Assembly: GCA_012960315.1 (NCBI GenBank)
Contig: DUBN01000076.1
Location: 1-64,000, forward strand
Source of the DNA: Acidimicrobiia bacterium
GTDB taxonomy: Bacteria; Actinomycetota; Acidimicrobiia; Acidimicrobiales; Poriferisodalaceae
DNA: 64,000 bases
Direction of reading: 5' to 3'
This document shows positions 1-64,000 of this stretch, in pieces. Within the stretch, counting starts at the first letter, position 1. The number at the start of each line of letters is the position of its first letter. The position numbers and the translations under genes were made by a program. Below the pieces are notes generated by a model. The model worked only from the letters and a program-made list of their open reading frames with translations, did not search any database and was not told where the DNA came from.

Positions 1-120
1 AAATACGTGTTCGTGTTCTACGAGCAGCAGGTGATCGTCACAACTGTTGGTGAAGAGGTGCCGTTGGAGGTCAGTCGCTTCTTGATAGGCGACTCTCCCA
101 AGCCAACGCACTCGAAGCAT
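1..120 (-). CDS. lipB: Octanoyltransferase LipB, N-terminal part (cut by window edge)
   Basis: Forty codons read leftward from an ATG at 120-118 to the window edge without a stop. The translation begins MLRVRWLGRVAYQEATDLQR and ends LLLVEHEHVF, matching the start of LipB: the WLGR-x-x-Y-x-EA-x-x-LQ motif and the HLLLLEHPHVYT-like strand. LipB moves an octanoyl group from acyl carrier protein to lipoyl-domain lysines, the first step in making lipoate cofactor. The ATG follows the TAG stop of the E2 acyltransferase with no gap, so the two are co-translated; its product would modify that same E2 lipoyl domain. Only about a fifth of the protein is visible. Confidence 0.85.
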   Translation of the reverse strand, partial: MLRVRWLGRVAYQEATDLQRHLFTNSCDDHLLLVEHEHVF

Positions 121-1419
121 CTAGAGTTCCACTTCCCAATCTCGAGTTTCGATGGCGCGCTTGATGGTGGAGAGAAACCCTGCTGCATAACTTCCATCGA
201 AAGCCCTGTGGTCCCAGGCCATCGCTAAATGACCTACGGAGTGGATAGCGATGCTTTCGTTGCCAAATCGGTCAGCGACCACGACGGGGCGTCGGGTTAC
301 ACCATCGGTGGAAAGTACCGCTACTTGAGGTTGGTTGATGATTGCGGCAGTTGTGTATGTGCCGAAGCCTCCGTTGTTGGAGATGGTGAACGTACCGCCG
401 CTGATGTCGTCCAAATTGAGGCGCCGGTTTCGTGCACCTAATGCCAGGTTGTTCACGGCGAGCGCTAGTGCCTCGAGTCTGAGCCCGTCGGCTTGACGGA
501 CGACGGGAACAATTAATCCCTCGTAGTCAAGATCGACTGCCACACCTATGTTGATGTCGCCGTGGACTCTTAATCCTTCGTCTTCAACTGAGGCATTGAG
601 GTAAGGCCACTCTTCAAGCGCTTCAACCACCGCGCGCATGATGAAGGGCAGATAGGTAAGGCTGAAACCATGTGCGGCTCGCCAGGTTTCGCGGTGTGTG
701 GATCTCACGTTTTCGACGTTCTCGTAGTCGACTTCCATGACCGTCATTGCGTGGGGCGTGGAATGAGCTGAACGTGTCATGTGATCTGCGGTGGCGCGTC
801 GGATGCTGTTGAAAGCTACGTATCGTGATTCTTTGGATGTGCGCGGGGCATTTTCGAGGTGTGGTTGGGGGTCGGGCGCTACCGATTCGTCGTGGTGACG
901 TTCGTCGATAATGTTGAGTACGTCGTTTCTGGTGATGCGACCGCCCTGACCTGTGCCTTGGATGTGCACCGTTTCAAGCCCGTGTTTTTTTATTAGGCGA
1001 CGAACTACTGGCGATAGAAGCCGGGTGTCACTGGTCTTATTTTGAATTTCGTTTCGTTTTGTACTCTGGGTTGACCCGGGTGAGGTTCGGTCGGAGTTGG
1101 GTTTCGTCGGAGTTGGCTGTCGCGAGTTAGCAGAATCGTGTGAATCTTGCGCGACGGCTTCGGGGGCACTCCTTGCGAACTCACCTTCAACGACTGCCAA
1201 GACTGTCCCGACAACGATTGTCTCCCCTTCTGCGACTTTGAGTTCGATGATCGTTCCGGTGACTGGAGATGGAACTTCGGCATCAACTTTTTCAGTTGAC
1301 ACTTCGTAGAGCAATTCGTCGACGGTGATGGTGTCACCGACTTGTTTGAACCAGCGGGTGAGCGTGCCTTCTTCTACCGTTTCGCCCAGTTGAGGGAGTT
1401 CGACGTCGATAAGGGCCAT
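121..1419 (-). CDS. Dihydrolipoamide acyltransferase, E2 of a 2-oxoacid dehydrogenase
   Basis: A 432-residue E2 core enzyme that carries acyl groups on a lipoyl lysine and passes them to CoA. One lipoyl domain (about 1-80) holds the modified Lys44 in STEKVDAE; a Ser/Thr/Pro/Asp-rich linker follows; then a peripheral subunit-binding domain (LLSPVVRRLIKKHG...GRITRNDV) and the catalytic CAT-like domain ending with HRAFDG (His404, Asp408). The open frame extends to 1455, but the ATG at 1419 opens directly with the conserved MALIDVELPQLGETVEEG and avoids overlap with lpdA. It lies between lpdA and lipB. With aceE nearby it could serve pyruvate dehydrogenase, but a 2-oxoglutarate or branched-chain role cannot be excluded from sequence alone. 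Confidence 0.93.
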   Translation of the reverse strand: MALIDVELPQLGETVEEGTLTRWFKQVGDTITVDELLYEVSTEKVDAEVPSPVTGTIIELKVAEGETIVVGTVLAVVEGEFARSAPEAVAQDSHDSANSRQPTPTKPNSDRTSPGSTQSTKRNEIQNKTSDTRLLSPVVRRLIKKHGLETVHIQGTGQGGRITRNDVLNIIDERHHDESVAPDPQPHLENAPRTSKESRYVAFNSIRRATADHMTRSAHSTPHAMTVMEVDYENVENVRSTHRETWRAAHGFSLTYLPFIMRAVVEALEEWPYLNASVEDEGLRVHGDINIGVAVDLDYEGLIVPVVRQADGLRLEALALAVNNLALGARNRRLNLDDISGGTFTISNNGGFGTYTTAAIINQPQVAVLSTDGVTRRPVVVADRFGNESIAIHSVGHLAMAWDHRAFDGSYAAGFLSTIKRAIETRDWEVEL

Positions 1420-1423
1420 GGTT

Positions 1424-2827
1424 CTAGCTGTGGAGCGCTCGACCGGCAAGGTCAAGGACGGCTTCGCCGAATAGTTCTGACAGAGTTGGGTGAGGCTGAA
1501 TGAACTCGGCGATTTCGTCGATTGTTGCCTCCCAGTTGACAGCGAGGTAGCCCTGGCTCAGTTGTTCAGTAGCCCAGGGGCCGATGAGGTGGACTCCTAG
1601 GAGTTGTCCCGCACTGCCGTCAGCGCGCCGCTCGGCGATGACTTTGACGATGCCGTCGGTTTCGTTGACGATCATCGCCCGAGCGTTTCCAGCAAAGTGA
1701 TGCGTTGCCACCGCTACGTCATGGCCAGCCTGTCGTGCTTGTTCTTCGGTCATTCCCGCGAAAGCAATTTCGGGGTGGCAATAGATGGCCCACGGGACTT
1801 TGAGGTAATCGATCGGTGGTGGGTTTCCCCCAGCCATGTCGCGAACAGCGAGCATCGCTTCGGCGAATGCGACGTGCGCGAGTTGAGGTGTGGCAATTAG
1901 ATCCCCAACTGCGTAAACATGCTCTTCCGCTGTCCGACACAGCTCGTCGACTACCACAAATCCGCTTTCATCGATCTCGATGGAGGTGCCTTCAAGCCCA
2001 AGGTGATCGGCGTAGGGTCTCCTGCCCACGCACACGATCACCATTTCGACGTCTACGTCGGTCCCGTCATTGAGGTGAACCATCGTCCCGTTGGGGTGGG
2101 GAGAATGCCCGGTAACTGAGCTACCAGTGATCGATGTGATTCCTCTCTTCTTGAAAGAACGTTTCAATGCCTTGGCTATATCGCTGTCAGCGCCGGGGAT
2201 CAGTTGATTCATCGATTCCAAGATGGTTATTTCAGTTCCAAGGTCGGCAAGCATCGAGGCGAACTCACACCCGATTGCTCCTCCCCCGATTATGGCCGCG
2301 CGACCTGGTAAGGCTTGCAGTTCTAAGACTTCATTCGACGTCAACACGATCTCGCCGTCGATTTCAAAACCCGGAATCGTTCGCGGCACGGAACCCGCAG
2401 CAAGAACGACCGATTCGCCAGTCAGTATTTGTTCGGTTCCGTCGTTATGTTGCACCGTCACTGTTCGCCCAGTTGTTAGGCGCCCTGTCCCAGAGAAGAC
2501 CGTTACTTGTTTGTTTTGTAGGAGTTGGTTTACTCCTTTGAAGAGGCGGTCGACGACCGCTCGTTTCCGGTTTTGGGTTGCAGAAAAGTCGATGGTTGGC
2601 GTCGAAGTGACGACACCGAATTCTCCCGCGCCCACAACGGTGCGATGCACAGTTGCTGTTTCCAGAAGTTCCTTGGCTGGTATGCACCCGCGATGCAAAC
2701 AAGTTCCGCCCAAAAGGTCTCGCTCAACTAGGCCAACATTCAGGCCAGACGACGACGCGGCTAATGCCGCCGCGTATCCAGCGGGTCCGCCGCCCACTAC
2801 GACTAGATCAAATTGGTTTGAACTCAT
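1424..2827 (-). CDS. lpdA: Dihydrolipoamide dehydrogenase (E3)
   Basis: A 467-residue flavoprotein that reoxidises dihydrolipoamide with NAD+ for 2-oxoacid dehydrogenase complexes. The FAD-binding GGGPAGYAAA lies at residues 12-21, the redox disulfide in GGTCLHRGC (Cys43, Cys48), a NAD-binding GGGAIGCEFAS in the middle, and the C-terminal dimer-interface catalytic pair His446 and Glu451 in HPTLSE. All residues expected for an active E3 are present and the length is normal. It is first in a minus-strand unit lpdA-E2-lipB with only four bases before the E2 start, so the three are probably co-transcribed. Confidence 0.95.
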   Translation of the reverse strand: MSSNQFDLVVVGGGPAGYAAALAASSSGLNVGLVERDLLGGTCLHRGCIPAKELLETATVHRTVVGAGEFGVVTSTPTIDFSATQNRKRAVVDRLFKGVNQLLQNKQVTVFSGTGRLTTGRTVTVQHNDGTEQILTGESVVLAAGSVPRTIPGFEIDGEIVLTSNEVLELQALPGRAAIIGGGAIGCEFASMLADLGTEITILESMNQLIPGADSDIAKALKRSFKKRGITSITGSSVTGHSPHPNGTMVHLNDGTDVDVEMVIVCVGRRPYADHLGLEGTSIEIDESGFVVVDELCRTAEEHVYAVGDLIATPQLAHVAFAEAMLAVRDMAGGNPPPIDYLKVPWAIYCHPEIAFAGMTEEQARQAGHDVAVATHHFAGNARAMIVNETDGIVKVIAERRADGSAGQLLGVHLIGPWATEQLSQGYLAVNWEATIDEIAEFIQPHPTLSELFGEAVLDLAGRALHS

Positions 2828-2896
2828 TGTGAGGCCAATCGTATCCGCAGGCGACGGTCGGCTTGTCTTGATTTGCGAGTTGCGCCCTATAACGGC

Positions 2897-3022
2897 CTAC
2901 ACCGAGATCAGGACCTGTGCCGCGAACGCGAGGAGGATGATGAGGCCCGTGACTAGGGATGCGATGATCAAAGCTCTGGTACTCACATCTGCTGAATCTA
3001 GCGTTCTTACAGGTTCTGGCAC
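2897..3022 (-). CDS. Small single-span membrane protein, 41 aa
   Basis: A short frame starting GTG at 3022 and ending TAG at 2897. The product starts MPEPVRTLDSADVSTRAL and continues into one hydrophobic stretch of about 20 residues (IIASLVTGLIILLAFAAQVL), followed only by a few residues. It has the layout of a one-pass inner-membrane micropeptide. A second GTG (before STRAL) would give 29 residues. It sits between lpdA and the divergent selenoprotein gene and is read toward lpdA. No function is known to me; confidence rests on the clean charged-head/hydrophobic-tail layout and the lack of any other gene here. Confidence 0.4.
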   Translation of the reverse strand: MPEPVRTLDSADVSTRALIIASLVTGLIILLAFAAQVLISV

Positions 3023-3036
3023 ATAGCCTTTGCTGC

Positions 3037-3597
3037 GTGAGAGCACTCCTTCGCTATACGGCGCTGTACCTATCGATCATGGCATTGGGCGCCTGTTCAA
3101 GTGATGGCGCATCCGGTGGTCTTGATGGAGCAGATGTGTCGGTCCTAAATCAGCCAGAGGTGCTTTTCGATGGCGGCTCCGCTTCACGCGACAAGGCGGA
3201 AACCACAGTGCCTGTCGAGTTAGCGGTGCTTGAGCGTTCGACGCTTAATGGAGCAATGTTTGACCCAACATCACTGGCGGGAAAAGAAGTTCTTTTGTGG
3301 TTCTGGGCGCCGTGGTGAGGGACCTGCAACAGGGAAGCAGCGGCGGTCGCCGCTTTAACAGTTAAAACTGACGTTGTGATCATCGGTATGCCCGGGCGTG
3401 ATGTTCGCAAGGCATACGAGTTGTTCGTTGAGCGTCACGAGCTCAGTCATATCCCCCAGATCGAAGACGTCGACGGAAGTCTTTGGAGCTATTACGGCAT
3501 TACTGCTCAGCCAGCTTGGATTTTTTTTGATCTTGAGGGAGGCGTTGACCGTGGACGTGGCCCGATACCCACGAAATTGTTCAAATCGGATGCGTGA
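3037..3597 (+). CDS. Sec-containing thioredoxin-like (TlpA/redoxin-type) lipoprotein
   Basis: A 186-residue thiol-redox lipoprotein if the in-frame TGA at 3316-3318 is read as selenocysteine. GTG start; a signal peptide with lipobox LGAC puts Cys20 at the lipid anchor. A low-complexity Ser/Asp/Gly linker precedes the redoxin domain, whose active site reads WAPW-U-GTC: Sec94 stands where thioredoxin-fold proteins have the nucleophilic Cys of CxxC, and Cys97 is kept. Beyond the TGA the frame stays open and thioredoxin-like (VVIIGMPGRD, then the cis-Pro region TAQPAWIFFDLEGG) to a second TGA at 3595-3597. A hairpin suited to act as SECIS follows the codon. The protein would face outside the membrane. 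Downstream are an SRPBCC gene (31 bases on) and a second lipoprotein. A nonsense mutation is the alternative, but is unlikely given the exact position of TGA. Confidence 0.87.
3339..3354 (+). promoter_or_regulatory. Putative bacterial SECIS hairpin of the UGTC gene
   Basis: AGCGGC-GGTC-GCCGCT forms a perfect six-base-pair stem with a four-base loop starting GG. The loop begins at 3345, leaving 26 bases after the TGA ending at 3318. Bacterial SECIS elements are known to sit just after UGA, within the coding region, with a small loop having a G in its first two positions and about 16-37 bases between UGA and loop; this fits. A smaller stem (CCTG-CAA-CAGG, 3323-3333) lies between. Recognition by SelB is inferred. 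Confidence 0.72.
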
Positions 3598-3628
3598 CAA
3601 TGCGTGATGATCAGCCGGCTAGGTTTTG

Positions 3629-4072
3629 ATGATGGCTTATCGCGCTGTGAGTTGCGAACGCCTCATTTCGGCTGAGGCATCTCTCATTTTCGATATCTTG
3701 GCGGACCCTTCGAATCATGCGGCGATTGACGGGTCTGGGACGGTCCAAGGCCATGTAGGCAAGCAAGGCCGTCTAGCACTTGGCAGTACGTTCGCAATGA
3801 AAATGCGATTCGGGCTCCCGTATCGCATTAAGAATCGAGTGTATGAGTTTGGGGAAAGTCATTTAATCGCTTGGGGCAATTTGGCGGGCCACAGGTGGAG
3901 GTACGAGTTGAAGGTGGAAGGCGAACAGACGCTCGTGACCGAAACATTTGACTGGTCCACGTCTCGTTTGCCTATTGCAATACAAATACTTGGCTACCCG
4001 CGTCGCCACCGAAGAAGCATGGAGCAGACGTTAGAGCGCCTCGCGGAGTTGGCTGAGTCGACGACCGAGTGA
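3629..4072 (+). CDS. SRPBCC-family (START-like) protein
   Basis: A 147-residue protein with the SRPBCC/polyketide-cyclase-like layout: an N-terminal strand (SCERLISAEASLIFDILADP), the helix-grip region with P-S-N-H, a mid-protein MKMRFGLPYRIKNRVYEF strand pair, and a long C-terminal helix (RRSMEQTLERLAEL). This fold encloses a hydrophobic cavity binding small lipophilic ligands; no ligand can be named. Two adjacent ATG codons (3629, 3632) and a TTG could start it. It follows the selenoprotein gene by 31 bases and its stop overlaps the next start in GTGA, so the three genes look like one operon. Confidence 0.75.
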   Translation: MMAYRAVSCERLISAEASLIFDILADPSNHAAIDGSGTVQGHVGKQGRLALGSTFAMKMRFGLPYRIKNRVYEFGESHLIAWGNLAGHRWRYELKVEGEQTLVTETFDWSTSRLPIAIQILGYPRRHRRSMEQTLERLAELAESTTE

Positions 4073-4536
4073 AATTTGCGTTAGTGGCGTTGTGCGTCCT
4101 GCTGGGGGTTGCTGGCTGCACAACTGACCGATCGGCTTCGTTCGGCGATCAGTCGGTTCGCGATTCGTCGGGACGCATCACGTCAGGCGGCAAGGTCGGC
4201 GTGCTTCGATTGATGCCTGGAGATTGCTTCATTCTGGGTGCAGATGAAATTGAGGCGGTCGATGGTGTTCCGTGTGAGGATGACCACAACGCTGAAGTTT
4301 TTTCGATTTTGGAGCTGGCGTCCACCGATTGGCCCGGAAGCCAAGCCGTCGCTCAGGTCGCTGAGAAAGGGTGCGTTGACCGGTTTCGCGGTGCCACTGG
4401 TCACGCTTTCGACCCAGTGCATGTAGCGATAACGGGGTACGCGCCGAGCGAAGGATCGTGGGGCGATGACCGGAAAGTACTTTGTGTCGTTACAACTCAC
4501 GATCTGGGTTCGGTTCGCGGCCGAGTGACGAAGTGA
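4069..4536 (+). CDS. Septum-formation-like lipoprotein
   Basis: A 155-residue secreted lipoprotein: the signal peptide ends in the lipobox GVAGC (Cys17). The mature part carries MPGDCF, VPCEDDHNAEVF and a later KGCVDRF, the Cys/His layout of the actinobacterial Septum_form domain, whose biochemical role is unclear. GTG start at 4069 overlaps the previous stop by four bases. It is the third gene of the selenoprotein operon, which makes two lipoproteins and one ligand-binding-type protein together at the cell envelope. The domain assignment is from motif recognition and could be a distant relative. Confidence 0.7.
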   Translation: MKFALVALCVLLGVAGCTTDRSASFGDQSVRDSSGRITSGGKVGVLRLMPGDCFILGADEIEAVDGVPCEDDHNAEVFSILELASTDWPGSQAVAQVAEKGCVDRFRGATGHAFDPVHVAITGYAPSEGSWGDDRKVLCVVTTHDLGSVRGRVTK

Positions 4537-4548
4537 GTTTCAGCGAAT

Positions 4549-5562
4549 TCACCCGGGGTCTATCACCCAGACATCCTCTTCAAGGTTTCTTTCGAGTTTT
4601 CGTTGCAAGTCACCTAGCGTTCGGTCGTCCGCGTGCCGGACGAGAACAGCTTCGGTGGCGTACGTCATTATGGCGTCGTCCCGCCGACCCATTGCCTTTG
4701 CAAACTGCGAACTGGTTCTTGGCACTTCAGCGTTGACGATGATAATTGATCGTGCTCCTGCTAGCAGCTCGCTAAAGCGTCGTTGGGTTGCTTCGGGCCA
4801 TCGTTGCTCCATGCCTTCAAACGCGAGTACCACCACATAGGGAACGGCGGCGGCCGCGGCGGCTTCGGCGGCAAGCAACTCAACGCCAAGTCCCAGACCT
4901 GTGATCACCTGAAGGTCTGGGTGCAGCTCTAGCTTGGCCCTGAGCAGTTCTATCAGGCGGCGGCGCACGGACATGGTGGTTGAGTTCTCTCCGTATCCAC
5001 CCAGTTCGGGTGGCCGGTGACCGAAAACTGCGATGGTGTGAGCATTGTCACCGCGTTGGTTGGCGCTCGCGGATGCGCTTGAAGGGTTATCCCCTTCAAG
5101 CCCTCTGACGATCGCGTCAGTAAAAATGCCTCCAGATTGATTTTCTTGGCGAGCTGCCGCCGTCGTAGCGAGTTGATCCGCGGCGTCATTTAGGCGATGA
5201 CCCGAGTGTCCCTTCACCCAAACAAATTCGACGTCGGCTCGCGCATTCACTAACTCAATGAACGGTTCCCACAAATCGCGATTCGCGACGGGTTCCTTCT
5301 TTGAGTTTTTCCAGTCTCTTCTGTGCCACCCCTTCCACCACTCTTGGACAAAGCAATTAACGACGTAAGTCGAGTCGCTGTGGACGCGTAATGGGCCTTC
5401 AAGAGTCTGCACGGCCGCGCTAGCCGCAGTGAGTTCCATTCGCTGATTCGTGGTGTGCGGTTCGAACCCTGATAACCACGTTCCCTGGTCTACGACAAAT
5501 GCCCACCCGCCTGGGCCTGGGTTACCCAGGCACGCACCATCAGTGAATACGTCTGTGACCAT
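4549..5562 (-). CDS. rnhA: RNase HI fused to a SLOG/DUF1273-like domain
   Basis: A 337-residue fusion. Residues 1-140 are a complete type I RNase H, which cuts RNA in RNA-DNA hybrids: FTDGACLGNPGPGGW with Asp8, Glu43 in MELTAA, Asp63 in HSDSTYV, and KGHSGH...DAAD with His119 and Asp129, the full DEDD set. After a Ser/Ala/Asn linker, residues about 175-337 look like a Rossmann-type SLOG domain of the YpsA/DUF1273 kind: VFGHRPPELGGY, then ITGLGLGVELLAAEAA. SLOG domains bind nucleotide-derived ligands. Most RNase HI proteins are about 150 residues, so the second half is a true addition. It is divergent from aceE across an 80-base gap. Confidence 0.88.
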   Translation of the reverse strand: MVTDVFTDGACLGNPGPGGWAFVVDQGTWLSGFEPHTTNQRMELTAASAAVQTLEGPLRVHSDSTYVVNCFVQEWWKGWHRRDWKNSKKEPVANRDLWEPFIELVNARADVEFVWVKGHSGHRLNDAADQLATTAAARQENQSGGIFTDAIVRGLEGDNPSSASASANQRGDNAHTIAVFGHRPPELGGYGENSTTMSVRRRLIELLRAKLELHPDLQVITGLGLGVELLAAEAAAAAAVPYVVVLAFEGMEQRWPEATQRRFSELLAGARSIIIVNAEVPRTSSQFAKAMGRRDDAIMTYATEAVLVRHADDRTLGDLQRKLERNLEEDVWVIDPG

Positions 5563-5642
5563 TGCTGTACTTCCTAGTCCACTGGCGTGTCGAAAACGTG
5601 TTGATTGAACAAAGCATGCTCTTCGGGTGCGAGGATAGGTGC

Positions 5643-8345
5643 ATGTTGTTCGACGGTTTCAGCGAGCAGACGCCCGACGTCGATCCCGAAGAGACCGACG
5701 AGTGGGTGCAATCGTTCGCAGCGGTGGTTGAAGAACGGGGCAAGAATCGGGCACGGTTTCTCATCAGACGCCTAATGACCGCCGCACGGCAGTTACAGGT
5801 CGACTTTCCAGCGACAGTCTCATCTCCTTATATCAACACAATCGCTCCCGATGACGAGCCATGGTTTCCAGGCGACGAATACATAGAGCGGCGTCTTAGG
5901 GCATTTATTCGCTGGAACGCGATCGCAATGGTGACCCATGCCAACACATGGGCAGATGGCATAGGTGGCCATCTGAGCACCTTCGCAAGTTCAGCTGCAT
6001 TGTACGACGTCGGTTTTAACCATTTTTGGCGAGGGAAGGACGACGGAAAGCCTGGGGACCATATCTATATTCAAGGACATGCCGCGCCGGGCATATACGC
6101 ACGGGCGTATCTCGACGGCCGGTTAAACGACGACGATCTTGACCACTTCCGACGAGAGATTGGTAGATCAGGGCTGTCGTCGTACCCCCATCCGAGACTC
6201 ATGCCCAGTTTCTGGGAGTATCCGACCGTGTCGATGGGTTTAGGCCCTATTTCTGCGATCTATCATGCGCGCTTCAATCGTTACCTACATCACCGGCGGG
6301 TCGACGACACGTCTGAATCTAAAATTTGGGCGTTCGTCGGTGATGGAGAAACTGATGAACCGGAGACGCTCGGGGCATTACACCTTGCAGCTCGAGAACG
6401 TCTCGATAATTTGATTTTCGTCGTCAATTGCAATCTCCAACGTCTAGACGGGCCAGTTCGAGGTAACGGAAAAATCATTCAAGAGCTTGAAGCGAATTTT
6501 CGTGGTTCGGGTTGGAACGTGATCAAAGTGATCTGGGGCGGGCGTTGGGACGAACTTCTCGCTCGAGATGTCGACGGGGTACTAGCGAACAAGATGCTTG
6601 AAACCGTGGACGGTGAGTATCAGCGTTATTCCGTTGAAAAAGGGGCTTATATCCGGGAGCATTTCTTTGGACCCGACCCGCGATTACGACAAATGGTCGA
6701 AGATCTCTCCGATGAAGATCTGGAGCAGTTACCTCGAGGCGGGCACGACTATAAGAAGCTATATGCGGCTTATCACGCGGCTGCTGAGCACGAGGGTAGC
6801 CCTACCGTCATACTGACCAAGACAGTCAAGGGCTGGACGTTGGGTCCGGATTTAGAAGCTAGAAACGCAACCCATCAAATCAAGAAACTTTCGCGGGAGC
6901 AGTTGTCAATAATCCGAACCAGATTGCATCTTGAATCGGAAATTCCTGAGGACTTCGACATCGATCACCCCCCTTATTACCGACCAGCTAAGGGTTCCGA
7001 CGAGCTGGAATACTTACTTGCGAGGCGCCGAGAATTAGGAGGGCCATTACCTGCTCGTGATGGTTCGTGGCGACGAAAGCCTTTGCCTTTACCGAGTCGC
7101 AAACCGTTTGAAGAAATGAGCGCTGGTTCGGGTGACCAACAAGTTTCAACCACTATGGCCTTTACCCGATTACTCAGGGCCTTGACCAGAGAAGAGGGTT
7201 TCGGGGAACGGGTGGTGCCCATTATTCCCGACGAAGGTCGAACCTTTGGAATGGATTCACTTTTTCGAGAGATCGGTATATATGCAAGTCAGGGCCAACT
7301 GTATGAGCCCGTTGATCATGACCTTCTTCTTTCTTATAGCGAGCGGCAGGATGGACAGTTACTCGAAGAGGGAATTACCGAAGCCGGCGCTTTGGCGAGT
7401 TTCACGGCGGCCGCGACCTCGTATGCGACGCGTGGTGTTCCGATGGTGCCGTTTTACACCTTCTATTCGATGTTCGGGTTTCAGCGAGTTGGAGACGCAA
7501 TCTGGTCTTTAGCGGACATGAGGGGACGCGGGTTTTTGATCGGAGCTACAGCCGGACGTACAACTCTGATGGGCGAAGGCCTCCAGCACCAGGATGGGCA
7601 TTCGCTGCTATTGGCTTCTGCGGTACCGCCATGCCAGGCCTACGACCCGGCATTCTCTTACGAATTAGGTGTGATTGTTGAAGATGGTTTGAAACGAATG
7701 TTCGTCGACAACGAAGACATTTTTTATTACCTCACGGTGTACAACGAAAATTATCTTCAGCCAGCGGCTCCATCAGATCTTGATCATGATGCTCTCCTCG
7801 CTGGTTTATACAGATTTGCGGCCGCTCCCTCCGATCATTCTTGTGGCGCGACGATTATTTTTTCTGGTCCCGCGCAGGCCGCGGCACGATCAGCTGTGGA
7901 TCTGCTGGCAGAAAATCACGATGTGGGCGCTGATTTGTGGAGCGCGACCTCATTCAAAGCTCTCAGAGACGAAGCCCTCTCAGTTGAGCGTCACAATTTG
8001 TTGCACCCAGAGGGTCCGGTCCGCGTCCCGTTTGTGACGAATCAACTCGGTGGAGGAACGGGGCCGGTGGTCGCAGTGACTGATTTCATGAGATCAGTTC
8101 CGGATCAAATTTCGCGATGGGTTGGACGCGACTACGCGTCCCTAGGTACCGACGGCTTTGGGCGAAGCGACACAAGAGAGCGTCTCAGGGAACACTTTGA
8201 GGTCACGGCGGAGCACATCGTCGTGTGCGTGTTAGCGAGACTCGCTGCCCTGGGCCACTGTGAACACTCGGTGGTGAACGATGCGATCAAGCAGTATGGA
8301 CTCGCCACCGAAATGACCGACCCTTGGTCGACCGGGGTCTACTGA
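5643..8345 (+). CDS. aceE: Pyruvate dehydrogenase E1, homodimeric type
   Basis: A 900-residue thiamine-diphosphate enzyme that decarboxylates pyruvate and acetylates the E2 lipoyl group. The TPP-binding motif FVGDGETDEPE lies near residue 232 and ends in the conserved NCNLQRLDGPVRGN. The central region has VPIIPDEGRTFGMD and GEGLQHQDGHS, and the C-terminal third VPFVTNQLGG, all typical of AceE. The frame is open from 5562, but ATG 5643 is preceded by GAGGATAGG and matches the family's N-terminus (PDVDPEETDEWVQSF). It stands alone in its direction, 3-4 kb from the minus-strand lpdA-E2-lipB unit, rather than in one operon with E2. Confidence 0.95.
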   Translation: MLFDGFSEQTPDVDPEETDEWVQSFAAVVEERGKNRARFLIRRLMTAARQLQVDFPATVSSPYINTIAPDDEPWFPGDEYIERRLRAFIRWNAIAMVTHANTWADGIGGHLSTFASSAALYDVGFNHFWRGKDDGKPGDHIYIQGHAAPGIYARAYLDGRLNDDDLDHFRREIGRSGLSSYPHPRLMPSFWEYPTVSMGLGPISAIYHARFNRYLHHRRVDDTSESKIWAFVGDGETDEPETLGALHLAARERLDNLIFVVNCNLQRLDGPVRGNGKIIQELEANFRGSGWNVIKVIWGGRWDELLARDVDGVLANKMLETVDGEYQRYSVEKGAYIREHFFGPDPRLRQMVEDLSDEDLEQLPRGGHDYKKLYAAYHAAAEHEGSPTVILTKTVKGWTLGPDLEARNATHQIKKLSREQLSIIRTRLHLESEIPEDFDIDHPPYYRPAKGSDELEYLLARRRELGGPLPARDGSWRRKPLPLPSRKPFEEMSAGSGDQQVSTTMAFTRLLRALTREEGFGERVVPIIPDEGRTFGMDSLFREIGIYASQGQLYEPVDHDLLLSYSERQDGQLLEEGITEAGALASFTAAATSYATRGVPMVPFYTFYSMFGFQRVGDAIWSLADMRGRGFLIGATAGRTTLMGEGLQHQDGHSLLLASAVPPCQAYDPAFSYELGVIVEDGLKRMFVDNEDIFYYLTVYNENYLQPAAPSDLDHDALLAGLYRFAAAPSDHSCGATIIFSGPAQAAARSAVDLLAENHDVGADLWSATSFKALRDEALSVERHNLLHPEGPVRVPFVTNQLGGGTGPVVAVTDFMRSVPDQISRWVGRDYASLGTDGFGRSDTRERLREHFEVTAEHIVVCVLARLAALGHCEHSVVNDAIKQYGLATEMTDPWSTGVY

Positions 8346-8358
8346 GAACTCGACACCA

Positions 8359-8922
8359 ATGCTTACTCCTCTCCACTTCACAGGTGACGACGCTGCCGAC
8401 GCGCTGCTTAATAACGACCCATTGGCTTTGCTCATTGGAATGATTCTCGATCAGCAATTTCCGATTGAGCGAGCATTTCTCGCCCCCTTTCGCCTGCAAC
8501 AGCGACTTGGTCAGTCTTTGGAGGCAAGCGATTTGGCGTGTATGGCCTCGGACACGCTGATCGAAATTTTTAGCGAAAACCCTGCTCTGCATCGCTTTCC
8601 CAAATCGATGGCGGAACGAACCCAACAATTGTGCAGATATGTAGCTGATCATTACGACGGCGATGCGTCGGCTATTTGGAGTGACCTCCCTGACGCTAAG
8701 TGTCTTCGACACCGGCTTTTGGAACTTCCCGGTTTTGGCGATAAAAAGGTCAAAATTTTCGTAGCACTTCTCGCGAAACGATTTGGGATTACACCAAAAG
8801 ATTGGGAGAGAATCAGCGGTCACTATGCGACTGCTGGCTTTCACTCCGTGGCTGACCTCGATTCCCCTGAAGCGTTATCTCGGCTACGGGCAATAAGAAA
8901 GGCAGCAAAGAGCACCTCATGA
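8359..8922 (+). CDS. HhH-GPD family base-excision repair protein
   Basis: A 187-residue protein of the small actinobacterial HhH-GPD group. It opens DPLALLIGMILDQQFPIE, like the first helices of endonuclease III-type glycosylases, and carries the helix-hairpin-helix LPGFGDKKVKIFVALLAKRFG near residues 120-140. There is no iron-sulfur Cys cluster, and the usual catalytic Lys/Asp cannot be assigned with confidence, so substrate and activity are open. It starts 13 bases after aceE and its stop overlaps the MaoC gene in ATGA, so it may ride on the aceE transcript. Confidence 0.82.
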   Translation: MLTPLHFTGDDAADALLNNDPLALLIGMILDQQFPIERAFLAPFRLQQRLGQSLEASDLACMASDTLIEIFSENPALHRFPKSMAERTQQLCRYVADHYDGDASAIWSDLPDAKCLRHRLLELPGFGDKKVKIFVALLAKRFGITPKDWERISGHYATAGFHSVADLDSPEALSRLRAIRKAAKSTS

Positions 8923-9389
8923 GTTCAAATATTCCCTGCAAAGACCGTTGGTATGAGGACTTCTTGGTCGGCGAATCGTTCACACTGGGCAGTGTCATCA
9001 TGGATGCAAAGGAGATGTTTGATTTTTCGACTCGATTCGACCCTCAGCGCTTTCATATAGATGCCGCTGCAGCAGCCGACACCATCTATGGCAGCCTCAT
9101 TGCGTCAGGGTGGCACACAGGTTCTTTGATGATGAGGTTGCTCACTGATGGCTTTTTGGGTGACGCGAGCCAGGGATCGGTCGGAAGTTCCGAGCTCAAT
9201 TGGCCTTCGCCGGTTCGCGCTGGCGACACACTCACTCTCAGGGTAGAGATCTTGAGTAAACGGGTGAGCCGTTCCCGACCAGATATAGGTCTTATCGAGA
9301 TCAGCAACGAAATGATTAATCAGGATGGCGATGTCGCTATGCGAACCGTACCGACCATGATCATCGCCAGACGAGATGCAGTTGCTTAG
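8919..9389 (+). CDS. MaoC-like hot-dog dehydratase/hydratase
   Basis: A 156-residue single hot-dog domain protein. It begins RWYEDFLVGESFTLGSVIM and carries FSTRFDPQRFHIDAAAAADTIYGSLIASGWHT, the hydratase 2 motif region in which Asp and His (FDPQRFH) hydrate enoyl-CoA. The later LNWPSPVRAGDTLTLRVEI strand is typical of MaoC domains. Likely substrates are short or medium enoyl-CoA esters; it is too short to be the double hot-dog mesaconyl-CoA hydratase. It overlaps the previous gene by four bases and converges on an alpha/beta hydrolase with a four-base overlap. Confidence 0.85.
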   Translation: MSSNIPCKDRWYEDFLVGESFTLGSVIMDAKEMFDFSTRFDPQRFHIDAAAAADTIYGSLIASGWHTGSLMMRLLTDGFLGDASQGSVGSSELNWPSPVRAGDTLTLRVEILSKRVSRSRPDIGLIEISNEMINQDGDVAMRTVPTMIIARRDAVA

Positions 9390-10150
9390 CTAGCGGTTTC
9401 GGCCCCTTGACGCTCGAGCCATCCCATTAAGACCGCAACGGCGCGAGGGTCGTGGCGGATCCTGTGGTCGGCACCAGCGATGAGCCGCAGCTCAGGCGAA
9501 GGATGCTGCGCTGCGAGCATTCGAGCGTCGTCTTGTGGGACTTGGCGATCGTTTGTTCCGTGCAATATGAGAAGAGGACGAGACCCAAGCTGTGGGACTG
9601 AGTCAATGGCACGATGTTGTCGAAGTTGCTTGGCCCATTGGTTCAACGAAGCCGGCTCGTCGTCATGGTCAACGACTCCTACATCGCGGCAGTGTTGCAT
9701 GAAGCGACGCGGATCCGTCGCCCAATCGTCGAAATCGGCGCGCGGAGCCATCGCCGCGACACCACGAATTTCCGGATCACGTGATGCTGCCATGATCGCT
9801 AGCGACCCGCCGGTGGTCGAACCCACGAGCCATATTCGTTGCGATCCCTCTTGCCGTAACCGTTCTATTGATCGAGCAACATCTTCGAGCCACCCGACCA
9901 TTGAGAATTGGCCAGCCGACTGCCCACATCCGCGCAGACTGACGGCCAGAACCGCCCACCCTTGTTCTTCGGCAACTCGCTCAGCAAACTGCTCATAGGA
10001 ACGACTGGGAACCCCTGGCCGTTGTGTCGAAGGAAACCCGTGGCATAACACCATCGCAGGAGCCTCAGCCATGTCGCGTTCAGGGCGCACAAGAAACGCG
10101 TCGAGCGCAGGCTCCCCTTCGATCGTGGTTTCTGCAATGGTGACTGCCAA
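9386..10150 (-). CDS. Alpha/beta hydrolase with altered nucleophile motif
   Basis: A 254-residue alpha/beta-hydrolase fold protein. The oxyanion-hole strand reads VLCHGFPST, the elbow IWLVGSTTGGSLAI, the acid loop LILHGTNDRQVP and the His loop IAGADHRIRHDP. In the canonical G-x-Ser-x-G elbow the nucleophile is the middle residue; here G-S-T-T-G places Thr there, with a Ser one position earlier. The protein may therefore be non-catalytic, use Thr, or be offset by one residue. It is minus strand, with the small 68-residue gene just upstream. The natural substrate cannot be told from sequence. Confidence 0.82.
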   Translation of the reverse strand: MAVTIAETTIEGEPALDAFLVRPERDMAEAPAMVLCHGFPSTQRPGVPSRSYEQFAERVAEEQGWAVLAVSLRGCGQSAGQFSMVGWLEDVARSIERLRQEGSQRIWLVGSTTGGSLAIMAASRDPEIRGVAAMAPRADFDDWATDPRRFMQHCRDVGVVDHDDEPASLNQWAKQLRQHRAIDSVPQLGSRPLLILHGTNDRQVPQDDARMLAAQHPSPELRLIAGADHRIRHDPRAVAVLMGWLERQGAETAS

Positions 10151-10167
10151 GGCTATGACCGCGGCAC

Positions 10168-10374
10168 TCAGGAGCAGCAGGCCGCTGGTTTGTATCCCCG
10201 ATTTCGTGCCTCACGAAGCTCGTCGGGGCCGAAGGTGGCATAGGACCGAGAAGTGCAGATTCCGCCAATAACGTCTTCGTGAGCGCACGAATCAAGGTCA
10301 TGGACTCGTTGGATTCGCTTATCACCCACGAAACGATGGCCTTCTAGTTCTTTGGGTGGTTCCATAGCAACCAT
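10168..10374 (-). CDS. Small conserved-looking protein, 68 aa
   Basis: Starts ATG at 10374, six bases past the stop of the upstream membrane-protein gene, and ends 17 bases before the hydrolase start, so it fits an operon gap exactly. The product is hydrophilic: MVAMEPPKELEGHRFVGDKR, then VHDLDSCAHEDVI, ATFGPDELREARNRGYKPAACCS at the C-terminus with a terminal Cys pair. No domain is recognised. A second in-frame ATG three codons in is an alternative start. The spacing and biased composition favour a real gene. Confidence 0.6.
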   Translation of the reverse strand: MVAMEPPKELEGHRFVGDKRIQRVHDLDSCAHEDVIGGICTSRSYATFGPDELREARNRGYKPAACCS

Positions 10375-10380
10375 CTTGCC

Positions 10381-10791
10381 TCACTCTGGGCTTGACGCCG
10401 CGCCCAGGGCTCCAATGGCGTTGAGATATCGAAAATGGGCCCTGACAACTGCGTCAATAGTTGGTCGGGTGATCTCTATCCCTTGCGAAAGGGCTTCCCG
10501 ATAAACATGTTGAATTGCTGTTGATTCTTCCGCTATTTCGTCGACGTCGCCAGGGTCGGCCTTGAATTGCAATTGGTTGAGGTGAACTCGAAGGAGTTCC
10601 CTCAAAGTTTCGCCGTCGATCTTGGCAGCAGCATCAAATGGCAATTCGGCTTCGACGAAGACTGCTGCTTCTTCTAATCGCCATACAGGCTGACGTGGTT
10701 GAAGGCTGAGTCGGCGCGATTCTCGACCGATCATGCCCGCTGCGACAACGAAACCGATCACCAACGAAAAAGCAACGACAAGGGCAAGCAT
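10381..10791 (-). CDS. Membrane-anchored hypothetical protein, 136 aa
   Basis: The first 20 residues are a hydrophobic segment (LALVVAFSLVIGFVVAAGMI) that would anchor the N-terminus in the membrane. The rest is a soluble, helical, Glu/Ala-rich domain (AAVFVEAELPFDAAAKIDGETLRELLRVHLNQLQF) ending in FRYLNAIGALGAA. I do not recognise the family. It lies between the acyl-CoA dehydrogenase (37 bases upstream, same strand) and the 68-residue gene, and the short gaps suggest one transcript down to the alpha/beta hydrolase. Confidence 0.7.
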   Translation of the reverse strand: MLALVVAFSLVIGFVVAAGMIGRESRRLSLQPRQPVWRLEEAAVFVEAELPFDAAAKIDGETLRELLRVHLNQLQFKADPGDVDEIAEESTAIQHVYREALSQGIEITRPTIDAVVRAHFRYLNAIGALGAASSPE

Positions 10792-10828
10792 TTGGTTTGG
10801 AGAGTGCCTTCAGATTCGAAGGCGAAAT

Positions 10829-11941
10829 CTAGAGTCCGATTCTCTGAGCAAGCAATTCGCGATGGTAAGCAGGGTCGCCAAACATCAATTCAGAACTCTT
10901 TGCGCGTTTGAAATAAAGGTGGGCCGGATGTTCCCATGTGAAACCGATTCCGCCGTGAATTTGAATGTTTTCGGCCGCGCAATGGAAGTAAGCCTCAGAG
11001 CAATAGGCCTTAGCTAGCGAAGCCACCGAAGGCAGTTCTTCGTTCATTTCTGAGGCGCACCATGCTCCGTAATAGGCGGCCGATTTGGCTGATTCAACTT
11101 CAAGCAACATGTCAGCACATTTATGCTTTATCGCCTGGAAGGAGCCGATGGGTCGACCGAACTGGACTCGATCTTTGGCGTATTGGACCGCCATATCCAT
11201 GACGAACTGGGCTCCACCTACCTGTTCGTTTGCGAGGGCCACAGCTGCCAGATCCAGGATTTGAGATATGTACGCAAAATCGTTGGTGTCACACAGGTGG
11301 CTGGCGGGGCTTCCGTCGAAGGTAATTCGTGCTTGTTTTCGGGTTTGGTCCATTGTCGAAAGGTTTTCGCGGCTGAGACCCGTCGCATCTCCTTCAAGGG
11401 TGTACAGGTGAATTCCGTTGTCGGCTCGAGCGGCGACTACAAAGAGGTTTGCGATTCCTCCGTCTGTCACGAACATCTTTTCGCCAGTGATTGTTGCTTC
11501 GTCGCCAGTACCAGTTGCTTCAACGGTGATGCCTTCGGCATCCCATCGGCCGTTCGCTTCGGCTAGTGCCAAGGTTGCGATGGTGCTCCCGTCGGCGATG
11601 CCTGGTAACAACGCTGTCTTCGCGTCTTCGTTGCCGGAGTGCATGATGGCATTTCCTGCAAGCACGACGGTGCTGAAGAAGGGCGCACAGAGGAGACTTC
11701 GGCCCATCTCCTCCAGGGCGATGCCTAGTTCGACGTAGCCAAAGCCTTGGCCGCCGTACTCTTCTGGGATAATCATGCTTTGAAGTCCGAGTTGCTCAGC
11801 CATCTGGCTCCAAACAGCGGGATCGTATCCATCGTCTGTGTCCATTAATTCGCGGACGGTCGCTTCGGCAGATTTATCTTCCATAAACGAGCGAATGAAG
11901 CTGCGGAGTTCTTCTTGTTCCTCGGTGAAGGCAAAGTTCAC
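10829..11941 (-). CDS. Acyl-CoA dehydrogenase
   Basis: A 370-residue FAD enzyme oxidising an acyl-CoA to its enoyl-CoA. Family landmarks: IIPEEYGGQGFGYVELGIA, the flavin-loop LALAEANGRWD, YAKDRVQFGRPIGSFQAIKH, and AENIQIHGGIGFTWEHPAHLYFKRA near the end. The usual catalytic Glu of short/medium-chain enzymes is not obvious, so it may belong to the alternative subgroup often found in steroid or branched-chain degradation. The frame runs on to 12088, but GTG at 11941 opens with the family start NFAFTEEQEELR; the extra 49 residues would be unlike this family. The gene is divergent from the toxin-antitoxin pair. Confidence 0.9.
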   Translation of the reverse strand: MNFAFTEEQEELRSFIRSFMEDKSAEATVRELMDTDDGYDPAVWSQMAEQLGLQSMIIPEEYGGQGFGYVELGIALEEMGRSLLCAPFFSTVVLAGNAIMHSGNEDAKTALLPGIADGSTIATLALAEANGRWDAEGITVEATGTGDEATITGEKMFVTDGGIANLFVVAARADNGIHLYTLEGDATGLSRENLSTMDQTRKQARITFDGSPASHLCDTNDFAYISQILDLAAVALANEQVGGAQFVMDMAVQYAKDRVQFGRPIGSFQAIKHKCADMLLEVESAKSAAYYGAWCASEMNEELPSVASLAKAYCSEAYFHCAAENIQIHGGIGFTWEHPAHLYFKRAKSSELMFGDPAYHRELLAQRIGL

Positions 11942-12013
11942 GGTGGCTACCTCTTCGTAGAGTGGTGGGGAATACAACGTTTTAGCCCGTGTAAGCCCAG
12001 CGCGCCAATTTGA

Positions 12014-12033
12014 GTGTGTACACTTATGTACAC
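12014..12033. promoter_or_regulatory. Palindrome with two TGTACA cores, putative antitoxin operator
   Basis: A perfect inverted repeat with eight-base arms (TGTGTACA / TGTACACA) and a four-base spacer, containing TGTACA at 12016-12021 and 12026-12031, ten bases centre to centre. It lies 33 bases before the antitoxin ATG. E. coli YefM, of the same antitoxin family, is known to bind repeats with TGTACA cores, so self-repression by the downstream antitoxin is the natural reading. It may also affect the divergent acyl-CoA dehydrogenase. Confidence 0.68.
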
Positions 12034-12066
12034 ATTCTTTTTTGAGTGACCGGAGCAGCGCGTCAA

Positions 12067-12363
12067 ATGAGTTCAGCAGCAGCAGCAAGTCACGTAGGTA
12101 CGAGAGAGTTGCGGGCGAACCTTGCGAGTCATCTGCGCACCGCTGCCGCTGGGCATACCATTTTCATAACCGTGGACGGGCAGGTAGTGGCTCAACTAGG
12201 CCCCGTCGGTTCGGGTAGTCAGCCTGACTCAATCGAGGCCCTTATTGCGACAGGTCTGGTAGTCGCACCGCGGAGACCCGACCGGAAAATCGAGGAAATG
12301 GCCTTTGAGCTACCGGCGGGGCTTTCCAGCGATCGGGCGTTGCGCGAAATTAGGGGGCGTTGA
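12067..12363 (+). CDS. Phd/YefM-type antitoxin
   Basis: A 98-residue antitoxin. The N-terminal DNA-binding half reads HVGTRELRANLASHLRTAAAGHTIFITVDGQVVAQLGPVG, the typical Phd fold with the 'TRELRANL' helix and the 'G-x-V-VAQL' strand. The C-terminal part (RRPDRKIEEMAFELPAGLSSDRALREI) should wrap and neutralise the PIN toxin. An upstream in-frame GTG at 12046 exists, but the ATG has a GGAG 11 bases before it and gives the normal length. The TGA stop overlaps the toxin ATG, so the pair is translationally coupled. Confidence 0.85.
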   Translation: MSSAAAASHVGTRELRANLASHLRTAAAGHTIFITVDGQVVAQLGPVGSGSQPDSIEALIATGLVVAPRRPDRKIEEMAFELPAGLSSDRALREIRGR

Positions 12364-12782
12364 TGACGGTCGCTCTCGACACTTCGGCTCTTTTGAAACG
12401 CTATCTCTCTGAACCAGGCCAGCGTCTCGTGAATCAGCACCTCAAACAGGACCTCGTATGGTGCGCCTCTGCTTTAGCTCGCACTGAAGTTCAACTCAGT
12501 TTACATCGGGTGGCTTCTGGGCCCGTTGAGCAGCGAGCGTTGTGGTCCACGTTTCGGGAGGATTGGGACCGTATTGCGGTTATCCCGTTAGACGAGCGGT
12601 GTTTGGCGCGGTCGGTTGAGATAGGAGCCAACTTTCAGTTGCAGACTGTGGATGCGCTGCATCTGGCTGCCGCGGATAGGCTCCCCCGGCCCCTGACGTA
12701 CCTGACGTTTGATAGTCATCAAATTCCAGCGGCGTTGGGTTTGGGGTTTGACGTTGTGTCAACAGAAAGCGTCGATTTCTAA
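12363..12782 (+). CDS. PIN-domain ribonuclease toxin (VapC-like)
   Basis: A 139-residue PIN nuclease that would cleave RNA when freed from its antitoxin. The acidic active-site residues are in place: Asp6 in ALDTSALLKRY, Glu in ARTEVQLSL, Asp in QTVDALHLAAA and Asp in LTFDSHQ. Length is normal. The ATG overlaps the antitoxin stop (TGATG). PIN toxins are paired with VapB-, Phd- or Rel-type antitoxins; here the partner is Phd-like. No gene follows on this strand for over 300 bases. Confidence 0.87.
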   Translation: MTVALDTSALLKRYLSEPGQRLVNQHLKQDLVWCASALARTEVQLSLHRVASGPVEQRALWSTFREDWDRIAVIPLDERCLARSVEIGANFQLQTVDALHLAAADRLPRPLTYLTFDSHQIPAALGLGFDVVSTESVDF

Positions 12783-13121
12783 CACCAATTTACCCTCGTG
12801 AATCAATCATGACCGATGTGAGATTGCTGGTAACGCTCAACTCCGATGTCGCCGATCATCAAAATTTGTGTCCGCATCCAATCACGATGGTTTTGTTCAT
12901 CCACCGGTCGGGTTAGCCCTGGCAAAGAATTTTGCCCTCCAAGCACTTACTTCGTCTCCCCCAGGCAAACGCCTCCAAGGACGCAGGGCGGACTCGCCCA
13001 CAACAGGTCACTAGCCTGACGTCGACCGACATTGCTTCCCCGTTGGTTGAGCCGCTAAGACGGCAAATTGCTAAGCACATGTTCCCTCTCCACGAACCCT
13101 TCAAAAGGATCAACGCACATC
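12783..13121. other. 339-base gap between PIN toxin and HugZ-like gene
   Basis: No gene on the plus strand. The minus strand holds one 47-codon frame (12803-12946, listed separately). Bases 12947-13121 show no recognisable RNA gene, repeat or terminator; they presumably hold the promoter of the HugZ-like gene, but I cannot point to clear -35/-10 boxes. Confidence 0.5.
12803..12946 (-). CDS. Possible small protein, 47 aa
   Basis: Starts GTG at 12946, with GGAG nine bases upstream and a stop codon directly before the start, and ends TGA at 12803. The peptide contains SLPGLTRPVDEQNHRDWMRT followed by QILMIGDIGVERYQQSHIGHD, a composition more like a folded protein than a chance frame. Unknown family. 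It could also be the remnant of a larger gene. Opposite in direction to both neighbours. Confidence 0.35.
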   Translation of the reverse strand: MLGGQNSLPGLTRPVDEQNHRDWMRTQILMIGDIGVERYQQSHIGHD

Positions 13122-13916
13122 ATGAACGAGAACGCCGAGACTGAGCACGGTGGCGGACAGGCGTCAGGGCCTTTGGGTCAAACAGATTCATTCCCCACCG
13201 ATGCAGAGCTGTCTCGAAGCCTGATGGAGTCAACTAGCAAGGGAGTGTTGTCGACACTCACCCCAGACAGCTATCCCTACGGAAGCCTTGTCTCCCATGT
13301 AACAAGCGAGGACGGCGACCCAATCATCCTCATATCGGACCTAGCAGAACACACTCAAAACGCTCGATTAGAAAATCGAGCAAGTTTTCTCGTCGATACC
13401 GCCAGTTCGATTGAAGGGGACCCGCTATCAGGCGCTCGACTCACATTGGTCGGCAAAATGGAACTCGTAGACGACCCCGGCGCCCTGAGTGACCTGTACC
13501 TATCGAAACATCCCTATGCGGCGGGTTACGCCGATTTTAAAGATTTCAACTACTGGAAACTTGTTGTGGAACGTTGCCGGTTTGTTGGAGGATTCGGGCA
13601 CATGAGCTGGATGGACGGCACCACGTACTCTCAGGCAGATGCTGATCCGTTCTCACCTAACGCCGAGCACGCTATTGAGCACATGAATGATGATCACGCG
13701 GACGCGAATCTGATATTCGTTCAAGAACTCGGTGGCATCCCTGATGCGTCAGAGGCGCGGATGGTTGCGGTGGACCGCTATGGAATGACATTTCAGGTAC
13801 CAACTGAGGAAGGCGATCGGTTCAGCAGGGTGGCGTTTCCTGAGATTGCTACGCACGCGTCTCAACTTGAACCTTTTGTTATTGGTCTGCTGCGCTCATT
13901 GCGTCAGGATGCCTAA
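13122..13916 (+). CDS. HugZ-like protein: split-barrel plus DUF2470
   Basis: A 264-residue protein. Residues about 25-170 form a pyridoxamine-phosphate-oxidase-like split barrel (GVLSTLTPDSYPYGSLVSHV, LISDLAEHTQNARLENRASF, LTLVGKME), and 180-260 a DUF2470 domain (AIEHMNDDHADANLIFVQEL, AVDRYGMTFQVP). This arrangement is seen in HugZ heme oxygenases and related heme- or flavin-binding proteins; activity cannot be proved here. ATG 13122 has AAGGA upstream; the longer frame from 13068 lacks such a site and adds a non-conserved stretch. Confidence 0.83.
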   Translation: MNENAETEHGGGQASGPLGQTDSFPTDAELSRSLMESTSKGVLSTLTPDSYPYGSLVSHVTSEDGDPIILISDLAEHTQNARLENRASFLVDTASSIEGDPLSGARLTLVGKMELVDDPGALSDLYLSKHPYAAGYADFKDFNYWKLVVERCRFVGGFGHMSWMDGTTYSQADADPFSPNAEHAIEHMNDDHADANLIFVQELGGIPDASEARMVAVDRYGMTFQVPTEEGDRFSRVAFPEIATHASQLEPFVIGLLRSLRQDA

Positions 13917-13938
13917 GGAGTAGCCGTAGACTTCCGCT

Positions 13939-14547
13939 ATGACTCTCCATTGGGAAGGGACCGGCATCGAAGTGCACAAGGTTGTCGTGGGCCCCTACGA
14001 AAACAATGTGTTCACCATTCGATGCACGGAATCAGGTGAAGCACTCCTCATTGATGCTGCCAACGAACATGAGCAATTACTTGAGCTATGCCGAGGTCTC
14101 GGAGTGCGAACCGTCGTCGAAACTCACGGCCATTGGGACCACATCCAAGCCATTCCCGCGATACGAGATGCCGGATACGAAGTAGGGGTCGCAGCCGAGG
14201 ACGCAACGATGCTCCCTAGCTACGACTTCATTCTCGAAGACGATTCCGTCATTGAGATCGGGCGTCTTCGAATTCGAACAATCCACAACCCTGGCCACAC
14301 TCCAGGTTCAATGAGCTTCCATGTGGAAGACACGCCGCTCCTATTCAGTGGGGACACTTTGTTCCCTGGAGGACCTGGCGCGACGGACTTTGAAGGTGGC
14401 GATTTCAGCACGATCATTCAAAGCATCGAAGATCGCATGTTTTCGCGTTTTGCTGCCGACACCATTGTCTTGCCCGGTCACGGAGATGACACCACCATCG
14501 GTAGTGAATCTCCCCAGCTTCAAACATGGGTAGATCGCGGCTGGTAA
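13939..14547 (+). CDS. MBL-fold hydrolase, glyoxalase II-like
   Basis: A 202-residue metallo-beta-lactamase-fold enzyme. Metal ligands are visible in THGHWDHI (HxHxDH-type, with the first positions His-Gly-His-Trp-Asp-His), NPGHTPGS (His), SGDTLF (Asp) and LPGHGD (His). The short form resembles YcbL/GloB-like thioester hydrolases that act on hydroxyacyl-glutathione or related thiol esters; in actinobacteria the thiol would not be glutathione, so the substrate is open. It follows the HugZ-like gene by 22 bases, likely the same transcript. Confidence 0.87.
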   Translation: MTLHWEGTGIEVHKVVVGPYENNVFTIRCTESGEALLIDAANEHEQLLELCRGLGVRTVVETHGHWDHIQAIPAIRDAGYEVGVAAEDATMLPSYDFILEDDSVIEIGRLRIRTIHNPGHTPGSMSFHVEDTPLLFSGDTLFPGGPGATDFEGGDFSTIIQSIEDRMFSRFAADTIVLPGHGDDTTIGSESPQLQTWVDRGW

Positions 14548-14550
14548 CTG

Positions 14551-15342
14551 CTAACCGGTCGATACTCGCCGTGCAAGTGACCGAAAAGCCATTGTGAAGG
14601 TTACGACTGCCAGACCCAATATTGCTGCGACAGCTTTGGCAAGAGCCCCCAGATCCCACCCCTCCGATAACACCGATCGCATGCCCTCCAAAAGGTAGGT
14701 AACAGGGTTCCAAGCGGCCACAGTTTTGAGCCATCCGCTCATCAAATCTCGTGGCAACATGCTCGGAGTGAGGAAGGCGAAGGGGAAAAAAATAAGGAAT
14801 GCCGAGTTGACCGCAGCCGGATTGCCGGTACGCAGAGCGACCGTATAGGGAAATCCGGTGAACGCAAGACTCCACGCCATGGCGAGCATTACGAAGACAG
14901 CAAGCCCTGCTACACCGGTGCCAAAGCTGACACCCACAGCAAATCCCAACAGCAACACAACAACCGCTAGAGCCAAAGCCAGCACGATGTCCGCGATCAT
15001 CAGTCCCAAAAGCAGCGACACTCGACGGATCGGGGTGACCAACATGCGATCGAGATATCCAGTTTGGATATCAGTCACGAGCATGTTGGCGCGAGATATT
15101 CCGGTAACGGCAAACACAATGCCGACAGGCAACTGAAAAGCTCGGTAGTCGATCCCCGCCTGACGTTCCACAAACGTTTCCAGCGCACCGATATTGACGA
15201 CAAAAAAGAAAATAGGAATAGCTAAGGCCGGGCCGATGAACTCCGGTTCCCTCAACAAGCTGCGTATCGCTCGGCGCGCCACGGTCCCGACGTCAGAAAA
15301 AAACCCGCTTCGTCGTGCTATCGGTTGTTGAGTCACCATCAT
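14551..15342 (-). CDS. ABC-2 type transporter permease
   Basis: A 263-residue membrane protein with about six hydrophobic spans (for example GPALAIPIFFFVVNIGAL, VLALALAVVVLLLGFAVGV, FLIFFPFAFLTPSMLPRDLM). The last motif, with PxxxLP, and the following WNPVTYLLEGMR match the ABC-2/DrrB family that exports drugs or lipids. Its ATG overlaps the stop of the ATPase gene by four bases. It ends three bases from the MBL gene, convergent. Confidence 0.9.
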   Translation of the reverse strand: MMVTQQPIARRSGFFSDVGTVARRAIRSLLREPEFIGPALAIPIFFFVVNIGALETFVERQAGIDYRAFQLPVGIVFAVTGISRANMLVTDIQTGYLDRMLVTPIRRVSLLLGLMIADIVLALALAVVVLLLGFAVGVSFGTGVAGLAVFVMLAMAWSLAFTGFPYTVALRTGNPAAVNSAFLIFFPFAFLTPSMLPRDLMSGWLKTVAAWNPVTYLLEGMRSVLSEGWDLGALAKAVAAILGLAVVTFTMAFRSLARRVSTG

Positions 15343-16292
15343 TGACTGGTCTCACTTGAGAGTCTGTGACCCGTTGCGCGAAGGAACACGTCGTCGAGAG
15401 AGGGCGTACGTACGGTGAGCGATTCCGTAGCTACACCGCTTTCACTAAAGGCAACCGCAACTTGCGCAACTAGTGATGCCCCATTCGCAGTGGAGATCGT
15501 CAATCCTCGACTTCCTATCGTTACTTCATCAACCCTCGGTAGTGCCCTGGCTATACCGGCGGCACGTTCAAGTTCGTCTTGAAGCTCCACCACAATCACG
15601 TCAGCACCAACGGTCCGTTTTAAGTCAGCCGGAGTTCCTTCTTCAACAATGCGTCCTTGGTCAATGATGCCGACCCGATGCGCTAGCGCGTCCGCCTCCT
15701 CCAAATATTGAGTCGTTAAGAACACAGTCACCCCATGAAACTCGTTTAATCGTCGTACTTCTTCCCAAACTCGAACTCGGCTTACCGGATCTAGACCAGT
15801 CGTCGGTTCATCGAGGAACAGCACCTCAGGATCGTGGATCAAGCTTGCTGCTACGTCCAAACGTCTTTTCATTCCGCCGCTATACGTCCGAACCCAATCG
15901 TCGATCGCGTCGCCAATATCAGCCAGTTCAACTGCACGAGCAACCCGCTCGCGTCGAGTAGATGCTTCCAGACCATAAAGACGCGCTTGTAGCTCGAGGA
16001 TCTCGCGCCCGCTCTGTTTGTCATCTAGAGCAGCTTCTTGAAGGGCTAACCCAATACGAATACGCACCTCGCTGGGCTGCGTCACCACATCGTGGCCCGC
16101 TACACGCGCCGAACCAGCAGTCGGTGCGAGCAGGGTGCACAACACGCGCACGGTCGTCGACTTCCCAGCACCATTGGGTCCTAGGAACCCGTAGATCTCC
16201 CCTCGAGGGATCGCTAAATCAACCCCATCAATCGCGCGATTCGCGCCAAACTCGCGTATCAATCCGCACGCTTCAATGGCTAAATCCGTCAT
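15339..16292 (-). CDS. ABC exporter ATP-binding protein, DrrA-like
   Basis: A 317-residue ATPase. Walker A GPNGAGKST, signature YSGGMKRRLDVA, Walker B VLFLDEPTTGLD and the switch region LTTQYLEEADAL are all intact. After the nucleotide-binding domain comes an extra C-terminal domain of about 90 residues, as in daunorubicin-resistance DrrA proteins. With the overlapping permease it forms a complete two-gene exporter; the cargo is unknown. Divergent from the glutamine synthetase-like gene. Confidence 0.92.
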   Translation of the reverse strand: MTDLAIEACGLIREFGANRAIDGVDLAIPRGEIYGFLGPNGAGKSTTVRVLCTLLAPTAGSARVAGHDVVTQPSEVRIRIGLALQEAALDDKQSGREILELQARLYGLEASTRRERVARAVELADIGDAIDDWVRTYSGGMKRRLDVAASLIHDPEVLFLDEPTTGLDPVSRVRVWEEVRRLNEFHGVTVFLTTQYLEEADALAHRVGIIDQGRIVEEGTPADLKRTVGADVIVVELQDELERAAGIARALPRVDEVTIGSRGLTISTANGASLVAQVAVAFSESGVATESLTVRTPSLDDVFLRATGHRLSSETSQ

Positions 16293-16376
16293 CGCGCCAG
16301 CACACTAGCTGGACGTTTGCAATAGAGCATGATGCGCACGAAAACTAGCCTGCCTCCCCCCAACTACGGTTGCGTT

Positions 16377-17741
16377 ATGACACAAGCCTGGAGTCAAGAC
16401 CAACTAGCCGAAGCAACAAAAAATGGTCTAGTCGACACGGTAATTCTCGCGTTCACGGATCATTATGGGCGACTACTGGGGAAGCGCCTTGACGCTGAGT
16501 TTTTTTTGGAAGATTCATCTGGAACGCACGCATGTGACTATCTCTTGACGGTGGACATGGAGATGCAGCCCGTTGAGGGATACGACTTCTCGAATTGGGA
16601 CCTCGGTTATGGAGATCTTCACCTCACGCCGGACATGAAGACATTGCGACCCGTCCCGTGGCTCGACCGTACCGCGTTGATTCTCTGCGATTTGGTTACG
16701 ACTGGTGGGGACCTCATACCAGTGGGACCTCGGTCAATTCTTCGCTCGCAGATACAACGACTACAGAGCCTCGACATAGAAGCCATGGCTGCATCAGAGC
16801 TCGAATATTTTCTTTATCGAACCTCATACCGAGATGCCGCTAAAGGGGACTATCGAAACCTGGAGCCGGCCGGATGGTACGTGGAGGACTATCACCTCTT
16901 GCAAGGCGCCCGCACTGAAGACCTCAACGGCACATTCAGGCGCCATCTAAAAGACATGGGAATACCTGTCGAATCGACAAAAGGTGAATTTGGACGAGGA
17001 CAACATGAGTTAAATATTCGATGGTGTGACGTGCTCGAAATGGCTGACCGTCATGTGTTACTCAAGCAGTGCGTCAAAGAAGTCGCCGATCAGCAAGGTG
17101 CGGCCGCGACCTTTATGGCTAAACCTCACGACACCGAAGCAGGATCCAGTTCTCACCTCCATCTAAGCCTTTGGTCAACTGAACAAAGCGTCAACCTTTT
17201 CGCTGGCGAACATGAAATAGCTGGATTGCGAGTGTCTAATACGTTCCTCGGTTTCCTTGGAGGTTGGCTATCGCACCTTCCAGAACTGATGCCGTGCTTC
17301 GCCCCCACGGTCAACTCTTACAAGCGCTACCAGGCCCAATCCTGGGCACCAACCAGCGCGGCGTGGTCTCCAGATAACCGAACTGCCGGTTTCCGAATTG
17401 TCGGTGAAGGAGCATCACTTCGAATTGAATGCCGAGTTCCTGGCGCTGACATCAATCCTTATCTCGCCTACGCAGCAGCGCTTGCGGCTGGAATTGACGG
17501 CATCGAGTCGGAGGCGAGACCACCGGCACCGTTGAAGGGAGACGCTTACAAAGCTGTGAGTTCACCGTTACCCAGCACTCTTAACGAGGCCGTCGATGAT
17601 TTCGAAACCAGCGACTTTGCTAGAAGAGCATTCGGAGACAACGTCGTCGATCACTACAGCCACTTCTGGCGGAGCGAAGCGGCCGCTTTCAATTCGGTGG
17701 TCACTGACTGGGAACGTCGACGATATTTCGAACGTATATAA
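16377..17741 (+). CDS. Glutamine synthetase-family ligase
   Basis: A 454-residue protein of the glutamine synthetase fold. It has ALILCDLVTTGGDLIPVGPR, the metal-site strand SELEYFLYR, GEFGRGQHELNIRW, the ATP/metal region MAKPHDTEAGSSSHLHLSLW and the late RIECRVPGADINPYLAYAAAL. The sequence is closer to gamma-glutamylamine (PuuA-like) or other specialised ligases than to GlnA-I: no adenylylation Tyr motif is evident. Amine or amino-acid glutamylation is therefore more likely than ammonia assimilation. ATG 16377 was chosen because upstream residues (from 16329) are not family-like. It converges on an amidase. Confidence 0.88.
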   Translation: MTQAWSQDQLAEATKNGLVDTVILAFTDHYGRLLGKRLDAEFFLEDSSGTHACDYLLTVDMEMQPVEGYDFSNWDLGYGDLHLTPDMKTLRPVPWLDRTALILCDLVTTGGDLIPVGPRSILRSQIQRLQSLDIEAMAASELEYFLYRTSYRDAAKGDYRNLEPAGWYVEDYHLLQGARTEDLNGTFRRHLKDMGIPVESTKGEFGRGQHELNIRWCDVLEMADRHVLLKQCVKEVADQQGAAATFMAKPHDTEAGSSSHLHLSLWSTEQSVNLFAGEHEIAGLRVSNTFLGFLGGWLSHLPELMPCFAPTVNSYKRYQAQSWAPTSAAWSPDNRTAGFRIVGEGASLRIECRVPGADINPYLAYAAALAAGIDGIESEARPPAPLKGDAYKAVSSPLPSTLNEAVDDFETSDFARRAFGDNVVDHYSHFWRSEAAAFNSVVTDWERRRYFERI

Positions 17742-17779
17742 CGCGCCCCGCGGCACGCGACCCATGAGCGGAACGCTAA

Positions 17780-19201
17780 TCAGCTATCTAGAAGCGCCGG
17801 GCGACGTTGGCCTATTCCCGTACTTTGTTCATACGCATGCGCAAGCTCTAATACAGAGCGATCTTGACGGCTTCTACCAACCAACTGCAATCCAACGGGC
17901 AACCCATCCCCTGTAAAAGCGGCAGGAACGGAGATCGCTGGATGCGTAGTCGTTGTTATATCGCTACACGACCTCATCCAATCGATATAAGTATCAAACC
18001 TGACTCCCTCAATTTCTTCGATGTACTCGATGTCCTTAGAAAACGGCGGCACTTGGGTAACTGGGCACGCTAAAAATTCGACATCGCTCATAAATCTTTG
18101 GAGCTGAGCAAACATTTTTGCCTGTTTGAAACAAGCTTCGGCATGATCTCTCATCGACATGGAAAGCCCTTTTTCGGCATTCCACACCACTGTGTCCTTT
18201 AGCTGCTCTCTGTGAGTCTCAAGTAACGACTCATATTTGAATGCGAACGTCCACGCGCGAAGTGTTTGGAATATCTCGGGGGCGTCAGAGAGGTCGGGCC
18301 ATGTCTCCACAACTTCGCAACCCAAATCTGAAAGCACGTTCGGCACATCGGCAAGAGCAGTTCGGATGGCGGTGTCGACGGGCAACCCACCAAGGTCCGG
18401 TGACCAAGCAACTTTCACACCTCGGAAATCTCGTTCCAACGATCCCGCAAAGGTCTCCGGCGACTCGACATTTGAACTCGGCGCAAGCTGATGTGGACCC
18501 GCTATCGCTTGCATAAATAGAGCAATATCACTGACCGTTCGCGCCATCGGCCCAGTTGTGGCCATCGGGACCCACAGGTCAGTATTGGGCACCGTAGGAA
18601 CCCGTCCACCGGAAGGACGGAATCCTACGACATTACAAAAAGAGGCAGGGTTTCTTAAAGAGCCTCCTAAATCGGATCCATCTGCTAACGGCACCATTCG
18701 TGCAGCAAGCGCAACCGCAGCACCGCCGCTACTGCCACCACACGTAAAAGATGTGTCGTATGGATTAGAAGTGACTCCAAAAACCTCGTTAAATGTTTGC
18801 GAACCGGCACCAAACTCTGGTGTGTTGCTTTTCCCGACCATCACGGCGCCGGCTTCTCGTTGTCGTTCAACGATGAGATCATCATGTTCAGGAACACGAT
18901 CTTTGAATACGGGCGAACCCAACGTTGTTCGTACGCCGGCCGTATCAACTAAATCTTTGTGGACCACCGGTAGGCCGTGAAGCACCCCCAGCGACTCACC
19001 TCGAGCGAAAGCTTCATCCGCTTTAAGCGCTCTCTCGGCTGCAAGTTCAGGAACCAGAGTCACGATTGCATTGACACTCGGGTTAATCCGCTCTATTCGC
19101 TTCAAATGGGCATCTAACAACTCGCGAGCACTGACATCACCTGCACTGAGTAAACGTCGCATTTCGATGGCCGTTAAATCACACAGAGCCTCGTTGGTCA
19201 T
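17780..19201 (-). CDS. Amidase-signature family hydrolase
   Basis: A 473-residue amidase. The Ser-cisSer-Lys triad is recognisable: Lys in GLPVVHKDLVDTAG, the Gly/Ser loop FTCGGSSGGAAVALAARMVP and the nucleophile region DGSDLGGSLRNPASFCNVVG. Such enzymes hydrolyse small amides; some act in Glu-tRNA amidation, but no GatB or GatC lies nearby, so a stand-alone catabolic amidase is favoured. The ATG at 19201 abuts an inverted repeat. Its minus-strand direction faces the glutamine synthetase-like gene end to end. Confidence 0.92.
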   Translation of the reverse strand: MTNEALCDLTAIEMRRLLSAGDVSARELLDAHLKRIERINPSVNAIVTLVPELAAERALKADEAFARGESLGVLHGLPVVHKDLVDTAGVRTTLGSPVFKDRVPEHDDLIVERQREAGAVMVGKSNTPEFGAGSQTFNEVFGVTSNPYDTSFTCGGSSGGAAVALAARMVPLADGSDLGGSLRNPASFCNVVGFRPSGGRVPTVPNTDLWVPMATTGPMARTVSDIALFMQAIAGPHQLAPSSNVESPETFAGSLERDFRGVKVAWSPDLGGLPVDTAIRTALADVPNVLSDLGCEVVETWPDLSDAPEIFQTLRAWTFAFKYESLLETHREQLKDTVVWNAEKGLSMSMRDHAEACFKQAKMFAQLQRFMSDVEFLACPVTQVPPFSKDIEYIEEIEGVRFDTYIDWMRSCSDITTTTHPAISVPAAFTGDGLPVGLQLVGRSRQDRSVLELAHAYEQSTGIGQRRPALLDS

Positions 19202-19222
19202 CTATGTATTTCACCACATAGA
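19201..19222. promoter_or_regulatory. Inverted repeat touching the amidase start
   Basis: TCTATGT and ACATAGA are seven-base arms with an eight-base loop. On the minus strand the repeat ends on the first base of the amidase ATG and contains the region where a ribosome site (GGTG) would be. It could be an operator or a structure limiting translation; chance cannot be excluded for arms this short. Confidence 0.3.
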
Positions 19223-19312
19223 CCACCACCCAACATTTGAAACAAACTTTTACTTCTCGTTTCGTTTCGAGATCTGGAGACAGTTGCAAGTCGACCCCTC
19301 TACGATTCTCTT

Positions 19313-20665
19313 ATGGCAACTGAGAGAGACGACAGAACCCAAACCACCGTCGAACTGTTACAAACCCTGATCAGGAATGCTTGCGTGAACGACGGCACCG
19401 CAACATCTGGTAACGAAGTTCTTAATAGCGACGCTCTCGAGAGTTTCCTTGAGGGACCAGGAATCGACATAGAGACCTTCGAACCAACCCCTGGACGAAA
19501 ATCGTTGGTCGCTCGAATCGCTGGCACCGATGCGGCATCCCCAAGCTTGTGCCTAATGGGGCACACCGATGTCGTCCCTGTGAATCCCGACGGCTGGACG
19601 CGCGACCCGTTCGGCGGTGAGCTCGTCGATGGTGAGGTATGGGGTCGAGGTGCCGTTGACATGTTGAACTTAACGTCGTCTCAGGCGGTCGCGTTTAAGC
19701 ATCTGGCAGATACTGGCTTCCGTCCATCAGGAGATTTAATCTATTTCGCTGTTGCCGATGAAGAATCGGGGTCGGCACATGGAGCTCAGTGGATGGCTGA
19801 CCACCACCCTGAGGCAATCATGGCTGATTACGTCCTCACCGAAAACGGAGGACTTCACACGGGATCGAGCGACAGCCCTTACATCGGCATCAATGTCGGA
19901 GAAAAGGGCGTTGCGTGGCGAAAAATTCGCGTTACGGGAACCCCAGGTCACGGATCGGCGCCGTTCAAGACAGATAACGCTCTAGTCCGAGCAGCCGCAG
20001 TCGTGCAACGTCTAGCTGACTACAGGCCCCCGGCAAGATTCCATGAACTATGGCGCCAACAGGTTGACATTCTCGACGTCGATCAAGAGACAAAGGAGAT
20101 CATGCTCGACGCTAACCGCATCGAAGATTGGCTCGACGCCCACCCAGTGGAAGGTTTAGCTCGCCATTTTTACAGTTGCACGCACACGACTTTCTCCCCC
20201 AACGTTGCCGAGTCGAACCGCCGCATGAAGACCAACGTCATTCCCGATCAGCTCGATATCAACGTCGACATACGTACCTTGCCCGGGGAATCGACTGCAG
20301 AGGTTCAAGCGCATCTCGACGAAGCTTTAGGGGATTTAGCAGGTCAAGTCGATGTCGAAATCATCATGAATGACCCGGCGAGCATTAGCCAGATGGACAA
20401 TCCCATGTGGGACACGATTCAAAAAGCGGTTAACCAGCCATTCCCTAGTGCTCGTCTTTCTCCTCAACTCATCGTCGGTTTCACCGATGCTCGCGTATAC
20501 CGAAACCTCGGCTCAGTCGCTTACGGTGCGGGCCTTTTTAGCCCTGACCTCAAAGCAAGCGACTTCCAGACTCGTTTTCATGGTCATGACGAACGAATTG
20601 ATCTCGAATCGCTCAGTCTGACAACTCAATTTTGGCTTGACGTTTGCCACGATTTTCTTGGTTAA
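19313..20665 (+). CDS. M20-family metallopeptidase (ArgE/DapE-like)
   Basis: A 450-residue zinc peptidase/deacylase. Metal-site motifs: LMGHTDVVPVNPDGW (His and Asp), GRGAVDMLN (bridging Asp), VADEESGSAHGAQW (catalytic Glu-Glu) and FHGHDERI near the C-terminus (final His). The dimerisation domain lies around residues 200-330. M20 members with this layout hydrolyse N-acyl amino acids or dipeptides. The usual GKGA/MKG sequence reads GRGAVDM, a common variant. It may supply amino acids; neighbours give no clearer clue. Confidence 0.9.
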   Translation: MATERDDRTQTTVELLQTLIRNACVNDGTATSGNEVLNSDALESFLEGPGIDIETFEPTPGRKSLVARIAGTDAASPSLCLMGHTDVVPVNPDGWTRDPFGGELVDGEVWGRGAVDMLNLTSSQAVAFKHLADTGFRPSGDLIYFAVADEESGSAHGAQWMADHHPEAIMADYVLTENGGLHTGSSDSPYIGINVGEKGVAWRKIRVTGTPGHGSAPFKTDNALVRAAAVVQRLADYRPPARFHELWRQQVDILDVDQETKEIMLDANRIEDWLDAHPVEGLARHFYSCTHTTFSPNVAESNRRMKTNVIPDQLDINVDIRTLPGESTAEVQAHLDEALGDLAGQVDVEIIMNDPASISQMDNPMWDTIQKAVNQPFPSARLSPQLIVGFTDARVYRNLGSVAYGAGLFSPDLKASDFQTRFHGHDERIDLESLSLTTQFWLDVCHDFLG

Positions 20666-20703
20666 TCCATAGCCCCAGGACCCAAGACAATCCTTCCTCC
20701 CTA

Positions 20704-20727
20704 TTTGCACTATCAAGACAGTGCTAA
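20704..20727. promoter_or_regulatory. Candidate SUF operator before sufC-sufS-sufU
   Basis: GCACTATC (20707-20714), spacer AA, GACAGTGC (20717-20724) form an inverted repeat with one mismatch, extended by TT/AA at the flanks. It ends about 31 bases before the sufC ATG. The core CTATC-N2-GACAG and the outer TAATT match the stronger palindrome before sufB on the other strand, which argues for one shared regulator. Confidence 0.55.
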
Positions 20728-20757
20728 TTCGGCAGAACCGCCAATACACTCGATTGC

Positions 20758-21507
20758 ATGGCACCCACGCTCTTCGAGATCGAGTCCCTCGAGGTCCAGG
20801 CCGACGAAGGCCAGAAGATCCTACACGGCGTCAATCTCACGATTAATCCCGGCGAAGTTCACGCGATTATGGGGCCTAACGGCTCCGGAAAATCAACTCT
20901 CGCGACGACTCTGATGGGATCACCAGAATACGAAGTCGTTGGTGGATGTCTACGGTTTCGAGGAGACGACATCACCGAATGGGGAGCAGATGCTCGCGCC
21001 AAAGCGGGCATGTTTTTAGCTTTCCAATACCCTCAGGAAATTTCTGGCGTGTCGGTCCGCAATTTTTTGCGGCAGGCAGCCTCGGCCCGCAAGGGAGAAG
21101 ACATCTCTGCTATCGACATCTACGTGACGATGCAGGACTGGATGGAGCGTCTAGATATGGATGCATCGTTCATGGACCGTTACCTCAACGAAGGATTTTC
21201 GGGGGGCGAGAAGAAACGCAACGAGATCTTGCAATTAGCCATCCTTGAGCCCGACTTCGCAGTCTTAGACGAGACCGATTCAGGGCTCGACGTGGACGCC
21301 CTCAAAATTGTGGCTAAAGGAGTGCGCGAAGTTCAGCAAAGCCGCCCAGAAATGGGAATTCTGCTCATAACCCACTACCAGAGACTGCTAACCGAACTCC
21401 AACCCGATTACGTTCACATTCTCGTCAATGGACGAATAGTGGAATCAGGAGGACCTGAGCTTGCCGAACAGTTGGAGCGCGAAGGCTACGAACGGTTCGA
21501 TAGATGA
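20758..21507 (+). CDS. sufC: SufC, Fe-S assembly ATPase (copy 1)
   Basis: A 249-residue ABC-type ATPase that drives the SufBCD scaffold. Walker A GPNGSGKST, the SufC-specific LAFQYPQEISGVSVRNF, signature FSGGEKKRNEI, Walker B FAVLDETDSGLD and the H-loop ITHYQRLL are all present. It heads a plus-strand operon sufC-sufS-sufU, overlapping sufS by four bases. A second sufC lies 2.5 kb away on the minus strand; this copy lacks that copy's C-terminal tail. Confidence 0.95.
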   Translation: MAPTLFEIESLEVQADEGQKILHGVNLTINPGEVHAIMGPNGSGKSTLATTLMGSPEYEVVGGCLRFRGDDITEWGADARAKAGMFLAFQYPQEISGVSVRNFLRQAASARKGEDISAIDIYVTMQDWMERLDMDASFMDRYLNEGFSGGEKKRNEILQLAILEPDFAVLDETDSGLDVDALKIVAKGVREVQQSRPEMGILLITHYQRLLTELQPDYVHILVNGRIVESGGPELAEQLEREGYERFDR

Positions 21508-22733
21508 GTCTTCCGCCTGACCTCAAAAGCAATTTCCCTCTACTGTCACAAACAATTAACGGTCACCAAATTGTTTACTTAGATTCCGCAGCGTCGTCTC
21601 AAAAACCAGATGTGGTTATTGAGACGATGAATGACTACTACCGGACGATCAACGCAAATGTGCACCGAGGCGCATACCAAATAGCGGCACAAGCTACCGA
21701 GGCGATGGAACAGGCACGGGCGAAACTTGCGACGTTCATCGGAGCACGTTCAGCAAACGAGATTGTGTTCACGAAAAACGCCACTGAGTCATTCAATCTC
21801 ATTGCCCGATCTTGGGGCGGTCAGAACCTTGGCCCAAATGATGTTGTTCTCATCAGCGACATGGAACATCACGCGAACATCGTTCCGTGGCAAATACTGG
21901 CAGCAGAAAAAGGCTTCGAACTCCGATGGATACCTCTGACACCTGATGGCCATCTCGACTTATCTCAACTCGATCGACTCCTGAACGGAGTCAAAATGGT
22001 CAGTGTCACGGCTATGAGCAACGTGTTAGGAACGCTGAATCCCATACGCGAAATTGCGGACAAGGCTCACAGTGCGGGAGCGCTGATGACCGTTGACGGA
22101 AGCCAGTACGTCCCCCACCTTCCCACCGATGTTATGGAACTTGGAGTCGATCTTCTCTGCTTCACGGGTCACAAAATGTGTGGTCCTACCGGAATTGGCG
22201 TTCTCTGGGGGCGGGCCGAACTTTTGGATGCCATGCCACCATTTCTCGGCGGAGGCGAGATGATCCTCGATGTCCGTCGTGACGGATTTACACCTAATGA
22301 ACTTCCTCACAAATTCGAGGCGGGAACACCTCCGATCGCCGAAATCATTGGGCTGGGAGCCGCTGTAGATTTTCTCGATTCACTAGGGATGAACGAGGTA
22401 CGTCAACACGAAATCGACCTAACGAATTACGCACTTCGCGTGCTCAATGACCGTTACGGCGAGGAAATAACCATCCACGGTCCATCCAGTGCTTCAGAAA
22501 GAGGTGGGGTCCTCTCAATCCAGTATCGCGACGTACACCCTCACGACCTGAGCCAAGTTTTAGATCAACGAGGTATATGCATTCGCGCAGGTCATCATTG
22601 CGCCAAGCCGTTAATGCGGGAACTAGGGGTAGGGGCAACAGCGCGCGCATCACTCTACGTCTATAACGATCAAGCGGACATCGATGCTCTAGCGGAGTCT
22701 TTGGCGCCCGCTGGCGAATTGTTCGCGCGCTAG
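21504..22733 (+). CDS. sufS: Cysteine desulfurase SufS
   Basis: A 409-residue PLP enzyme that removes sulfur from cysteine and hands it on for cluster assembly. The PLP lysine is in CFTGHKMCGPTGIGVLWG, and the persulfide-forming Cys is in CIRAGHHCAKPLMRELGV. The N-terminus (DLKSNFPLLSQTINGHQIVYLDSAASSQKP) is typical of the SufS/group II type. ATGA overlap with sufC; sufU follows 15 bases after the stop, matching the usual SufS-SufU partnership of Gram-positive bacteria. Confidence 0.96.
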   Translation: MSLPPDLKSNFPLLSQTINGHQIVYLDSAASSQKPDVVIETMNDYYRTINANVHRGAYQIAAQATEAMEQARAKLATFIGARSANEIVFTKNATESFNLIARSWGGQNLGPNDVVLISDMEHHANIVPWQILAAEKGFELRWIPLTPDGHLDLSQLDRLLNGVKMVSVTAMSNVLGTLNPIREIADKAHSAGALMTVDGSQYVPHLPTDVMELGVDLLCFTGHKMCGPTGIGVLWGRAELLDAMPPFLGGGEMILDVRRDGFTPNELPHKFEAGTPPIAEIIGLGAAVDFLDSLGMNEVRQHEIDLTNYALRVLNDRYGEEITIHGPSSASERGGVLSIQYRDVHPHDLSQVLDQRGICIRAGHHCAKPLMRELGVGATARASLYVYNDQADIDALAESLAPAGELFAR

Positions 22734-22748
22734 TTCTAGGAGTGTCAA

Positions 22749-23216
22749 GTGTCCGGCCTTGAAGACCTCTACAAGGAAATCATCCTCGATCACTACCGCA
22801 GCCCGCGTCACCGCGGTGAACTCGACTCTCCCCCTGCGCACAAAGCTGAGGGCTTCAACCCTCTTTGCGGCGACGAAGTCTTGCTTACTTTCGCATTGGA
22901 GGACGACGTAATTCAGGAGCTATTAATCAGTGGTCAGGGATGTTCCATCAGCCAAGCTTCAGCTTCCATGATGTCGGCCGCAGTTCAAGGAAAATCGGTA
23001 GAAGAGGTGCGCAAGCTCACCCGCCAATTCAAGGTCATGATGTCTATCCACGAAGAATCAATTGGTGCTGAAGATCCGCCATCTGAAGACGACAAACCCT
23101 TCGGACTCGGAGACCTTGAGGCGCTTAAGGGCGTCGTGAAGTTCCCTGTTCGTATTAAGTGCGCGACGCTGTCCTGGAACACTCTGCTCACTGGCTTAGA
23201 CGAGCTAAAGGTCTAG
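22749..23216 (+). CDS. sufU: SufU, sulfur-transfer partner of SufS
   Basis: A 155-residue zinc protein that accepts persulfide sulfur from SufS. Conserved parts: DLYKEIILDHYRSPRHRGEL, FNPLCGDEV (first Cys), GQGCSISQASASMMSAAVQGK (second Cys) and RIKCATLSWNTL (third Cys). The insertion between Cys2 and Cys3 that separates SufU from IscU is present. GTG start with GGAGTG just upstream. It ends eight bases from the convergent NUDIX gene. Confidence 0.94.
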   Translation: MSGLEDLYKEIILDHYRSPRHRGELDSPPAHKAEGFNPLCGDEVLLTFALEDDVIQELLISGQGCSISQASASMMSAAVQGKSVEEVRKLTRQFKVMMSIHEESIGAEDPPSEDDKPFGLGDLEALKGVVKFPVRIKCATLSWNTLLTGLDELKV

Positions 23217-23223
23217 AAACACT

Positions 23224-23688
23224 TCACCATCGGTGTCCCGGTGGAACTCCAGTCATGTGTTCCTTGATCCGTCGCGTCGTCGCAGCCGAGGTTCCCTGGG
23301 GAACTTCATCCGCGGCAAAAAACCCAACTTCGGCAATTTCTGGCGATACCGACGCACCAACTGACCAGTCAGTGACCAGGAAGACCACCACGTGATCGCT
23401 TTTATGTTCCCTGAAAGAGGAGAAGACGCCGTGAACCGACTGAGGGGTTTCGGGTAGTTCAATACCTGTCTCCTCCAACAGTTCTCTTTGTATAGCTCCC
23501 ACAAGAGATTCACCGGTTTTGACGCCACCACCCGGCAGGTACCAGCCTTCGCGATAGCTATGCCGAACAAGACAAATTCGATTTTCGTCGTCCACTACTA
23601 GGGCACGCACTCCTAGGGTAAGCCGCGCCGGTCGCAGGGCCGCCCAACCCCTATACATCCGGAAAAGAAGGCGTCTCAAATCAACCAC
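23224..23688 (-). CDS. NUDIX hydrolase
   Basis: A 154-residue pyrophosphohydrolase. The Nudix box is intact: GGGVKTGESLVGAIQRELLEETGIEL, with the two catalytic Glu pairs in REL-LEE-TG. The N-terminal residues (RRLLFRMYRGWAALRP) are basic and partly hydrophobic. The frame extends to 23727 inside the dehydratase gene; GTG at 23688, overlapping the dehydratase stop by eight bases, is the better start. Substrate unknown (nucleoside diphosphate derivative or oxidised nucleotide). Confidence 0.87.
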   Translation of the reverse strand: MVDLRRLLFRMYRGWAALRPARLTLGVRALVVDDENRICLVRHSYREGWYLPGGGVKTGESLVGAIQRELLEETGIELPETPQSVHGVFSSFREHKSDHVVVFLVTDWSVGASVSPEIAEVGFFAADEVPQGTSAATTRRIKEHMTGVPPGHRW

Positions 23689-23971
23689 TTGCGAGCTCTT
23701 CCATATGTAAAGCCAGCGTGGTGTCAAGTGCGGTCACGCCGTCGCGATCATGCGTGGTGAGGCGAATTTTCACCACTCCATAGACATTGGACCATTCCGG
23801 ATGGTGATTCAGACGTTCGCAGTGCATTGCTACGGCTGACATGAATGCGAACGCATGTACAAAGTCAGCGAAGCGGTACGTCCTCTCCAAGGCGTCACCA
23901 GCAACGGACCATTCGGGTACCTCTTTCGCAAAATCGTCAAGCTCAGCAGCCGTCAGTAGGTGGCGCTCCAT
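23681..23971 (-). CDS. Pterin-4a-carbinolamine dehydratase family protein
   Basis: A 96-residue protein with the PCD signature: RTYRFADFVHAFAFMSAVAMHCERLNHHPEWSNVYG contains the E-x-x-x-H-H-P-x-W core, with the second active-site His in LTTHDRDGVTALD. In animals this enzyme recycles tetrahydrobiopterin; in bacteria without aromatic hydroxylases it often assists molybdopterin or folate metabolism, or has no known role. It lies after sufC copy 2 with an 81-base gap and is coupled to the NUDIX gene. Confidence 0.9.
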   Translation of the reverse strand: MERHLLTAAELDDFAKEVPEWSVAGDALERTYRFADFVHAFAFMSAVAMHCERLNHHPEWSNVYGVVKIRLTTHDRDGVTALDTTLALHMEELASG

Positions 23972-24052
23972 GTTGCCTCTCCCCTCTGCTGTCAGGCCGG
24001 GCGGAAGGTAATTAGTCTAACGACGCTGGTAGGCCGAGTTAACCGGGGCCGT

Positions 24053-24883
24053 TTATGCAAGTGGATCAGCGAAAGGGTCGTCTGAGTTCGGATTGGAAGC
24101 TTTTTTTGAAGCTCCGAGACCCTCGATAGACACCGTCACCCCTTCGGATTCGACGTCTGATTTCAGAAAACGGGCATACCCATTGGTTTCGATCTCTTGC
24201 GCGAGATCTGGTCCACCGCTTTCAACGATACGTCCATCCACTAAAACATGAACTTGATCTGCTGGCAGATAGTCGAGAAGTCGATGGTAGTGAGTGATGC
24301 AAAGTACCCCAAGGCCTGAGTCGGTCATTGTTTCGATGCGTTCAGCGCACGCGCGCAAGGCATCAATATCAAGCCCGCTGTCTAGTTCGTCTAAGACAGC
24401 TATCTCTGCTTCGAGAACGGCGAGTTGTGCTGTCTCATTGCGTTTTTTTTCGCCGCCAGATAGATCTACGTTTACGGGACGATCAAGAAGTTCTGGACTC
24501 AGACCGATCTGAACGGCTTCTTCCAGTAGTCGAGAGGTGACATCGATCTCTGTTTTCCCTCTTGCTCGCAATGCCAACTCCAGGGTTTCGCGAAGTGACA
24601 CTCCGGGAACCTCAGTCGGATATTGCATAGCGAGAAACAGTCCCGCCTTTGCTCGTTCCCAAGTTGGCAAAGGCAACAGATCCTTGCCGTCAAGCGTGAT
24701 GGATCCGCTAGTAACCCGATACCCCGGTTTACCCATGATTGCGTTGGAAAGAGTGCTTTTGCCTGACCCGTTGGGACCCATGACCGCATGAACTTGTCCC
24801 GAAGAGACCTCGAGGCTCACGCCATCCAAGATTTGTTGGTCCGTCACCTCAACGCAAAGCTTTTCAATCGAGAGCGTGGTCAT
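24053..24883 (-). CDS. sufC: SufC, Fe-S assembly ATPase (copy 2, tailed)
   Basis: A 276-residue SufC: Walker A GPNGSGKST, LAMQYPTEVPGVSLRET, signature LSGGEKKRNET, Walker B IAVLDELDSGLD, ITHYHRLL. The Walker-B region differs slightly from copy 1 (DELDSG versus DETDSG). About 30 extra hydrophilic residues follow the normal end (after ARFLKSD), finishing DDPFADPLA. ATG 24883 matches the SufC start; the longer frame to 25006 lies inside the Rieske gene. Four-base overlap with the Rieske gene ties it to the sufB-sufD unit, so it is the likely partner of SufBD. Confidence 0.94.
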   Translation of the reverse strand: MTTLSIEKLCVEVTDQQILDGVSLEVSSGQVHAVMGPNGSGKSTLSNAIMGKPGYRVTSGSITLDGKDLLPLPTWERAKAGLFLAMQYPTEVPGVSLRETLELALRARGKTEIDVTSRLLEEAVQIGLSPELLDRPVNVDLSGGEKKRNETAQLAVLEAEIAVLDELDSGLDIDALRACAERIETMTDSGLGVLCITHYHRLLDYLPADQVHVLVDGRIVESGGPDLAQEIETNGYARFLKSDVESEGVTVSIEGLGASKKASNPNSDDPFADPLA

Positions 24884-25188
24884 GATAGATCTACGTTCAC
24901 TTCCCCATCCAAGACCCGGACCTGGTACACCGGGATCGGTTGAGTAGCGGGAAAGACGTCGGGCGTTCCAGTTCTGAGATTGAACTTCGAGAAATGTTTT
25001 GGGCATTCGATCGCGCAGTCTTCTGACCAGACGACTCCTTCGGAGAGCGAATAGTTCGCGTGGCTACATCGATCACCTACCGCATGAATGGTGTCGCCTA
25101 TGCGGACTAGGGCGAGTCTGTGTCCTTCGACATCGAAGCGTTGTGCCTCACCATCGGCAAGGTCATCTGATCGACACACAGGAATCAT
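24880..25188 (-). CDS. Rieske-type [2Fe-2S] ferredoxin of the SUF unit
   Basis: A 102-residue Rieske protein. The cluster ligands are CSH (Cys-x-His, in GDRCSHANYSLSEG) and CPKH (Cys-x-x-His, in CAIECPKHFSKFNL). It resembles small NirD/dioxygenase-ferredoxin proteins that occur within actinobacterial SUF operons, where they are thought to serve assembly or act as a cluster acceptor. Overlaps sufD and sufC copy 2 by four bases each, so translation is coupled through all three. Confidence 0.92.
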   Translation of the reverse strand: MIPVCRSDDLADGEAQRFDVEGHRLALVRIGDTIHAVGDRCSHANYSLSEGVVWSEDCAIECPKHFSKFNLRTGTPDVFPATQPIPVYQVRVLDGEVNVDLS

Positions 25189-26456
25189 CGTTGTTGACCT
25201 GGTCCTTCGAGGGCTAGTAACTCACTAATGCGAGTATTTGCGGCGTCGCTGATAGTTGCAACCGGAAGCTGATCTAGTACATCCGCGAAAAACCCTCTGA
25301 CGACCAGAGCTTCAGCTATGTCCTCGGGAACTCCGCGGCTTTCAAGGTAAAAGCGTTGGTCCTGGTCGATGGGTCCAACAGCAGAGGCATGGCTGCATCT
25401 GACATCGTTATTTTCAATTTCCAAGTTCGGTACTGATTCCGCCCAGGCCTCTTCGGAGAGCTTGAGCGTGCGGTTGGTCTGGTACGCATTTACGTCAGCG
25501 GCATCCGGTTCGATTCTGATAAGACCGGTATAGATTGCTCGACTTCGGTCGTCGAGGACACCCTTGAATAGCAAGTTCGAATTGGTGTGGGGCGCGTTGT
25601 GTCTCTGAAATGTCCTGAAGTCGTGCTGAGCGTCCGCGCGACCGAAGTAAATAGCCCTGATATCGCCAGAAGAGCCCTGGCCGGCCATTTTGATATCAAT
25701 TCTCGCTCGGGCATATTCACCGCCGAGTGCTATTTGGCTCACCGCCAAATGTGCATCTCGTTCAATCTCTGCCATTTGGGTCGCGATCTGCCAGGTACGA
25801 GGTCCGTGCTCTTGCACAGTGAGGTACTGCAGACGCCCTGCCTGATTGACTTTGAGCTCTGTTACCGGGCATACCAGTGCGTCAATATCTGGGCTCGTTT
25901 GATGTTCAACGACCGTGGCTTCTGAATTTTCTCCCAAGTCGACTAGCACTCTCGGGAACCAGGCCAGCCCACCGGTCGTGGTGTGCTGGCGTATTAGGAC
26001 CGGGCCCGCGATGACAGCGTTAGAAGCAATATGGATGACGATGGGAGCGCTGCAGTAGGCAAAGTTGTAATCAGAAAAAACATCGGGCCCCGTTTGCGTT
26101 ACCGAGCCAATCAAATTCTCAAATTCAGTTCCGTCTGTGAGCACAGTAACGGCTTCGTCATGCACAGAAATCGAGACCACTTGCCCGTCCACAATGTGAA
26201 TCACCGCTGCAGCGTTTTCATCGACTCCGTTCGTCAGGCCAAAGTCAAGTAGAGAACCACCCGGAGCCCCCAGTTCGTATTTCGAGACGTCGAGGTCGGC
26301 GATCGGGGTATATCGCCAGATTTCTTCCTCAAATGATGGCAACCCAGCTTCGTCTGCTCTTTGCGCAGCGCTGTTACGGCGCTCTAAGAAAGCCGAAGAC
26401 CCGACCGATTCGCCGCCGTTGGGGAGCTGGAAAAGGCTCGTTCGAGTAGTCGTCAC
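25185..26456 (-). CDS. sufD: SufD, Fe-S scaffold subunit
   Basis: A 423-residue SufB/SufD-family protein. The C-terminal core is clear: GDIRAIYFGRADAQHDFRTF, HTNSNLLFKGVLDDRSRAIYTG, QTNRTLKLSEEAWAESVPNLEIENNDVRCSHASAVGPI. The conserved CSHASAVG His/Cys segment is kept. GTG start at 26456 sits 14 bases below a 14-base palindrome. It is separated from sufB by three genes, whereas sufB and sufD are usually adjacent in this phylum. Confidence 0.93.
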   Translation of the reverse strand: MTTTRTSLFQLPNGGESVGSSAFLERRNSAAQRADEAGLPSFEEEIWRYTPIADLDVSKYELGAPGGSLLDFGLTNGVDENAAAVIHIVDGQVVSISVHDEAVTVLTDGTEFENLIGSVTQTGPDVFSDYNFAYCSAPIVIHIASNAVIAGPVLIRQHTTTGGLAWFPRVLVDLGENSEATVVEHQTSPDIDALVCPVTELKVNQAGRLQYLTVQEHGPRTWQIATQMAEIERDAHLAVSQIALGGEYARARIDIKMAGQGSSGDIRAIYFGRADAQHDFRTFQRHNAPHTNSNLLFKGVLDDRSRAIYTGLIRIEPDAADVNAYQTNRTLKLSEEAWAESVPNLEIENNDVRCSHASAVGPIDQDQRFYLESRGVPEDIAEALVVRGFFADVLDQLPVATISDAANTRISELLALEGPGQQR

Positions 26457-26470
26457 AACTCATAATTCTA

Positions 26471-26484
26471 CCTATCTAGATAGG
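26471..26484. promoter_or_regulatory. Perfect palindrome before sufD, possible SUF operator
   Basis: CCTATCTAGATAGG is a 14-base perfect palindrome 14 bases before the sufD GTG. It shares the core CTATC-N2-GATAG with the sufB palindrome but lacks the outer CCA/TGG arms. It may be a weaker binding site allowing sufD-Rieske-sufC to be regulated separately from the inserted lyase genes. Confidence 0.45.
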
Positions 26485-26511
26485 AGAAATCCCCTGAACT
26501 GGGGCAGTCAG

Positions 26512-26892
26512 TCAGCGCTTCTTACCTTTCTTTCGCTTCTTCGCGCGGTTTTTCTTACCCATGCGAGGTCCGCGGCGGCCCTTGGAAAGCCGTTCAGTTT
26601 CAATTTCTAACATGATGTCGGGGCCGGCTGAGTTCACGATGTCCTCGGCAGCGTCCAGTAACGCGGCTATGGAATCATCTTCGCCCAGACTGTCCGGCTC
26701 CTCAGCAAAGTCTCGCACTCCCAAGGTTCCATGACTCCAACCAGCATCGAGCCTTCGCGGGGAGTATTCGGGGCAACTTTCAGGGCAACGCCACGGCGCT
26801 TCCGGCGCGAGATCAAGATTACATTTTCTGACTGTTTCGCCATTCGCGTAGGATCGGGTCTCGTAATGACGGCAGTTCGTCCGCATCGGCAT
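26512..26892 (-). CDS. Hypothetical protein with four-Cys head and Lys-rich tail
   Basis: A 126-residue protein of unknown family. The N-terminal part has Cys7, Cys24, Cys36 and Cys40 (NCRHYETRSY, RKCNLDL, WRCPESCPEY), a spacing able to bind zinc or an iron-sulfur cluster. The middle is acidic (AEEPDSLGEDDSIAALLDAAEDI). The end is strongly basic (RMGKKNRAKKRKKGKKR), suggesting nucleic-acid contact. It lies in the SUF unit with gaps of about 55 bases on both sides. Start at the first ATG; a second ATG is two codons on. Confidence 0.75.
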   Translation of the reverse strand: MPMRTNCRHYETRSYANGETVRKCNLDLAPEAPWRCPESCPEYSPRRLDAGWSHGTLGVRDFAEEPDSLGEDDSIAALLDAAEDIVNSAGPDIMLEIETERLSKGRRGPRMGKKNRAKKRKKGKKR

Positions 26893-26948
26893 GCAGGTAT
26901 TGTCGCGCTTCTCGCCCGGTTACACGAGTTCATGGCTCATTTAGTGGG

Positions 26949-27815
26949 CTATAGCGCGGCGATCGCCTCCGCTATTGCCAGGGCCCGGCGAGCCTCATCA
27001 ACGTGCAGGTTTTCAATCATTTTCCCGTTAACCGTCAAAACTCCACGTCCGTCTTTTTCGGCTGCTTCAAATTCTTCAATCACTTGTCGGTGAAAGTCGA
27101 GTTCATCCATACTTGGCGAAAAAATTTTGTTGGTCGGGGCCACTTGATTCGGGTGGATCAGGGTTTTGCCGTCAAAACCCATTTGCGCGCCCTGGAGACA
27201 CACGGACGAGAACCCAGTTTCATCTTTTATGTCGTTATAGACACCGTCAAGGATTCCTATGTCCGCCGCCCTCGCTGAGAGAAGGCACTTGGCAAGGTAT
27301 GGCAGTAGGGCATGGCGGTCAGGTGTAATCGTTGCTCGTAACTCCTTCGCCATGTCGTTGGTACCCATGACCATGACCGCTATTCGTTCATGTCCAGCAA
27401 TTTGATCGACTTTCAAAATTCCGGAAGGCGTTTCAACCATTGCCCATATTCGAGTTGAAGCCGGTGCTCCTCCCTTGTCTAAGAGAGCGGAAACGTGGTC
27501 AAGGTAATCGGGTCCGTCGACTTTGGGTATTACAACCGCTGCGGGAGCGGCAGCGGCAGCGGCTAGAACATCGTCAGTTCCCCACGGGGTATCAAGTCCG
27601 TTGCAACGAATCGTTAATTCGCGATGTCCATATTCCGATGAGGATGCTGCGGCGCAGGCTTGGTCACGCGCCAACTCCTTGTTCTCCGGCGATACCGCAT
27701 CTTCCAAATCAAAGATCAACGCATCGGCCTCCAAATTTTTCGCCTTTTCGAGGGCGCGTTCGTTGGCCGCTGGCATGTAAAGGACCGAGCGCCTGGGGCG
27801 GTAGTTAACACTCAT
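26949..27815 (-). CDS. CoA-ester lyase/thioesterase of the CitE-HpcH family
   Basis: A 288-residue TIM-barrel protein. Motifs: RSVLYMPAANERALEKAKNLEADALIFDLEDAVSPENK (with the metal-site Glu and Asp nearby), IPKVDGPDYLD, AMVETPSGIL, GTNDMAKELRA and DGKTLIHPNQVAPTN. It resembles (3S)-malyl-CoA thioesterase (Mcl2) of the ethylmalonyl-CoA pathway, or the related citryl/malyl-CoA lyases; the exact substrate cannot be fixed. It follows the other lyase by 38 bases on the same strand and both sit between sufB and sufD. Confidence 0.85.
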   Translation of the reverse strand: MSVNYRPRRSVLYMPAANERALEKAKNLEADALIFDLEDAVSPENKELARDQACAAASSSEYGHRELTIRCNGLDTPWGTDDVLAAAAAAPAAVVIPKVDGPDYLDHVSALLDKGGAPASTRIWAMVETPSGILKVDQIAGHERIAVMVMGTNDMAKELRATITPDRHALLPYLAKCLLSARAADIGILDGVYNDIKDETGFSSVCLQGAQMGFDGKTLIHPNQVAPTNKIFSPSMDELDFHRQVIEEFEAAEKDGRGVLTVNGKMIENLHVDEARRALAIAEAIAAL

Positions 27816-27853
27816 CTACTTCTCCTGAATTTGAGCGGTTCTGGTCGTGTCCG

Positions 27854-28909
27854 TCAGAACCCGTAACTACTTGCGAGATCGGGATCTTTAGCGGCTAGTT
27901 CACGTGCAAGATTGACCACTACATGACACTGTTTGACTGTCGCGTCGTCTTGCATTTTTCCGTCGATCATCCCCGCGCCGGTTCCGTCGCCCATCTCGTC
28001 AATCACCCTGATGGCCCATTCGACTTCTGAGGGTTCAGGGCTGAAAACTTTTTTGGCTATATCAATTTGCACTGGGTGCAGGCTCCAAGCGCCGACACAA
28101 CCAAGTAAATACGCGTTACGAAATTGGTCCTCGCACGCGACCGTGTCTGCGATGTCTCCGAACGGGCCGTAGTACGGCAAGATTCCGTAGGTCCCACAGG
28201 CGTCAACCATTCGAGAGAGGGTGTAATGCCAGAGGTCTTGCTGATAGACCGCTCGGTCAGAATCATCTCGGCCTTCTTCAGGGTCTTGCCGCACCAAGTA
28301 GCCAGGATGGCCGCCACCTACCCTCGTGGTTTTCATACGTCGATCTGCTGCGAGGTCAGCGGGTCCGAGTGAAAGACCTTGCATGCGCGGACTTGCGCCA
28401 CAGATCTCTTCGACATTGGCGACTCCCTGTGCTGTTTCGAGGATCGCGTGCACAAGAATCGGGCGATCTAATCGTGCTCGGGCCTCAAGTTGGGCCAGCA
28501 ACTGATCTACGAAATGAATGTCTTCTCGCCCTTCGACTTTGGGAACCATTACGACGTCGAGTTTGTCGCCGATTTCGCTGACCAAAGTCATGAGGTCATC
28601 TAGAAACCACGGCGAATCAAGACTGTTAACGCGAGTCCAAAGCTGCGTCTCTCCACTTGTCCAGTTGCGTCCTACCTCAACTAATCCCGCTCGTGCAGCT
28701 TCTTTATTATCTACAGCAACTGCATCCTCAAGATTGCCGAGCAACACGTCAACAGTAGGAGCGATGCCTGCGACTTTTGCTCGCATTTTTTCATTTGATG
28801 GATCAAAGAAATGAATCATACGCGAGGGCCGAAATGGAATTTCTTTGAGCGGCTCGGGCGCACCGAGCGCTAACGGTGAGAAAAAGTTCTTCGGTGTGCG
28901 CACGAACAA
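27854..28909 (-). CDS. mcl: Malyl-CoA/beta-methylmalyl-CoA lyase-like enzyme (Mcl1-like)
   Basis: A 351-residue CoA-ester lyase. Family motifs: [19 protein letters not shown] (phosphate/Mg region), [62 protein letters not shown] and [17 protein letters not shown]. This matches the larger malyl-CoA lyase type that splits malyl-CoA or beta-methylmalyl-CoA into glyoxylate and acetyl- or propionyl-CoA. An N-terminal stretch of about 25 residues precedes the usual start and may be extra. Lies 93 bases after sufB on the same strand. Confidence 0.85.
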
Positions 28910-29002
28910 AACCTCCGGTGTAGCGGCGGCTGACCAAAGTCGCGATGATTAACCTGATCGCCACCTTCTTTTATATCGTCGCAAAGAGCTCACCGTTGAC
29001 AA

Positions 29003-30412
29003 TTAGCCGACAGATCCTTCCATCTGTAGTTCGATAAGTCGGCTCCACTCCACGGCATATTCCATCGGCAAAGTTTTAGTTACCGGTTCGATGAAGCCGT
29101 TGACAACCAGCCCCATCGCCTGTTCCTCGGAAAGTCCACGACTCATCAAGTAGAACAGTTGGTCATCTGCAACCTTCGACACGGTCGCTTCGTGACCGAT
29201 CTCTGCGTCGCGGGCACCGATTTCTTGGTAAGGGTAGGTATCCGAGCGGCTATCTTCATCGAGCAACAAGGCGTCACATTGAACATGTGATCGGCAGTTA
29301 TCCATGCCTTCTTCGACTCGCACCAAACCACGGTAGGTCGTTCTACCCCCGTCCTTGGAAATTGATTTCGACACAATTTTCGAAGTGGTCTCGGGAGCCG
29401 CGTGAACCATTTTCGCTCCGGCATCTTGATGTTGGCCTTCGCCTGCGTACGCGACGGATAGTACTTCGCCTGATGCTTTTGGTCCCATGAGATACACGGC
29501 TGGATATTTCATCGTCAGACGGGATCCGATGTTGCCATCGATCCATTCGACGTGCGCTTCCTCATAGGCGGCGGCGCGCTTGGTAACAAGGTTGAACACA
29601 TTGTTCGACCAGTTTTGAATCGTCGTGTATGTGATGCGTGCGCCGGGGAGCGCAACAAGTTCAACTACTGCTGAGTGCAGCGAGTCAGTGGTGTAGACCG
29701 GTGCCGAACATCCTTCGATGTAGTGAACCGTTGCGCCCTCATCGGCGATGATCAAGGTACGTTCGAACTGACCCATATTCTCCGCGTTGATGCGAAAATA
29801 CGCTTGCAGCGGCATCTCAACTTCCACGCCAGGTGGGACGTAGATGAACGAGCCACCAGACCAAACAGCTGAGTTAAGAGCGGAGAATTTGTTGTCCCCA
29901 GGGGGGATGAGGGTCGCGAAATATTTCTGGATGAGCTCGGGCTGTTCGCGCACTGCTGAGTCCATGTCAGAGAAGATGACGCCTTGGGCTTCTAAGTCTT
30001 CGCGATTTCGGTGGTACACGACCTCTGACTCGTATTGGGCAGTCACACCAGCTAGGTATTTACGTTCTGCCTCGGGTATGCCGAGTTTTTCATAGGTCTC
30101 CTTAACCGAATCCGGCAGTTCTTCCCAAGCGTCGACCTGTCCTTCCGTGGGTTTGATGTAGTAGTAGATGTTGTCGAAATCAATACCAGAGGTGTCGCCG
30201 CCCCAGTTGGGCATTGGTTTGCTCTGAAAAATTTTGTAGGACCGTAGGCGGAAGTCGAGCATCCACTCAGGTTCCTTCTTCATAAACGACATCTCTCGGA
30301 TGATGTCTTCGTTCAAGCCCCTTTTAGGCTTGAATACATAATCCTCTTCGTCACTCCAACCCAGTTCGTATTTGCCTAGATCGATTGCGACATTTGGTTC
30401 GGTGTCAGTCAC
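29003..30412 (-). CDS. sufB: SufB, Fe-S scaffold subunit
   Basis: A 469-residue scaffold on which [4Fe-4S] clusters form. Typical parts: [69 protein letters not shown], the Cys-bearing [15 protein letters not shown], and [22 protein letters not shown] start at 30412 with GGGAG nearby. A long palindrome lies 20 bases upstream. It is first in the minus-strand unit sufB-mcl-mcl-hypothetical-sufD-Rieske-sufC. Confidence 0.96.
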
Positions 30413-30431
30413 GAAGACTCCCGTGTAAAGG

Positions 30432-30459
30432 AATTACCACTATCAGGATAGTGGTAATT
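30432..30459. promoter_or_regulatory. Perfect 12-bp-arm palindrome, putative SUF operator
   Basis: AATTACCACTAT and ATAGTGGTAATT are perfect twelve-base arms around CAGG. It starts 20 bases before the sufB GTG and overlaps the last six codons of the upstream gene (stop at 30443). The pattern resembles Rrf2/IscR-type or SufR-type operators in size and symmetry but I cannot match it to a published consensus. Lack of a T run argues against its being only a terminator, though it may also weaken read-through from the upstream gene. Confidence 0.68.
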
Positions 30460-31492
30460 GTATTCCGGTCCCACTACGTGCGCCTGACCAGGAATCAGCA
30501 TCATCGATATGGAGATAACCCGGTACCTGATTGTGGGGTGTATCTAGATACACCTTCGCCTCTGGGGCTTGTGCGAACCGCCCATGGCTCCACCGAACTT
30601 CGACGTGCCCGTCGACGTTGGTCTCTACTGCGGCTTCGTGGTCGCGAACGGTGGCGCGCCACCCGACCTTTGGTTGGCCGGCTTCTTCGCCCCACATTTC
30701 TAGGTCACGGAATTCGAAACGACGACGCCAATCCCAAGGCGTCGTTACTAAAAGCCTGAGTGATCGATCTTTCGCCGATCCCAGTACGTAATAGGGGGCC
30801 GGGCCGATGCGTAACAACCGCCAAAGAAGGGCTTCTCTCTGACGTTTAGTAGCCACTGATTTGCGCCACTGGTTAGCGGTAACGCGGCCGACTTCGGCAG
30901 CTAACTCGCGGTAGGCCACAGCGCACTTAGCACTCCACTCGTTTTCGGCCAGAACAGTTTTGAGTTTGGTTCGGTGATGTTTTGCTAAATCACCCACAAA
31001 GGGCGGCAAATCAGAGTCCGTGTCTATCTCAGCCCGAACCGCTGCGTACAGCGCTTGGTGCTGTTCGGGAGCGGCGTGGTCATACCAGTCCCCCACATCC
31101 CGGCTTGCTGCGAAAAGGTTCGACGGAGCCGCGTTCAGTAAAATTTTGGACGAATATTTACAGGAGATCAGGTACACGTGGTCGACCCGCAGATCAATCG
31201 GCAGCTGGTCGTGGCCAGGACTTCGATGACTACCCTTCCACTCGATTATCAGCGGAGGACGGCCCCTCAATCCGTCGCGGGCTTGCAGGAAAACTTGGCC
31301 GTTTCGGTACGCTCCAGCGAAATCGACGCGATGAAGTGATTCGTCGACGGCTTTGGCGAACTGTTCCCAGACGCTTTCGGTCACGTCAACGAATTGTTCG
31401 GGAAGCCGGCTTACAGCTTCGGTCGGGCTGTCATATCCGAGCATTCCCAGGCCCGTCGCGAGTTCGGTAATTTCGGTGCGAACGGAAGCCAA
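30443..31492 (-). CDS. Unrecognised 349-aa protein, possibly nuclease-like
   Basis: A soluble protein with no sure family. The middle part has PPLIIEWKGSHRS followed by IDLRVDHVYLISCKYSSKIL; the E-x-K and following D/CK pattern recalls PD-(D/E)xK nuclease cores but is too weak to assign. Later it is helical and charged (KHHRTKLKTVLAENEWS, KRQREALLWRLL), and the C-terminal third is beta-rich with Trp (TTPWDWRRRFEF, VGWRATVRDHEA, VEVRWSHGRFAQAPEAKVYL). Its last codons lie within the sufB palindrome. The F420-type oxidoreductase is four bases upstream, same strand. Confidence 0.75.
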   Translation of the reverse strand: MASVRTEITELATGLGMLGYDSPTEAVSRLPEQFVDVTESVWEQFAKAVDESLHRVDFAGAYRNGQVFLQARDGLRGRPPLIIEWKGSHRSPGHDQLPIDLRVDHVYLISCKYSSKILLNAAPSNLFAASRDVGDWYDHAAPEQHQALYAAVRAEIDTDSDLPPFVGDLAKHHRTKLKTVLAENEWSAKCAVAYRELAAEVGRVTANQWRKSVATKRQREALLWRLLRIGPAPYYVLGSAKDRSLRLLVTTPWDWRRRFEFRDLEMWGEEAGQPKVGWRATVRDHEAAVETNVDGHVEVRWSHGRFAQAPEAKVYLDTPHNQVPGYLHIDDADSWSGARSGTGIQLPLS

Positions 31493-31496
31493 CGTT

Positions 31497-32387
31497 TCAG
31501 CCGATCAGCACCGGGGCAAGAGTTCGCCATCCGTCAGCGACCTGGTTGGGTTCTTCGGTAAGAACTTGCACGCACACGTGATCGGCTCCCGCGTCGAAGT
31601 GTGCCTGAACCCGAGCGCGGATCGAGTCCATCGTTCCCCACACGACCACCGCATCCACGACATTATTGGAGAGATTCTCGATATCCCCAGCCTCGTAACC
31701 AAGACGTATGAGATTGTTCGCGTAGTTCGGAAGCGCCGTGTAGGTCTTCATGTGTTGACGCGCTATCGATCGCGCCGTGTCAGGGTCTTCTTCAATGACA
31801 ATCATTTGCTCGGGGTATAGCAGAGCATCTGGACCCATAACCGATCGAGCAAACTCCGTGTGCTCGGGAGGAACGAAATATGGGTGCGCACCAGCGGTCT
31901 CAGATGCCGCCAGTTCGAGCATCTTGGGGCCTAGGGCAGCGAGCACTATCTCGGGAAGCTCATTGGGACCCACCGCCATAAAGCGGGCTTTATGCATTAA
32001 CGAGAGGTATTCGCGCATGTAGGTAAGCGGTTTGGAATAGTCGTGCTTTCGGACCCACTCAACTAGATGAAGGTGACTGACTCCCAGCCCAAGTAAGAAT
32101 CTTCCCGGGTGTGCTTCTTCAATACTTCGCTGAGCATTCGCCATGGTCATGGCGTCGCGCGCATAAATGTTCGCGATACCCGTAGCGATCTTCACGTTCG
32201 TCGTATTTTCGAGGACCCGCATTGCCGTGACGAAGGGGTCACGGCCAACAGCTTCGGGGATCCAGATCGTTTGAAAGCCAAGTTCAGCAGCCTCAGCGCA
32301 CAGTTCATTTGCCGCTGACGAGGGCATGCTGTCAAGCACGCCTGTCCAAAGACCAACTCTCCCTAAATCAACCGACGCATTCGCCAT
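31497..32387 (-). CDS. LLM-class (F420-type) oxidoreductase
   Basis: A 296-residue luciferase-like TIM barrel. It begins LGRVGLWTGVLDSMPSS and has LGFQTIWIPEAVGRDPF, NVKIATGIANIYARDAMTMANAQRSIEEAHPGRFLLGLGVSH and WGTMDSIRARVQAHFDAGADHVCVQVL, the features of the F420-dependent subgroup in actinobacteria. Substrate unknown. Its stop is next to the start of the unrecognised 349-residue gene. One of four LLM enzymes in this window. Confidence 0.88.
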   Translation of the reverse strand: MANASVDLGRVGLWTGVLDSMPSSAANELCAEAAELGFQTIWIPEAVGRDPFVTAMRVLENTTNVKIATGIANIYARDAMTMANAQRSIEEAHPGRFLLGLGVSHLHLVEWVRKHDYSKPLTYMREYLSLMHKARFMAVGPNELPEIVLAALGPKMLELAASETAGAHPYFVPPEHTEFARSVMGPDALLYPEQMIVIEEDPDTARSIARQHMKTYTALPNYANNLIRLGYEAGDIENLSNNVVDAVVVWGTMDSIRARVQAHFDAGADHVCVQVLTEEPNQVADGWRTLAPVLIG

Positions 32388-32418
32388 GCGCTGACCCTAG
32401 GGCATCGAACGCTGCTTC

Positions 32419-32943
32419 TCATTCGATAAGACGCAAGTGCTCCCGAAAGGTGCTCCCGCGCTGGATATATTTTTCAATGCCCGGCAAGATCAGCGGATTA
32501 GTGTCAACACCTTCTCGTATTTTCGCTGGAGTTCCTAAGGCCATCGAACCCGGGGGTACGTGCATACCTCCTGGGATTACTGCGCCAGCCCCAACTAGCG
32601 CCCGAGCACCGATAACTGCTTCATGGAGAACAATCGCTCCGCTTCCCACCAACGCCTCATCCTCTATCGTGCATCCTTCTAAATGAGCTAAGTGCCCGAT
32701 TGTGCAGCGACGCCCAACCACGGTCGAGAACTCGTCTGTCACGTGCAAAACAGCATTGTCCTGGACCGAACTTTCTTCACCAATGACGATGGTGTTGTCG
32801 TCGCCACGAAGTACCGCCCCCGACCAAATGGTGGCGCGAGCGCCGACTCGGACACGTCCGATCAGCACTGCTTCGGGCATCACCCACGCATCGGGGTGGA
32901 TTTCAGGTTGATGTTCGCCTAGCGCATAGATCGGCATGTTCAT
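32419..32943 (-). CDS. Gamma-carbonic-anhydrase-family hexapeptide-repeat protein
   Basis: A 174-residue left-handed beta-helix protein. Hexapeptide turns run from PEAVLIGRVRVGARATIWSG through GSGAIVLHEAVIGARALVGA. The Zn-binding region has VQDNAVLHV, TIGHLAHLEGC with two His, giving the three-His set of gamma carbonic anhydrases. Many such proteins are scaffolds or acyltransferase relatives, so anhydrase activity is likely but not certain. Two ATGs (32943, 32937) open MNMPIYAL; the longer frame to 32976 is not conserved in kind. Confidence 0.88.
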   Translation of the reverse strand: MNMPIYALGEHQPEIHPDAWVMPEAVLIGRVRVGARATIWSGAVLRGDDNTIVIGEESSVQDNAVLHVTDEFSTVVGRRCTIGHLAHLEGCTIEDEALVGSGAIVLHEAVIGARALVGAGAVIPGGMHVPPGSMALGTPAKIREGVDTNPLILPGIEKYIQRGSTFREHLRLIE

Positions 32944-33040
32944 CCTCAGTCGATCACGTGGGACAGCAACCAGCAAACTACAGGGCAGAAACGCTATCTA
33001 CGCTGAGTTCCGATGGTTCTAGGCCGCTAACGTCCAGCCG

Positions 33041-35107
33041 ATGGCTTCGTCTCAGAACACAGCCCCAATAGCTTCTCGTCGGGCCCACACGCGCCTGGCC
33101 CACGGGAAACCCAAAGAAGATCCCTGGTTTTGGTTGCGTGATCGTGATGATTCAGACGTTCTTGACTACTTACGCGCTGAAAACAGTTGGACGGATCAAT
33201 CCACAGTTCATCTCGAGGGTCTGCGCAACATTCTTTTCCACGAAATTAAGTCAAGGGTGAAGGAATCGGATCAATCCGTGCCGATCCCAAAGGGCTCTTG
33301 GGAATACAGAGTTAGAACGGGAGAAGGTCTTCAGTACCCCCTTCATGTGCGTCAACGTCTTGGGCACCCGGAGAGCGAAGAGGTTTTGTTGGATGAAAAT
33401 GAAGCTGCGAAGGGCGCTGATTATTTCGCTGTAGGTGACCTTACGGTGAGTCCAGACCATCGATTTCTTGCTTACACCACCGATACCGAGGGTGATGAGG
33501 AGTACGACCTCACGGTCATCGATCTTCATACCCGAAAAGTCATCGATAGCGGTATCCGGGAGCTGTCATATGGTTTGGTTTGGGCCAATGATTGCCGAAC
33601 CCTCTTCATGGTTCTCACTGATGCTGCTCGGCGACCCAACAGGATCATCCGCCATGTAGTCGGCGATTTGCCATCAGAAGATGTCACGGTATTCACCGAA
33701 CCGGACGAACGATTTTGGGTTGGAGTCGGAGGTACTAGGAGTGAGAGGTTTGTGGTGATTGGCAGTGAGTCCAAGACCTCTTCGGAATACTGGCTGCTGG
33801 ATGCCGACACACCCAACAATGAACTATCACTGGTCGAACCTCGACGCGAGGGTCACGAATACCGGGTGTGTCATCAAGGCGATCGTCTATTGATTCTGAC
33901 GAACGATAATGCAGTCGATTTTCGGCTGGTAGAAACTCCGGTTGACGCTCCCGGATCCAGCAACTGGCAGGAACTCATTTCACATCGTGAAGGGGTACGG
34001 ATCGAGGACGTCGACGCGTTTGAAACTTTCACGGTGGTTACCGAGCGTCGCCATGCGATTCCTGTACTTCGCGTGTTGGACCACGCGACCGACAGGGAAT
34101 TTGAGGTGGAGATGGACGAACCCGTCTTCGAGGCGGGACCAGGGGCCAATGCTGAGTACCAGACGCGCATATTCCGGTATGGGTACACATCAATGGTGAC
34201 TCCGCCGTCCACGTTCGAAATTGATATCGATACTCAGAAGCGTCGGCTACTTAAACAACAAGCAGTTCTGGGTGACACGGACCTAGCGGCGTACAAAAGC
34301 CAGCGAACGTGGTCCACCTCAGCTGACGGGGTTCAGGTTCCCGTGAGTATTGTTTGGCGACCCGATGCCGTTACGTGGCCAGCTCCAACGTTGCTCTATG
34401 GATATGGAGCGTACGAGGTGGGAATACCAGCATCATTTTCATCAGCGCGCCTTTCGCTTTTGGATCGAGGGGTTGTTTTCGCCATCGCTCACGTTCGCGG
34501 CGGCGGAGAACTTGGCCGAACCTGGTACGAGCAGGGCCGTCTAGAACATAAGCAAAACACTTTTACGGACTTCGGGAATTGTCGGGACCATCTTGTTAGC
34601 GAGGGTTGGTCAGACGCAGACCGTGTTGTTGCTCGCGGAGCCAGCGCTGGGGGTCTTTTGATGGGGGCAATGGTCAATCAGCGACCTGATGCTTTTGCTG
34701 GCGTGGTCGCAGAAGTTCCGTTTGTCGACAATGTGAACACGATGCTCGATCCAACGATTCCACTCACGATCACCGAGTACGACGAATGGGGAGACCCAAA
34801 CGATCTGTTGACCTTTGAGTTGATGTCCGCCTACGGACCCTACGAGAACGTAACTGCCGCAGATCATCCGGCACTGCTGGTTACCGCCGGGCTGAACGAC
34901 CCAAGAGTTCCGTACTGGGAACCAGCCAAGTGGGTTGCCAAGCTTCGTTCCTTCAGTACATCCGAACTACCAATTTTGCTTCGAACCGAACTCGGCTCAG
35001 GTCATGGCGGACCTTCTGGTCGCTACGACGCGTGGCGAGACGAAGCCTTCATCTTGTCGTTTGCTCTAGACATATTGAATTTGGCGGAGCATTCAGAAAC
35101 CGGTTGA
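33041..35107 (+). CDS. ptrB: Oligopeptidase B-like S9 serine peptidase
   Basis: A 688-residue prolyl-oligopeptidase-family enzyme that cleaves short peptides. The N-terminal cap (DPWFWLRDRDDSDVLDYLRAEN) is followed by a beta-propeller to about residue 400 and the catalytic alpha/beta domain: Ser535 in RGASAGGLLMG, Asp620 in LNDPRVPYWE and His655 in GSGHGGPSGR. These match oligopeptidase B, which prefers basic residues, rather than prolyl oligopeptidase. No signal peptide, so cytoplasmic. Its last 15 bases overlap the convergent MauE-like gene. Confidence 0.94.
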   Translation: MASSQNTAPIASRRAHTRLAHGKPKEDPWFWLRDRDDSDVLDYLRAENSWTDQSTVHLEGLRNILFHEIKSRVKESDQSVPIPKGSWEYRVRTGEGLQYPLHVRQRLGHPESEEVLLDENEAAKGADYFAVGDLTVSPDHRFLAYTTDTEGDEEYDLTVIDLHTRKVIDSGIRELSYGLVWANDCRTLFMVLTDAARRPNRIIRHVVGDLPSEDVTVFTEPDERFWVGVGGTRSERFVVIGSESKTSSEYWLLDADTPNNELSLVEPRREGHEYRVCHQGDRLLILTNDNAVDFRLVETPVDAPGSSNWQELISHREGVRIEDVDAFETFTVVTERRHAIPVLRVLDHATDREFEVEMDEPVFEAGPGANAEYQTRIFRYGYTSMVTPPSTFEIDIDTQKRRLLKQQAVLGDTDLAAYKSQRTWSTSADGVQVPVSIVWRPDAVTWPAPTLLYGYGAYEVGIPASFSSARLSLLDRGVVFAIAHVRGGGELGRTWYEQGRLEHKQNTFTDFGNCRDHLVSEGWSDADRVVARGASAGGLLMGAMVNQRPDAFAGVVAEVPFVDNVNTMLDPTIPLTITEYDEWGDPNDLLTFELMSAYGPYENVTAADHPALLVTAGLNDPRVPYWEPAKWVAKLRSFSTSELPILLRTELGSGHGGPSGRYDAWRDEAFILSFALDILNLAEHSETG

Positions 35108-35467
35108 CAGGGCGGCCAATGCGAGAAGGATCAAGTTACGAACGACCGAACTGCTGCCTACTGGGCGAGCTGACCATCGACCAAAACATGCACACACTGG
35201 TCGCTCGCTGAGTGGGCGACGCATGACACGCAATATCGCGATGGTGAATCCTGCTAGTGCTAGCTCCGCCAGTAAAGACGGAACCGGAGCAGCTACACCA
35301 GCGACGAGTAAAGCTCCCAAAGCAATCTCTGCTGGAGCTATTAACGGAACTATTTGACGCGGCGCCCCCAACGTCATCGCCGCAGTGGGCCAAGATTGGT
35401 CACGTAGTTTCAATGCCCCAGAGAGTAAGAAAACTGCGCCGAGCGCTATTCGCGCCACTACCGACAC
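35093..35467 (-). CDS. MauE/DoxX-like membrane protein
   Basis: A 124-residue membrane protein with four hydrophobic segments (VARIALGAVFLLSGALKL, IVPLIAPAEIALGALLVA, PSLLAELALAGFTIAILRV, SSVVRNLILLALAALST). The CACFG segment after the third span is the hallmark of MauE-like proteins, which help deliver disulfides or electrons to periplasmic redox proteins. Its place two genes from a thioredoxin fusion and a selenoprotein supports a thiol-redox role. Followed upstream by the flavin reductase gene. Confidence 0.82.
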   Translation of the reverse strand: MSVVARIALGAVFLLSGALKLRDQSWPTAAMTLGAPRQIVPLIAPAEIALGALLVAGVAAPVPSLLAELALAGFTIAILRVMRRPLSERPVCACFGRWSARPVGSSSVVRNLILLALAALSTGF

Positions 35468-35476
35468 TGCCTTAAC

Positions 35477-35953
35477 TCAACCGAAAGTGCCGTAGTTGCC
35501 TTGAAAGAAAAGTAGCGGTTCTTTACTTTCCAATACTTCAAGTTCTATGACCCGACCCACGACAATGTGGTGGTCGCCGCCGTCATGTATCGCCTCGATC
35601 TCACAATCAATATAGGCAATTGAACCCGCGATAATTGGTGATCCAGATGGGCCCGGGGACCACTCTACGTCGGCAAATTTATCATCTGAACGGCTTGCCA
35701 TTACGCCGCAAACCTCCATTTGATCTTGACCCATAACGTTGACGCAAAATGAACCCGACGCTCGGATTTCTTCCCAGGATCCGGACTCTTTCCCAGGCAA
35801 AAAAGCTACCAAAGGAGGGTCGAGGGACACGGACGTAAAAGAGCCGATGGCCATGCCGACTGGCTGCCCATCATTGACCGCGGTCACTGCAGTGACCCCG
35901 GTAGCAAAATGCCCCAACACATTTCGGAAGACTCCAGAATCGATATCGCTCAC
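35477..35953 (-). CDS. Flavin reductase-like FMN-binding protein
   Basis: A 158-residue split-barrel flavoprotein: FRNVLGHFATGVTAVTAVND, GMAIGSFTSVSLDPPLVAFL, SGSFCVNVMG, and the closing HHIVVGRVIELEVLESKEPLLFFQGNYG. These reduce FMN or FAD for partner monooxygenases. GTG 35953 is preceded by AAGGAG at good spacing and was chosen over the longer frame from 36007. It is divergent from the thioredoxin-fusion gene across 94 bases and lies nine bases before the MauE-like gene. Confidence 0.88.
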   Translation of the reverse strand: MSDIDSGVFRNVLGHFATGVTAVTAVNDGQPVGMAIGSFTSVSLDPPLVAFLPGKESGSWEEIRASGSFCVNVMGQDQMEVCGVMASRSDDKFADVEWSPGPSGSPIIAGSIAYIDCEIEAIHDGGDHHIVVGRVIELEVLESKEPLLFFQGNYGTFG

Positions 35954-36047
35954 CTTGGCTCCTTGTTCGAAGACTCCGCCGGAGCGTAGTGCCGGAAGTA
36001 ACCCCACAGTTTCGAACTCGTCATCAGATGCGATTATCGTCGCCGGT

Positions 36048-37496
36048 ATGAGTCAAACCGAGGTACCTGATTTACCCGATGGTCTAGTGGCGGTCGTAAA
36101 GCAAGATTGCCCTACGTGTGAGCTGATCGCTCCTGTTCTCGTCGAGTTAGCGAAAAAGTCTGATCTGACAGTCTTCACTCAGGACAATCCCAATTTTCCC
36201 GCAGAAATCAGCAACCGAATGTTGGACGCTGATTTAGCCGTCTCTTGGCATCACCACATTGAGACCGTTCCAACACTTCTACTCGTCCAAAATGGCCAAG
36301 AAATAGATCGGACTGTCGGTTGGTCACGTCCTCAGTGGGAACGATTGTCCGGAGTGTCAGAACTTGGAATTCACTTGCCGGACCAGCGGCCGGGCTGCGG
36401 TTCATTATCGGTCGATCCATCATTAAGCGCTGAACTCACCGTCAGATTCGGCGGATCAAAACTCCTGGGAAGACGCGTCGAATTCGCGTCCCTGGAAGAC
36501 ACTCACGAAGCTTTGTTCGAAAGAGGCTGGACGGACGGGCTACCTGTAGTCCCGCCCACCGAATCCCGAGTACTCGCGATGCTTGAAGGCACGACTCGTT
36601 CACCTGAGGACATTGTTGCGACTGTCCCACCCGACTTAGTGCCGTGCACTGTTGAAAAAGTCGCCATTAACGCGGTGATGGCTGGATGTCGGCCCGAATA
36701 TCTTCCCGTGGTCCTCGCAGCTCTGGAGGCAGTTTGTACCGATGGGTTCAACATGCATGGCTTGTTGGCAACGACCATGCCTCATGCTCCAGTGCTCGTC
36801 GTCAATGGACCAATTGCCACAAAAATTGGCATGAACTCCGAGAACAACGCTTTGGGTCAGGGAAACCGTGCTAACAGCACCATCGGACGTGCCCTTCAAC
36901 TAGTTATACGAAACGTCGGGGGCGGGCGGCCAGGGGAAGTTGATCGAGCAGCGCTCGGGTCTCCCGCCAAAGTCGGATTCTGTTTTGCTGAACGAGAAGC
37001 CGATTCGCCCTGGACACCGATTTCAACGATGTACGGGTTCCCAAGCGGAACGAACACGGTCTTAGCTTTCCCAGGGGAAGCCCCGAGAAATGTCGTCGAT
37101 CAGTTATCACGAGACCCTGAGTCTCTTGCCCGCACCTATGCCGCAAATCTGATCTCGATTCAGCACCCGAAACTTATTCTGGGTTTCGACGCAATCTTGG
37201 CGGTGGCACCCGACCACTCTCGAATCTTTGGTGATGCGGGTTGGTCACGAGAGAAGCTAGTTGATCGGATTGTTGCACTGACCGTCAGACCTGGGAAGGA
37301 GCTAATTCGAGGGGCAGGAGGGATTCCAGAAGGCCTACCCGAAGCGATGGCAGACCTCGATCTTCCAAAATTCCGCCCTAATGGGTTACACATAGTGCAT
37401 TGTGGTGGCGGAGCCGGACTGTTTTCGGCAATTATTGGGGGATGGGTGAACGGCGAGATGGGGTCGAACCCAGTTTGCGTCGAAATCATTCCGTAG
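36048..37496 (+). CDS. Thioredoxin-fold domain fused to unknown domain, UGSC partner
   Basis: A 482-residue protein. Residues 1-95 are thioredoxin-like: active site QDCPTCE (Cys21, Cys24), acidic DNPNFP, and the cis-Pro strand HIETVPTLLLVQNGQ. A Gly/Cys segment (QRPGCGSLS) precedes a ~350-residue domain I cannot name: LFERGWTDGLPVVPPTESRV, CTVEKVAINAVMAGCRPEYL, HAPVLVVNGPIA, YGFPSGTNTVLAF, HIVHCGGGAGLFSAIIGGWV. ATG 36048 is used; the frame from 35739 is not supported. The UGSC selenoprotein gene follows after 13 bases, so the two are surely co-expressed and possibly exchange thiol/selenol electrons. Confidence 0.82.
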   Translation: MSQTEVPDLPDGLVAVVKQDCPTCELIAPVLVELAKKSDLTVFTQDNPNFPAEISNRMLDADLAVSWHHHIETVPTLLLVQNGQEIDRTVGWSRPQWERLSGVSELGIHLPDQRPGCGSLSVDPSLSAELTVRFGGSKLLGRRVEFASLEDTHEALFERGWTDGLPVVPPTESRVLAMLEGTTRSPEDIVATVPPDLVPCTVEKVAINAVMAGCRPEYLPVVLAALEAVCTDGFNMHGLLATTMPHAPVLVVNGPIATKIGMNSENNALGQGNRANSTIGRALQLVIRNVGGGRPGEVDRAALGSPAKVGFCFAEREADSPWTPISTMYGFPSGTNTVLAFPGEAPRNVVDQLSRDPESLARTYAANLISIQHPKLILGFDAILAVAPDHSRIFGDAGWSREKLVDRIVALTVRPGKELIRGAGGIPEGLPEAMADLDLPKFRPNGLHIVHCGGGAGLFSAIIGGWVNGEMGSNPVCVEIIP

Positions 37497-37509
37497 CAAG
37501 GGAGAACCT

Positions 37510-38025
37510 ATGACCAAGGTGCTAGATCCAACGAACGAGACTGAACCTGCAAAGATTCCGCGAGTTGATCGCCCGACCAGCCTTGATGGCTTAACCGTCG
37601 GGTTGCTTGACATCAGTAAGCCGAGAGGCGACCGCTTTCTCGATCGGATCGAAGAACGCCTTGTCGAGCGCGGACTTCGTGTCGAGCGGTTTCGTAAGCC
37701 GACCTTCACAAAGCCAGCTCCTGTTGATTTACGTCACGAAATCGCCACTAAGTGTGACGTTGTGATCGAGGCCCTAGCCGATTGAGGCAGTTGCACGTCA
37801 TGCAGTGTGCATGACATCGCTGACCTGGAACGACGTGGGCTTCCCGGGGTTTTTGTAGCTACCACCCAATTCATTGATGGTGCTGAAGTGCAAGGAAAGT
37901 CTCTGGGGTTTGACCCGGCCGCTGTTTGGGTCGAACACCCGATTCAGGATCGTACTGACGATGAGATGGTGACGATTGCCGACAAAGCAATCGACGAGCT
38001 ACTTGACCAAATCACCAAGCAGTAA
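37510..38025 (+). CDS. UGSC-family selenoprotein
   Basis: A 171-residue selenoprotein if the TGA at 37783-37785 is Sec. The N-terminal half (MTKVLDPTNETEPAKIPRVD, LDGLTVGLLDISKPRGDRFL) leads to CDVVIEALAD-U-GSCTSCSVHD: Sec92, Cys95 and Cys98. The frame continues with RRGLPGVFVATTQFIDGAEV, EHPIQDRTDDEMVTIA and ends KQ at a TAA. The UGSC family is known from marine metagenomes as a selenoprotein group; its reaction is unknown. A perfect hairpin with G-first loop follows the codon. It lies 13 bases after the thioredoxin fusion and overlaps mutY, convergent, by 27 bases. Confidence 0.92.
37797..37815 (+). promoter_or_regulatory. Putative bacterial SECIS hairpin of the UGSC gene
   Basis: GTCATGCA-GTG-TGCATGAC is a perfect eight-base-pair stem with loop GTG beginning with G. 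The loop starts at 37805, leaving 19 bases after the UGA. Position, tight loop and G in the loop fit the known bacterial SECIS pattern. It encodes the residues right after UGSC. Confidence 0.77.
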
Positions 38026-38907
38026 CACGTCGCCTTGAGAAGCGACGAGACCTTCGTCTCGGAGATCGTTTACCAGTTGATCTACGCGGCATTGTTCGTC
38101 GAGAAGCCCCATTACTGCGGCCGCGTCGGACGTTTTCATTGAACCTTGGGCTAACGCTGACAACAGTCGTCCCCTCGCTTGACGATTGCTTCCGGAGAAC
38201 GGTTGTTGTCTTTTACTGACTCCCGCGCTTCCTTCAGCAGGGTCCTTACCCGCTCCCTGCCACGCACACCATGACTTCACGGGGCAGCTGTGACATTGAG
38301 GGTTCCGTTTAGTGCATACGGTCGCTGCCAAGTCGAACAGTCCCTGATTCCAGTCCCATGACCGGCCAGGCGCCACGATCTTGTCGGCTAACTCCTGAGC
38401 AGCTTTTGGACGCAGGGAACTACCGCACCAACGCGCGAGTAATCGACCCACGTTGGTGTCCACCACACCCAGTTGTGTTTCAAAGGCAAACACCATCACC
38501 GCTCTCGCCGTATACGGGCCTACCCCCGGCAGTTGCAGAAGTTGACCTAACTCTTGTGGGACTCTGCCTTGATGTAGTTTCGTTATCTGTTGCGTCGCCT
38601 GATGAAGGTTCCGGGCTCGGCGCGGGTATCCGAGCCCTATCCAAAACTTCAGCACCTCGGAAAGCTCGACACGAGCCAAATTCTCAGGGGTTGGCCAGTA
38701 ATCCAAAAATTCTGAATATTTGACTTCGACTCTACTGACCTGTGTCTGTTGGAGCATCACCTCGGAGACCAACACAGCCCAAGGGTCTCGCGTTAAACGC
38801 CACGGTAGATCGCGTCGCGATTTGACGGCCCAGCGAAGAAGGGCACTAGTGAAGCCATCCCCTTCTAACCCGACTTGAAACTCACCGATTTCAGGTGTCG
38901 ACGCCAT
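37999..38907 (-). CDS. mutY: A/G-specific adenine glycosylase MutY
   Basis: A 302-residue DNA glycosylase that removes adenine paired with 8-oxoguanine. Glu49 in SEVMLQQTQV is the catalytic acid, LPGVGPYTARAVM the helix-hairpin-helix and VVDTNVGR bears the catalytic Asp. The cluster Cys are CTKRNPQCHSCPVKSWC (C-x6-C-x2-C-x5-C), a [4Fe-4S] site that would depend on the SUF genes here. Shorter than E. coli MutY (about 350), since the C-terminal MutT-like domain is reduced or missing. Overlaps the UGSC gene tail-to-tail. Confidence 0.94.
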   Translation of the reverse strand: MASTPEIGEFQVGLEGDGFTSALLRWAVKSRRDLPWRLTRDPWAVLVSEVMLQQTQVSRVEVKYSEFLDYWPTPENLARVELSEVLKFWIGLGYPRRARNLHQATQQITKLHQGRVPQELGQLLQLPGVGPYTARAVMVFAFETQLGVVDTNVGRLLARWCGSSLRPKAAQELADKIVAPGRSWDWNQGLFDLAATVCTKRNPQCHSCPVKSWCAWQGAGKDPAEGSAGVSKRQQPFSGSNRQARGRLLSALAQGSMKTSDAAAVMGLLDEQCRVDQLVNDLRDEGLVASQGDVLLLGDLVK

Positions 38908-39152
38908 AAGAAAAGTTTAGGTTCGCCTCTGCCTCTTGCTTACAAATCGTGATGTTGCGTCAAGAATAGGTACTCAAAGAACCCTTAGTTTGGGGTAGGG
39001 ACTATGAACAACGATGCAGCGTAGAGAATCATCAACATCTGGGAGCGACACTTCCCTCTAGAGTTCACCATGCTCGACAGAAACTTTGTGTCTTCGAGTC
39101 CTCTGCCCATAGCCTGTGTCATTGTCCCGACTTGACGAAGTGGTGAAGAATT

Positions 39153-40733
39153 ATGACTGCACCGGATCTCCAAGCCGCCGCTGACGCGTTAGCAATTGGT
39201 GTATCGATAATTGATCGCGCTGTCAGTCACGCAGCTGCTCTACCTGACGCAGACGAGCATCAAAGCCTTCTTTATGACCTTGCACATGCCGCGTCTGCAA
39301 TCGAAATCAGTCGCTCATTACTCGATTACGGGGCCAAGGGAGAGAATGAGGGCAAACTAGCTTGCGCGTTCATTGCTGATGTCTTGGCGGACCTCCACTC
39401 CAAGCTCTTTGGCCGCGAAACCGCTTGGGGAGCGGAAAACGGGGAACTGGATCCCGCTCGGGAATTCATTCGCCTTTTCCGAGATCCGCAATTCGTGGCT
39501 CAGCTAGCGCTGGTGGAAGCACCTCGGCACCTTGACGAAGACTTCGAAATGGTGGCCGATACCTTCCGCCGTTTTGCCAACGACAAGATTGCGCCTCAAG
39601 CGGAGCACATTCATCGCCAGGACACTGACATCCCCGAAGACATCATCAGCGGTTTAGCTGAGCTCGGATGCTTCGGCTTGTCAGTCCCCGAAGAATACGG
39701 CGGTTTCGCGACAGGGAGCGAGAGCGACTACATGGGAATGGTAATCGCGACTGAAGAGCTTTCTCGTGCGTCGTTGGGTGCTGGAGGTTCTCTCATCACG
39801 AGACCAGAGATCTTGACTAGAGCACTCGAGCGTGGCGGAACAGAAGAACAAAAGCGCGAGTGGTTTCCTAAAATCGCGACGGGCGAGACAATGGTCGCTG
39901 TCGCTGTCACAGAACCCGACTACGGGTCTGACGTTGCAAATTTAAAGGTCACCGCAACTGCCGTCGACGCCGGGTGGGTCATAAACGGAGTCAAGACGTG
40001 GTGCACATTTGCTGGAAGAGCAAACGTGTTGATGTTGCTGGCCCGCACCGATCCTGACCGCAGCAAAACTCATCGCGGCCTCAGTTTGTTTATCGTTCCC
40101 AAACCCGAGGCAGGAGGGCACAGTTTCGAATTCTCCCAGAACAATGGCGGCTCGATGGAGGGGCGAGCGATCCCAACTTTGGGCTATCGAGGCATGCACA
40201 GCTTTGAAATAGCGTTCGACAATTGGTTCGTTCCTGAGCAAAATTTGATCGGCGGCGAGGAAGGACTGGGCAAAGGCTTTTACATGCAGATGGCTGGTTT
40301 CGAGAACGGTCGACTCCAAACTGCCGCTCGAGCAGTAGGCGTTATGCAAGCGGCGTACGAAGAAGCTCGTGCCTATGCCCAAGACAGATCAGTTTTTGGC
40401 CGCCCAGTCATCGAGTACCAACTCACTCAGGCAAAACTGGGGCGGATGGCTGCGATTATTCAGGGCTCGCGCCAGTACAGCTACTCGGTGGCTCAAATGA
40501 TGGCAAAGGGCGAAGGACGCCTGGAAGCTTCAATGGTGAAAGCTTACGTCTGCAAAGCCGCTGAATGGGTTACGCGCGAGGCCCTTCAAATCCACGGCGG
40601 TTTCGGCTTTGCTGAGGAGTACACAGTCAGTCGTCTTTTTGTCGATGCCCGTGTGTTGTCCATCTTTGAAGGTGCGGACGAAACCTTGTGTCTAAAGCTG
40701 ATTGCGCGTCGGTTGTTAGCCGACGCGCGTTGA
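39153..40733 (+). CDS. mcd: Methylsuccinyl-CoA dehydrogenase-like acyl-CoA dehydrogenase
   Basis: A 526-residue acyl-CoA dehydrogenase with a ~130-residue N-terminal extension, the layout of (2S)-methylsuccinyl-CoA dehydrogenase of the ethylmalonyl-CoA pathway. Motifs: SVPEEYGGFATGSES, AVAVTEPDYGSDVANLK, TLGYRGMHSFEIAFDNWFVP, FENGRLQTAARAVGVMQAA, ALQIHGGFGFAEEYTVSRLF, ARVLSIFEGADETLCLKLIARRLL. The ACAD core resembles Mcd in LGYRGM, in the RIQTAARAIGV-like helix and in IFEGA. Other acyl-CoA dehydrogenases with long N-termini exist, so the substrate is inferred. Single gene, 245-base leader. Confidence 0.78.
   Translation: MTAPDLQAAADALAIGVSIIDRAVSHAAALPDADEHQSLLYDLAHAASAIEISRSLLDYGAKGENEGKLACAFIADVLADLHSKLFGRETAWGAENGELDPAREFIRLFRDPQFVAQLALVEAPRHLDEDFEMVADTFRRFANDKIAPQAEHIHRQDTDIPEDIISGLAELGCFGLSVPEEYGGFATGSESDYMGMVIATEELSRASLGAGGSLITRPEILTRALERGGTEEQKREWFPKIATGETMVAVAVTEPDYGSDVANLKVTATAVDAGWVINGVKTWCTFAGRANVLMLLARTDPDRSKTHRGLSLFIVPKPEAGGHSFEFSQNNGGSMEGRAIPTLGYRGMHSFEIAFDNWFVPEQNLIGGEEGLGKGFYMQMAGFENGRLQTAARAVGVMQAAYEEARAYAQDRSVFGRPVIEYQLTQAKLGRMAAIIQGSRQYSYSVAQMMAKGEGRLEASMVKAYVCKAAEWVTREALQIHGGFGFAEEYTVSRLFVDARVLSIFEGADETLCLKLIARRLLADAR
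40704..40728. terminator. Stem-loop over the end of the acyl-CoA dehydrogenase gene
   Basis: GCGCGTCGG and CCGACGCGC are perfect nine-base arms with a seven-base loop, within the last codons (IARRLLADAR) of the dehydrogenase gene. A smaller GGCCT-TTC-AGGCC stem follows at 40736-40748. No T run follows, so rho-independent action is doubtful, but in this convergent gap it could mark the transcript end. Confidence 0.4.
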
Positions 40734-40762
40734 CCGGCCTTTCAGGCCTCCGCTTCGCCACA

Positions 40763-41575
40763 TTAGAGACCCGGGCGAAGAAGTTCGGCTGCAACGCCAC
40801 AGTCCTCTCTCATAGCGACGTTGGATAGAGTCATTCCTTTTGGTCCAACGACGTGACTGATCACTGTCATAGGAACAACTTCTTCATCGGCCTCTAGAGG
40901 ATCTTGCTTCGCTAGCTGGTCTTCTATTACTTCGAAGAGACGTTGCGGGAGGGCTCGGCCGGCTCCTACGACAACCCACGTCTGTTTCCCTGCGTGTAGC
41001 CCACAAATCGCAGCCGCATAGGAACCCGAAGGGGCTATCAGGGCTTCGGGACCCGCAGCGGCTGCTTCAATGATGACTACGTCAGCCGTGGCACAGGCTT
41101 GTCCTAGCCCAGTTAACGGAACTTCGGTTACTTCGACTTCACGTTGCATGAGTGCCCGGGCAAGCCCTGCTCCTTCACCGTAAGCATCTATTACCCGCAC
41201 GCTGACGTCACGGCGAAGGTGAATGCTTTCCATGGCTAGGTCAGGCCAGCCGATGACGGCTACCGTCGCGTCATTCGGAAGGGCAGAAGCGACGCGACTC
41301 GGCGTTGGGTCAACGTTGAGTTCTTGTACAAAGTCCGCGGCTGCCCCTCGAGCATCTGCTGCAATCAACACCTTGCTAGCCATCGCCCAGAGGGAGCCAG
41401 CTAGAGGGTGGTGATGCAACATCCGTCGGCACGCATTGACCAGCTCAGCGGGTTCACCCCAAAGTGAGGCCAACGCATCAGCTGCTTCGCGGGCCAAATC
41501 GAGTTGATCAAAGCCACCAGCGCGAGCTACGTATCGAAGCCGTTCGATGGGATGCACGAGAGCAGATTGCCACAT
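40763..41575 (-). CDS. Hypothetical protein, ISOCOT/eIF2B-like layout
   Basis: A 270-residue protein. The N-terminal 90 residues are helical (ALVHPIERLRYVARAGGFDQ, AREAADALASLW, CRRMLHHHPLAGSLWAMASKVL); the rest looks Rossmann-like: TVAVIGWPDLAMESI, VSVRVIDAYGEGAGL, CATADVVIIEAAAAGPEALI, GLHAGKQTWVVVGAGRALP. This order recalls eIF2B-alpha-like/ISOCOT proteins that act on ribose- or sugar-phosphate-type ligands, but the assignment is weak. Divergent from the thioredoxin-like gene. Confidence 0.7.
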   Translation of the reverse strand: MWQSALVHPIERLRYVARAGGFDQLDLAREAADALASLWGEPAELVNACRRMLHHHPLAGSLWAMASKVLIAADARGAAADFVQELNVDPTPSRVASALPNDATVAVIGWPDLAMESIHLRRDVSVRVIDAYGEGAGLARALMQREVEVTEVPLTGLGQACATADVVIIEAAAAGPEALIAPSGSYAAAICGLHAGKQTWVVVGAGRALPQRLFEVIEDQLAKQDPLEADEEVVPMTVISHVVGPKGMTLSNVAMREDCGVAAELLRPGL

Positions 41576-41652
41576 GTCTCACCTACAGGGTGAACTCAAT
41601 TGAATTTGGATGTAAGTGGGTACTGACCATCCAGCGCGCTAGCTTGGCTCTC

Positions 41653-42144
41653 GTGGTGACTGACCCTTCGAATCAGCTGACACTTGCAACCATCGATGGT
41701 GCTGAACAGACCTTGTCTCAATGGTTGACATACTTCAATCTTCTCACCGTTGTGCTTGATCCCTATACCCATGAAAGCGGGTGGATCATTCCGACCGCTG
41801 ACCGAATTTTCGCGCATTACGAGGAAGCCGATGTGCGCTGTGCTTTTGTCGTAACGAGTGATGCGGATGGGGCTCGCGAGTACTTGGGAAAGTATTCAAA
41901 AGAATGGCTGGTCTTGATCGACGAGGATCGCGAACTAGTGAGTTCTCTCGGGCTTGAGCGTCTGCCCGCACTTGCCCATATTGCTCAAGATGGCTCTTTG
42001 GCTGGTTTCGCAGAGGGATGGAACCCGGCAGATTGGAGAGGCGTGTTGGCAGGAGTTGAGGAGGCCATGGCGTGGCGTTGCAGACCACTTCTTCCGGCTC
42101 CGGAAGATCCTGGCGCCTTTGAGGGAACACCCGCTCTTACCTAA
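41653..42144 (+). CDS. Thioredoxin-fold protein lacking active-site cysteines
   Basis: A ~163-residue protein with a thioredoxin/redoxin-like sequence: LTVVLDPYTHESGWIIPTAD where a CxxC would be, then RCAFVVTSDADGAREYL, LVLIDEDRELVSSLGLERLPALAHI (cis-Pro strand) and DGSLAGFAEGWNPADWRGVL. No CxxC is present, so it cannot do dithiol exchange. The frame is open from 41464, but the domain begins near TDPSNQLTLATIDGAEQTLS; GTG 41653 (or 41656) is a reasonable start, with no clear ribosome site. It overlaps the GGDEF gene by four bases, convergent. Confidence 0.65.
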   Translation: MVTDPSNQLTLATIDGAEQTLSQWLTYFNLLTVVLDPYTHESGWIIPTADRIFAHYEEADVRCAFVVTSDADGAREYLGKYSKEWLVLIDEDRELVSSLGLERLPALAHIAQDGSLAGFAEGWNPADWRGVLAGVEEAMAWRCRPLLPAPEDPGAFEGTPALT

Positions 42145-42824
42145 AGCTGCATTTTTACTCGGTACATTTCTGCGTCGGCGCGGGTCAAAAGTTCTTCAGC
42201 GTTGTTACGGGTTCCGTAGCCGACGGTGAAGCCGATACTGGCCCTTGCAGTTAGAGAATGGCCACCGATAACGAATGGGCGCTCCATCGCTATTCCCAGC
42301 CGTTCGGCAACGAGCCCCACATCGCTTGCATCTCTTAATTCAGGGCAGACGACCACGAACTCGTCGCCGCCATATCGGGCAACAGTGTCTGTCGGTCTCA
42401 CCGAGTCGGCGAAGCGCGCTCCAATCGCAGCTAACAAGCGATCTCCGACCGTGTGCCCGTAAACGTCGTTCACGACTTTGAAGTCGTCAAGATCGCAGAA
42501 CACAACACCGACGGCTCGTCCAGTTTGGAGCGATCGTTTCAGAGTTTCTTCTAGCCGAGAAACGGCCTGCAGGCGGTTGCCTAGTCCAGTCACCGGATCG
42601 TGTCGGGCGGCATGTGCAAGTTCTGCTTCTTGTTGTCCACCCGTCCATAAGACAGCGATAGAACTACACAGCAGCAACAAAGCGACCCCGACCGATACCA
42701 CAACTACAACCCATCGGAAGATGCTTGGTTGAGGCTGTGGATCCAGCAGTAACCACGCACTCGCGAGTAGAACAGCGATACAGGACGGTACGGCTACGAA
42801 GAAAAGGATTCGTCGAGGCATCAT
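42141..42824 (-). CDS. Membrane GGDEF diguanylate cyclase
   Basis: A 227-residue protein. Two N-terminal membrane spans (LFFVAVPSCIAVLLASAWLL and WVVVVVSVGVALLLLCSSIAVL) are followed by a full GGDEF domain (residues ~75-227): DPVTGLGNRL, VGVVFCDLDDFKVVND, RYGGDEFVVVCPELR and YRVKMQL at the end. The GGDEF motif is intact (GGDEF), so cyclic-di-GMP synthesis is likely. There is no sensory domain beyond the membrane part. Confidence 0.9.
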   Translation of the reverse strand: MMPRRILFFVAVPSCIAVLLASAWLLLDPQPQPSIFRWVVVVVSVGVALLLLCSSIAVLWTGGQQEAELAHAARHDPVTGLGNRLQAVSRLEETLKRSLQTGRAVGVVFCDLDDFKVVNDVYGHTVGDRLLAAIGARFADSVRPTDTVARYGGDEFVVVCPELRDASDVGLVAERLGIAMERPFVIGGHSLTARASIGFTVGYGTRNNAEELLTRADAEMYRVKMQL

Positions 42825-42870
42825 CGCAACAACCGAGGGTACGGGTATCTGGCTTGTTGGGCGAGAACCC

Positions 42871-43647
42871 TTATCGCGCTACCCAGCCGCCATCGACTGG
42901 AAGCGGGATTCCGGTGACGTAACTGCTGGCATCGCTAGCCAGAAATAAGAGAGCACCATCCAGTTCTTCTACGGCGCCGCCGCGGCCCATAGATGCATTA
43001 CGGGCAATCCATTTCGTCGATCGTTCATCTTCGAACATGACATGGGTCAACTCAGTGTCGAAGTATCCGGGACACAGCGCGTTCACGCGCACACCTCGCT
43101 TAGCCCACTGGACTGCGAGGTCTCGGGTCAAATTCACCAGACCCGCTTTGCTCGCCGCATAGGCCGGTTGAAGGTTAGGGGCCGACGCCACTAGGCCATG
43201 AACCGATGCGACGTTAATGATGCTTCCTTCTCCACGGGTCAACATGTCCTGGGCGGCCAGCGCCGATAAAAGGAAACACGCGTTGAGATTCACATTGACG
43301 ACATTTCGAAAGGTTTCAATCTTCGCTTCTTCTGCAGCGTGCACAGCATCAGTAATGCCGGCGTTATTTATCAACACATCGACTTGACCGTAATGAGAAA
43401 CGGTTTGAGAAATCAGTTGTCGGCACTGATCGTCGTCGCTCACGTCGCACTGGATTGCTAGAGCGTCAGGGAGTTCCGACGCCAGCTTCTTGAGTCGATC
43501 GTGGCGGCGTGCAGCAACAACGACTTTCCCTCCAGCTGCCGCCAACACTCGGGCGAATCGATCGCCGAAGCCGCTGGAAGCGCCAGTTACAACACAAACT
43601 TTGCCGTCAAGCCTATATAGGGCCTCAATGTTGGGAGTTTCGCTCAT
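42871..43647 (-). CDS. Short-chain dehydrogenase/reductase
   Basis: A 258-residue NAD(P)-binding oxidoreductase. Cofactor loop VTGASSGFGDRFARVLAAAGG, VLINNAGI, catalytic Ser in INVASVHG, YAASKAG with catalytic Tyr and Lys, and RVNALCPGYFDTELT. C-terminal SSYVTGIPLPVDGGWVA is typical. ATG 43647 gives the family start; the frame to 43668 adds seven residues. Substrate unknown. Divergent from the LLM gene. Confidence 0.93.
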   Translation of the reverse strand: MSETPNIEALYRLDGKVCVVTGASSGFGDRFARVLAAAGGKVVVAARRHDRLKKLASELPDALAIQCDVSDDDQCRQLISQTVSHYGQVDVLINNAGITDAVHAAEEAKIETFRNVVNVNLNACFLLSALAAQDMLTRGEGSIINVASVHGLVASAPNLQPAYAASKAGLVNLTRDLAVQWAKRGVRVNALCPGYFDTELTHVMFEDERSTKWIARNASMGRGGAVEELDGALLFLASDASSYVTGIPLPVDGGWVAR

Positions 43648-43720
43648 ACACCTAGAGACACTAGGCAAACATATGACTTCTCACACGGCGTGGTGGAGTT
43701 AGCTGCTCTAGGGTCTTGGC

Positions 43721-44617
43721 ATGAAGATTCGCGTTGGCTTTGGTCTAGGAACCCGTAGTTTCACCAACGATCATTCGACTTTTGAACCCTTCGTCGATTC
43801 TCTTGAGCAACTGGGGTTCGATTCACTGTGGCTCAGCGAGCGTCTAGGTGGCGAATGCCCCGACCCAATCGTTGGGGTGGCATACGCCGCGGGCAGAACA
43901 ACGAGGATGAAGTTCGGGTTTTCTGTGATGGTTCTGCCCGGCAGAAACTTGGCCGTTCTAGCAAAAGAGCTTGCCAGTCTCGACAGACTCTCCAACGGTC
44001 GTCTTCTGCCGGCGTTCGGACTCGGAGTCGCAGACGTTCACGAGCAGGCTGCTTTTGGGGTTGAACGCAAACAACGCGCCAAAATGTTCAATGAGGCTCT
44101 CCCTTTGCTGAAGCGAATGTGGGAGGAGGGACCAGTAACGCACCAAGGGGATTTCTACCAATACGAGGATGTGGATCTCCTGCCCAAGCCGATGCAAAAA
44201 CCAATGGATATTTGGCTGGGAGGAGCCGCCGATGTTGAATTACGTCGATGCGGGAGATTCGGGGACGGTTGGCTCCCTTCGTTCTGCACACCCGAGATGG
44301 CAGCGCAAGGGTGGAGAATCGTAAACGATGCGGCAGATGAGCATGAAAGATTCATGGATCCCGAACATTTCGGTGTCCTTGTTCCCTACAGCCATGGCGA
44401 GTTACCGGCCAGTTATCGAACGATTCTTGAGCGCCGTGCTCCCGGGGTCTCTGCCGAAGAAATTATTCCCATCGGCCACGACGGGCTGAGGACTCAGCTC
44501 GAAAAGTTCATTGAAGTTGGCGCCTCAAAGTTCGTGCCGATTTTAGTTGGTGAGCCAGATGACTGGTTTGCTGAGCTAGAGGGTGTAGCTAACGTCGTCC
44601 TTCCCCTTCAGAATTAG
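43721..44617 (+). CDS. LLM-class oxidoreductase (F420-type)
   Basis: A 298-residue luciferase-like enzyme. MKIRVGFGLGTRSFTNDHST, LGFDSLWLSERLGGECPDPIVG, MKFGFSVMVLPGRNLAVLAKELASLDRLSNGRLLPAFGLG and IWLGGAADVELRRCGRFGDGWLPS are typical of F420-dependent LLM enzymes. The DRLSNGRL and GDGWLP segments form the flavin/F420 site. Followed 31 bases later by a second LLM gene, so the pair may act together. Confidence 0.9.
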   Translation: MKIRVGFGLGTRSFTNDHSTFEPFVDSLEQLGFDSLWLSERLGGECPDPIVGVAYAAGRTTRMKFGFSVMVLPGRNLAVLAKELASLDRLSNGRLLPAFGLGVADVHEQAAFGVERKQRAKMFNEALPLLKRMWEEGPVTHQGDFYQYEDVDLLPKPMQKPMDIWLGGAADVELRRCGRFGDGWLPSFCTPEMAAQGWRIVNDAADEHERFMDPEHFGVLVPYSHGELPASYRTILERRAPGVSAEEIIPIGHDGLRTQLEKFIEVGASKFVPILVGEPDDWFAELEGVANVVLPLQN

Positions 44618-44648
44618 CCCCCATTGATGAGTGGAAAGTGATCTATTC

Positions 44649-45995
44649 ATGCAATTCGGCATTTTCTTCGAGCATCAAATTCCTCGACCGTGGGACAGCG
44701 GAGCGGAGCAACGCCTAATCTCAGACGCGCTTGACCAGTGCGAGCTCGCAGACAAACTCGGAATCGAGTACGTCTGGGAAGTTGAGCACCATTTCTTAGA
44801 GGAATACAGCCACTCATCTGCTCCTGAGGTATTTCTCTCTGCCGTAAGCCAGCGAACCAAGAACATGCGCCTGGGTCACGGCGTTGTACTGACTGCTCCT
44901 AAGTACAACCATCCAGCCCGCGTTGCTGAACGCCTCGCAATGTTGGATTTGGTTTCGGGAGGGAGAGTTGAGTTCGGTTCAGGTGAATCGGGGTCCCTTG
45001 CAGAATTGGGAGGGTTCGGAGTCGATCCGGAAACCAAGCGTGATGAGTGGCTCGAAGGCTTGGAAGTTGCTGTCAGGTGTATGACAGAAACACCTTTTAG
45101 CGGAGTCGAAGGAACCTATGTGACGATGCCTCCGCGCAACGTAGTTCCCAAGCCAGTCCAACTTCCCCATCCCCCCTTGTGGGTAGCCTGCAGCCGTCGT
45201 GAGACCATCTTGATGGCTGCTGAAAAGGGTATGGGCGCCTTATCGTTCGCTTTTGTCGATCCCGAGGAAGCTCAACTCTGGGTCGAGGACTACGAGAAAA
45301 CCTTTGTTGACTGTTGCGTCCCTGTAGGCGAGGCGGTCAATCCCCAGTTGGCTTGTGTCTCAACGATGATGACCCATCACGACGAAACAGAGGCGCTTCG
45401 TCGAGGGCTAGAAGGGGCAAACTTCTTCGGGTACTCACTCGCTCACTTTTACGTCTTCGGGGATCATTTCCCTGGAACCACCAATGTCTGGCGCGAGTTC
45501 ATCGAAAAGCGAGCTGGAGCTGGGTACTCCCCCGAGGCGGTGGTCGCGGAGGCAAAGGGGATACTTGGGGCGAAAATCGCAGCGGGAAAAACTGAAGGGC
45601 TCCGTGGGGCGATCGGAACTCCTGATCAGCTACGGTCTTTTCTTGAACGTTACGAGCAAGCCGGCGTCGATCAAGTCATTTTTGTTCTGCAGGCTGGAAA
45701 CAACCGTCACGATCACATCATGGAGAGCATCGAGATTTTCGGAACAGAAATTCTTCCTGAGTTCAAAGAACGGGACTCCGAGGCTCGCGCACAGAAGGCG
45801 AAGAGATTGGCTCCACACGTTGATGCTGCTATGGCCAGAAAGGTCCGATCCGTGCCTCCATTACCGGAGAACTACTCGATGCCAGCACTGCCCAAGATGA
45901 TCCTCAAGGAGCACGGTGGTGAAGAACTGTTACAAAAGATCGCTGAAGGATCGGCGACCGGTCAGTTTGACACTTTTCGCGATCTCGGGAACTAA
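44649..45995 (+). CDS. LLM-class flavin monooxygenase, alkanal-monooxygenase-like
   Basis: A 448-residue luciferase-like protein, larger than its neighbour. MQFGIFFEHQIPRPWDSGAE is the typical start; VWEVEHHFLEEYSHSSAPEV, LGHGVVLTAPKYNHPARVAERLAMLDLVSGGRVEFGSGESGS, and YEQAGVDQVIFVLQAGN follow. A Lys/Arg/Glu-rich C-terminal extension of about 80 residues (QKAKRLAPHVDAAMARKV) is extra. The open frame starts at 44631, but ATG 44649 matches the family. FMNH2- or F420-dependence cannot be decided. Confidence 0.88.
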   Translation: MQFGIFFEHQIPRPWDSGAEQRLISDALDQCELADKLGIEYVWEVEHHFLEEYSHSSAPEVFLSAVSQRTKNMRLGHGVVLTAPKYNHPARVAERLAMLDLVSGGRVEFGSGESGSLAELGGFGVDPETKRDEWLEGLEVAVRCMTETPFSGVEGTYVTMPPRNVVPKPVQLPHPPLWVACSRRETILMAAEKGMGALSFAFVDPEEAQLWVEDYEKTFVDCCVPVGEAVNPQLACVSTMMTHHDETEALRRGLEGANFFGYSLAHFYVFGDHFPGTTNVWREFIEKRAGAGYSPEAVVAEAKGILGAKIAAGKTEGLRGAIGTPDQLRSFLERYEQAGVDQVIFVLQAGNNRHDHIMESIEIFGTEILPEFKERDSEARAQKAKRLAPHVDAAMARKVRSVPPLPENYSMPALPKMILKEHGGEELLQKIAEGSATGQFDTFRDLGN

Positions 45996-46083
45996 GGCCC
46001 ATTAGAGGAGCCGTCAAGCTCGTGCTGGAAACTCGCTCACGTCTACGAAGACGGGACCGGGGCCTGCATAGAGCCAACGCCTG

Positions 46084-46821
46084 TTAGACGCTCCCGGATT
46101 CACCAAGGTAGCTAGCGCGCAATTCCGGATTTGCGAGAAGGGCTTCAGCGCTGTCGTCGAGAACCACTTTTCCGGTCTGTAACACCCATCCTCGATCCGC
46201 GATCGAGAGCGCCATGTTGGCGTTCTGTTCAACGATGAAGATAGCGACGCCTTCCTCATGAATCTGCTGGATTAGTTCGAAGTTGGTCTGAACCAAGGCA
46301 GGCGCCAAGCCCATAGAGGGCTCGTCCATCAGGAGAACTCGGGGGTCGGACATAAGTGCGCGTCCGACCGCGACCATCTGTTGTTCACCTCCGGACAGGG
46401 TGCCGGATTTTTGGTTCAGGCGTTCCTTCACGCGCGGGAACATCTCAAATACTCGCTCTAAATCATTAGCTATTCCATCGCGATCAGTACGCAGATAGGC
46501 GCCGAGTTCTAAATTCTCTTTAACTGAGAGCCGTTTGAAGAGCCGGCGGTTTTCCGGAACCATTGTCACCCCGCGCTCCACTCGGTAGCTGGTCGAATGA
46601 TGCGTGACTATCTCACCATCGAGAACGACGTCTCCCGTCGTCGGTGTCACCATGCCAAGGAGCGTCTTGAGCGTCGTGCTCTTTCCGCTCGCGTTTCCCC
46701 CGAGTAGGCATACGAGTTCTCCTGGGAAAATGGCAAGATCGACGTCTTTGAGTATGTGGACCGCACCGTAGTGGGTATTAATGCCTCGGAGCTCTAGGAG
46801 TGGCATCTGATTTTCGGTCAA
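46084..46821 (-). CDS. livF: Branched-chain amino-acid ABC ATPase LivF
   Basis: A 245-residue ATPase. GINTHYGAVHILKDVDL, Walker A GGNASGKST (G-G-N-A-S-G-K-S-T), FKRLSVKENLELGAYL, signature LSGGEQQMVAVGRAL, Walker B VLLMDEPSMGLAP, and IFIVEQNA. Matches LivF. Four-base overlap with livG. The last genes of the liv operon; 88 bases separate it from the convergent LLM gene. Confidence 0.94.
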   Translation of the reverse strand: MTENQMPLLELRGINTHYGAVHILKDVDLAIFPGELVCLLGGNASGKSTTLKTLLGMVTPTTGDVVLDGEIVTHHSTSYRVERGVTMVPENRRLFKRLSVKENLELGAYLRTDRDGIANDLERVFEMFPRVKERLNQKSGTLSGGEQQMVAVGRALMSDPRVLLMDEPSMGLAPALVQTNFELIQQIHEEGVAIFIVEQNANMALSIADRGWVLQTGKVVLDDSAEALLANPELRASYLGESGSV

Positions 46822-47624
46822 GATGACGTCTCCTCGTCGGCATTCTTATCTTGCACCTGTCGCCCCAAGTAGGCCTCTACGACCTTTGGGTCATTCGCAA
46901 CGCTGTCGTACGAACCTTGAGCGATGGTCTCACCGTGATCTAGGACTACCACACGGTCGGAAACGTCGCGGACAACGCTCATATCGTGTTCGATAATGAC
47001 GATTGTGAAGCCCCATTCGCTTCGGAGACGGCCAATTAGAGCAGTTAGCTCAGCTGATTCTCGGGGATTCATCCCTGCTACTGGCTCGTCAAGAAGTAAC
47101 AGGCGGGGTCGAGTTGCCATCGCTCGCGCGATCTCGAGTCGACGCCGGTTGGCATATGACAAAACCGATGCCGGCTGGTTGAGCCGGTATCCGATCAGTC
47201 GCGAACCGAAAAAGGAGAGCACTTCTTCGCCATATTCTCGAATCGCGATTTCCTCCGACTTAAAAGCTTTGGTCTGTAATAGTGCGCCGAAAACCTTTTG
47301 GTGGGTCCGACAGTGCTGGGCAACCATGACATTTTCCAAAATCGTCATATTGGCGAAGAGACGCACGTTCTGAAACGTCCTAGCTATGCCACGCTCAGTT
47401 ACCTGGCTGGGATCTAGGTTTAGGAGAGACTCACCTTCGAAAAGAATCTCCCCTGATGTCGGAGTGACCATCCCACTAATCATGTTGAAGAAAGTTGTCT
47501 TGCCCGCGCCATTGGGCCCGATGACGCTGACAATTTCGCCTTCTTCGACATGGAAATCCAAGTTTCTCAGGGCGTGGAGACCACCAAATGTGACACTTAG
47601 ATCGAGGATTTGCAGCATGTTCAC
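46818..47624 (-). CDS. livG: Branched-chain amino-acid ABC ATPase LivG
   Basis: A 268-residue ATPase. LDLSVTFGGLHALRNLDFHV, Walker A GPNGAGKTT, FQNVRLFANMTILENVMVAQH, RRRLEIARAMATRPRLLLLDEPVAGMNPRE and IIEHDMSVVRDVSDRVVVLDHG. This is LivG rather than LivF by the long insertion and final VEAYLG. Four-base overlaps on both sides with livM and livF show one operon. Confidence 0.94.
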   Translation of the reverse strand: MNMLQILDLSVTFGGLHALRNLDFHVEEGEIVSVIGPNGAGKTTFFNMISGMVTPTSGEILFEGESLLNLDPSQVTERGIARTFQNVRLFANMTILENVMVAQHCRTHQKVFGALLQTKAFKSEEIAIREYGEEVLSFFGSRLIGYRLNQPASVLSYANRRRLEIARAMATRPRLLLLDEPVAGMNPRESAELTALIGRLRSEWGFTIVIIEHDMSVVRDVSDRVVVLDHGETIAQGSYDSVANDPKVVEAYLGRQVQDKNADEETSS

Positions 47625-49399
47625 GATGGATCCTCTTCGTCGATCTCACCTTTTAGCCAGGCGTCTTGGAGGAACTCTTCTTGGTGAAGTTCTCGGCTAC
47701 GTCGCACGTTGGGAACCAGACCCTCGGGACGTTTGAGCATCATCCATACGAGTAAGGCACCGTAAATCAGAAGTTTGAATTGGCCTAACTCCTGCAGCAA
47801 ACCCGGCTGTTTCGGGCCTCCTAATACTCCGATCAGTACCACAGCTCCGACGATGACCCCGGCAATATTTCCCATACCGCCAACGATGACCACGACAAGG
47901 ATGATGATTGATACGAGCATGATGAAGCTGGTCGGGAAGATCGATCCGACCTTTGCTGAGAAAATGGCGCCAGAAAAGCTCGCTAGTACCGCTCCAACAA
48001 CGAAAGCCATCAATTTGGTGCTTGTTGTGTTCACTCCCATCGCTTCAGCGACGTCTTCGTCTTCTCGGATCGCCATCCAGGCGCGACCTAGTCTCGAATG
48101 TTCGAGGCGCCATGAGACGTAGATCGCGATCCCACAGAAAACCAAGACCAGCAAGAAGACGGATCTGGGGTCGGTGCCTTTTACTGTTCCTATTCCAACG
48201 TCAACTCCGGGAATGTTGGTAATTCCTTGAGCACCACCAAACCAGCCGGATAACCAGTCGCTCAAGAACAACAAGCGGATGATCTCGCCGAATCCAAGAG
48301 TCACGATCGCTAGATAGTCGCCACGCATTCGGATCACGGGCGCGCCAATGAACAGCCCTACTAATCCGGTTAAGACTACGACGACGATTAACGCGACCGG
48401 CCATGGCAACTCAGGTGAGAATCCAGGCGAGTTGGGAGAGGTAAGCACCGCCGTGGTGTAACCCCCGACTGCAAAGAAAGCGACATAGCCAAGGTCAAGG
48501 ATTCCCGCCAACCCAACGACGATATTGAGACCCAGAGCCAACAAGACAAAGAGGCCCACGTTGGCGAGTAACTCGTTAGCGATTTTCCCGAGAAAGAACG
48601 GGAGCACAAGTAGAAGCGCCGCGCCAACCCCTAGGAGAACGAGGTTGACTCGACTGCGCTCATCTGGGGGCATCTTCTGAACGCGAGCACGCAGTCCCTT
48701 GATCCGGCCAGCTACCAATAGGGGGATTGCGATCGCGAGCACAGCTACGAGGAGAGCCCCAAGGATTTCTAGACCACCACGCTTGTAATAGATGAAGTCG
48801 GTGAAGACCTCCAGTCTGAACCCCTCGAGTAAGTCAGTAAGGAACGTCTGAAGAACGGAAACGATGAGCACAGAAAGTACGACAGTCAAAATCTTGGCCC
48901 GGACCATCGCTGGCACCACATGCATCGCTCCGCCCAAAAGCCCCAGTGTCGTCCCAAGAACGACCCAGAGCAACATGCCCAACGTCGTCGAACGATTGAA
49001 GGAGAGCAGCTCGAGAAGTTGTGGACTCCAATTCACTAGAGGATCTCGAAGGTTGAAGTTCTTCACCAGGATCATCAGTCCGACCAGACCGAGCGCACTG
49101 CCAAGTCCGACCAGCGCTCCAGCTGCCAGGTCCCTGGTATCTCTTTCTCTTTCGCCCATCCCTTCCAATACGACCTGGCTACCGGCAAGGCTGGCTAATA
49201 CAAAGGGCACCCAAAAAAGTGATAGGTATCCCAAACTCAAAACGGGGTAAACGATGCTTCGTCGGTCAAGTCCTACCGGCATCCCAGCGAGGGCGATAAA
49301 CGCGCAACTCAACGCCCCAATTGCTGAGAACCTGATCTGTCGACGCCAGTCAAGCCCTGGAGCTTCGAAAGTCGAAGCGTCGTTTGCTGTCGCCGTCAT
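47621..49399 (-). CDS. livM: Branched-chain amino-acid permease LivM, long form
   Basis: A 592-residue permease with many membrane spans. The C-terminal 330 residues are the usual LivM core: LALGLNIVVGLAGILDLGYVAFFAVGGYTTAVL, GDYLAIVTLGFGEIIRLLFL, and SVIILVVVIVGGMGNIAGVIVG-like segments. The first ~250 residues add further spans (LSLGYLSLFWVPFVLASLAG, LLMILVKNF-type helices) not found in E. coli LivM (about 425 residues). It sits between livH and livG with four-base overlaps. Confidence 0.92.
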   Translation of the reverse strand: MTATANDASTFEAPGLDWRRQIRFSAIGALSCAFIALAGMPVGLDRRSIVYPVLSLGYLSLFWVPFVLASLAGSQVVLEGMGERERDTRDLAAGALVGLGSALGLVGLMILVKNFNLRDPLVNWSPQLLELLSFNRSTTLGMLLWVVLGTTLGLLGGAMHVVPAMVRAKILTVVLSVLIVSVLQTFLTDLLEGFRLEVFTDFIYYKRGGLEILGALLVAVLAIAIPLLVAGRIKGLRARVQKMPPDERSRVNLVLLGVGAALLLVLPFFLGKIANELLANVGLFVLLALGLNIVVGLAGILDLGYVAFFAVGGYTTAVLTSPNSPGFSPELPWPVALIVVVVLTGLVGLFIGAPVIRMRGDYLAIVTLGFGEIIRLLFLSDWLSGWFGGAQGITNIPGVDVGIGTVKGTDPRSVFLLVLVFCGIAIYVSWRLEHSRLGRAWMAIREDEDVAEAMGVNTTSTKLMAFVVGAVLASFSGAIFSAKVGSIFPTSFIMLVSIIILVVVIVGGMGNIAGVIVGAVVLIGVLGGPKQPGLLQELGQFKLLIYGALLVWMMLKRPEGLVPNVRRSRELHQEEFLQDAWLKGEIDEEDPS

Positions 49400-50574
49400 G
49401 CCCGCTCATCTTCCGACAGCCGCTCACCAAAGAGCCCGCTCGGTCGTACCAATAGGACAAAGATGAGAACAGCAAACGCTACGGCGTCGCGAAGCTGTGA
49501 AACTCCATCAACTCCGAGCGGTTCCAGCAACACCAGCGGGGCCGTTGCCTCCGCTGCACCAAGAGAAAGACCGCCCGCCATAGCCCCGCCGAGGTTGCCA
49601 ATCCCACCAACCACTGCCGCGCTAAACGCTTTGATGCCAGGCAAGAACCCGGTCGTGTGGATCACACTCCGGAACAGAATCCCCCACAAAATTCCCGCAA
49701 CTCCAGCCATAGCGCCACCGACCGCAAACGTTTTGACGATGGTTCGATTTACATCGATACCCATAAGGGCAGCGATTTCTTTGTCCTCTGCGACTGCTCG
49801 CATTGCCTTGCCGGTTCTCGTGCGTTCCACAAGAAACCACAAACCCGCCATTGAGACGGCAGCGGTCAGCAACACAAGGAGTTTTGTTCCCTCAATTTGA
49901 AAACCGACAAGCGATCTTTTTTGTGACAACCAGCTCGGCAACGTGGGATAGGACTTCGCCCCCGGGCCGAGAAGAACTACTGACAGGTTTTGGAGGAAGA
50001 ATGAAACGCCTATAGAGGTGATCAGCGGAATGAGTCGTGGGGCGCCTCGCAAGGGACGGTAGGCGACACGCTCCATGATCACCGCCGTGGCGGTCGACAA
50101 CAGGATTGATGTCACCACTATGAAGAGAAGACACAGAAGAAACGCGTCCTCCCATAGGCCCGCATCAGCCAGCTTGTTCGAGGTAATCATCCCCGACATA
50201 GCTCCAACCATGAAGACTTCCCCATGAGCGAAGTTAATGAACCCCAGTACGCCGTAAACCATCGAGTAACCGAGCGCTATCAGTCCATACATTGCACCTT
50301 GTGCTAGCCCTGTGACCAGTAACCCTTTGAATTGTGGAGCGGTTAATCCAGTTGCATCTGGGTTAGCCCACTGCGCAAACGGATTCTGAGGGTTGATCTG
50401 CTGGGCAACGAACGCCAAAAGACCAACCGATATCACAACGATGAACGTGATCCGTATGAGCGTGAGAAACCGATCGACCCACAGCACTCGAGATGTAAGT
50501 TTCGCGTCGTGCGTCGTTGTCACATAGGTTCCAGAAAGTAGAAGCGAACTGAGACGCCGTATCAAGTTGGCCAA
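49396..50574 (-). CDS. livH: Branched-chain amino-acid permease LivH
   Basis: A 392-residue permease. The core is classic LivH: GLAQGAMYGLIALGYSMVYGVLGFINFAHGEVFMVGAM, RVAYRPLRGAPRLIPLITSIG, AVAEDKEIAALMGIDVNRTI, and GFLPGIKAFSAAVVGGIGNLGGAMAGG. An N-terminal part of about 70 residues, with one more span (LIRITFIVVISVGLLAFVAQ), precedes it. Four-base overlap with livM; 118 bases separate it from livK, with a strong stem-loop in between. Confidence 0.93.
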   Translation of the reverse strand: MANLIRRLSSLLLSGTYVTTTHDAKLTSRVLWVDRFLTLIRITFIVVISVGLLAFVAQQINPQNPFAQWANPDATGLTAPQFKGLLVTGLAQGAMYGLIALGYSMVYGVLGFINFAHGEVFMVGAMSGMITSNKLADAGLWEDAFLLCLLFIVVTSILLSTATAVIMERVAYRPLRGAPRLIPLITSIGVSFFLQNLSVVLLGPGAKSYPTLPSWLSQKRSLVGFQIEGTKLLVLLTAAVSMAGLWFLVERTRTGKAMRAVAEDKEIAALMGIDVNRTIVKTFAVGGAMAGVAGILWGILFRSVIHTTGFLPGIKAFSAAVVGGIGNLGGAMAGGLSLGAAEATAPLVLLEPLGVDGVSQLRDAVAFAVLIFVLLVRPSGLFGERLSEDERA

Positions 50575-50590
50575 CGTGGGTAACCGACAT

Positions 50591-50627
50591 TTGGCCCCGA
50601 CCCGGCGAGGTGCCGAATCGGGGCCAA
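50591..50627 (-). promoter_or_regulatory. Stem-loop between livK and livH
   Basis: TTGGCCCCGA and TCGGGGCCAA are ten-base arms, with an inner CGGC/GCCG stem. It lies in the leader between the binding-protein gene and the permeases. There is no T run. Such hairpins in similar operons shield the binding-protein mRNA or reduce downstream expression, so livK is made in excess; the role here is inferred. Confidence 0.55.
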
Positions 50628-50692
50628 TATCGATTCATGGATAACTGATCCCTCAAGAAAGCAGATCAGCTTTGCCCATTATGGGGCGAGAA

Positions 50693-51991
50693 TCAGGGCG
50701 CGTATTCAAACACTACGTTCTCAAGCGAAGCCCCGAAGTCTGATGAATCGTTCTGAACAACAGTGATGCGCTGAGCACCGCAGTCGCCGAAGTCATCACA
50801 AGACAGGATCCCGATGATGCCTTCATAACCCGTCAGGTTGTCCAAGTATTCGCGGACACCAGCTCGATCAATGACCAGATTGTCTCCGTCCGAATATGAC
50901 GCAGCCTTGATGGCCTCCAAAAGAATCGTGGTGGCATCGTAAGAGTGCGCCCAGAATGGAGCCTCTGGCGGGTTTCCGTTATTTGACTCATAATCAGCCA
51001 GGAACTTCTCCGCTGTCGCGCCGGTGCTTTGGTTGGTGTTGCTGCCATAGCGAAGATCCGGACCTGAGAGGTACATGCCATCGGCTTGAGACAATTCCAT
51101 AAAGCTTTGGACCTGCAGACCATCAGCGCCAAGTAACACGGTGCCCTCAAGGCCTGATACTCCCGGAGCCTGATCGGCGACCAAGTCACCTGCGGGCTGG
51201 AAGATCGGGAAGAAGAGCGCGCCAGGCGAACCAGCAGCAATCTCGGTCAGGACGGGCACCATGTCGGTGTCTTCCTTGTTCACACCAGTGAAGCCGGTGA
51301 CGGTGCCACCTAGGGCTTCAAAAGCGTCAGCGAAGGCTTGAGCCAGTCCTTGGGTGTACGGGTCGCCGTCATGGATAGCGGCGGCGGCGGTAATACCTAG
51401 TTCGTCATATACAAACTTGGCCATAGCAGCGCCTTGGAAAAGGTCGTTATGAGCGGTGCGGTAATAACCTGCGTGGTAATTATCGCCAGCTGTTCCAGCC
51501 AAATCAGACGTCAGAGCCGGTGAGGTGTTTGACGGGCTGATCATCACCATGCCAGCTGCGCTAATCAATGGCGAAGCGGCTGTAGCGGCGCCGGAACACG
51601 AGGTTCCGATTACACCAACGACATCATCGTCCGCCACGATGGTTTGAGCCGCAGCCTGACCACCGTCAGCAGAACAAAGGTCGTCAAGACCTGTGCCAAT
51701 AGTGACGCTAAAGCCATGAATGTCGCCGAAGTCGACAAGAGCCTGCTCAACGCCACGCTGGTTTGGAATACCGAGGAATGCGACGTCACCCGTAATTGCG
51801 TTCAGTGAACGAATCTGGATGTCTTCGCCAGCTTCTACGGTGACGGTTCCAAGGGAACCATCACCCAAGCTGTCCTCTTGATTGGCGGCTGAACCTGATG
51901 AACTTGAGCCATCATCGGAACTGCCACATGCAGCAGCGACTAGTGCAAATGCAAATAACACACTCAGTAGTCGCAAAAACTTAAACTTCAT
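50693..51991 (-). CDS. livK: Branched-chain amino-acid binding lipoprotein LivK
   Basis: A 432-residue substrate-binding lipoprotein. The signal peptide (FKFLRLLSVLFAFALVAAAC) has Cys22 as lipid anchor, followed by a Ser/Gly/Asp linker. The binding domain is Leu/Ile/Val-type: SLNAITGDVAFLGIPNQRGV, VVGVIGTSCSGAATAASPLI, MVMISPSNTSPALT, and GVNKEDTDMVPVLTEIAAGS. ATG 51991 matches the signal peptide; the frame to 52042 does not. Head of the liv operon, divergent from the aminotransferase. Confidence 0.94.
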   Translation of the reverse strand: MKFKFLRLLSVLFAFALVAAACGSSDDGSSSSGSAANQEDSLGDGSLGTVTVEAGEDIQIRSLNAITGDVAFLGIPNQRGVEQALVDFGDIHGFSVTIGTGLDDLCSADGGQAAAQTIVADDDVVGVIGTSCSGAATAASPLISAAGMVMISPSNTSPALTSDLAGTAGDNYHAGYYRTAHNDLFQGAAMAKFVYDELGITAAAAIHDGDPYTQGLAQAFADAFEALGGTVTGFTGVNKEDTDMVPVLTEIAAGSPGALFFPIFQPAGDLVADQAPGVSGLEGTVLLGADGLQVQSFMELSQADGMYLSGPDLRYGSNTNQSTGATAEKFLADYESNNGNPPEAPFWAHSYDATTILLEAIKAASYSDGDNLVIDRAGVREYLDNLTGYEGIIGILSCDDFGDCGAQRITVVQNDSSDFGASLENVVFEYAP

Positions 51992-52161
51992 GAATGCCCT
52001 CCCTGGGCGTGACACTGTGGCACTCGAAGACGGTCCATCCAATGGACGTCAGTACACAACGCCGTGAACGTTCCGGAGTCTATGCGCCGCAACGAGCCAT
52101 AGCGACCCCTTTGCCCACACGACGTGCTCAGGACGGCTTTTCGGTGACTAGCCTCTCGACG

Positions 52162-53076
52162 ATGAAGCGCACCACTCACAGCGCGATAGCCGATGATCGC
52201 AATGAACAAATTGAAATTTGGATCAACGGCGAATTTTTCGTGCGCCATGAGGCCAAGATCTCGGTATTCGACAGCGGATTTCTCGTCGGCGATGGAATTT
52301 GGGAAGGAATACGACTACATAAAGGCAAGTTCGCTTTCCTCAACAGGCATTTAGATCGGCTCTACGCTGGAGCCGCAGCTATTGATCTGGACATCGGCAT
52401 TGGGCGCGACGAACTCTCTACTGCCCTGAATGCGACAGTGGAACGTAACTCGATGACCGATGGCGTCCATGTGCGCCTAATGGTCACAAGAGGTGACAAA
52501 ACAACTCCATCACAGCACCCTTCGAATTGCGTTGGAGGACCAAACATCGTGATCATCGCTGAACACAAGACAGCGAATCCCGAGGTACGGCGAAATGGCA
52601 TCACATTGTTTACGGCGACGGTGCGACGCCCTGGACCCGAGATTCTCGACCAAAGACTGAATTGTCATTCGAAACTGCACGAAGTGATCGCTTTAATTCA
52701 AGCAAACAAAGCTGGAGCAGATGAGGCCCTCATGCTCGACCCCACAGGAGCGGTCGCTACCTGCAACGCAACTAACTTCTTCTGCGTTAGTAACGGCAAA
52801 TTACTGACGTCATCAGGCCACTACAACCTCAATGGCATAACTAGGCAGGTGGTATTGGAGGTTGCTCAAGTCGACGGTATTCGATCAGGAGAACAAGCCT
52901 TCTCTCTGACTGATGTTTATTCCTCAACTGAGGCATTTGTCACTGGGACCTTTGGAGGGCTTACTCCCGTCGTCGAAGTAGACGGACGAGTCATAGGCGC
53001 CGGTAGCGAGGGTCCAATGACACGTCGACTGAGAGAGTTGTATGAATCGGCGGTAGAGGCGGACATCAGATCGTGA
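52162..53076 (+). CDS. Class IV PLP aminotransferase
   Basis: A 304-residue transaminase of the BCAT/D-amino-acid/ADC-lyase type. AKISVFDSGFLVGDGIWEGI, LNRHLDRLYAGAAAIDL, and the PLP lysine in LDQRLNCHSKLHEVIALIQA (CHSKL); later DEALMLDPTGAVATCNATNFF and FVTGTFGGLTPVVEVDGR. The exact substrate is open; placement next to a livK operon fits a branched-chain or similar amino acid. The frame starts at 51994 but ATG 52162 fits the family. GTGA-type overlap with the sulfotransferase-like gene. Confidence 0.9.
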   Translation: MKRTTHSAIADDRNEQIEIWINGEFFVRHEAKISVFDSGFLVGDGIWEGIRLHKGKFAFLNRHLDRLYAGAAAIDLDIGIGRDELSTALNATVERNSMTDGVHVRLMVTRGDKTTPSQHPSNCVGGPNIVIIAEHKTANPEVRRNGITLFTATVRRPGPEILDQRLNCHSKLHEVIALIQANKAGADEALMLDPTGAVATCNATNFFCVSNGKLLTSSGHYNLNGITRQVVLEVAQVDGIRSGEQAFSLTDVYSSTEAFVTGTFGGLTPVVEVDGRVIGAGSEGPMTRRLRELYESAVEADIRS

Positions 53077-53783
53077 CCTTGCGAATCAACTGCTGGTCAG
53101 GGCCACGAAACATTTCGACCGCATTGATGTATTCGTTCCGCGAGCGCCTCGATACCACTGTCGTAGATGAACCTCTCTACGCTCATTATTTACGGGTGAC
53201 GGACAGAGACCACCCTGGGCGCGATCAGGTTCTTAACGCCCAGAATCCCGACGGCGAAGTGGTCGTGCGCGACGTGTTGTTGGGTGAGTACAACTCTGAC
53301 GTCGTTTTTTTTAAACAGATGGCCCACCACCTCGTCGGACTAAACGAAGATTCCCTGGTTGGTTTCAAGAATATTCTTTTGACCCGAGATCCTCGAGACA
53401 TGCTGCCATCGCTTGCTATACAGCTACCTGATGCGACACTCGCAGACACAGGCTTGGCAAATCAGGTTCACTTGCTAAACAGTATTCTTGAGCATGGCGA
53501 AAAGCCGATCGTGATTGACTCCAGTGCCCTTTTAGGGAACCCCGAAAGTTTTCTACACAGTCTGTGTGACCGCTTGGATATCAAACCGGATCCTTCGATG
53601 CTGTCGTGGGCTGCAGGTCCGAAGCCCGAAGATGGAGTGTGGGCTCCGTTTTGGTATCAGAACGTTCATAGTTCCACAGGGTTTGATCGTGGCCTTTCAT
53701 CTCGCCGCACCGTGCCCTCGAATCTCGTTCCAGTCTTGGACGAAGCAATTGGTCTTTTCGATCGACTAATCGAGTTTGCGTAA
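53073..53783 (+). CDS. Sulfotransferase-like protein
   Basis: A 236-residue P-loop-like protein. The N-terminal SGPRNISTALMYSFRER resembles the 5'-phosphosulfate loop of PAPS sulfotransferases, and LLTRDPRDMLPSLAIQL the 3'-phosphate site. A DEPLYAHYL motif follows the first helix. Small proteins of this type recur beside class IV aminotransferases. Whether it transfers sulfate or has another nucleotide-dependent role cannot be said. GTG start at 53073 overlaps the transaminase by four bases. Confidence 0.78.
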   Translation: MTLRINCWSGPRNISTALMYSFRERLDTTVVDEPLYAHYLRVTDRDHPGRDQVLNAQNPDGEVVVRDVLLGEYNSDVVFFKQMAHHLVGLNEDSLVGFKNILLTRDPRDMLPSLAIQLPDATLADTGLANQVHLLNSILEHGEKPIVIDSSALLGNPESFLHSLCDRLDIKPDPSMLSWAAGPKPEDGVWAPFWYQNVHSSTGFDRGLSSRRTVPSNLVPVLDEAIGLFDRLIEFA

Positions 53784-53794
53784 GTAATTCTCCG

Positions 53795-54772
53795 ATGCTT
53801 GTTCTTTCCGCAGCAGACGTAACCGTGTGTCTCTCCATGGAAGCCGCTATCGAGGGCATGCATCGCGCGTACGCCGCATGTACCTCCGGTGATGCTGAAA
53901 TGCCACAACGAACGGTCATTCCATTAGGCGCATCACCAAATCTCGCAATTTTCATGCCAGTACATATCAAGGGCTCTTCGGAAGTCACTCTGAAATCGGT
54001 GACCTTCTCGCCGAACAACGAACGGTTAGGGCTACCAGCGATCCAAGCCATAGTTCAAGTCTTCGATGCGGCGACCGGCACTCCGGTCGCCTTGATAGAT
54101 GGAAATCAACTTACGGCTATCCGCACAGCGGCAGGCGGTGGGGCTTCGTTGGAACTCTTAGCTCGAGAGGAGAGTCATTCGCTGGCGATGTTGGGCAGCG
54201 GAACCCAGGCTCGAGCCGGTATCGAGGCCGCATGTTGCGCTCGAGATATTGAAGTTGTTCGACTGTTTAGCCCGACAGACGGAAATGCTCAAAGGCTCGC
54301 GGACCGGCTTAGTGAAGAAGATTGGTGTCCTGAAATTCAGGTAGTCGGTAGTTCTCGCGAAGCGGTATCGGACGCTGATGTCATATGGACTGCAACCACT
54401 TCCATGTCGCCCACATTTCCGGGCGAGTCCGTCAAACCTGGAACCCACATTGTGGGGGTCGGGTCGTTTCAAACGTCCATGGTGGAAATACCTCCTACTT
54501 TGCTGGCGAGGGCTTCAGTGTTCGTTGACCACACTGACGCATGTTGGGCTGAAGCAGGAGAAGTGATCGTTGCGCGTTCAGAGGGGCTAATTCGGTCCGA
54601 AGATGTGAGGGAATTGGGAGAAGTGGTCTTGGGTGTTCATCAGGGACGCTCCAACCAGGACGAAGTCACGATTTTTAAGTCGGTAGGGATTGCCTGTCAG
54701 GACGCGGTGGCATCGTCCTTAGTTGTTGCAGCAGCCAAACGGCTTGGCGTCGGCACGACGATAGATTTCTGA
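53795..54772 (+). CDS. Ornithine cyclodeaminase/mu-crystallin family enzyme
   Basis: A 325-residue NAD(P)-binding protein. LSMEAAIEGMHRAYAACTSGD, LTAIRTAAGGGASLELLARE (AGGG-S region), LAMLGSGTQARAGIEAACCARDIEVVRLFSP with the GxGxQ nucleotide loop, SDADVIWTATTS, and GTHIVGVGSF match ornithine cyclodeaminase or related imino-acid reductases and ketimine reductases. The substrate in this cluster is unknown; a cyclic imino acid or amine is plausible. The stop overlaps the next gene (TGATG). Confidence 0.9.
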   Translation: MLVLSAADVTVCLSMEAAIEGMHRAYAACTSGDAEMPQRTVIPLGASPNLAIFMPVHIKGSSEVTLKSVTFSPNNERLGLPAIQAIVQVFDAATGTPVALIDGNQLTAIRTAAGGGASLELLAREESHSLAMLGSGTQARAGIEAACCARDIEVVRLFSPTDGNAQRLADRLSEEDWCPEIQVVGSSREAVSDADVIWTATTSMSPTFPGESVKPGTHIVGVGSFQTSMVEIPPTLLARASVFVDHTDACWAEAGEVIVARSEGLIRSEDVRELGEVVLGVHQGRSNQDEVTIFKSVGIACQDAVASSLVVAAAKRLGVGTTIDF

Positions 54773-55602
54773 TGGCAAGCATGCGGCAGCCAACGCCAGA
54801 AGCTCTTTTCGTAGTCGGAGGCATATCCCAATATCTTGGCGCAGCTACCGCGGTGGGCCTGTTTTCTCAGATAGCGCCGGCGAGTGTGGCGCTGCTGCGA
54901 GTGTTAGCCGCGAGCCTTGTATTGATCGGCTTCCGTCGATCTTGGCGACGCGTGTGGAGTAAGCAAGACATTGTGTGGGCTGGCGCGTTCGGTGTCGTCC
55001 TGGCCTCAATGAACTTGTTGATTTATTTGGCCATGGATCGACTCCCCCTGGGCAATGCCGTGGCTATGGAATTTCTTGGTCCTGTAGCAGTGGCCGCTAT
55101 TGGTGCACGGACTGTTAGATCGACACTTGCGTTGATACTGGCTGCTTCCGGAGTGATCGTCTTGGCTGGACTTCAAAGTGAAGGCACCTCGCTCGGGGTT
55201 GTTTTTGCGCTGCTGGCTGGGGCGATGTGGGCCGGCTACATAGTTCTAGGTCACCGCGTCGCCCAAGAAGGTCCCGCTGTCGACGGCTTAGGGGTAGGCA
55301 TGTTTATCGGGGCCTTGGTGATCAGCCCGTTAGGGATTGGGGGAGTCGGTGACGCGTTCGCAAGTCCGGGTCTTCTGGGTCTCGCCCTCGCTACCGGCCT
55401 GCTATCCAACGTCGTTCCGTATGGCATCGACCAGGTAGTGATGAAAAAAATTACTAGAGCAAAGTTTGCGCTACTTCAGGCGCTGTTGCCGGTGACTGCC
55501 GCGGTCATAGGGTTCCTTGCACTTAGCCAATCCCCCAGCGTCGCTGAGTGTTGCGGAATTGGCGCTGTGATGCTCGCCATAGCCGTCAGCGGAGCGGAGT
55601 AA
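54772..55602 (+). CDS. EamA-family (DMT) transporter
   Basis: A 276-residue membrane protein with about ten spans in two halves, e.g. VALLRVLAASLVLIGF, LPLGNAVAMEFLGPVAVAAI, LALILAASGVIVLAGL, VVFALLAGAMWAGYIVLG. The EamA domain occurs twice. Such exporters are often RhtA-like amino-acid or metabolite effluxers; here export of a product of the four-gene cluster is likely. Overlaps the cyclodeaminase gene stop. Confidence 0.9.
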   Translation: MASMRQPTPEALFVVGGISQYLGAATAVGLFSQIAPASVALLRVLAASLVLIGFRRSWRRVWSKQDIVWAGAFGVVLASMNLLIYLAMDRLPLGNAVAMEFLGPVAVAAIGARTVRSTLALILAASGVIVLAGLQSEGTSLGVVFALLAGAMWAGYIVLGHRVAQEGPAVDGLGVGMFIGALVISPLGIGGVGDAFASPGLLGLALATGLLSNVVPYGIDQVVMKKITRAKFALLQALLPVTAAVIGFLALSQSPSVAECCGIGAVMLAIAVSGAE

Positions 55603-55617
55603 CAGTTACCCGAGCAA

Positions 55618-56115
55618 GTGGAGCAGAATGATGTCGTGACGGAACCCACCTACGAGCCAATGGAGCACGAAGAGAAGCTCCAATGGATGCTCGAAACTCA
55701 CGGGTGGGGAATAGAACCGGTGGCCCCCTCGGACCGGGAGCACCTTCGCGCTGCATACTCCTACACCTTTGGCCTTGAGGCATTTCTCGGGCATCCCGAA
55801 CTGGTCATTTTTGGTCTCGCTCCGGTCGCAGCTCGTGGGCTACTCGACTTGATCGTTAACCAATTACGCCTCGGCGGATCGCTACCTACGGGAGAGCTTT
55901 TCGACGGGCTACTCGATAACAATCTTGTTAGCGCCCTCCTCGACATCAAAGTTTCTGAGTTTGATGACTATTTTCCGACGCTGCCCCTGATTTATGGTGA
56001 TCAACCGTGGCGTGTTCGCCAATTTGTGTGGCCTGACCGCTCGGGTGCTTTGCCATGGGACGAGAATTGGCCAGAAATCCTTAAATACGCACAACCCGTT
56101 ATCGGCACTTGGTAG
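55618..56115 (+). CDS. DUF4262-like protein
   Basis: A 165-residue protein with the DUF4262 pattern: HGWGIEPVAPSDREHLRAAY, SYTFGLEAFLGHPELVIFGLAPVAARGLLDLIVNQLRLGG, then DDYFPTLPLIYGDQPWRVRQFVWPDRSGALPW. Function unknown. GTG at 55618 (or 55636) may start it. It follows EamA by 15 bases and might be the last gene of that unit. Confidence 0.75.
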   Translation: MEQNDVVTEPTYEPMEHEEKLQWMLETHGWGIEPVAPSDREHLRAAYSYTFGLEAFLGHPELVIFGLAPVAARGLLDLIVNQLRLGGSLPTGELFDGLLDNNLVSALLDIKVSEFDDYFPTLPLIYGDQPWRVRQFVWPDRSGALPWDENWPEILKYAQPVIGTW

Positions 56116-56179
56116 CTCTTCTTGCTACGTGCGCACAGATATGGCGGATCGAACCGACACTTTGATGCCCCTAGGAGCT

Positions 56180-56863
56180 TCAGAAGAGGGGGTCTATCCA
56201 TGTTGCTGCTGCTATCAGGCCGAACATAAATCCACATATTCCTAGTATCGGGAGCATTGTCCAGACACGAATAGGTGAGCGCCTTCGTTGGTCGCCTGCA
56301 ACCCAACCAGCGAGCAAGCCCCCTACGAGACCACCTAGGTGACCTCCTACTGAGATACCCGGAACGACAAAGGAAAGAACGACGTTAATCACGATCAGGG
56401 TCCCCAAACCTTCACTCCACGGGTCCCTGCCGGATAACCGCTCTACGACATAAACCGCCGCCATGATCCCGTAAACGATTCCTGACGCGCCCACGACCGC
56501 TGTGTCGGGCGCCACAACCAATGCTCCAGCAGAGCCCCATAGCATTGAGTTCAGGCAGACTGCCCCAAATAGAGTCGAACCAAGATGTCTCTCTAATCTT
56601 TTTCCTAACAGGAAAAACATGATCAAGTTCAAGATGAGATGGCGAATATCTGCGTGGAGAAACGCTCCCGTTGCGAGACGCCACCACTCCCCCACTTCTG
56701 ATATCGGGAACCCGTAAGTCGCCCAATCCACGATGACGTTTCGACGCAACGAGGTGTCTCCCATGCGCGTCATGTCGTGTGTGAAGGCAAACAACGCTGC
56801 ATTCGCGGCAACAAACGCGACCGTTACAGGCGGTAACGGGTTTCTCGCAGCACTAGTAAGCAC
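56180..56863 (-). CDS. Rhomboid-family intramembrane protease
   Basis: A 227-residue protein with about six spans. HADIRHLILNLIMFFLLGKRLE bears the conserved Asn, VVGASGIVYGIMAAVYV the Ser-127 nucleophile (GxSG), and SVGGHLGGLVGGLLAGWVAG the catalytic His. Typical of rhomboid proteases, which cleave membrane proteins inside the bilayer. The frame runs to 57136, overlapping the LLM gene start; GTG 56863 opens at the first hydrophobic segment and is preferred. Confidence 0.87.
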   Translation of the reverse strand: MLTSAARNPLPPVTVAFVAANAALFAFTHDMTRMGDTSLRRNVIVDWATYGFPISEVGEWWRLATGAFLHADIRHLILNLIMFFLLGKRLERHLGSTLFGAVCLNSMLWGSAGALVVAPDTAVVGASGIVYGIMAAVYVVERLSGRDPWSEGLGTLIVINVVLSFVVPGISVGGHLGGLVGGLLAGWVAGDQRRRSPIRVWTMLPILGICGFMFGLIAAATWIDPLF

Positions 56864-56910
56864 CCTTGCACCGTAGAGCCCAAAAGGTGCTCGCCCACTA
56901 GGGTCATCCC

Positions 56911-57762
56911 ATGAAGTTCGGAGTGATGTTTGCAAATACCGGTCCCTTTGTGGAGCCCGATGCAGCCGTGGAACTAGCCCAGGCAGCTGAAGAAGCGGGA
57001 TGTGAGTCAATTTGGACCGTTGAGCATGTGGTTGTGCCGGCGGGTTACACCTCCCAATATCCCTACGCAAAAGATGGACGAATGCCGGGTGGGACGGAAG
57101 ACTTTGATATTCCCGATCCGTTGATTTGGCTGTCATACATCGCTGCCGCCACTACCAAGATTCGCCTGGGTACCGGCGTCATGATTATTCCGCAGCGGAA
57201 CCCTCTGGTCACCGCCAAGGCCGTCGCGACTCTTGATCGGCTCTCCAAGGGTCGAATGATTCTGGGAGTCGGATCCGGTTGGCTGGAAGAAGAGTTTCAA
57301 GCCCTTGGAATTCCCTTCGAACGCAGAGGGGATCGCACCGATGAGTATCTCCGAGCAATGAGAGCGGCGTGGAGCGACGAAACAGCCAGTTTTGATGGCG
57401 ATTTCGTGCAGTTCAGTGACGTTTACAGTCGTCCTCAGCCGATTGACCGTCATGTGCCGATAATTGTCGGTGGACATAGCAAGAGGGCTGCACGGCGCGC
57501 AGGCGAAATTGGCGATGGGTTCTTCCCTGGACGCGGCCGACCTGAGGAACTTTCGGCCCTGTTTGATCACGCACGTCGAAAGGCAGAGGAATGCGGAAGA
57601 GACCCGGAAGCGCTCGAATTCACAGCAGGGGGGCCGACCACTCCGGAGTACGTTGAACAGTTAGCCGCAATAGGTGTCAGCCGTATGATTGTCCCACCTA
57701 TGGATCCGTCTCAATTCGCCAAATTCGGTGACGAAGTCGTCGCAGCCTTTTCGAGCATCTGA
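56911..57762 (+). CDS. LLM-class F420-dependent oxidoreductase
   Basis: A 283-residue luciferase-like enzyme: MKFGVMFANTGPFVEPDAAV, GCESIWTVEHVVVPAGYTSQ, TKIRLGTGVMIIPQRNPLVTAKAVATLDRLSKGRMILGVGSGWLEEEF, and VPIIVGGHSKRAARRAGEIGDGFFPG. The LPxR-free GVGSGWL and GGHSKRAARR motifs are those of the F420-dependent subfamily. Substrate unknown. Followed eight bases later by the aminopeptidase. Confidence 0.92.
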   Translation: MKFGVMFANTGPFVEPDAAVELAQAAEEAGCESIWTVEHVVVPAGYTSQYPYAKDGRMPGGTEDFDIPDPLIWLSYIAAATTKIRLGTGVMIIPQRNPLVTAKAVATLDRLSKGRMILGVGSGWLEEEFQALGIPFERRGDRTDEYLRAMRAAWSDETASFDGDFVQFSDVYSRPQPIDRHVPIIVGGHSKRAARRAGEIGDGFFPGRGRPEELSALFDHARRKAEECGRDPEALEFTAGGPTTPEYVEQLAAIGVSRMIVPPMDPSQFAKFGDEVVAAFSSI

Positions 57763-57770
57763 GATGACAA

Positions 57771-59051
57771 ATGTCTGACTCAATGCTTGTGCGACTCTTG
57801 TCCTGGATCGACGCTTCACCATCGCCGTACCACGCGGCGCACAACGCATCTAACGACCTCGTCGATGCGGGCTTCACGAAGTTCGGAGCCGGCGCACAGT
57901 GGGGAGATAGTGATCGTGTCGTGGTGAGCTGGGGCGGAGTTGTGATGGCTGCGGTTTTCGGCAACCGAATCAACCCTGATCGGCTTCAGTTTCGTTTAAT
58001 TGGTGCTCATACAGATAGTCCGAATCTGAGGGTGAAACCAAACCCCGATGTAGGCAGTGTCGGTTATCGGCAACTAGGAGTTGAGGTCTATGGTGGCGTT
58101 CTATTGAACTCTTGGCTTGATCGTGACTTGGGGCTTTCTGGGCGAGTCGTGGTGCAAAATGGGGCTTCTCAAGAGACCCTGCTGTTGAAAATCGATAAGC
58201 CAGTCCTTCGAGTGGCTCAACTGGCAATTCATCTCGATCGCGAAGTGAACGAAGGGTTGAAGTTAGACCGCCAGTCGCATCTTTCGCCGATCTGGGGTTT
58301 AGGCGATATTGACGAGGGTGGATTTAGATCATTCGTCGCTGAACAGCTCGAAGTTGAATCCTCCGACGTCCGTTCATGGGATGTCATGTGTCACGATCTG
58401 ACCGCCTCAACGGTTCTAGGGCGCCATGAGGAGCTTTACGCGGCACCGAGAATAGATAACCTTGCCTCTTGTCATGCCGCGATACAGGCCCTACAGGAGA
58501 TCGAAACTCCAGCTGATGACACGATTTCGGTCGTAGCGCTATTTGACCATGAGGAAATCGGGAGTGAATCTTCGAGCGGCGCTCGAGGGCCGATGCTTGC
58601 CAACGCTTTAGAACGCCTAGCGACTACCCGTGCGGTGACGCGCGACCAATTTCTTCGCGCTTTGACGAGGTCGTGGTGCGTTTCCGCGGACGGCGCCCAT
58701 GCTGTACATCCCAACTATGTCGATCGCCATGAGCCAGAGCATCGTGTCATTTTGAACGGCGGTCCGGTTATCAAACTCAATGCCAACGTTCGCTACGCCA
58801 CTGATGCTGAAAGTAGCGCTCTATTCCAATCTGCTTGTCGTGATGCTGGGGTTCCTTTTCAGCAATACGCTCATCGAACCGACTTGGCGTGCGGTAGCAC
58901 TATCGGTCCGATAACCGCAGCACAGTTAGGCATGTCCGTCGTTGATGTAGGGAGTGCCCAATTGTCGATGCATTCTGCGCGCGAACTCGGGGGTGCCGCC
59001 GATCCTCAATATCTCACTTCCGCGCTGGGCGCTTTTCTAGCTAGCGACTAG
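57771..59051 (+). CDS. M18 family aspartyl aminopeptidase
   Basis: A 426-residue zinc aminopeptidase. SPYHAAHNASNDLVDAGFTK, GAHTDSPNLRVKPNP (metal His/Asp), VALFDHEEIGSESSSGARGP (catalytic Glu-Glu region), and STIGPITAAQLGMSVVDVGSAQLSMHSARELGG (second His). These are M18 landmarks (like DNPEP/LAP4), preferring acidic N-terminal residues. ATG with small gap to the LLM gene. Confidence 0.93.
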   Translation: MSDSMLVRLLSWIDASPSPYHAAHNASNDLVDAGFTKFGAGAQWGDSDRVVVSWGGVVMAAVFGNRINPDRLQFRLIGAHTDSPNLRVKPNPDVGSVGYRQLGVEVYGGVLLNSWLDRDLGLSGRVVVQNGASQETLLLKIDKPVLRVAQLAIHLDREVNEGLKLDRQSHLSPIWGLGDIDEGGFRSFVAEQLEVESSDVRSWDVMCHDLTASTVLGRHEELYAAPRIDNLASCHAAIQALQEIETPADDTISVVALFDHEEIGSESSSGARGPMLANALERLATTRAVTRDQFLRALTRSWCVSADGAHAVHPNYVDRHEPEHRVILNGGPVIKLNANVRYATDAESSALFQSACRDAGVPFQQYAHRTDLACGSTIGPITAAQLGMSVVDVGSAQLSMHSARELGGAADPQYLTSALGAFLASD

Positions 59052-59077
59052 CTCCACCAAGCCGACACGGATTCGAG

Positions 59078-59779
59078 TTATCCGTGGTGAAGTTGTTCAA
59101 ACAAGTGGCTGCTGTCGTTGAAGCGTCGAATGGTCCACTGCCCCTCGGTCCAGATGATCTGGCTGATTGAGCAGTTATCGGCACCTCCGAACGCAAATGG
59201 GCGCGATTTAGCGATTCGAGCAAGAGTGGAACCGATTACCCCACCATGCACCGTGCACAACACCAGTTCGCCTAGATGTCGTGCAGCTATTTTTTCGAGA
59301 GCGCCAAGGCAGCGGTCACCGAACTCTTCATTAGTTTCGGCCCCAGGGATGGCGTCCCAGCGTTCTTCGAGGAGCATCTTTTGGTACGTGGGATGATTCT
59401 CAGCGGCTTTTTGTCGAAGGAGTCCACCTTCCCATTCTCCTAAATGAATTTCTCGTAGGTCTCGTTCGATTGTCACGTCGAGATCAAGTAACTCTGCAAG
59501 GGGTGCGACGGTTTGTTGGGTTCTTTGCATGTTCGTCGCGTAAAGCGCGTCAATGGGTTCTCGCTTCAAGCGGTGAGCTGACTTTTCAGCTTGGGTTAAC
59601 CCGACTGCCGACAGTGCCGGGTCGCCTTGTCCTTCAACTAGGGGGAACGGTTCTCCAGGTACAAAAGGCTGGGACGCTCCGTGGCGCAGCAGAATAATTT
59701 CAGTGGAGTTAGGCGTTCGCTGCCAACGTAATTGAGCGAACTGTTCTGGGCCTTCGGCGTCTGTTGTCACGGGCTGCAA
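59078..59779 (-). CDS. Histidine phosphatase-family protein
   Basis: A 233-residue phosphoglycerate-mutase-like phosphatase. The RHG motif is in IILLRHGASQPF (catalytic His), with DPALSAVGLTQAEKSAHRLK, LYATNMQRTQQTVAPLAELL, the Glu in LREIHLGEWEGG, and the second His in VLCTVHGGVIGSTLARI. Substrate unknown. The first 25 residues are not family-like, so a shorter start is possible. Followed in reading direction by the aminopeptidase convergent end. Confidence 0.87.
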   Translation of the reverse strand: MQPVTTDAEGPEQFAQLRWQRTPNSTEIILLRHGASQPFVPGEPFPLVEGQGDPALSAVGLTQAEKSAHRLKREPIDALYATNMQRTQQTVAPLAELLDLDVTIERDLREIHLGEWEGGLLRQKAAENHPTYQKMLLEERWDAIPGAETNEEFGDRCLGALEKIAARHLGELVLCTVHGGVIGSTLARIAKSRPFAFGGADNCSISQIIWTEGQWTIRRFNDSSHLFEQLHHG

Positions 59780-59786
59780 CGTAGCA

Positions 59787-59816
59787 AGTCTGCACCAGTT
59801 TTCACCGATGCAGACT
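59787..59816. promoter_or_regulatory. Inverted repeat between amt and the phosphatase gene
   Basis: AGTCTGCA and TGCAGACT are perfect eight-base arms with a 14-base loop, just before the phosphatase ATG and 55 bases after the amt stop. No T run follows in the amt reading direction. It may be an operator for the phosphatase gene or an mRNA end hairpin for amt. Confidence 0.35.
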
Positions 59817-59871
59817 CGCTTGTTGGAATATCGATACCCAAAGGAGGTGTGTGAACTACTTGTTTGTTGCG

Positions 59872-61101
59872 CTATCCGTCGATCTCGTAAGCGGCTTCAC
59901 CCCCATCAATCACGTAAGCGGCTTCGCCGTGGTCGCTGACATCAAGTCCGGCCATCTCGGTGCTTTCCGAGACCCTAAGGCCAATGACTTTGTCCAACAC
60001 CTTGGCAATAATGAAGGTCGCAACGAACGAAAAGGAGGCTACAGCCACGATTGAGAGGATCTGGTTCCATAGCAACACCCCACCGCCGAAGAAGACCCCA
60101 TCAATGAAATCGCCACCGGGGACTGCTGAGGAATCCGCCATGAAACCCAGCAAGATTCCGCCAACTGCACCCCCAACGAGGTGGATACCCACCACGTCAA
60201 GGCTGTCGTCGAAACCGAGGCGGAACTTGGCTTCGATTGCATAGAAGCAGATCACACCGGCGGCAGCTCCGAACACGAGTGAGTGCATGGAACCTACGAA
60301 ACCGGCGGCCGGAGTGATGGCGACTAACGCCGCAACTACGCCCGATGCCATTCCGATGGTGCTTGCTTTACCGGTTTTCGCTAATTCGACGAGCATCCAG
60401 GCAACCATGCCCGCCGCAGCGGCGAGGAAAGTATTCACGAAGGCCTGAGCTGCAACGCCATTTGCTGCAAGCGCTGAGCCGGCGTTGAAACCAAACCAAC
60501 CGAACCAAAGAATTCCTGCACCCAGCATCACAAACGGCACGTTGTGGGGCGCTGGTCGATTCTGTGGCCAGCCCGACCTCTTCCCTAAGACAATTGCTAG
60601 CGCTAATGCTGCAGCACCCGCGTTGACGTGGATAGCTGTGCCGCCTGCGAAGTCATGAGCCGGCAAATTGAAGATCCAGCCGTCAGCTCCATAGATCCAG
60701 TAGACGACCGGAGCGTAAACAACTAGTGACCAGATTGGCACGAATACCATCCAGGCCGAGAATTTCATGCGGTCCGCTACTGCGCCAGAAATCAGGGCTG
60801 GTGTGATGCAGGCGAACGTCATAAGGAACGCAAAGCTCGCCAAACCTTCGACATCGTGGACTCCCTTTAATCCGACGACACTCAGGTCTCCTAACCAGGA
60901 GCGTCCACTGTCCCCTGATGCCAAACTCCAACCCAACAGCACCCACACAACGGGCACAATTCCTAAACACCACATGTTCATGTTCAACATGTTGAGCGCA
61001 TTTTTGGCTCTGACCATTCCTCCGTAGAAGAGGGCGAGCCCTGGCACCATAAAGAGCACCAGAGCAGCTGAAGTCAGGATCCAGGCAGTATTGCCTTCCA
61101 T
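59872..61101 (-). CDS. amt: Ammonium transporter Amt
   Basis: A 409-residue channel with eleven spans. NTAWILTSAALVLFMVPGLALFYGGMVRAKNALNMLN, FAGGTAIHVNAGAAALALAIVLGKR, WFGWFGFNAGSALAANGVAA, and HLVGGAVGGILLGF are Amt landmarks; the twin His of the pore are in IHVNAG and VVGIHLVGG. The C-terminal tail ends in a near-duplicated EAAYVIDG-GEAAYEIDG segment. ATG 61101 opens MEGNTAW; the frame to 61125 is not conserved. No glnK lies beside it. Confidence 0.94.
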   Translation of the reverse strand: MEGNTAWILTSAALVLFMVPGLALFYGGMVRAKNALNMLNMNMWCLGIVPVVWVLLGWSLASGDSGRSWLGDLSVVGLKGVHDVEGLASFAFLMTFACITPALISGAVADRMKFSAWMVFVPIWSLVVYAPVVYWIYGADGWIFNLPAHDFAGGTAIHVNAGAAALALAIVLGKRSGWPQNRPAPHNVPFVMLGAGILWFGWFGFNAGSALAANGVAAQAFVNTFLAAAAGMVAWMLVELAKTGKASTIGMASGVVAALVAITPAAGFVGSMHSLVFGAAAGVICFYAIEAKFRLGFDDSLDVVGIHLVGGAVGGILLGFMADSSAVPGGDFIDGVFFGGGVLLWNQILSIVAVASFSFVATFIIAKVLDKVIGLRVSESTEMAGLDVSDHGEAAYVIDGGEAAYEIDG

Positions 61102-61225
61102 CGGCTTTTCCTTCCGCGCGGGCACTGAGATCCCGCTTGTGTAGGAAAGACTAGATAATGAGCATCAGCGCACAGTTTCATTCGTGTTACGGCAGTGTGA
61201 ACAGTTCTCCTCTAGCTTCGAGAAG

Positions 61226-62416
61226 TTAACCCGCCTGATCCAAGGCTTGAACGAGATCTTCCACTAAATCATCTGTCGATTCGATGCCTACCGAGATTCG
61301 TACGAGGTCATCGGGCACCTCCAGTGCGGAACCAGCTACCGAGAGATGCGTCATTACGCCGGGATGCTCAATCAATGATTCAACAGCCCCAAGTGACTCT
61401 GCGAGGGTGAAGACTTTGGTGCTCGTTACGACCCGCTCAGCGGCAGCTTGTCCTCCGGTAAGGCGAAAGCTCACCATCCCGCCAAAGTCACTCATTTGTC
61501 TTGCCGCAATCTCATGACCTGGATGTTCTTCGAGTCCTGGGTAGAGCACTTCACTCACCGAGACATGCTCTCTGAGAACCGAGACGATGCTCTTCGCGTT
61601 CTCGCAGTGCCGATCCATTCGAACTGCCAACGTCTTCAAGCCACGCAACGCCAGATAGCAATCGAAAGGACTGGGGATAGCGCCCACCGCATTTTGCAGA
61701 AACACCAAGTCTTCAGCGAGAGTGTCATGGTTGGTGGCAATAAATCCACCGACGACGTCACTATGTCCACCTATGTACTTTGTCGCAGAATGTACGACGG
61801 CGTCCGCTCCCAAAATTAACGGTTGCTGCAGGTAAGGGGTCGCGAAGGTGTTGTCAACGATGACCAGGCCACCTAATTCGTGAACGACTTCCGAGATCGC
61901 CTGTATGTCAAAAACTGAGAGCATGGGGTTCGTAGGAGTCTCAAGCCAGACCATCCGACAATCGGGGTTCCATACCTCTCTAATTTGGCCAGGATCGGTG
62001 AGGTCAACAGCGGCGTTACCAACGCCGGACTTTTTCCCATGGATCTGGTCGATTAAACGAAAGGTGCCGCCATACGCGTCATTACCAATCAGGATCTGAG
62101 ACCCTGGCGTCAACTGGCGGAGCAGTGCGTCTTCCGCTGCAAGGCCGCTCGCGAACGCGAAGCCGTACTTGGCCCTTTCCAGCGACGCAACACAAGCTTC
62201 ATACGCATGCCGCGTGGGATTTCCAGTTCTTGAGTATTCATAACCGTGTTTGGGTGAACCTGGAGCTTCCTGAGCAAAAGTGGTCGACATAGCGATTGGT
62301 GTAACTACGCCACCGGTTCGCTGGTCGTGAGGCTGCCCCGCTCTGATAGCGCGAGTCTCAAATCCATATTCTTCTGGATCCTCGAAGCCTGAGAGGAGGG
62401 GGTCGCCGCCCATCAT
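61226..62416 (-). CDS. metB: Cystathionine gamma-synthase/lyase
   Basis: A 396-residue PLP enzyme of the Cys/Met metabolism family. Start YGFETRAIRAGQPHDQRTGGVVTPIAMSTTFAQ; FASGLAAEDALL; VDNTFATPYLQQPLILGADAVVHSATKYIGGHSDVVGG has the PLP lysine; end DLVRISVGIESTDDLVEDL. It may run either way (MetB synthase or lyase); next to a beta-synthase gene a cysteine-forming lyase role is equally likely. Its ATG overlaps the beta-synthase stop by four bases. Confidence 0.91.
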   Translation of the reverse strand: MMGGDPLLSGFEDPEEYGFETRAIRAGQPHDQRTGGVVTPIAMSTTFAQEAPGSPKHGYEYSRTGNPTRHAYEACVASLERAKYGFAFASGLAAEDALLRQLTPGSQILIGNDAYGGTFRLIDQIHGKKSGVGNAAVDLTDPGQIREVWNPDCRMVWLETPTNPMLSVFDIQAISEVVHELGGLVIVDNTFATPYLQQPLILGADAVVHSATKYIGGHSDVVGGFIATNHDTLAEDLVFLQNAVGAIPSPFDCYLALRGLKTLAVRMDRHCENAKSIVSVLREHVSVSEVLYPGLEEHPGHEIAARQMSDFGGMVSFRLTGGQAAAERVVTSTKVFTLAESLGAVESLIEHPGVMTHLSVAGSALEVPDDLVRISVGIESTDDLVEDLVQALDQAG

Positions 62417-63810
62417 TTCGCCTGTACCTCCGCAAGGTTGTCGGAAAAAGACAGCAGTACTTCTGCACGGGTCAACAAGGTATGCGGCTTCCCTGCATCA
62501 AGCACGAGAACTACTGGAGACTGTTCAAGTTTGTGAGCAACAGTGTCTATCGCTTCGCCGACGCCAACAACGGGTAATGGTTGGTCCATGAGTTCTTCAA
62601 CTGCGCGGTCGAGAATGCCGTTTGCCTCAAAGGACTTCTCCCTCAAGGAATCTTCCGATACCGAACCTATGACTTCCACAGCAGCTAGGGGCATCTCACC
62701 CTTAGCGACGGGAATATGTGAGAGATCCAACGTTGTCATGAGTTCCACAGCCTCGCGCACAGTTGCTTCGGGGTTGACATACGTCAGCCCCAATTTTTCG
62801 GGGGGTTTTGCCCTGATTAAGTCCGCCACGACTAAGCCTTCTTGCTTCGTAAACCCCATCTTGATCATCCAGTTTTTATCGAAGATCTTGCTCAGATAGC
62901 CCCTCCCGCTGTCGGGGATGAGAACTACTACCAAGTCGTCAGCTGTAAGCCCTTCAGCTATCTGCAAGGCAGCGGCAACTGCTGTTCCGCCTGAACCACC
63001 AATCAGAATGCCTTCTTCCTTGGTCACGCGATGGGCCATAGCAAATGACTCCGCATCGCTGATCGCAATGGTTGTGTCGACCACTTTGAGGTCATACGTC
63101 TCAGGCCAAAAATCTTCGCCTACGCCTTCAACCAGATATGGCCGCCCATCACCGCCTGAGTAGACCGAGTTCATTGGATCCGCAGCAATTATTTGCACTG
63201 TTGAGTTTTGTTCTTTCAAGAATCTTCCGACCCCAGTGATGGTGCCACCTGTTCCCGCCCCAGCAACAAAATGTGTGACCTTGCCTTTTGTCTGTTCCCA
63301 TATTTCGGGACCCGTTGACTCGTAATGGGCTTTCGGGTTTGCCTGATTGTGGTACTGGTTCGGTCGATACGCGTTGGGGACTTCTTTCACCAGCCGTTCA
63401 GCAGTTGAGTAGTAGGAGCGTGGATCATCCGGGGCAACCGCGACGGGACACACAACAACTTCAGCACCGTACGCCTCCAACAGACTCACTTTTTCGCTGC
63501 TGACTTTGTCAGTCATTACGAACAGGCATTTGTATCCCCGCTGCGCGGCAACGATGGCGAGGCCGACACCGGTGTTACCCGAGGTTGGTTCAATAATCGT
63601 TCCACCCGGCTTCAGTAGCCCGGCCTTTTCAGCTTCGTCAATCATCGTGACGGCCGGACGATCCTTTGAACTTCCACCAGGATTAGTGGTTTCGAGTTTC
63701 GCGACAACTGGACATGGCAGCCCTGCACCAACTCGAGGCAGTTGCACCATCGGTGTGTTACCAATCAGATCAAGTACTGATTCAGCAACATCCAGTTCGG
63801 GGATATTCAT
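62413..63810 (-). CDS. Cystathionine beta-synthase with CBS-domain pair
   Basis: A 465-residue PLP enzyme condensing serine and homocysteine. The catalytic part (1-330): ESVLDLIGNTPMVQLPRVGA, the PLP lysine in NPGGSSKDRPAVTMIDEAEK, EPTSGNTGVGLAIVAAQRGY, and GAGTGGTITGVGRFLKEQ. Two CBS domains (about 340-460) follow, the regulatory part that binds adenosyl ligands in animal enzymes. Followed by the overlapping gamma-synthase/lyase gene, so the pair makes a transsulfuration unit from homocysteine to cysteine. Confidence 0.92.
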   Translation of the reverse strand: MNIPELDVAESVLDLIGNTPMVQLPRVGAGLPCPVVAKLETTNPGGSSKDRPAVTMIDEAEKAGLLKPGGTIIEPTSGNTGVGLAIVAAQRGYKCLFVMTDKVSSEKVSLLEAYGAEVVVCPVAVAPDDPRSYYSTAERLVKEVPNAYRPNQYHNQANPKAHYESTGPEIWEQTKGKVTHFVAGAGTGGTITGVGRFLKEQNSTVQIIAADPMNSVYSGGDGRPYLVEGVGEDFWPETYDLKVVDTTIAISDAESFAMAHRVTKEEGILIGGSGGTAVAAALQIAEGLTADDLVVVLIPDSGRGYLSKIFDKNWMIKMGFTKQEGLVVADLIRAKPPEKLGLTYVNPEATVREAVELMTTLDLSHIPVAKGEMPLAAVEVIGSVSEDSLREKSFEANGILDRAVEELMDQPLPVVGVGEAIDTVAHKLEQSPVVLVLDAGKPHTLLTRAEVLLSFSDNLAEVQAK

Positions 63811-63879
63811 GGGTCCAGTGTGGTCGTTCTGCGCCCGCTTTACACACTCGTTATCTACATCTCAGCTGGCGTGACATCA

Positions 63880-64000
63880 TGACCGCGTCAATGAATGAAA
63901 CGTTAAACGCATTAATGCCCATACTCACGATCGGACCCCAAAAATCTGGGGTCAACTATCGCAGCCGAAGTCATGGCTGTATTGGCGGATATCTCTTAAC
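63880..64000 (+). CDS. Possible gene start, cut by window edge
   Basis: A frame starting ATG 63880 runs open for 40 codons to the window edge (MTASMNETLNALMPILTIGP, then SGVNYRSRSHGCIGGYLL). It is divergent from the beta-synthase gene. A short inverted repeat (GACCCCA/TGGGGTC, 63935-63954) lies inside it. No family can be told from so little; it may be chance. Confidence 0.25.

Follow-up and report, generated by a model that had tools for sequence, protein, structure and literature searches.

Since its closest solved relative by both sequence and predicted fold is DsbF of Mycobacterium tuberculosis (3ios), a gene in the window (the whole stretch of 64,000 nucleotides that was analysed) almost certainly encodes a DsbF/TlpA-type exported lipoprotein with selenocysteine (Sec) in place of cysteine, the in-frame TGA at its active site very probably specifying the Sec residue. 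The reading of an exported, membrane-anchored selenoprotein, first proposed from the letters of the sequence, gains support from the Sec machinery of the host genome, from homologues with Sec or Cys at the same position and from a covarying SECIS hairpin.

A probable selenocysteine relative of DsbF

Translation from the GTG at 3037 begins VRALLRYTALYLSIMALGACSSD... and yields a predicted signal peptide with a basic n-region, a hydrophobic stretch and the lipobox LGAC with its invariant Cys20, followed later by LLWFWAPW-TGA-GTC, where the TGA is the sole in-frame interruption of positions 3037-3594. The frame then stays free of stops for 92 codons, a length reached in 0.8% of base shuffles. The Pfam families Redoxin, AhpC-TSA and Thioredoxin all scored above their cut-offs, and the AlphaFold model contains a domain block (residues 61-180) with pLDDT of 92-98. 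Among 39 aligned sequences the invariant positions were C20, G72, W88, F89, W90, P92, residue 94, C97, V104, W150 and G168. The sequence-only reading had described a lipoprotein frame with a TGA in the place of the first active-site Cys, continued by GTC and by a thioredoxin part with a cis-Pro; this description held throughout, from LGA-C20 over WAPWUGTC and Gln-cis-Pro to the terminal stop.

Features of the selenocysteine lipoprotein gene (positions in the window)
Feature	Position	Strand	Remarks
TAGCCT, -10-like box 7 bases before the GTG (putative promoter element)	3024-3029	+	CATAGCCT conserved in 18 loci
Gene for Sec-containing DsbF/TlpA-like lipoprotein	3037-3597	+	186 residues, GTG start, terminal stop TGA 3595-3597
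Lipobox LGAC	3085-3096	+	codon 3094-3096 for Cys20, the predicted lipidation site; no variation of C20 among 39 aligned sequences; most relatives show the lipobox pattern
TGA, probable selenocysteine 94 in WAPW-U-GT-C	3316-3318	+	frame, homologue alignment, stop-free stretch after the TGA
TGC, predicted resolving Cys97 of the UxxC site	3325-3327	+	invariant in alignment
Putative SECIS hairpin AGCGGC-GGUC-GCCGCU	3339-3354	+	stem 3339-3344/3349-3354, loop GGTC 3345-3348; comparative evidence
Gln158-cis-Pro159, predicted to face the active site	3508-3513	+	nearly invariant; cis-Pro expected from the thioredoxin fold

The closest solved sequence was M. tuberculosis DsbF (Rv1677, 3ios; E 1e-26 with the single sequence, 1e-48 with a profile), which was also the best Foldseek match of the AlphaFold model (126 columns with 40% identity, 2.0 A), followed by sequence and fold alike by M. 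tuberculosis DsbE/MPT53 (Rv2878c, 1lu4). The window protein has in common with DsbF the WFWAPW-C-xx-C site and the QPA cis-Pro loop, whereas DsbF carries Cys in the position of Sec and the C-terminus of the window protein is shorter; DsbE/MPT53, in turn, is secreted and Cys-containing, with the site WFWTPWC. As the actinobacterial DsbF/DsbE (MPT53) family is defined by CxxC and the window protein has UxxC, we filed it as a Sec variant or relative and not as DsbF proper.

UxxC selenoproteins of the thiol-disulfide isomerase-like group are on record from the Sargasso Sea (PMC1088965) and are still found in a list of 2026, together with a Redoxin PF08534 UxxC entry (PMC13188914). In the passages devoted to them, these cd02966 / PF08534 selenoproteins resemble the window protein in having Sec first in UxxC and a TlpA/redoxin fold, and a lipid anchor goes unmentioned in their descriptions there; the main text of the 2026 review makes no mention of lipoprotein, signal peptide or Acidimicrobi. 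Because lists of selenoproteins have included TlpA-like UxxC forms since 2005, the kind is already known: the window protein is a well-supported Sec variant of DsbF-type lipoproteins and not a new kind. The literature searched, also by combining selenoprotein with TlpA/Actinobacteria or Acidimicrobi, yielded no account of a lipid-anchored Sec DsbF. The earlier remark that lipid-anchored Sec redoxins appear unusual was right only in part, since related genomes of this order commonly carry the Sec form and both DsbF and TlpA-type UxxC proteins are known.

Among redoxin-domain selenoproteins, NCBIfam NF041054 (ResA-like WAxxUGC motif protein, WAxxUGC_long) matched weakly, with 31 bits being far below the 300-bit cut-off of this model of 354 positions. 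The ResA/TlpA/CcmG reductases and the pneumococcal Etrx lipoprotein thioredoxins share the fold and the membrane-anchored, extracytoplasmic location, but contain Cys only and show ~20-26% identity. The window protein would place selenium in disulfide chemistry outside the actinobacterial cytoplasmic membrane, in a protein directly related to one studied from M. tuberculosis; the natural Sec/Cys pairs with a clear GGUC SECIS set provide ready material for testing.

Proposed redox role

The product probably serves as a thiol-disulfide oxidoreductase at the outer surface of the membrane. According to the mechanism that we propose, the UGA would be decoded as Sec with the in-frame hairpin bound by SelB together with tRNA-Sec, as the machinery and the conservation suggest, and export, signal peptide cleavage and lipidation of Cys20, to which the invariant lipobox points, would leave the thioredoxin domain, of the DsbF/DsbE(MPT53) type, anchored at the outer surface of the cytoplasmic membrane. 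There Sec94 would act as the attacking nucleophile and Cys97 as the resolver in a cycle via a Sec-Cys bond, acting on exported proteins, whose disulfides or oxidised residues would be reduced or, less likely, oxidised. The most likely recycling partner would be the CcdA/DsbD-type membrane protein in the genome. The genome encodes one DsbD_TM protein and gave no VKOR match, which speaks for the proposed mechanism. The DsbD_TM protein has its own adjacent Cys TlpA-like partner, and this partner of the CcdA gene counts against CcdA recycling of the Sec lipoprotein. At locus L091 (5968-8064, minus strand), the CcdA-like gene has as neighbours the Cys TlpA-like gene and one resembling a poly-gamma-glutamate hydrolase gene.

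We slightly favour the reductase direction, since Sec-Cys bonds are as a rule weak oxidants. The same selenoprotein could instead act as an oxidase (a DsbF-like disulfide former) or as a peroxide/sulfoxide reductase and not as a general disulfide reductase, which we regard as a sizeable minority possibility, the Sec-Cys pair being usually more reducing than a disulfide. In vitro, the closest solved relatives, M. tuberculosis DsbF and DsbE, behave as oxidants and oxidise hirudin, and a DsbD-type protein is their presumed partner (PMC3853704); a role as oxidase or in peroxidatic chemistry is therefore kept in consideration. On the same side, the missing VKOR match in the host genome might create a need for another oxidant. 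Beyond this single protein, an order-wide lineage of lipid-anchored Sec-DsbF with repeated Sec/Cys switches might form a selenium-based thiol system outside the cytoplasm, represented by several copies in certain genomes and reduced along a path apart from the CcdA-TlpA pair, an idea that we put forward tentatively and consider rather doubtful.

Decoding of the TGA

The genome assembly containing the window (2.8 Mb, ~97% complete) was searched for the components of Sec incorporation, the absence of selB and tRNA-Sec having been named beforehand as evidence against a selenoprotein. This objection falls away because the host genome carries SelB, SelA (named from its sequence) directly adjoining SelB, SelD and a tRNA-Sec with anticodon TCA (65 bits vs the 47-bit cut-off, in agreement with ARAGORN), so that all four components looked for are present. 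The selD gene (L041, own genome C4:3866-4801) itself has an in-frame TGA.

A search of 148 related genomes returned many relatives of the Sec lipoprotein. Reading 69 loci in frame gave TGA at the motif in 60 and Cys in 9, so both forms aligned at residue 94 were found, and the 60 TGA-bearing genes align through the TGA at the same codon position, with the parts before and after it both matching relatives; homologues that end before this point, which the sequence-only reading had listed as a possible objection, are not the pattern observed. A separate downstream gene from GTG 3376 was considered and rejected because homology runs through the TGA. TGA-bearing matches occurred in 69/103 SelB-positive vs 0/45 SelB-negative genomes (Fisher p=2e-16, optimistic given relatedness), a count of 69 that includes weaker matches, the TGA position being confirmed for the 55 genomes of the aligned set. 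Cys relatives with WFWAPWC were found at 80 loci in actinobacterial and uncultured bacterial records, the named genera including Mycobacterium, Mycolicibacterium, Streptomyces, Micromonospora, Lentzea and Ilumatobacter, among others; the scan for named relatives used the pattern WFWAPWC and so could return Cys forms only. A tree was built from 149 domains over 125 columns, many of its forks being weak. A single clade (98/94) unites 38 Sec rows that belong without exception to the window's family, the window's own row among them, and at least 7 Sec/Cys changes are needed across the tree. Furthermore, dN/dS after the TGA was 0.06-0.47 in 8/9 close pairs, pointing to purifying selection, with the value near 1 of the closest pair (L011/L012) coming from very few changes. 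Some genomes of the family also possess a second Sec paralogue (L062, L063) of ~380-390 residues, with a lipobox, the motif WAPWUPNC and a SECIS of the same kind as in the Sec lipoprotein gene.

The check for a SECIS element likewise turned up a hairpin with covariation. The hairpin had been placed 26 bases after the TGA; its six pairs and GG-first loop stood, while the distance of 26 applies to the start of the loop and the stem begins 20 bases past the TGA. In an ungapped alignment of 60 downstream stretches, paired cells amounted to 83.6% vs 63% in shuffles, double-changed cells, i.e. compensatory stem changes, to 54 vs 19.5 and the covariation score to 0.389 vs 0.096, and sliding the pairing partner reduced all three measures. 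The loop GGTC (GGUC) is present in 58/60 TGA genes vs 2/9 Cys genes. The two outermost stem pairs are retained in part of the set only, and the sequences without them may adopt a bulged register. Moreover, the five core codons GCA GCG GCG GTC GCC are identical in 18 close genes while flanking third and other synonymous positions vary, which argues for constraint on the RNA and not on the protein alone. The fold energy of the hairpin region in the single sequence was nothing unusual (z -0.68), and hairpin stability alone was dropped as evidence, the case for the hairpin being comparative. With the family SECIS model, the rest of the own genome yielded no convincing selenoprotein (E 0.003 for the best other locus; four such loci inspected); the model is tuned to the Sec lipoprotein family and hence a weak test for others.

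A true stop or a mutation, with the frame being a pseudogene or a sequencing error, would agree with ORF calling by standard rules, which terminates the gene at residue 93, i.e. at the active site, but is extremely improbable given the same codon in 60 homologous genes, the restriction of TGA-bearing matches to SelB-positive genomes, purifying selection past the TGA in most pairs and the covarying hairpin. Insertion of another amino acid (Trp, or general read-through) has precedent in natural TGA read-through and is just as implausible in view of the complete Sec machinery, the conserved hairpin, Cys as the aligned residue in relatives and the TGA that serves as the gene's own terminal stop.

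Upstream region and gene neighbourhood

The start of the Sec gene is apparently leaderless, with the TAGCCT box as its putative promoter element. The interval 2986-3037 holds back-to-back leaderless-looking starts, a TAGATT box lying 8 bases before the GTG of a microprotein gene on the minus strand, and both boxes are conserved across related genera. This gene (2986-2897, minus strand), divergent from the Sec gene and upstream of the E3-E2 genes, encodes a 29-aa single-pass membrane microprotein, (V/M)STRALIIASLVTGLIILLAFAAQVLISV, for which no family exceeded the cut-off in Pfam and none was found in NCBIfam; it is present in 29/30 loci of the family and in 85/148 genomes of the order.

A 2-oxoacid dehydrogenase E3-E2 pair lies divergent to the Sec gene, downstream of which come a gene for a 148-aa protein that matches nothing in Pfam, a Septum_form-like lipoprotein gene, an RNase H/YpsA fusion gene and a pyruvate dehydrogenase E1 gene. 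This order is mostly kept in the other genomes compared, the flanking genes being better conserved than the Sec gene. The fusion gene (4549-5562, minus strand) joins an RNase H domain to a YpsA/SLOG domain.
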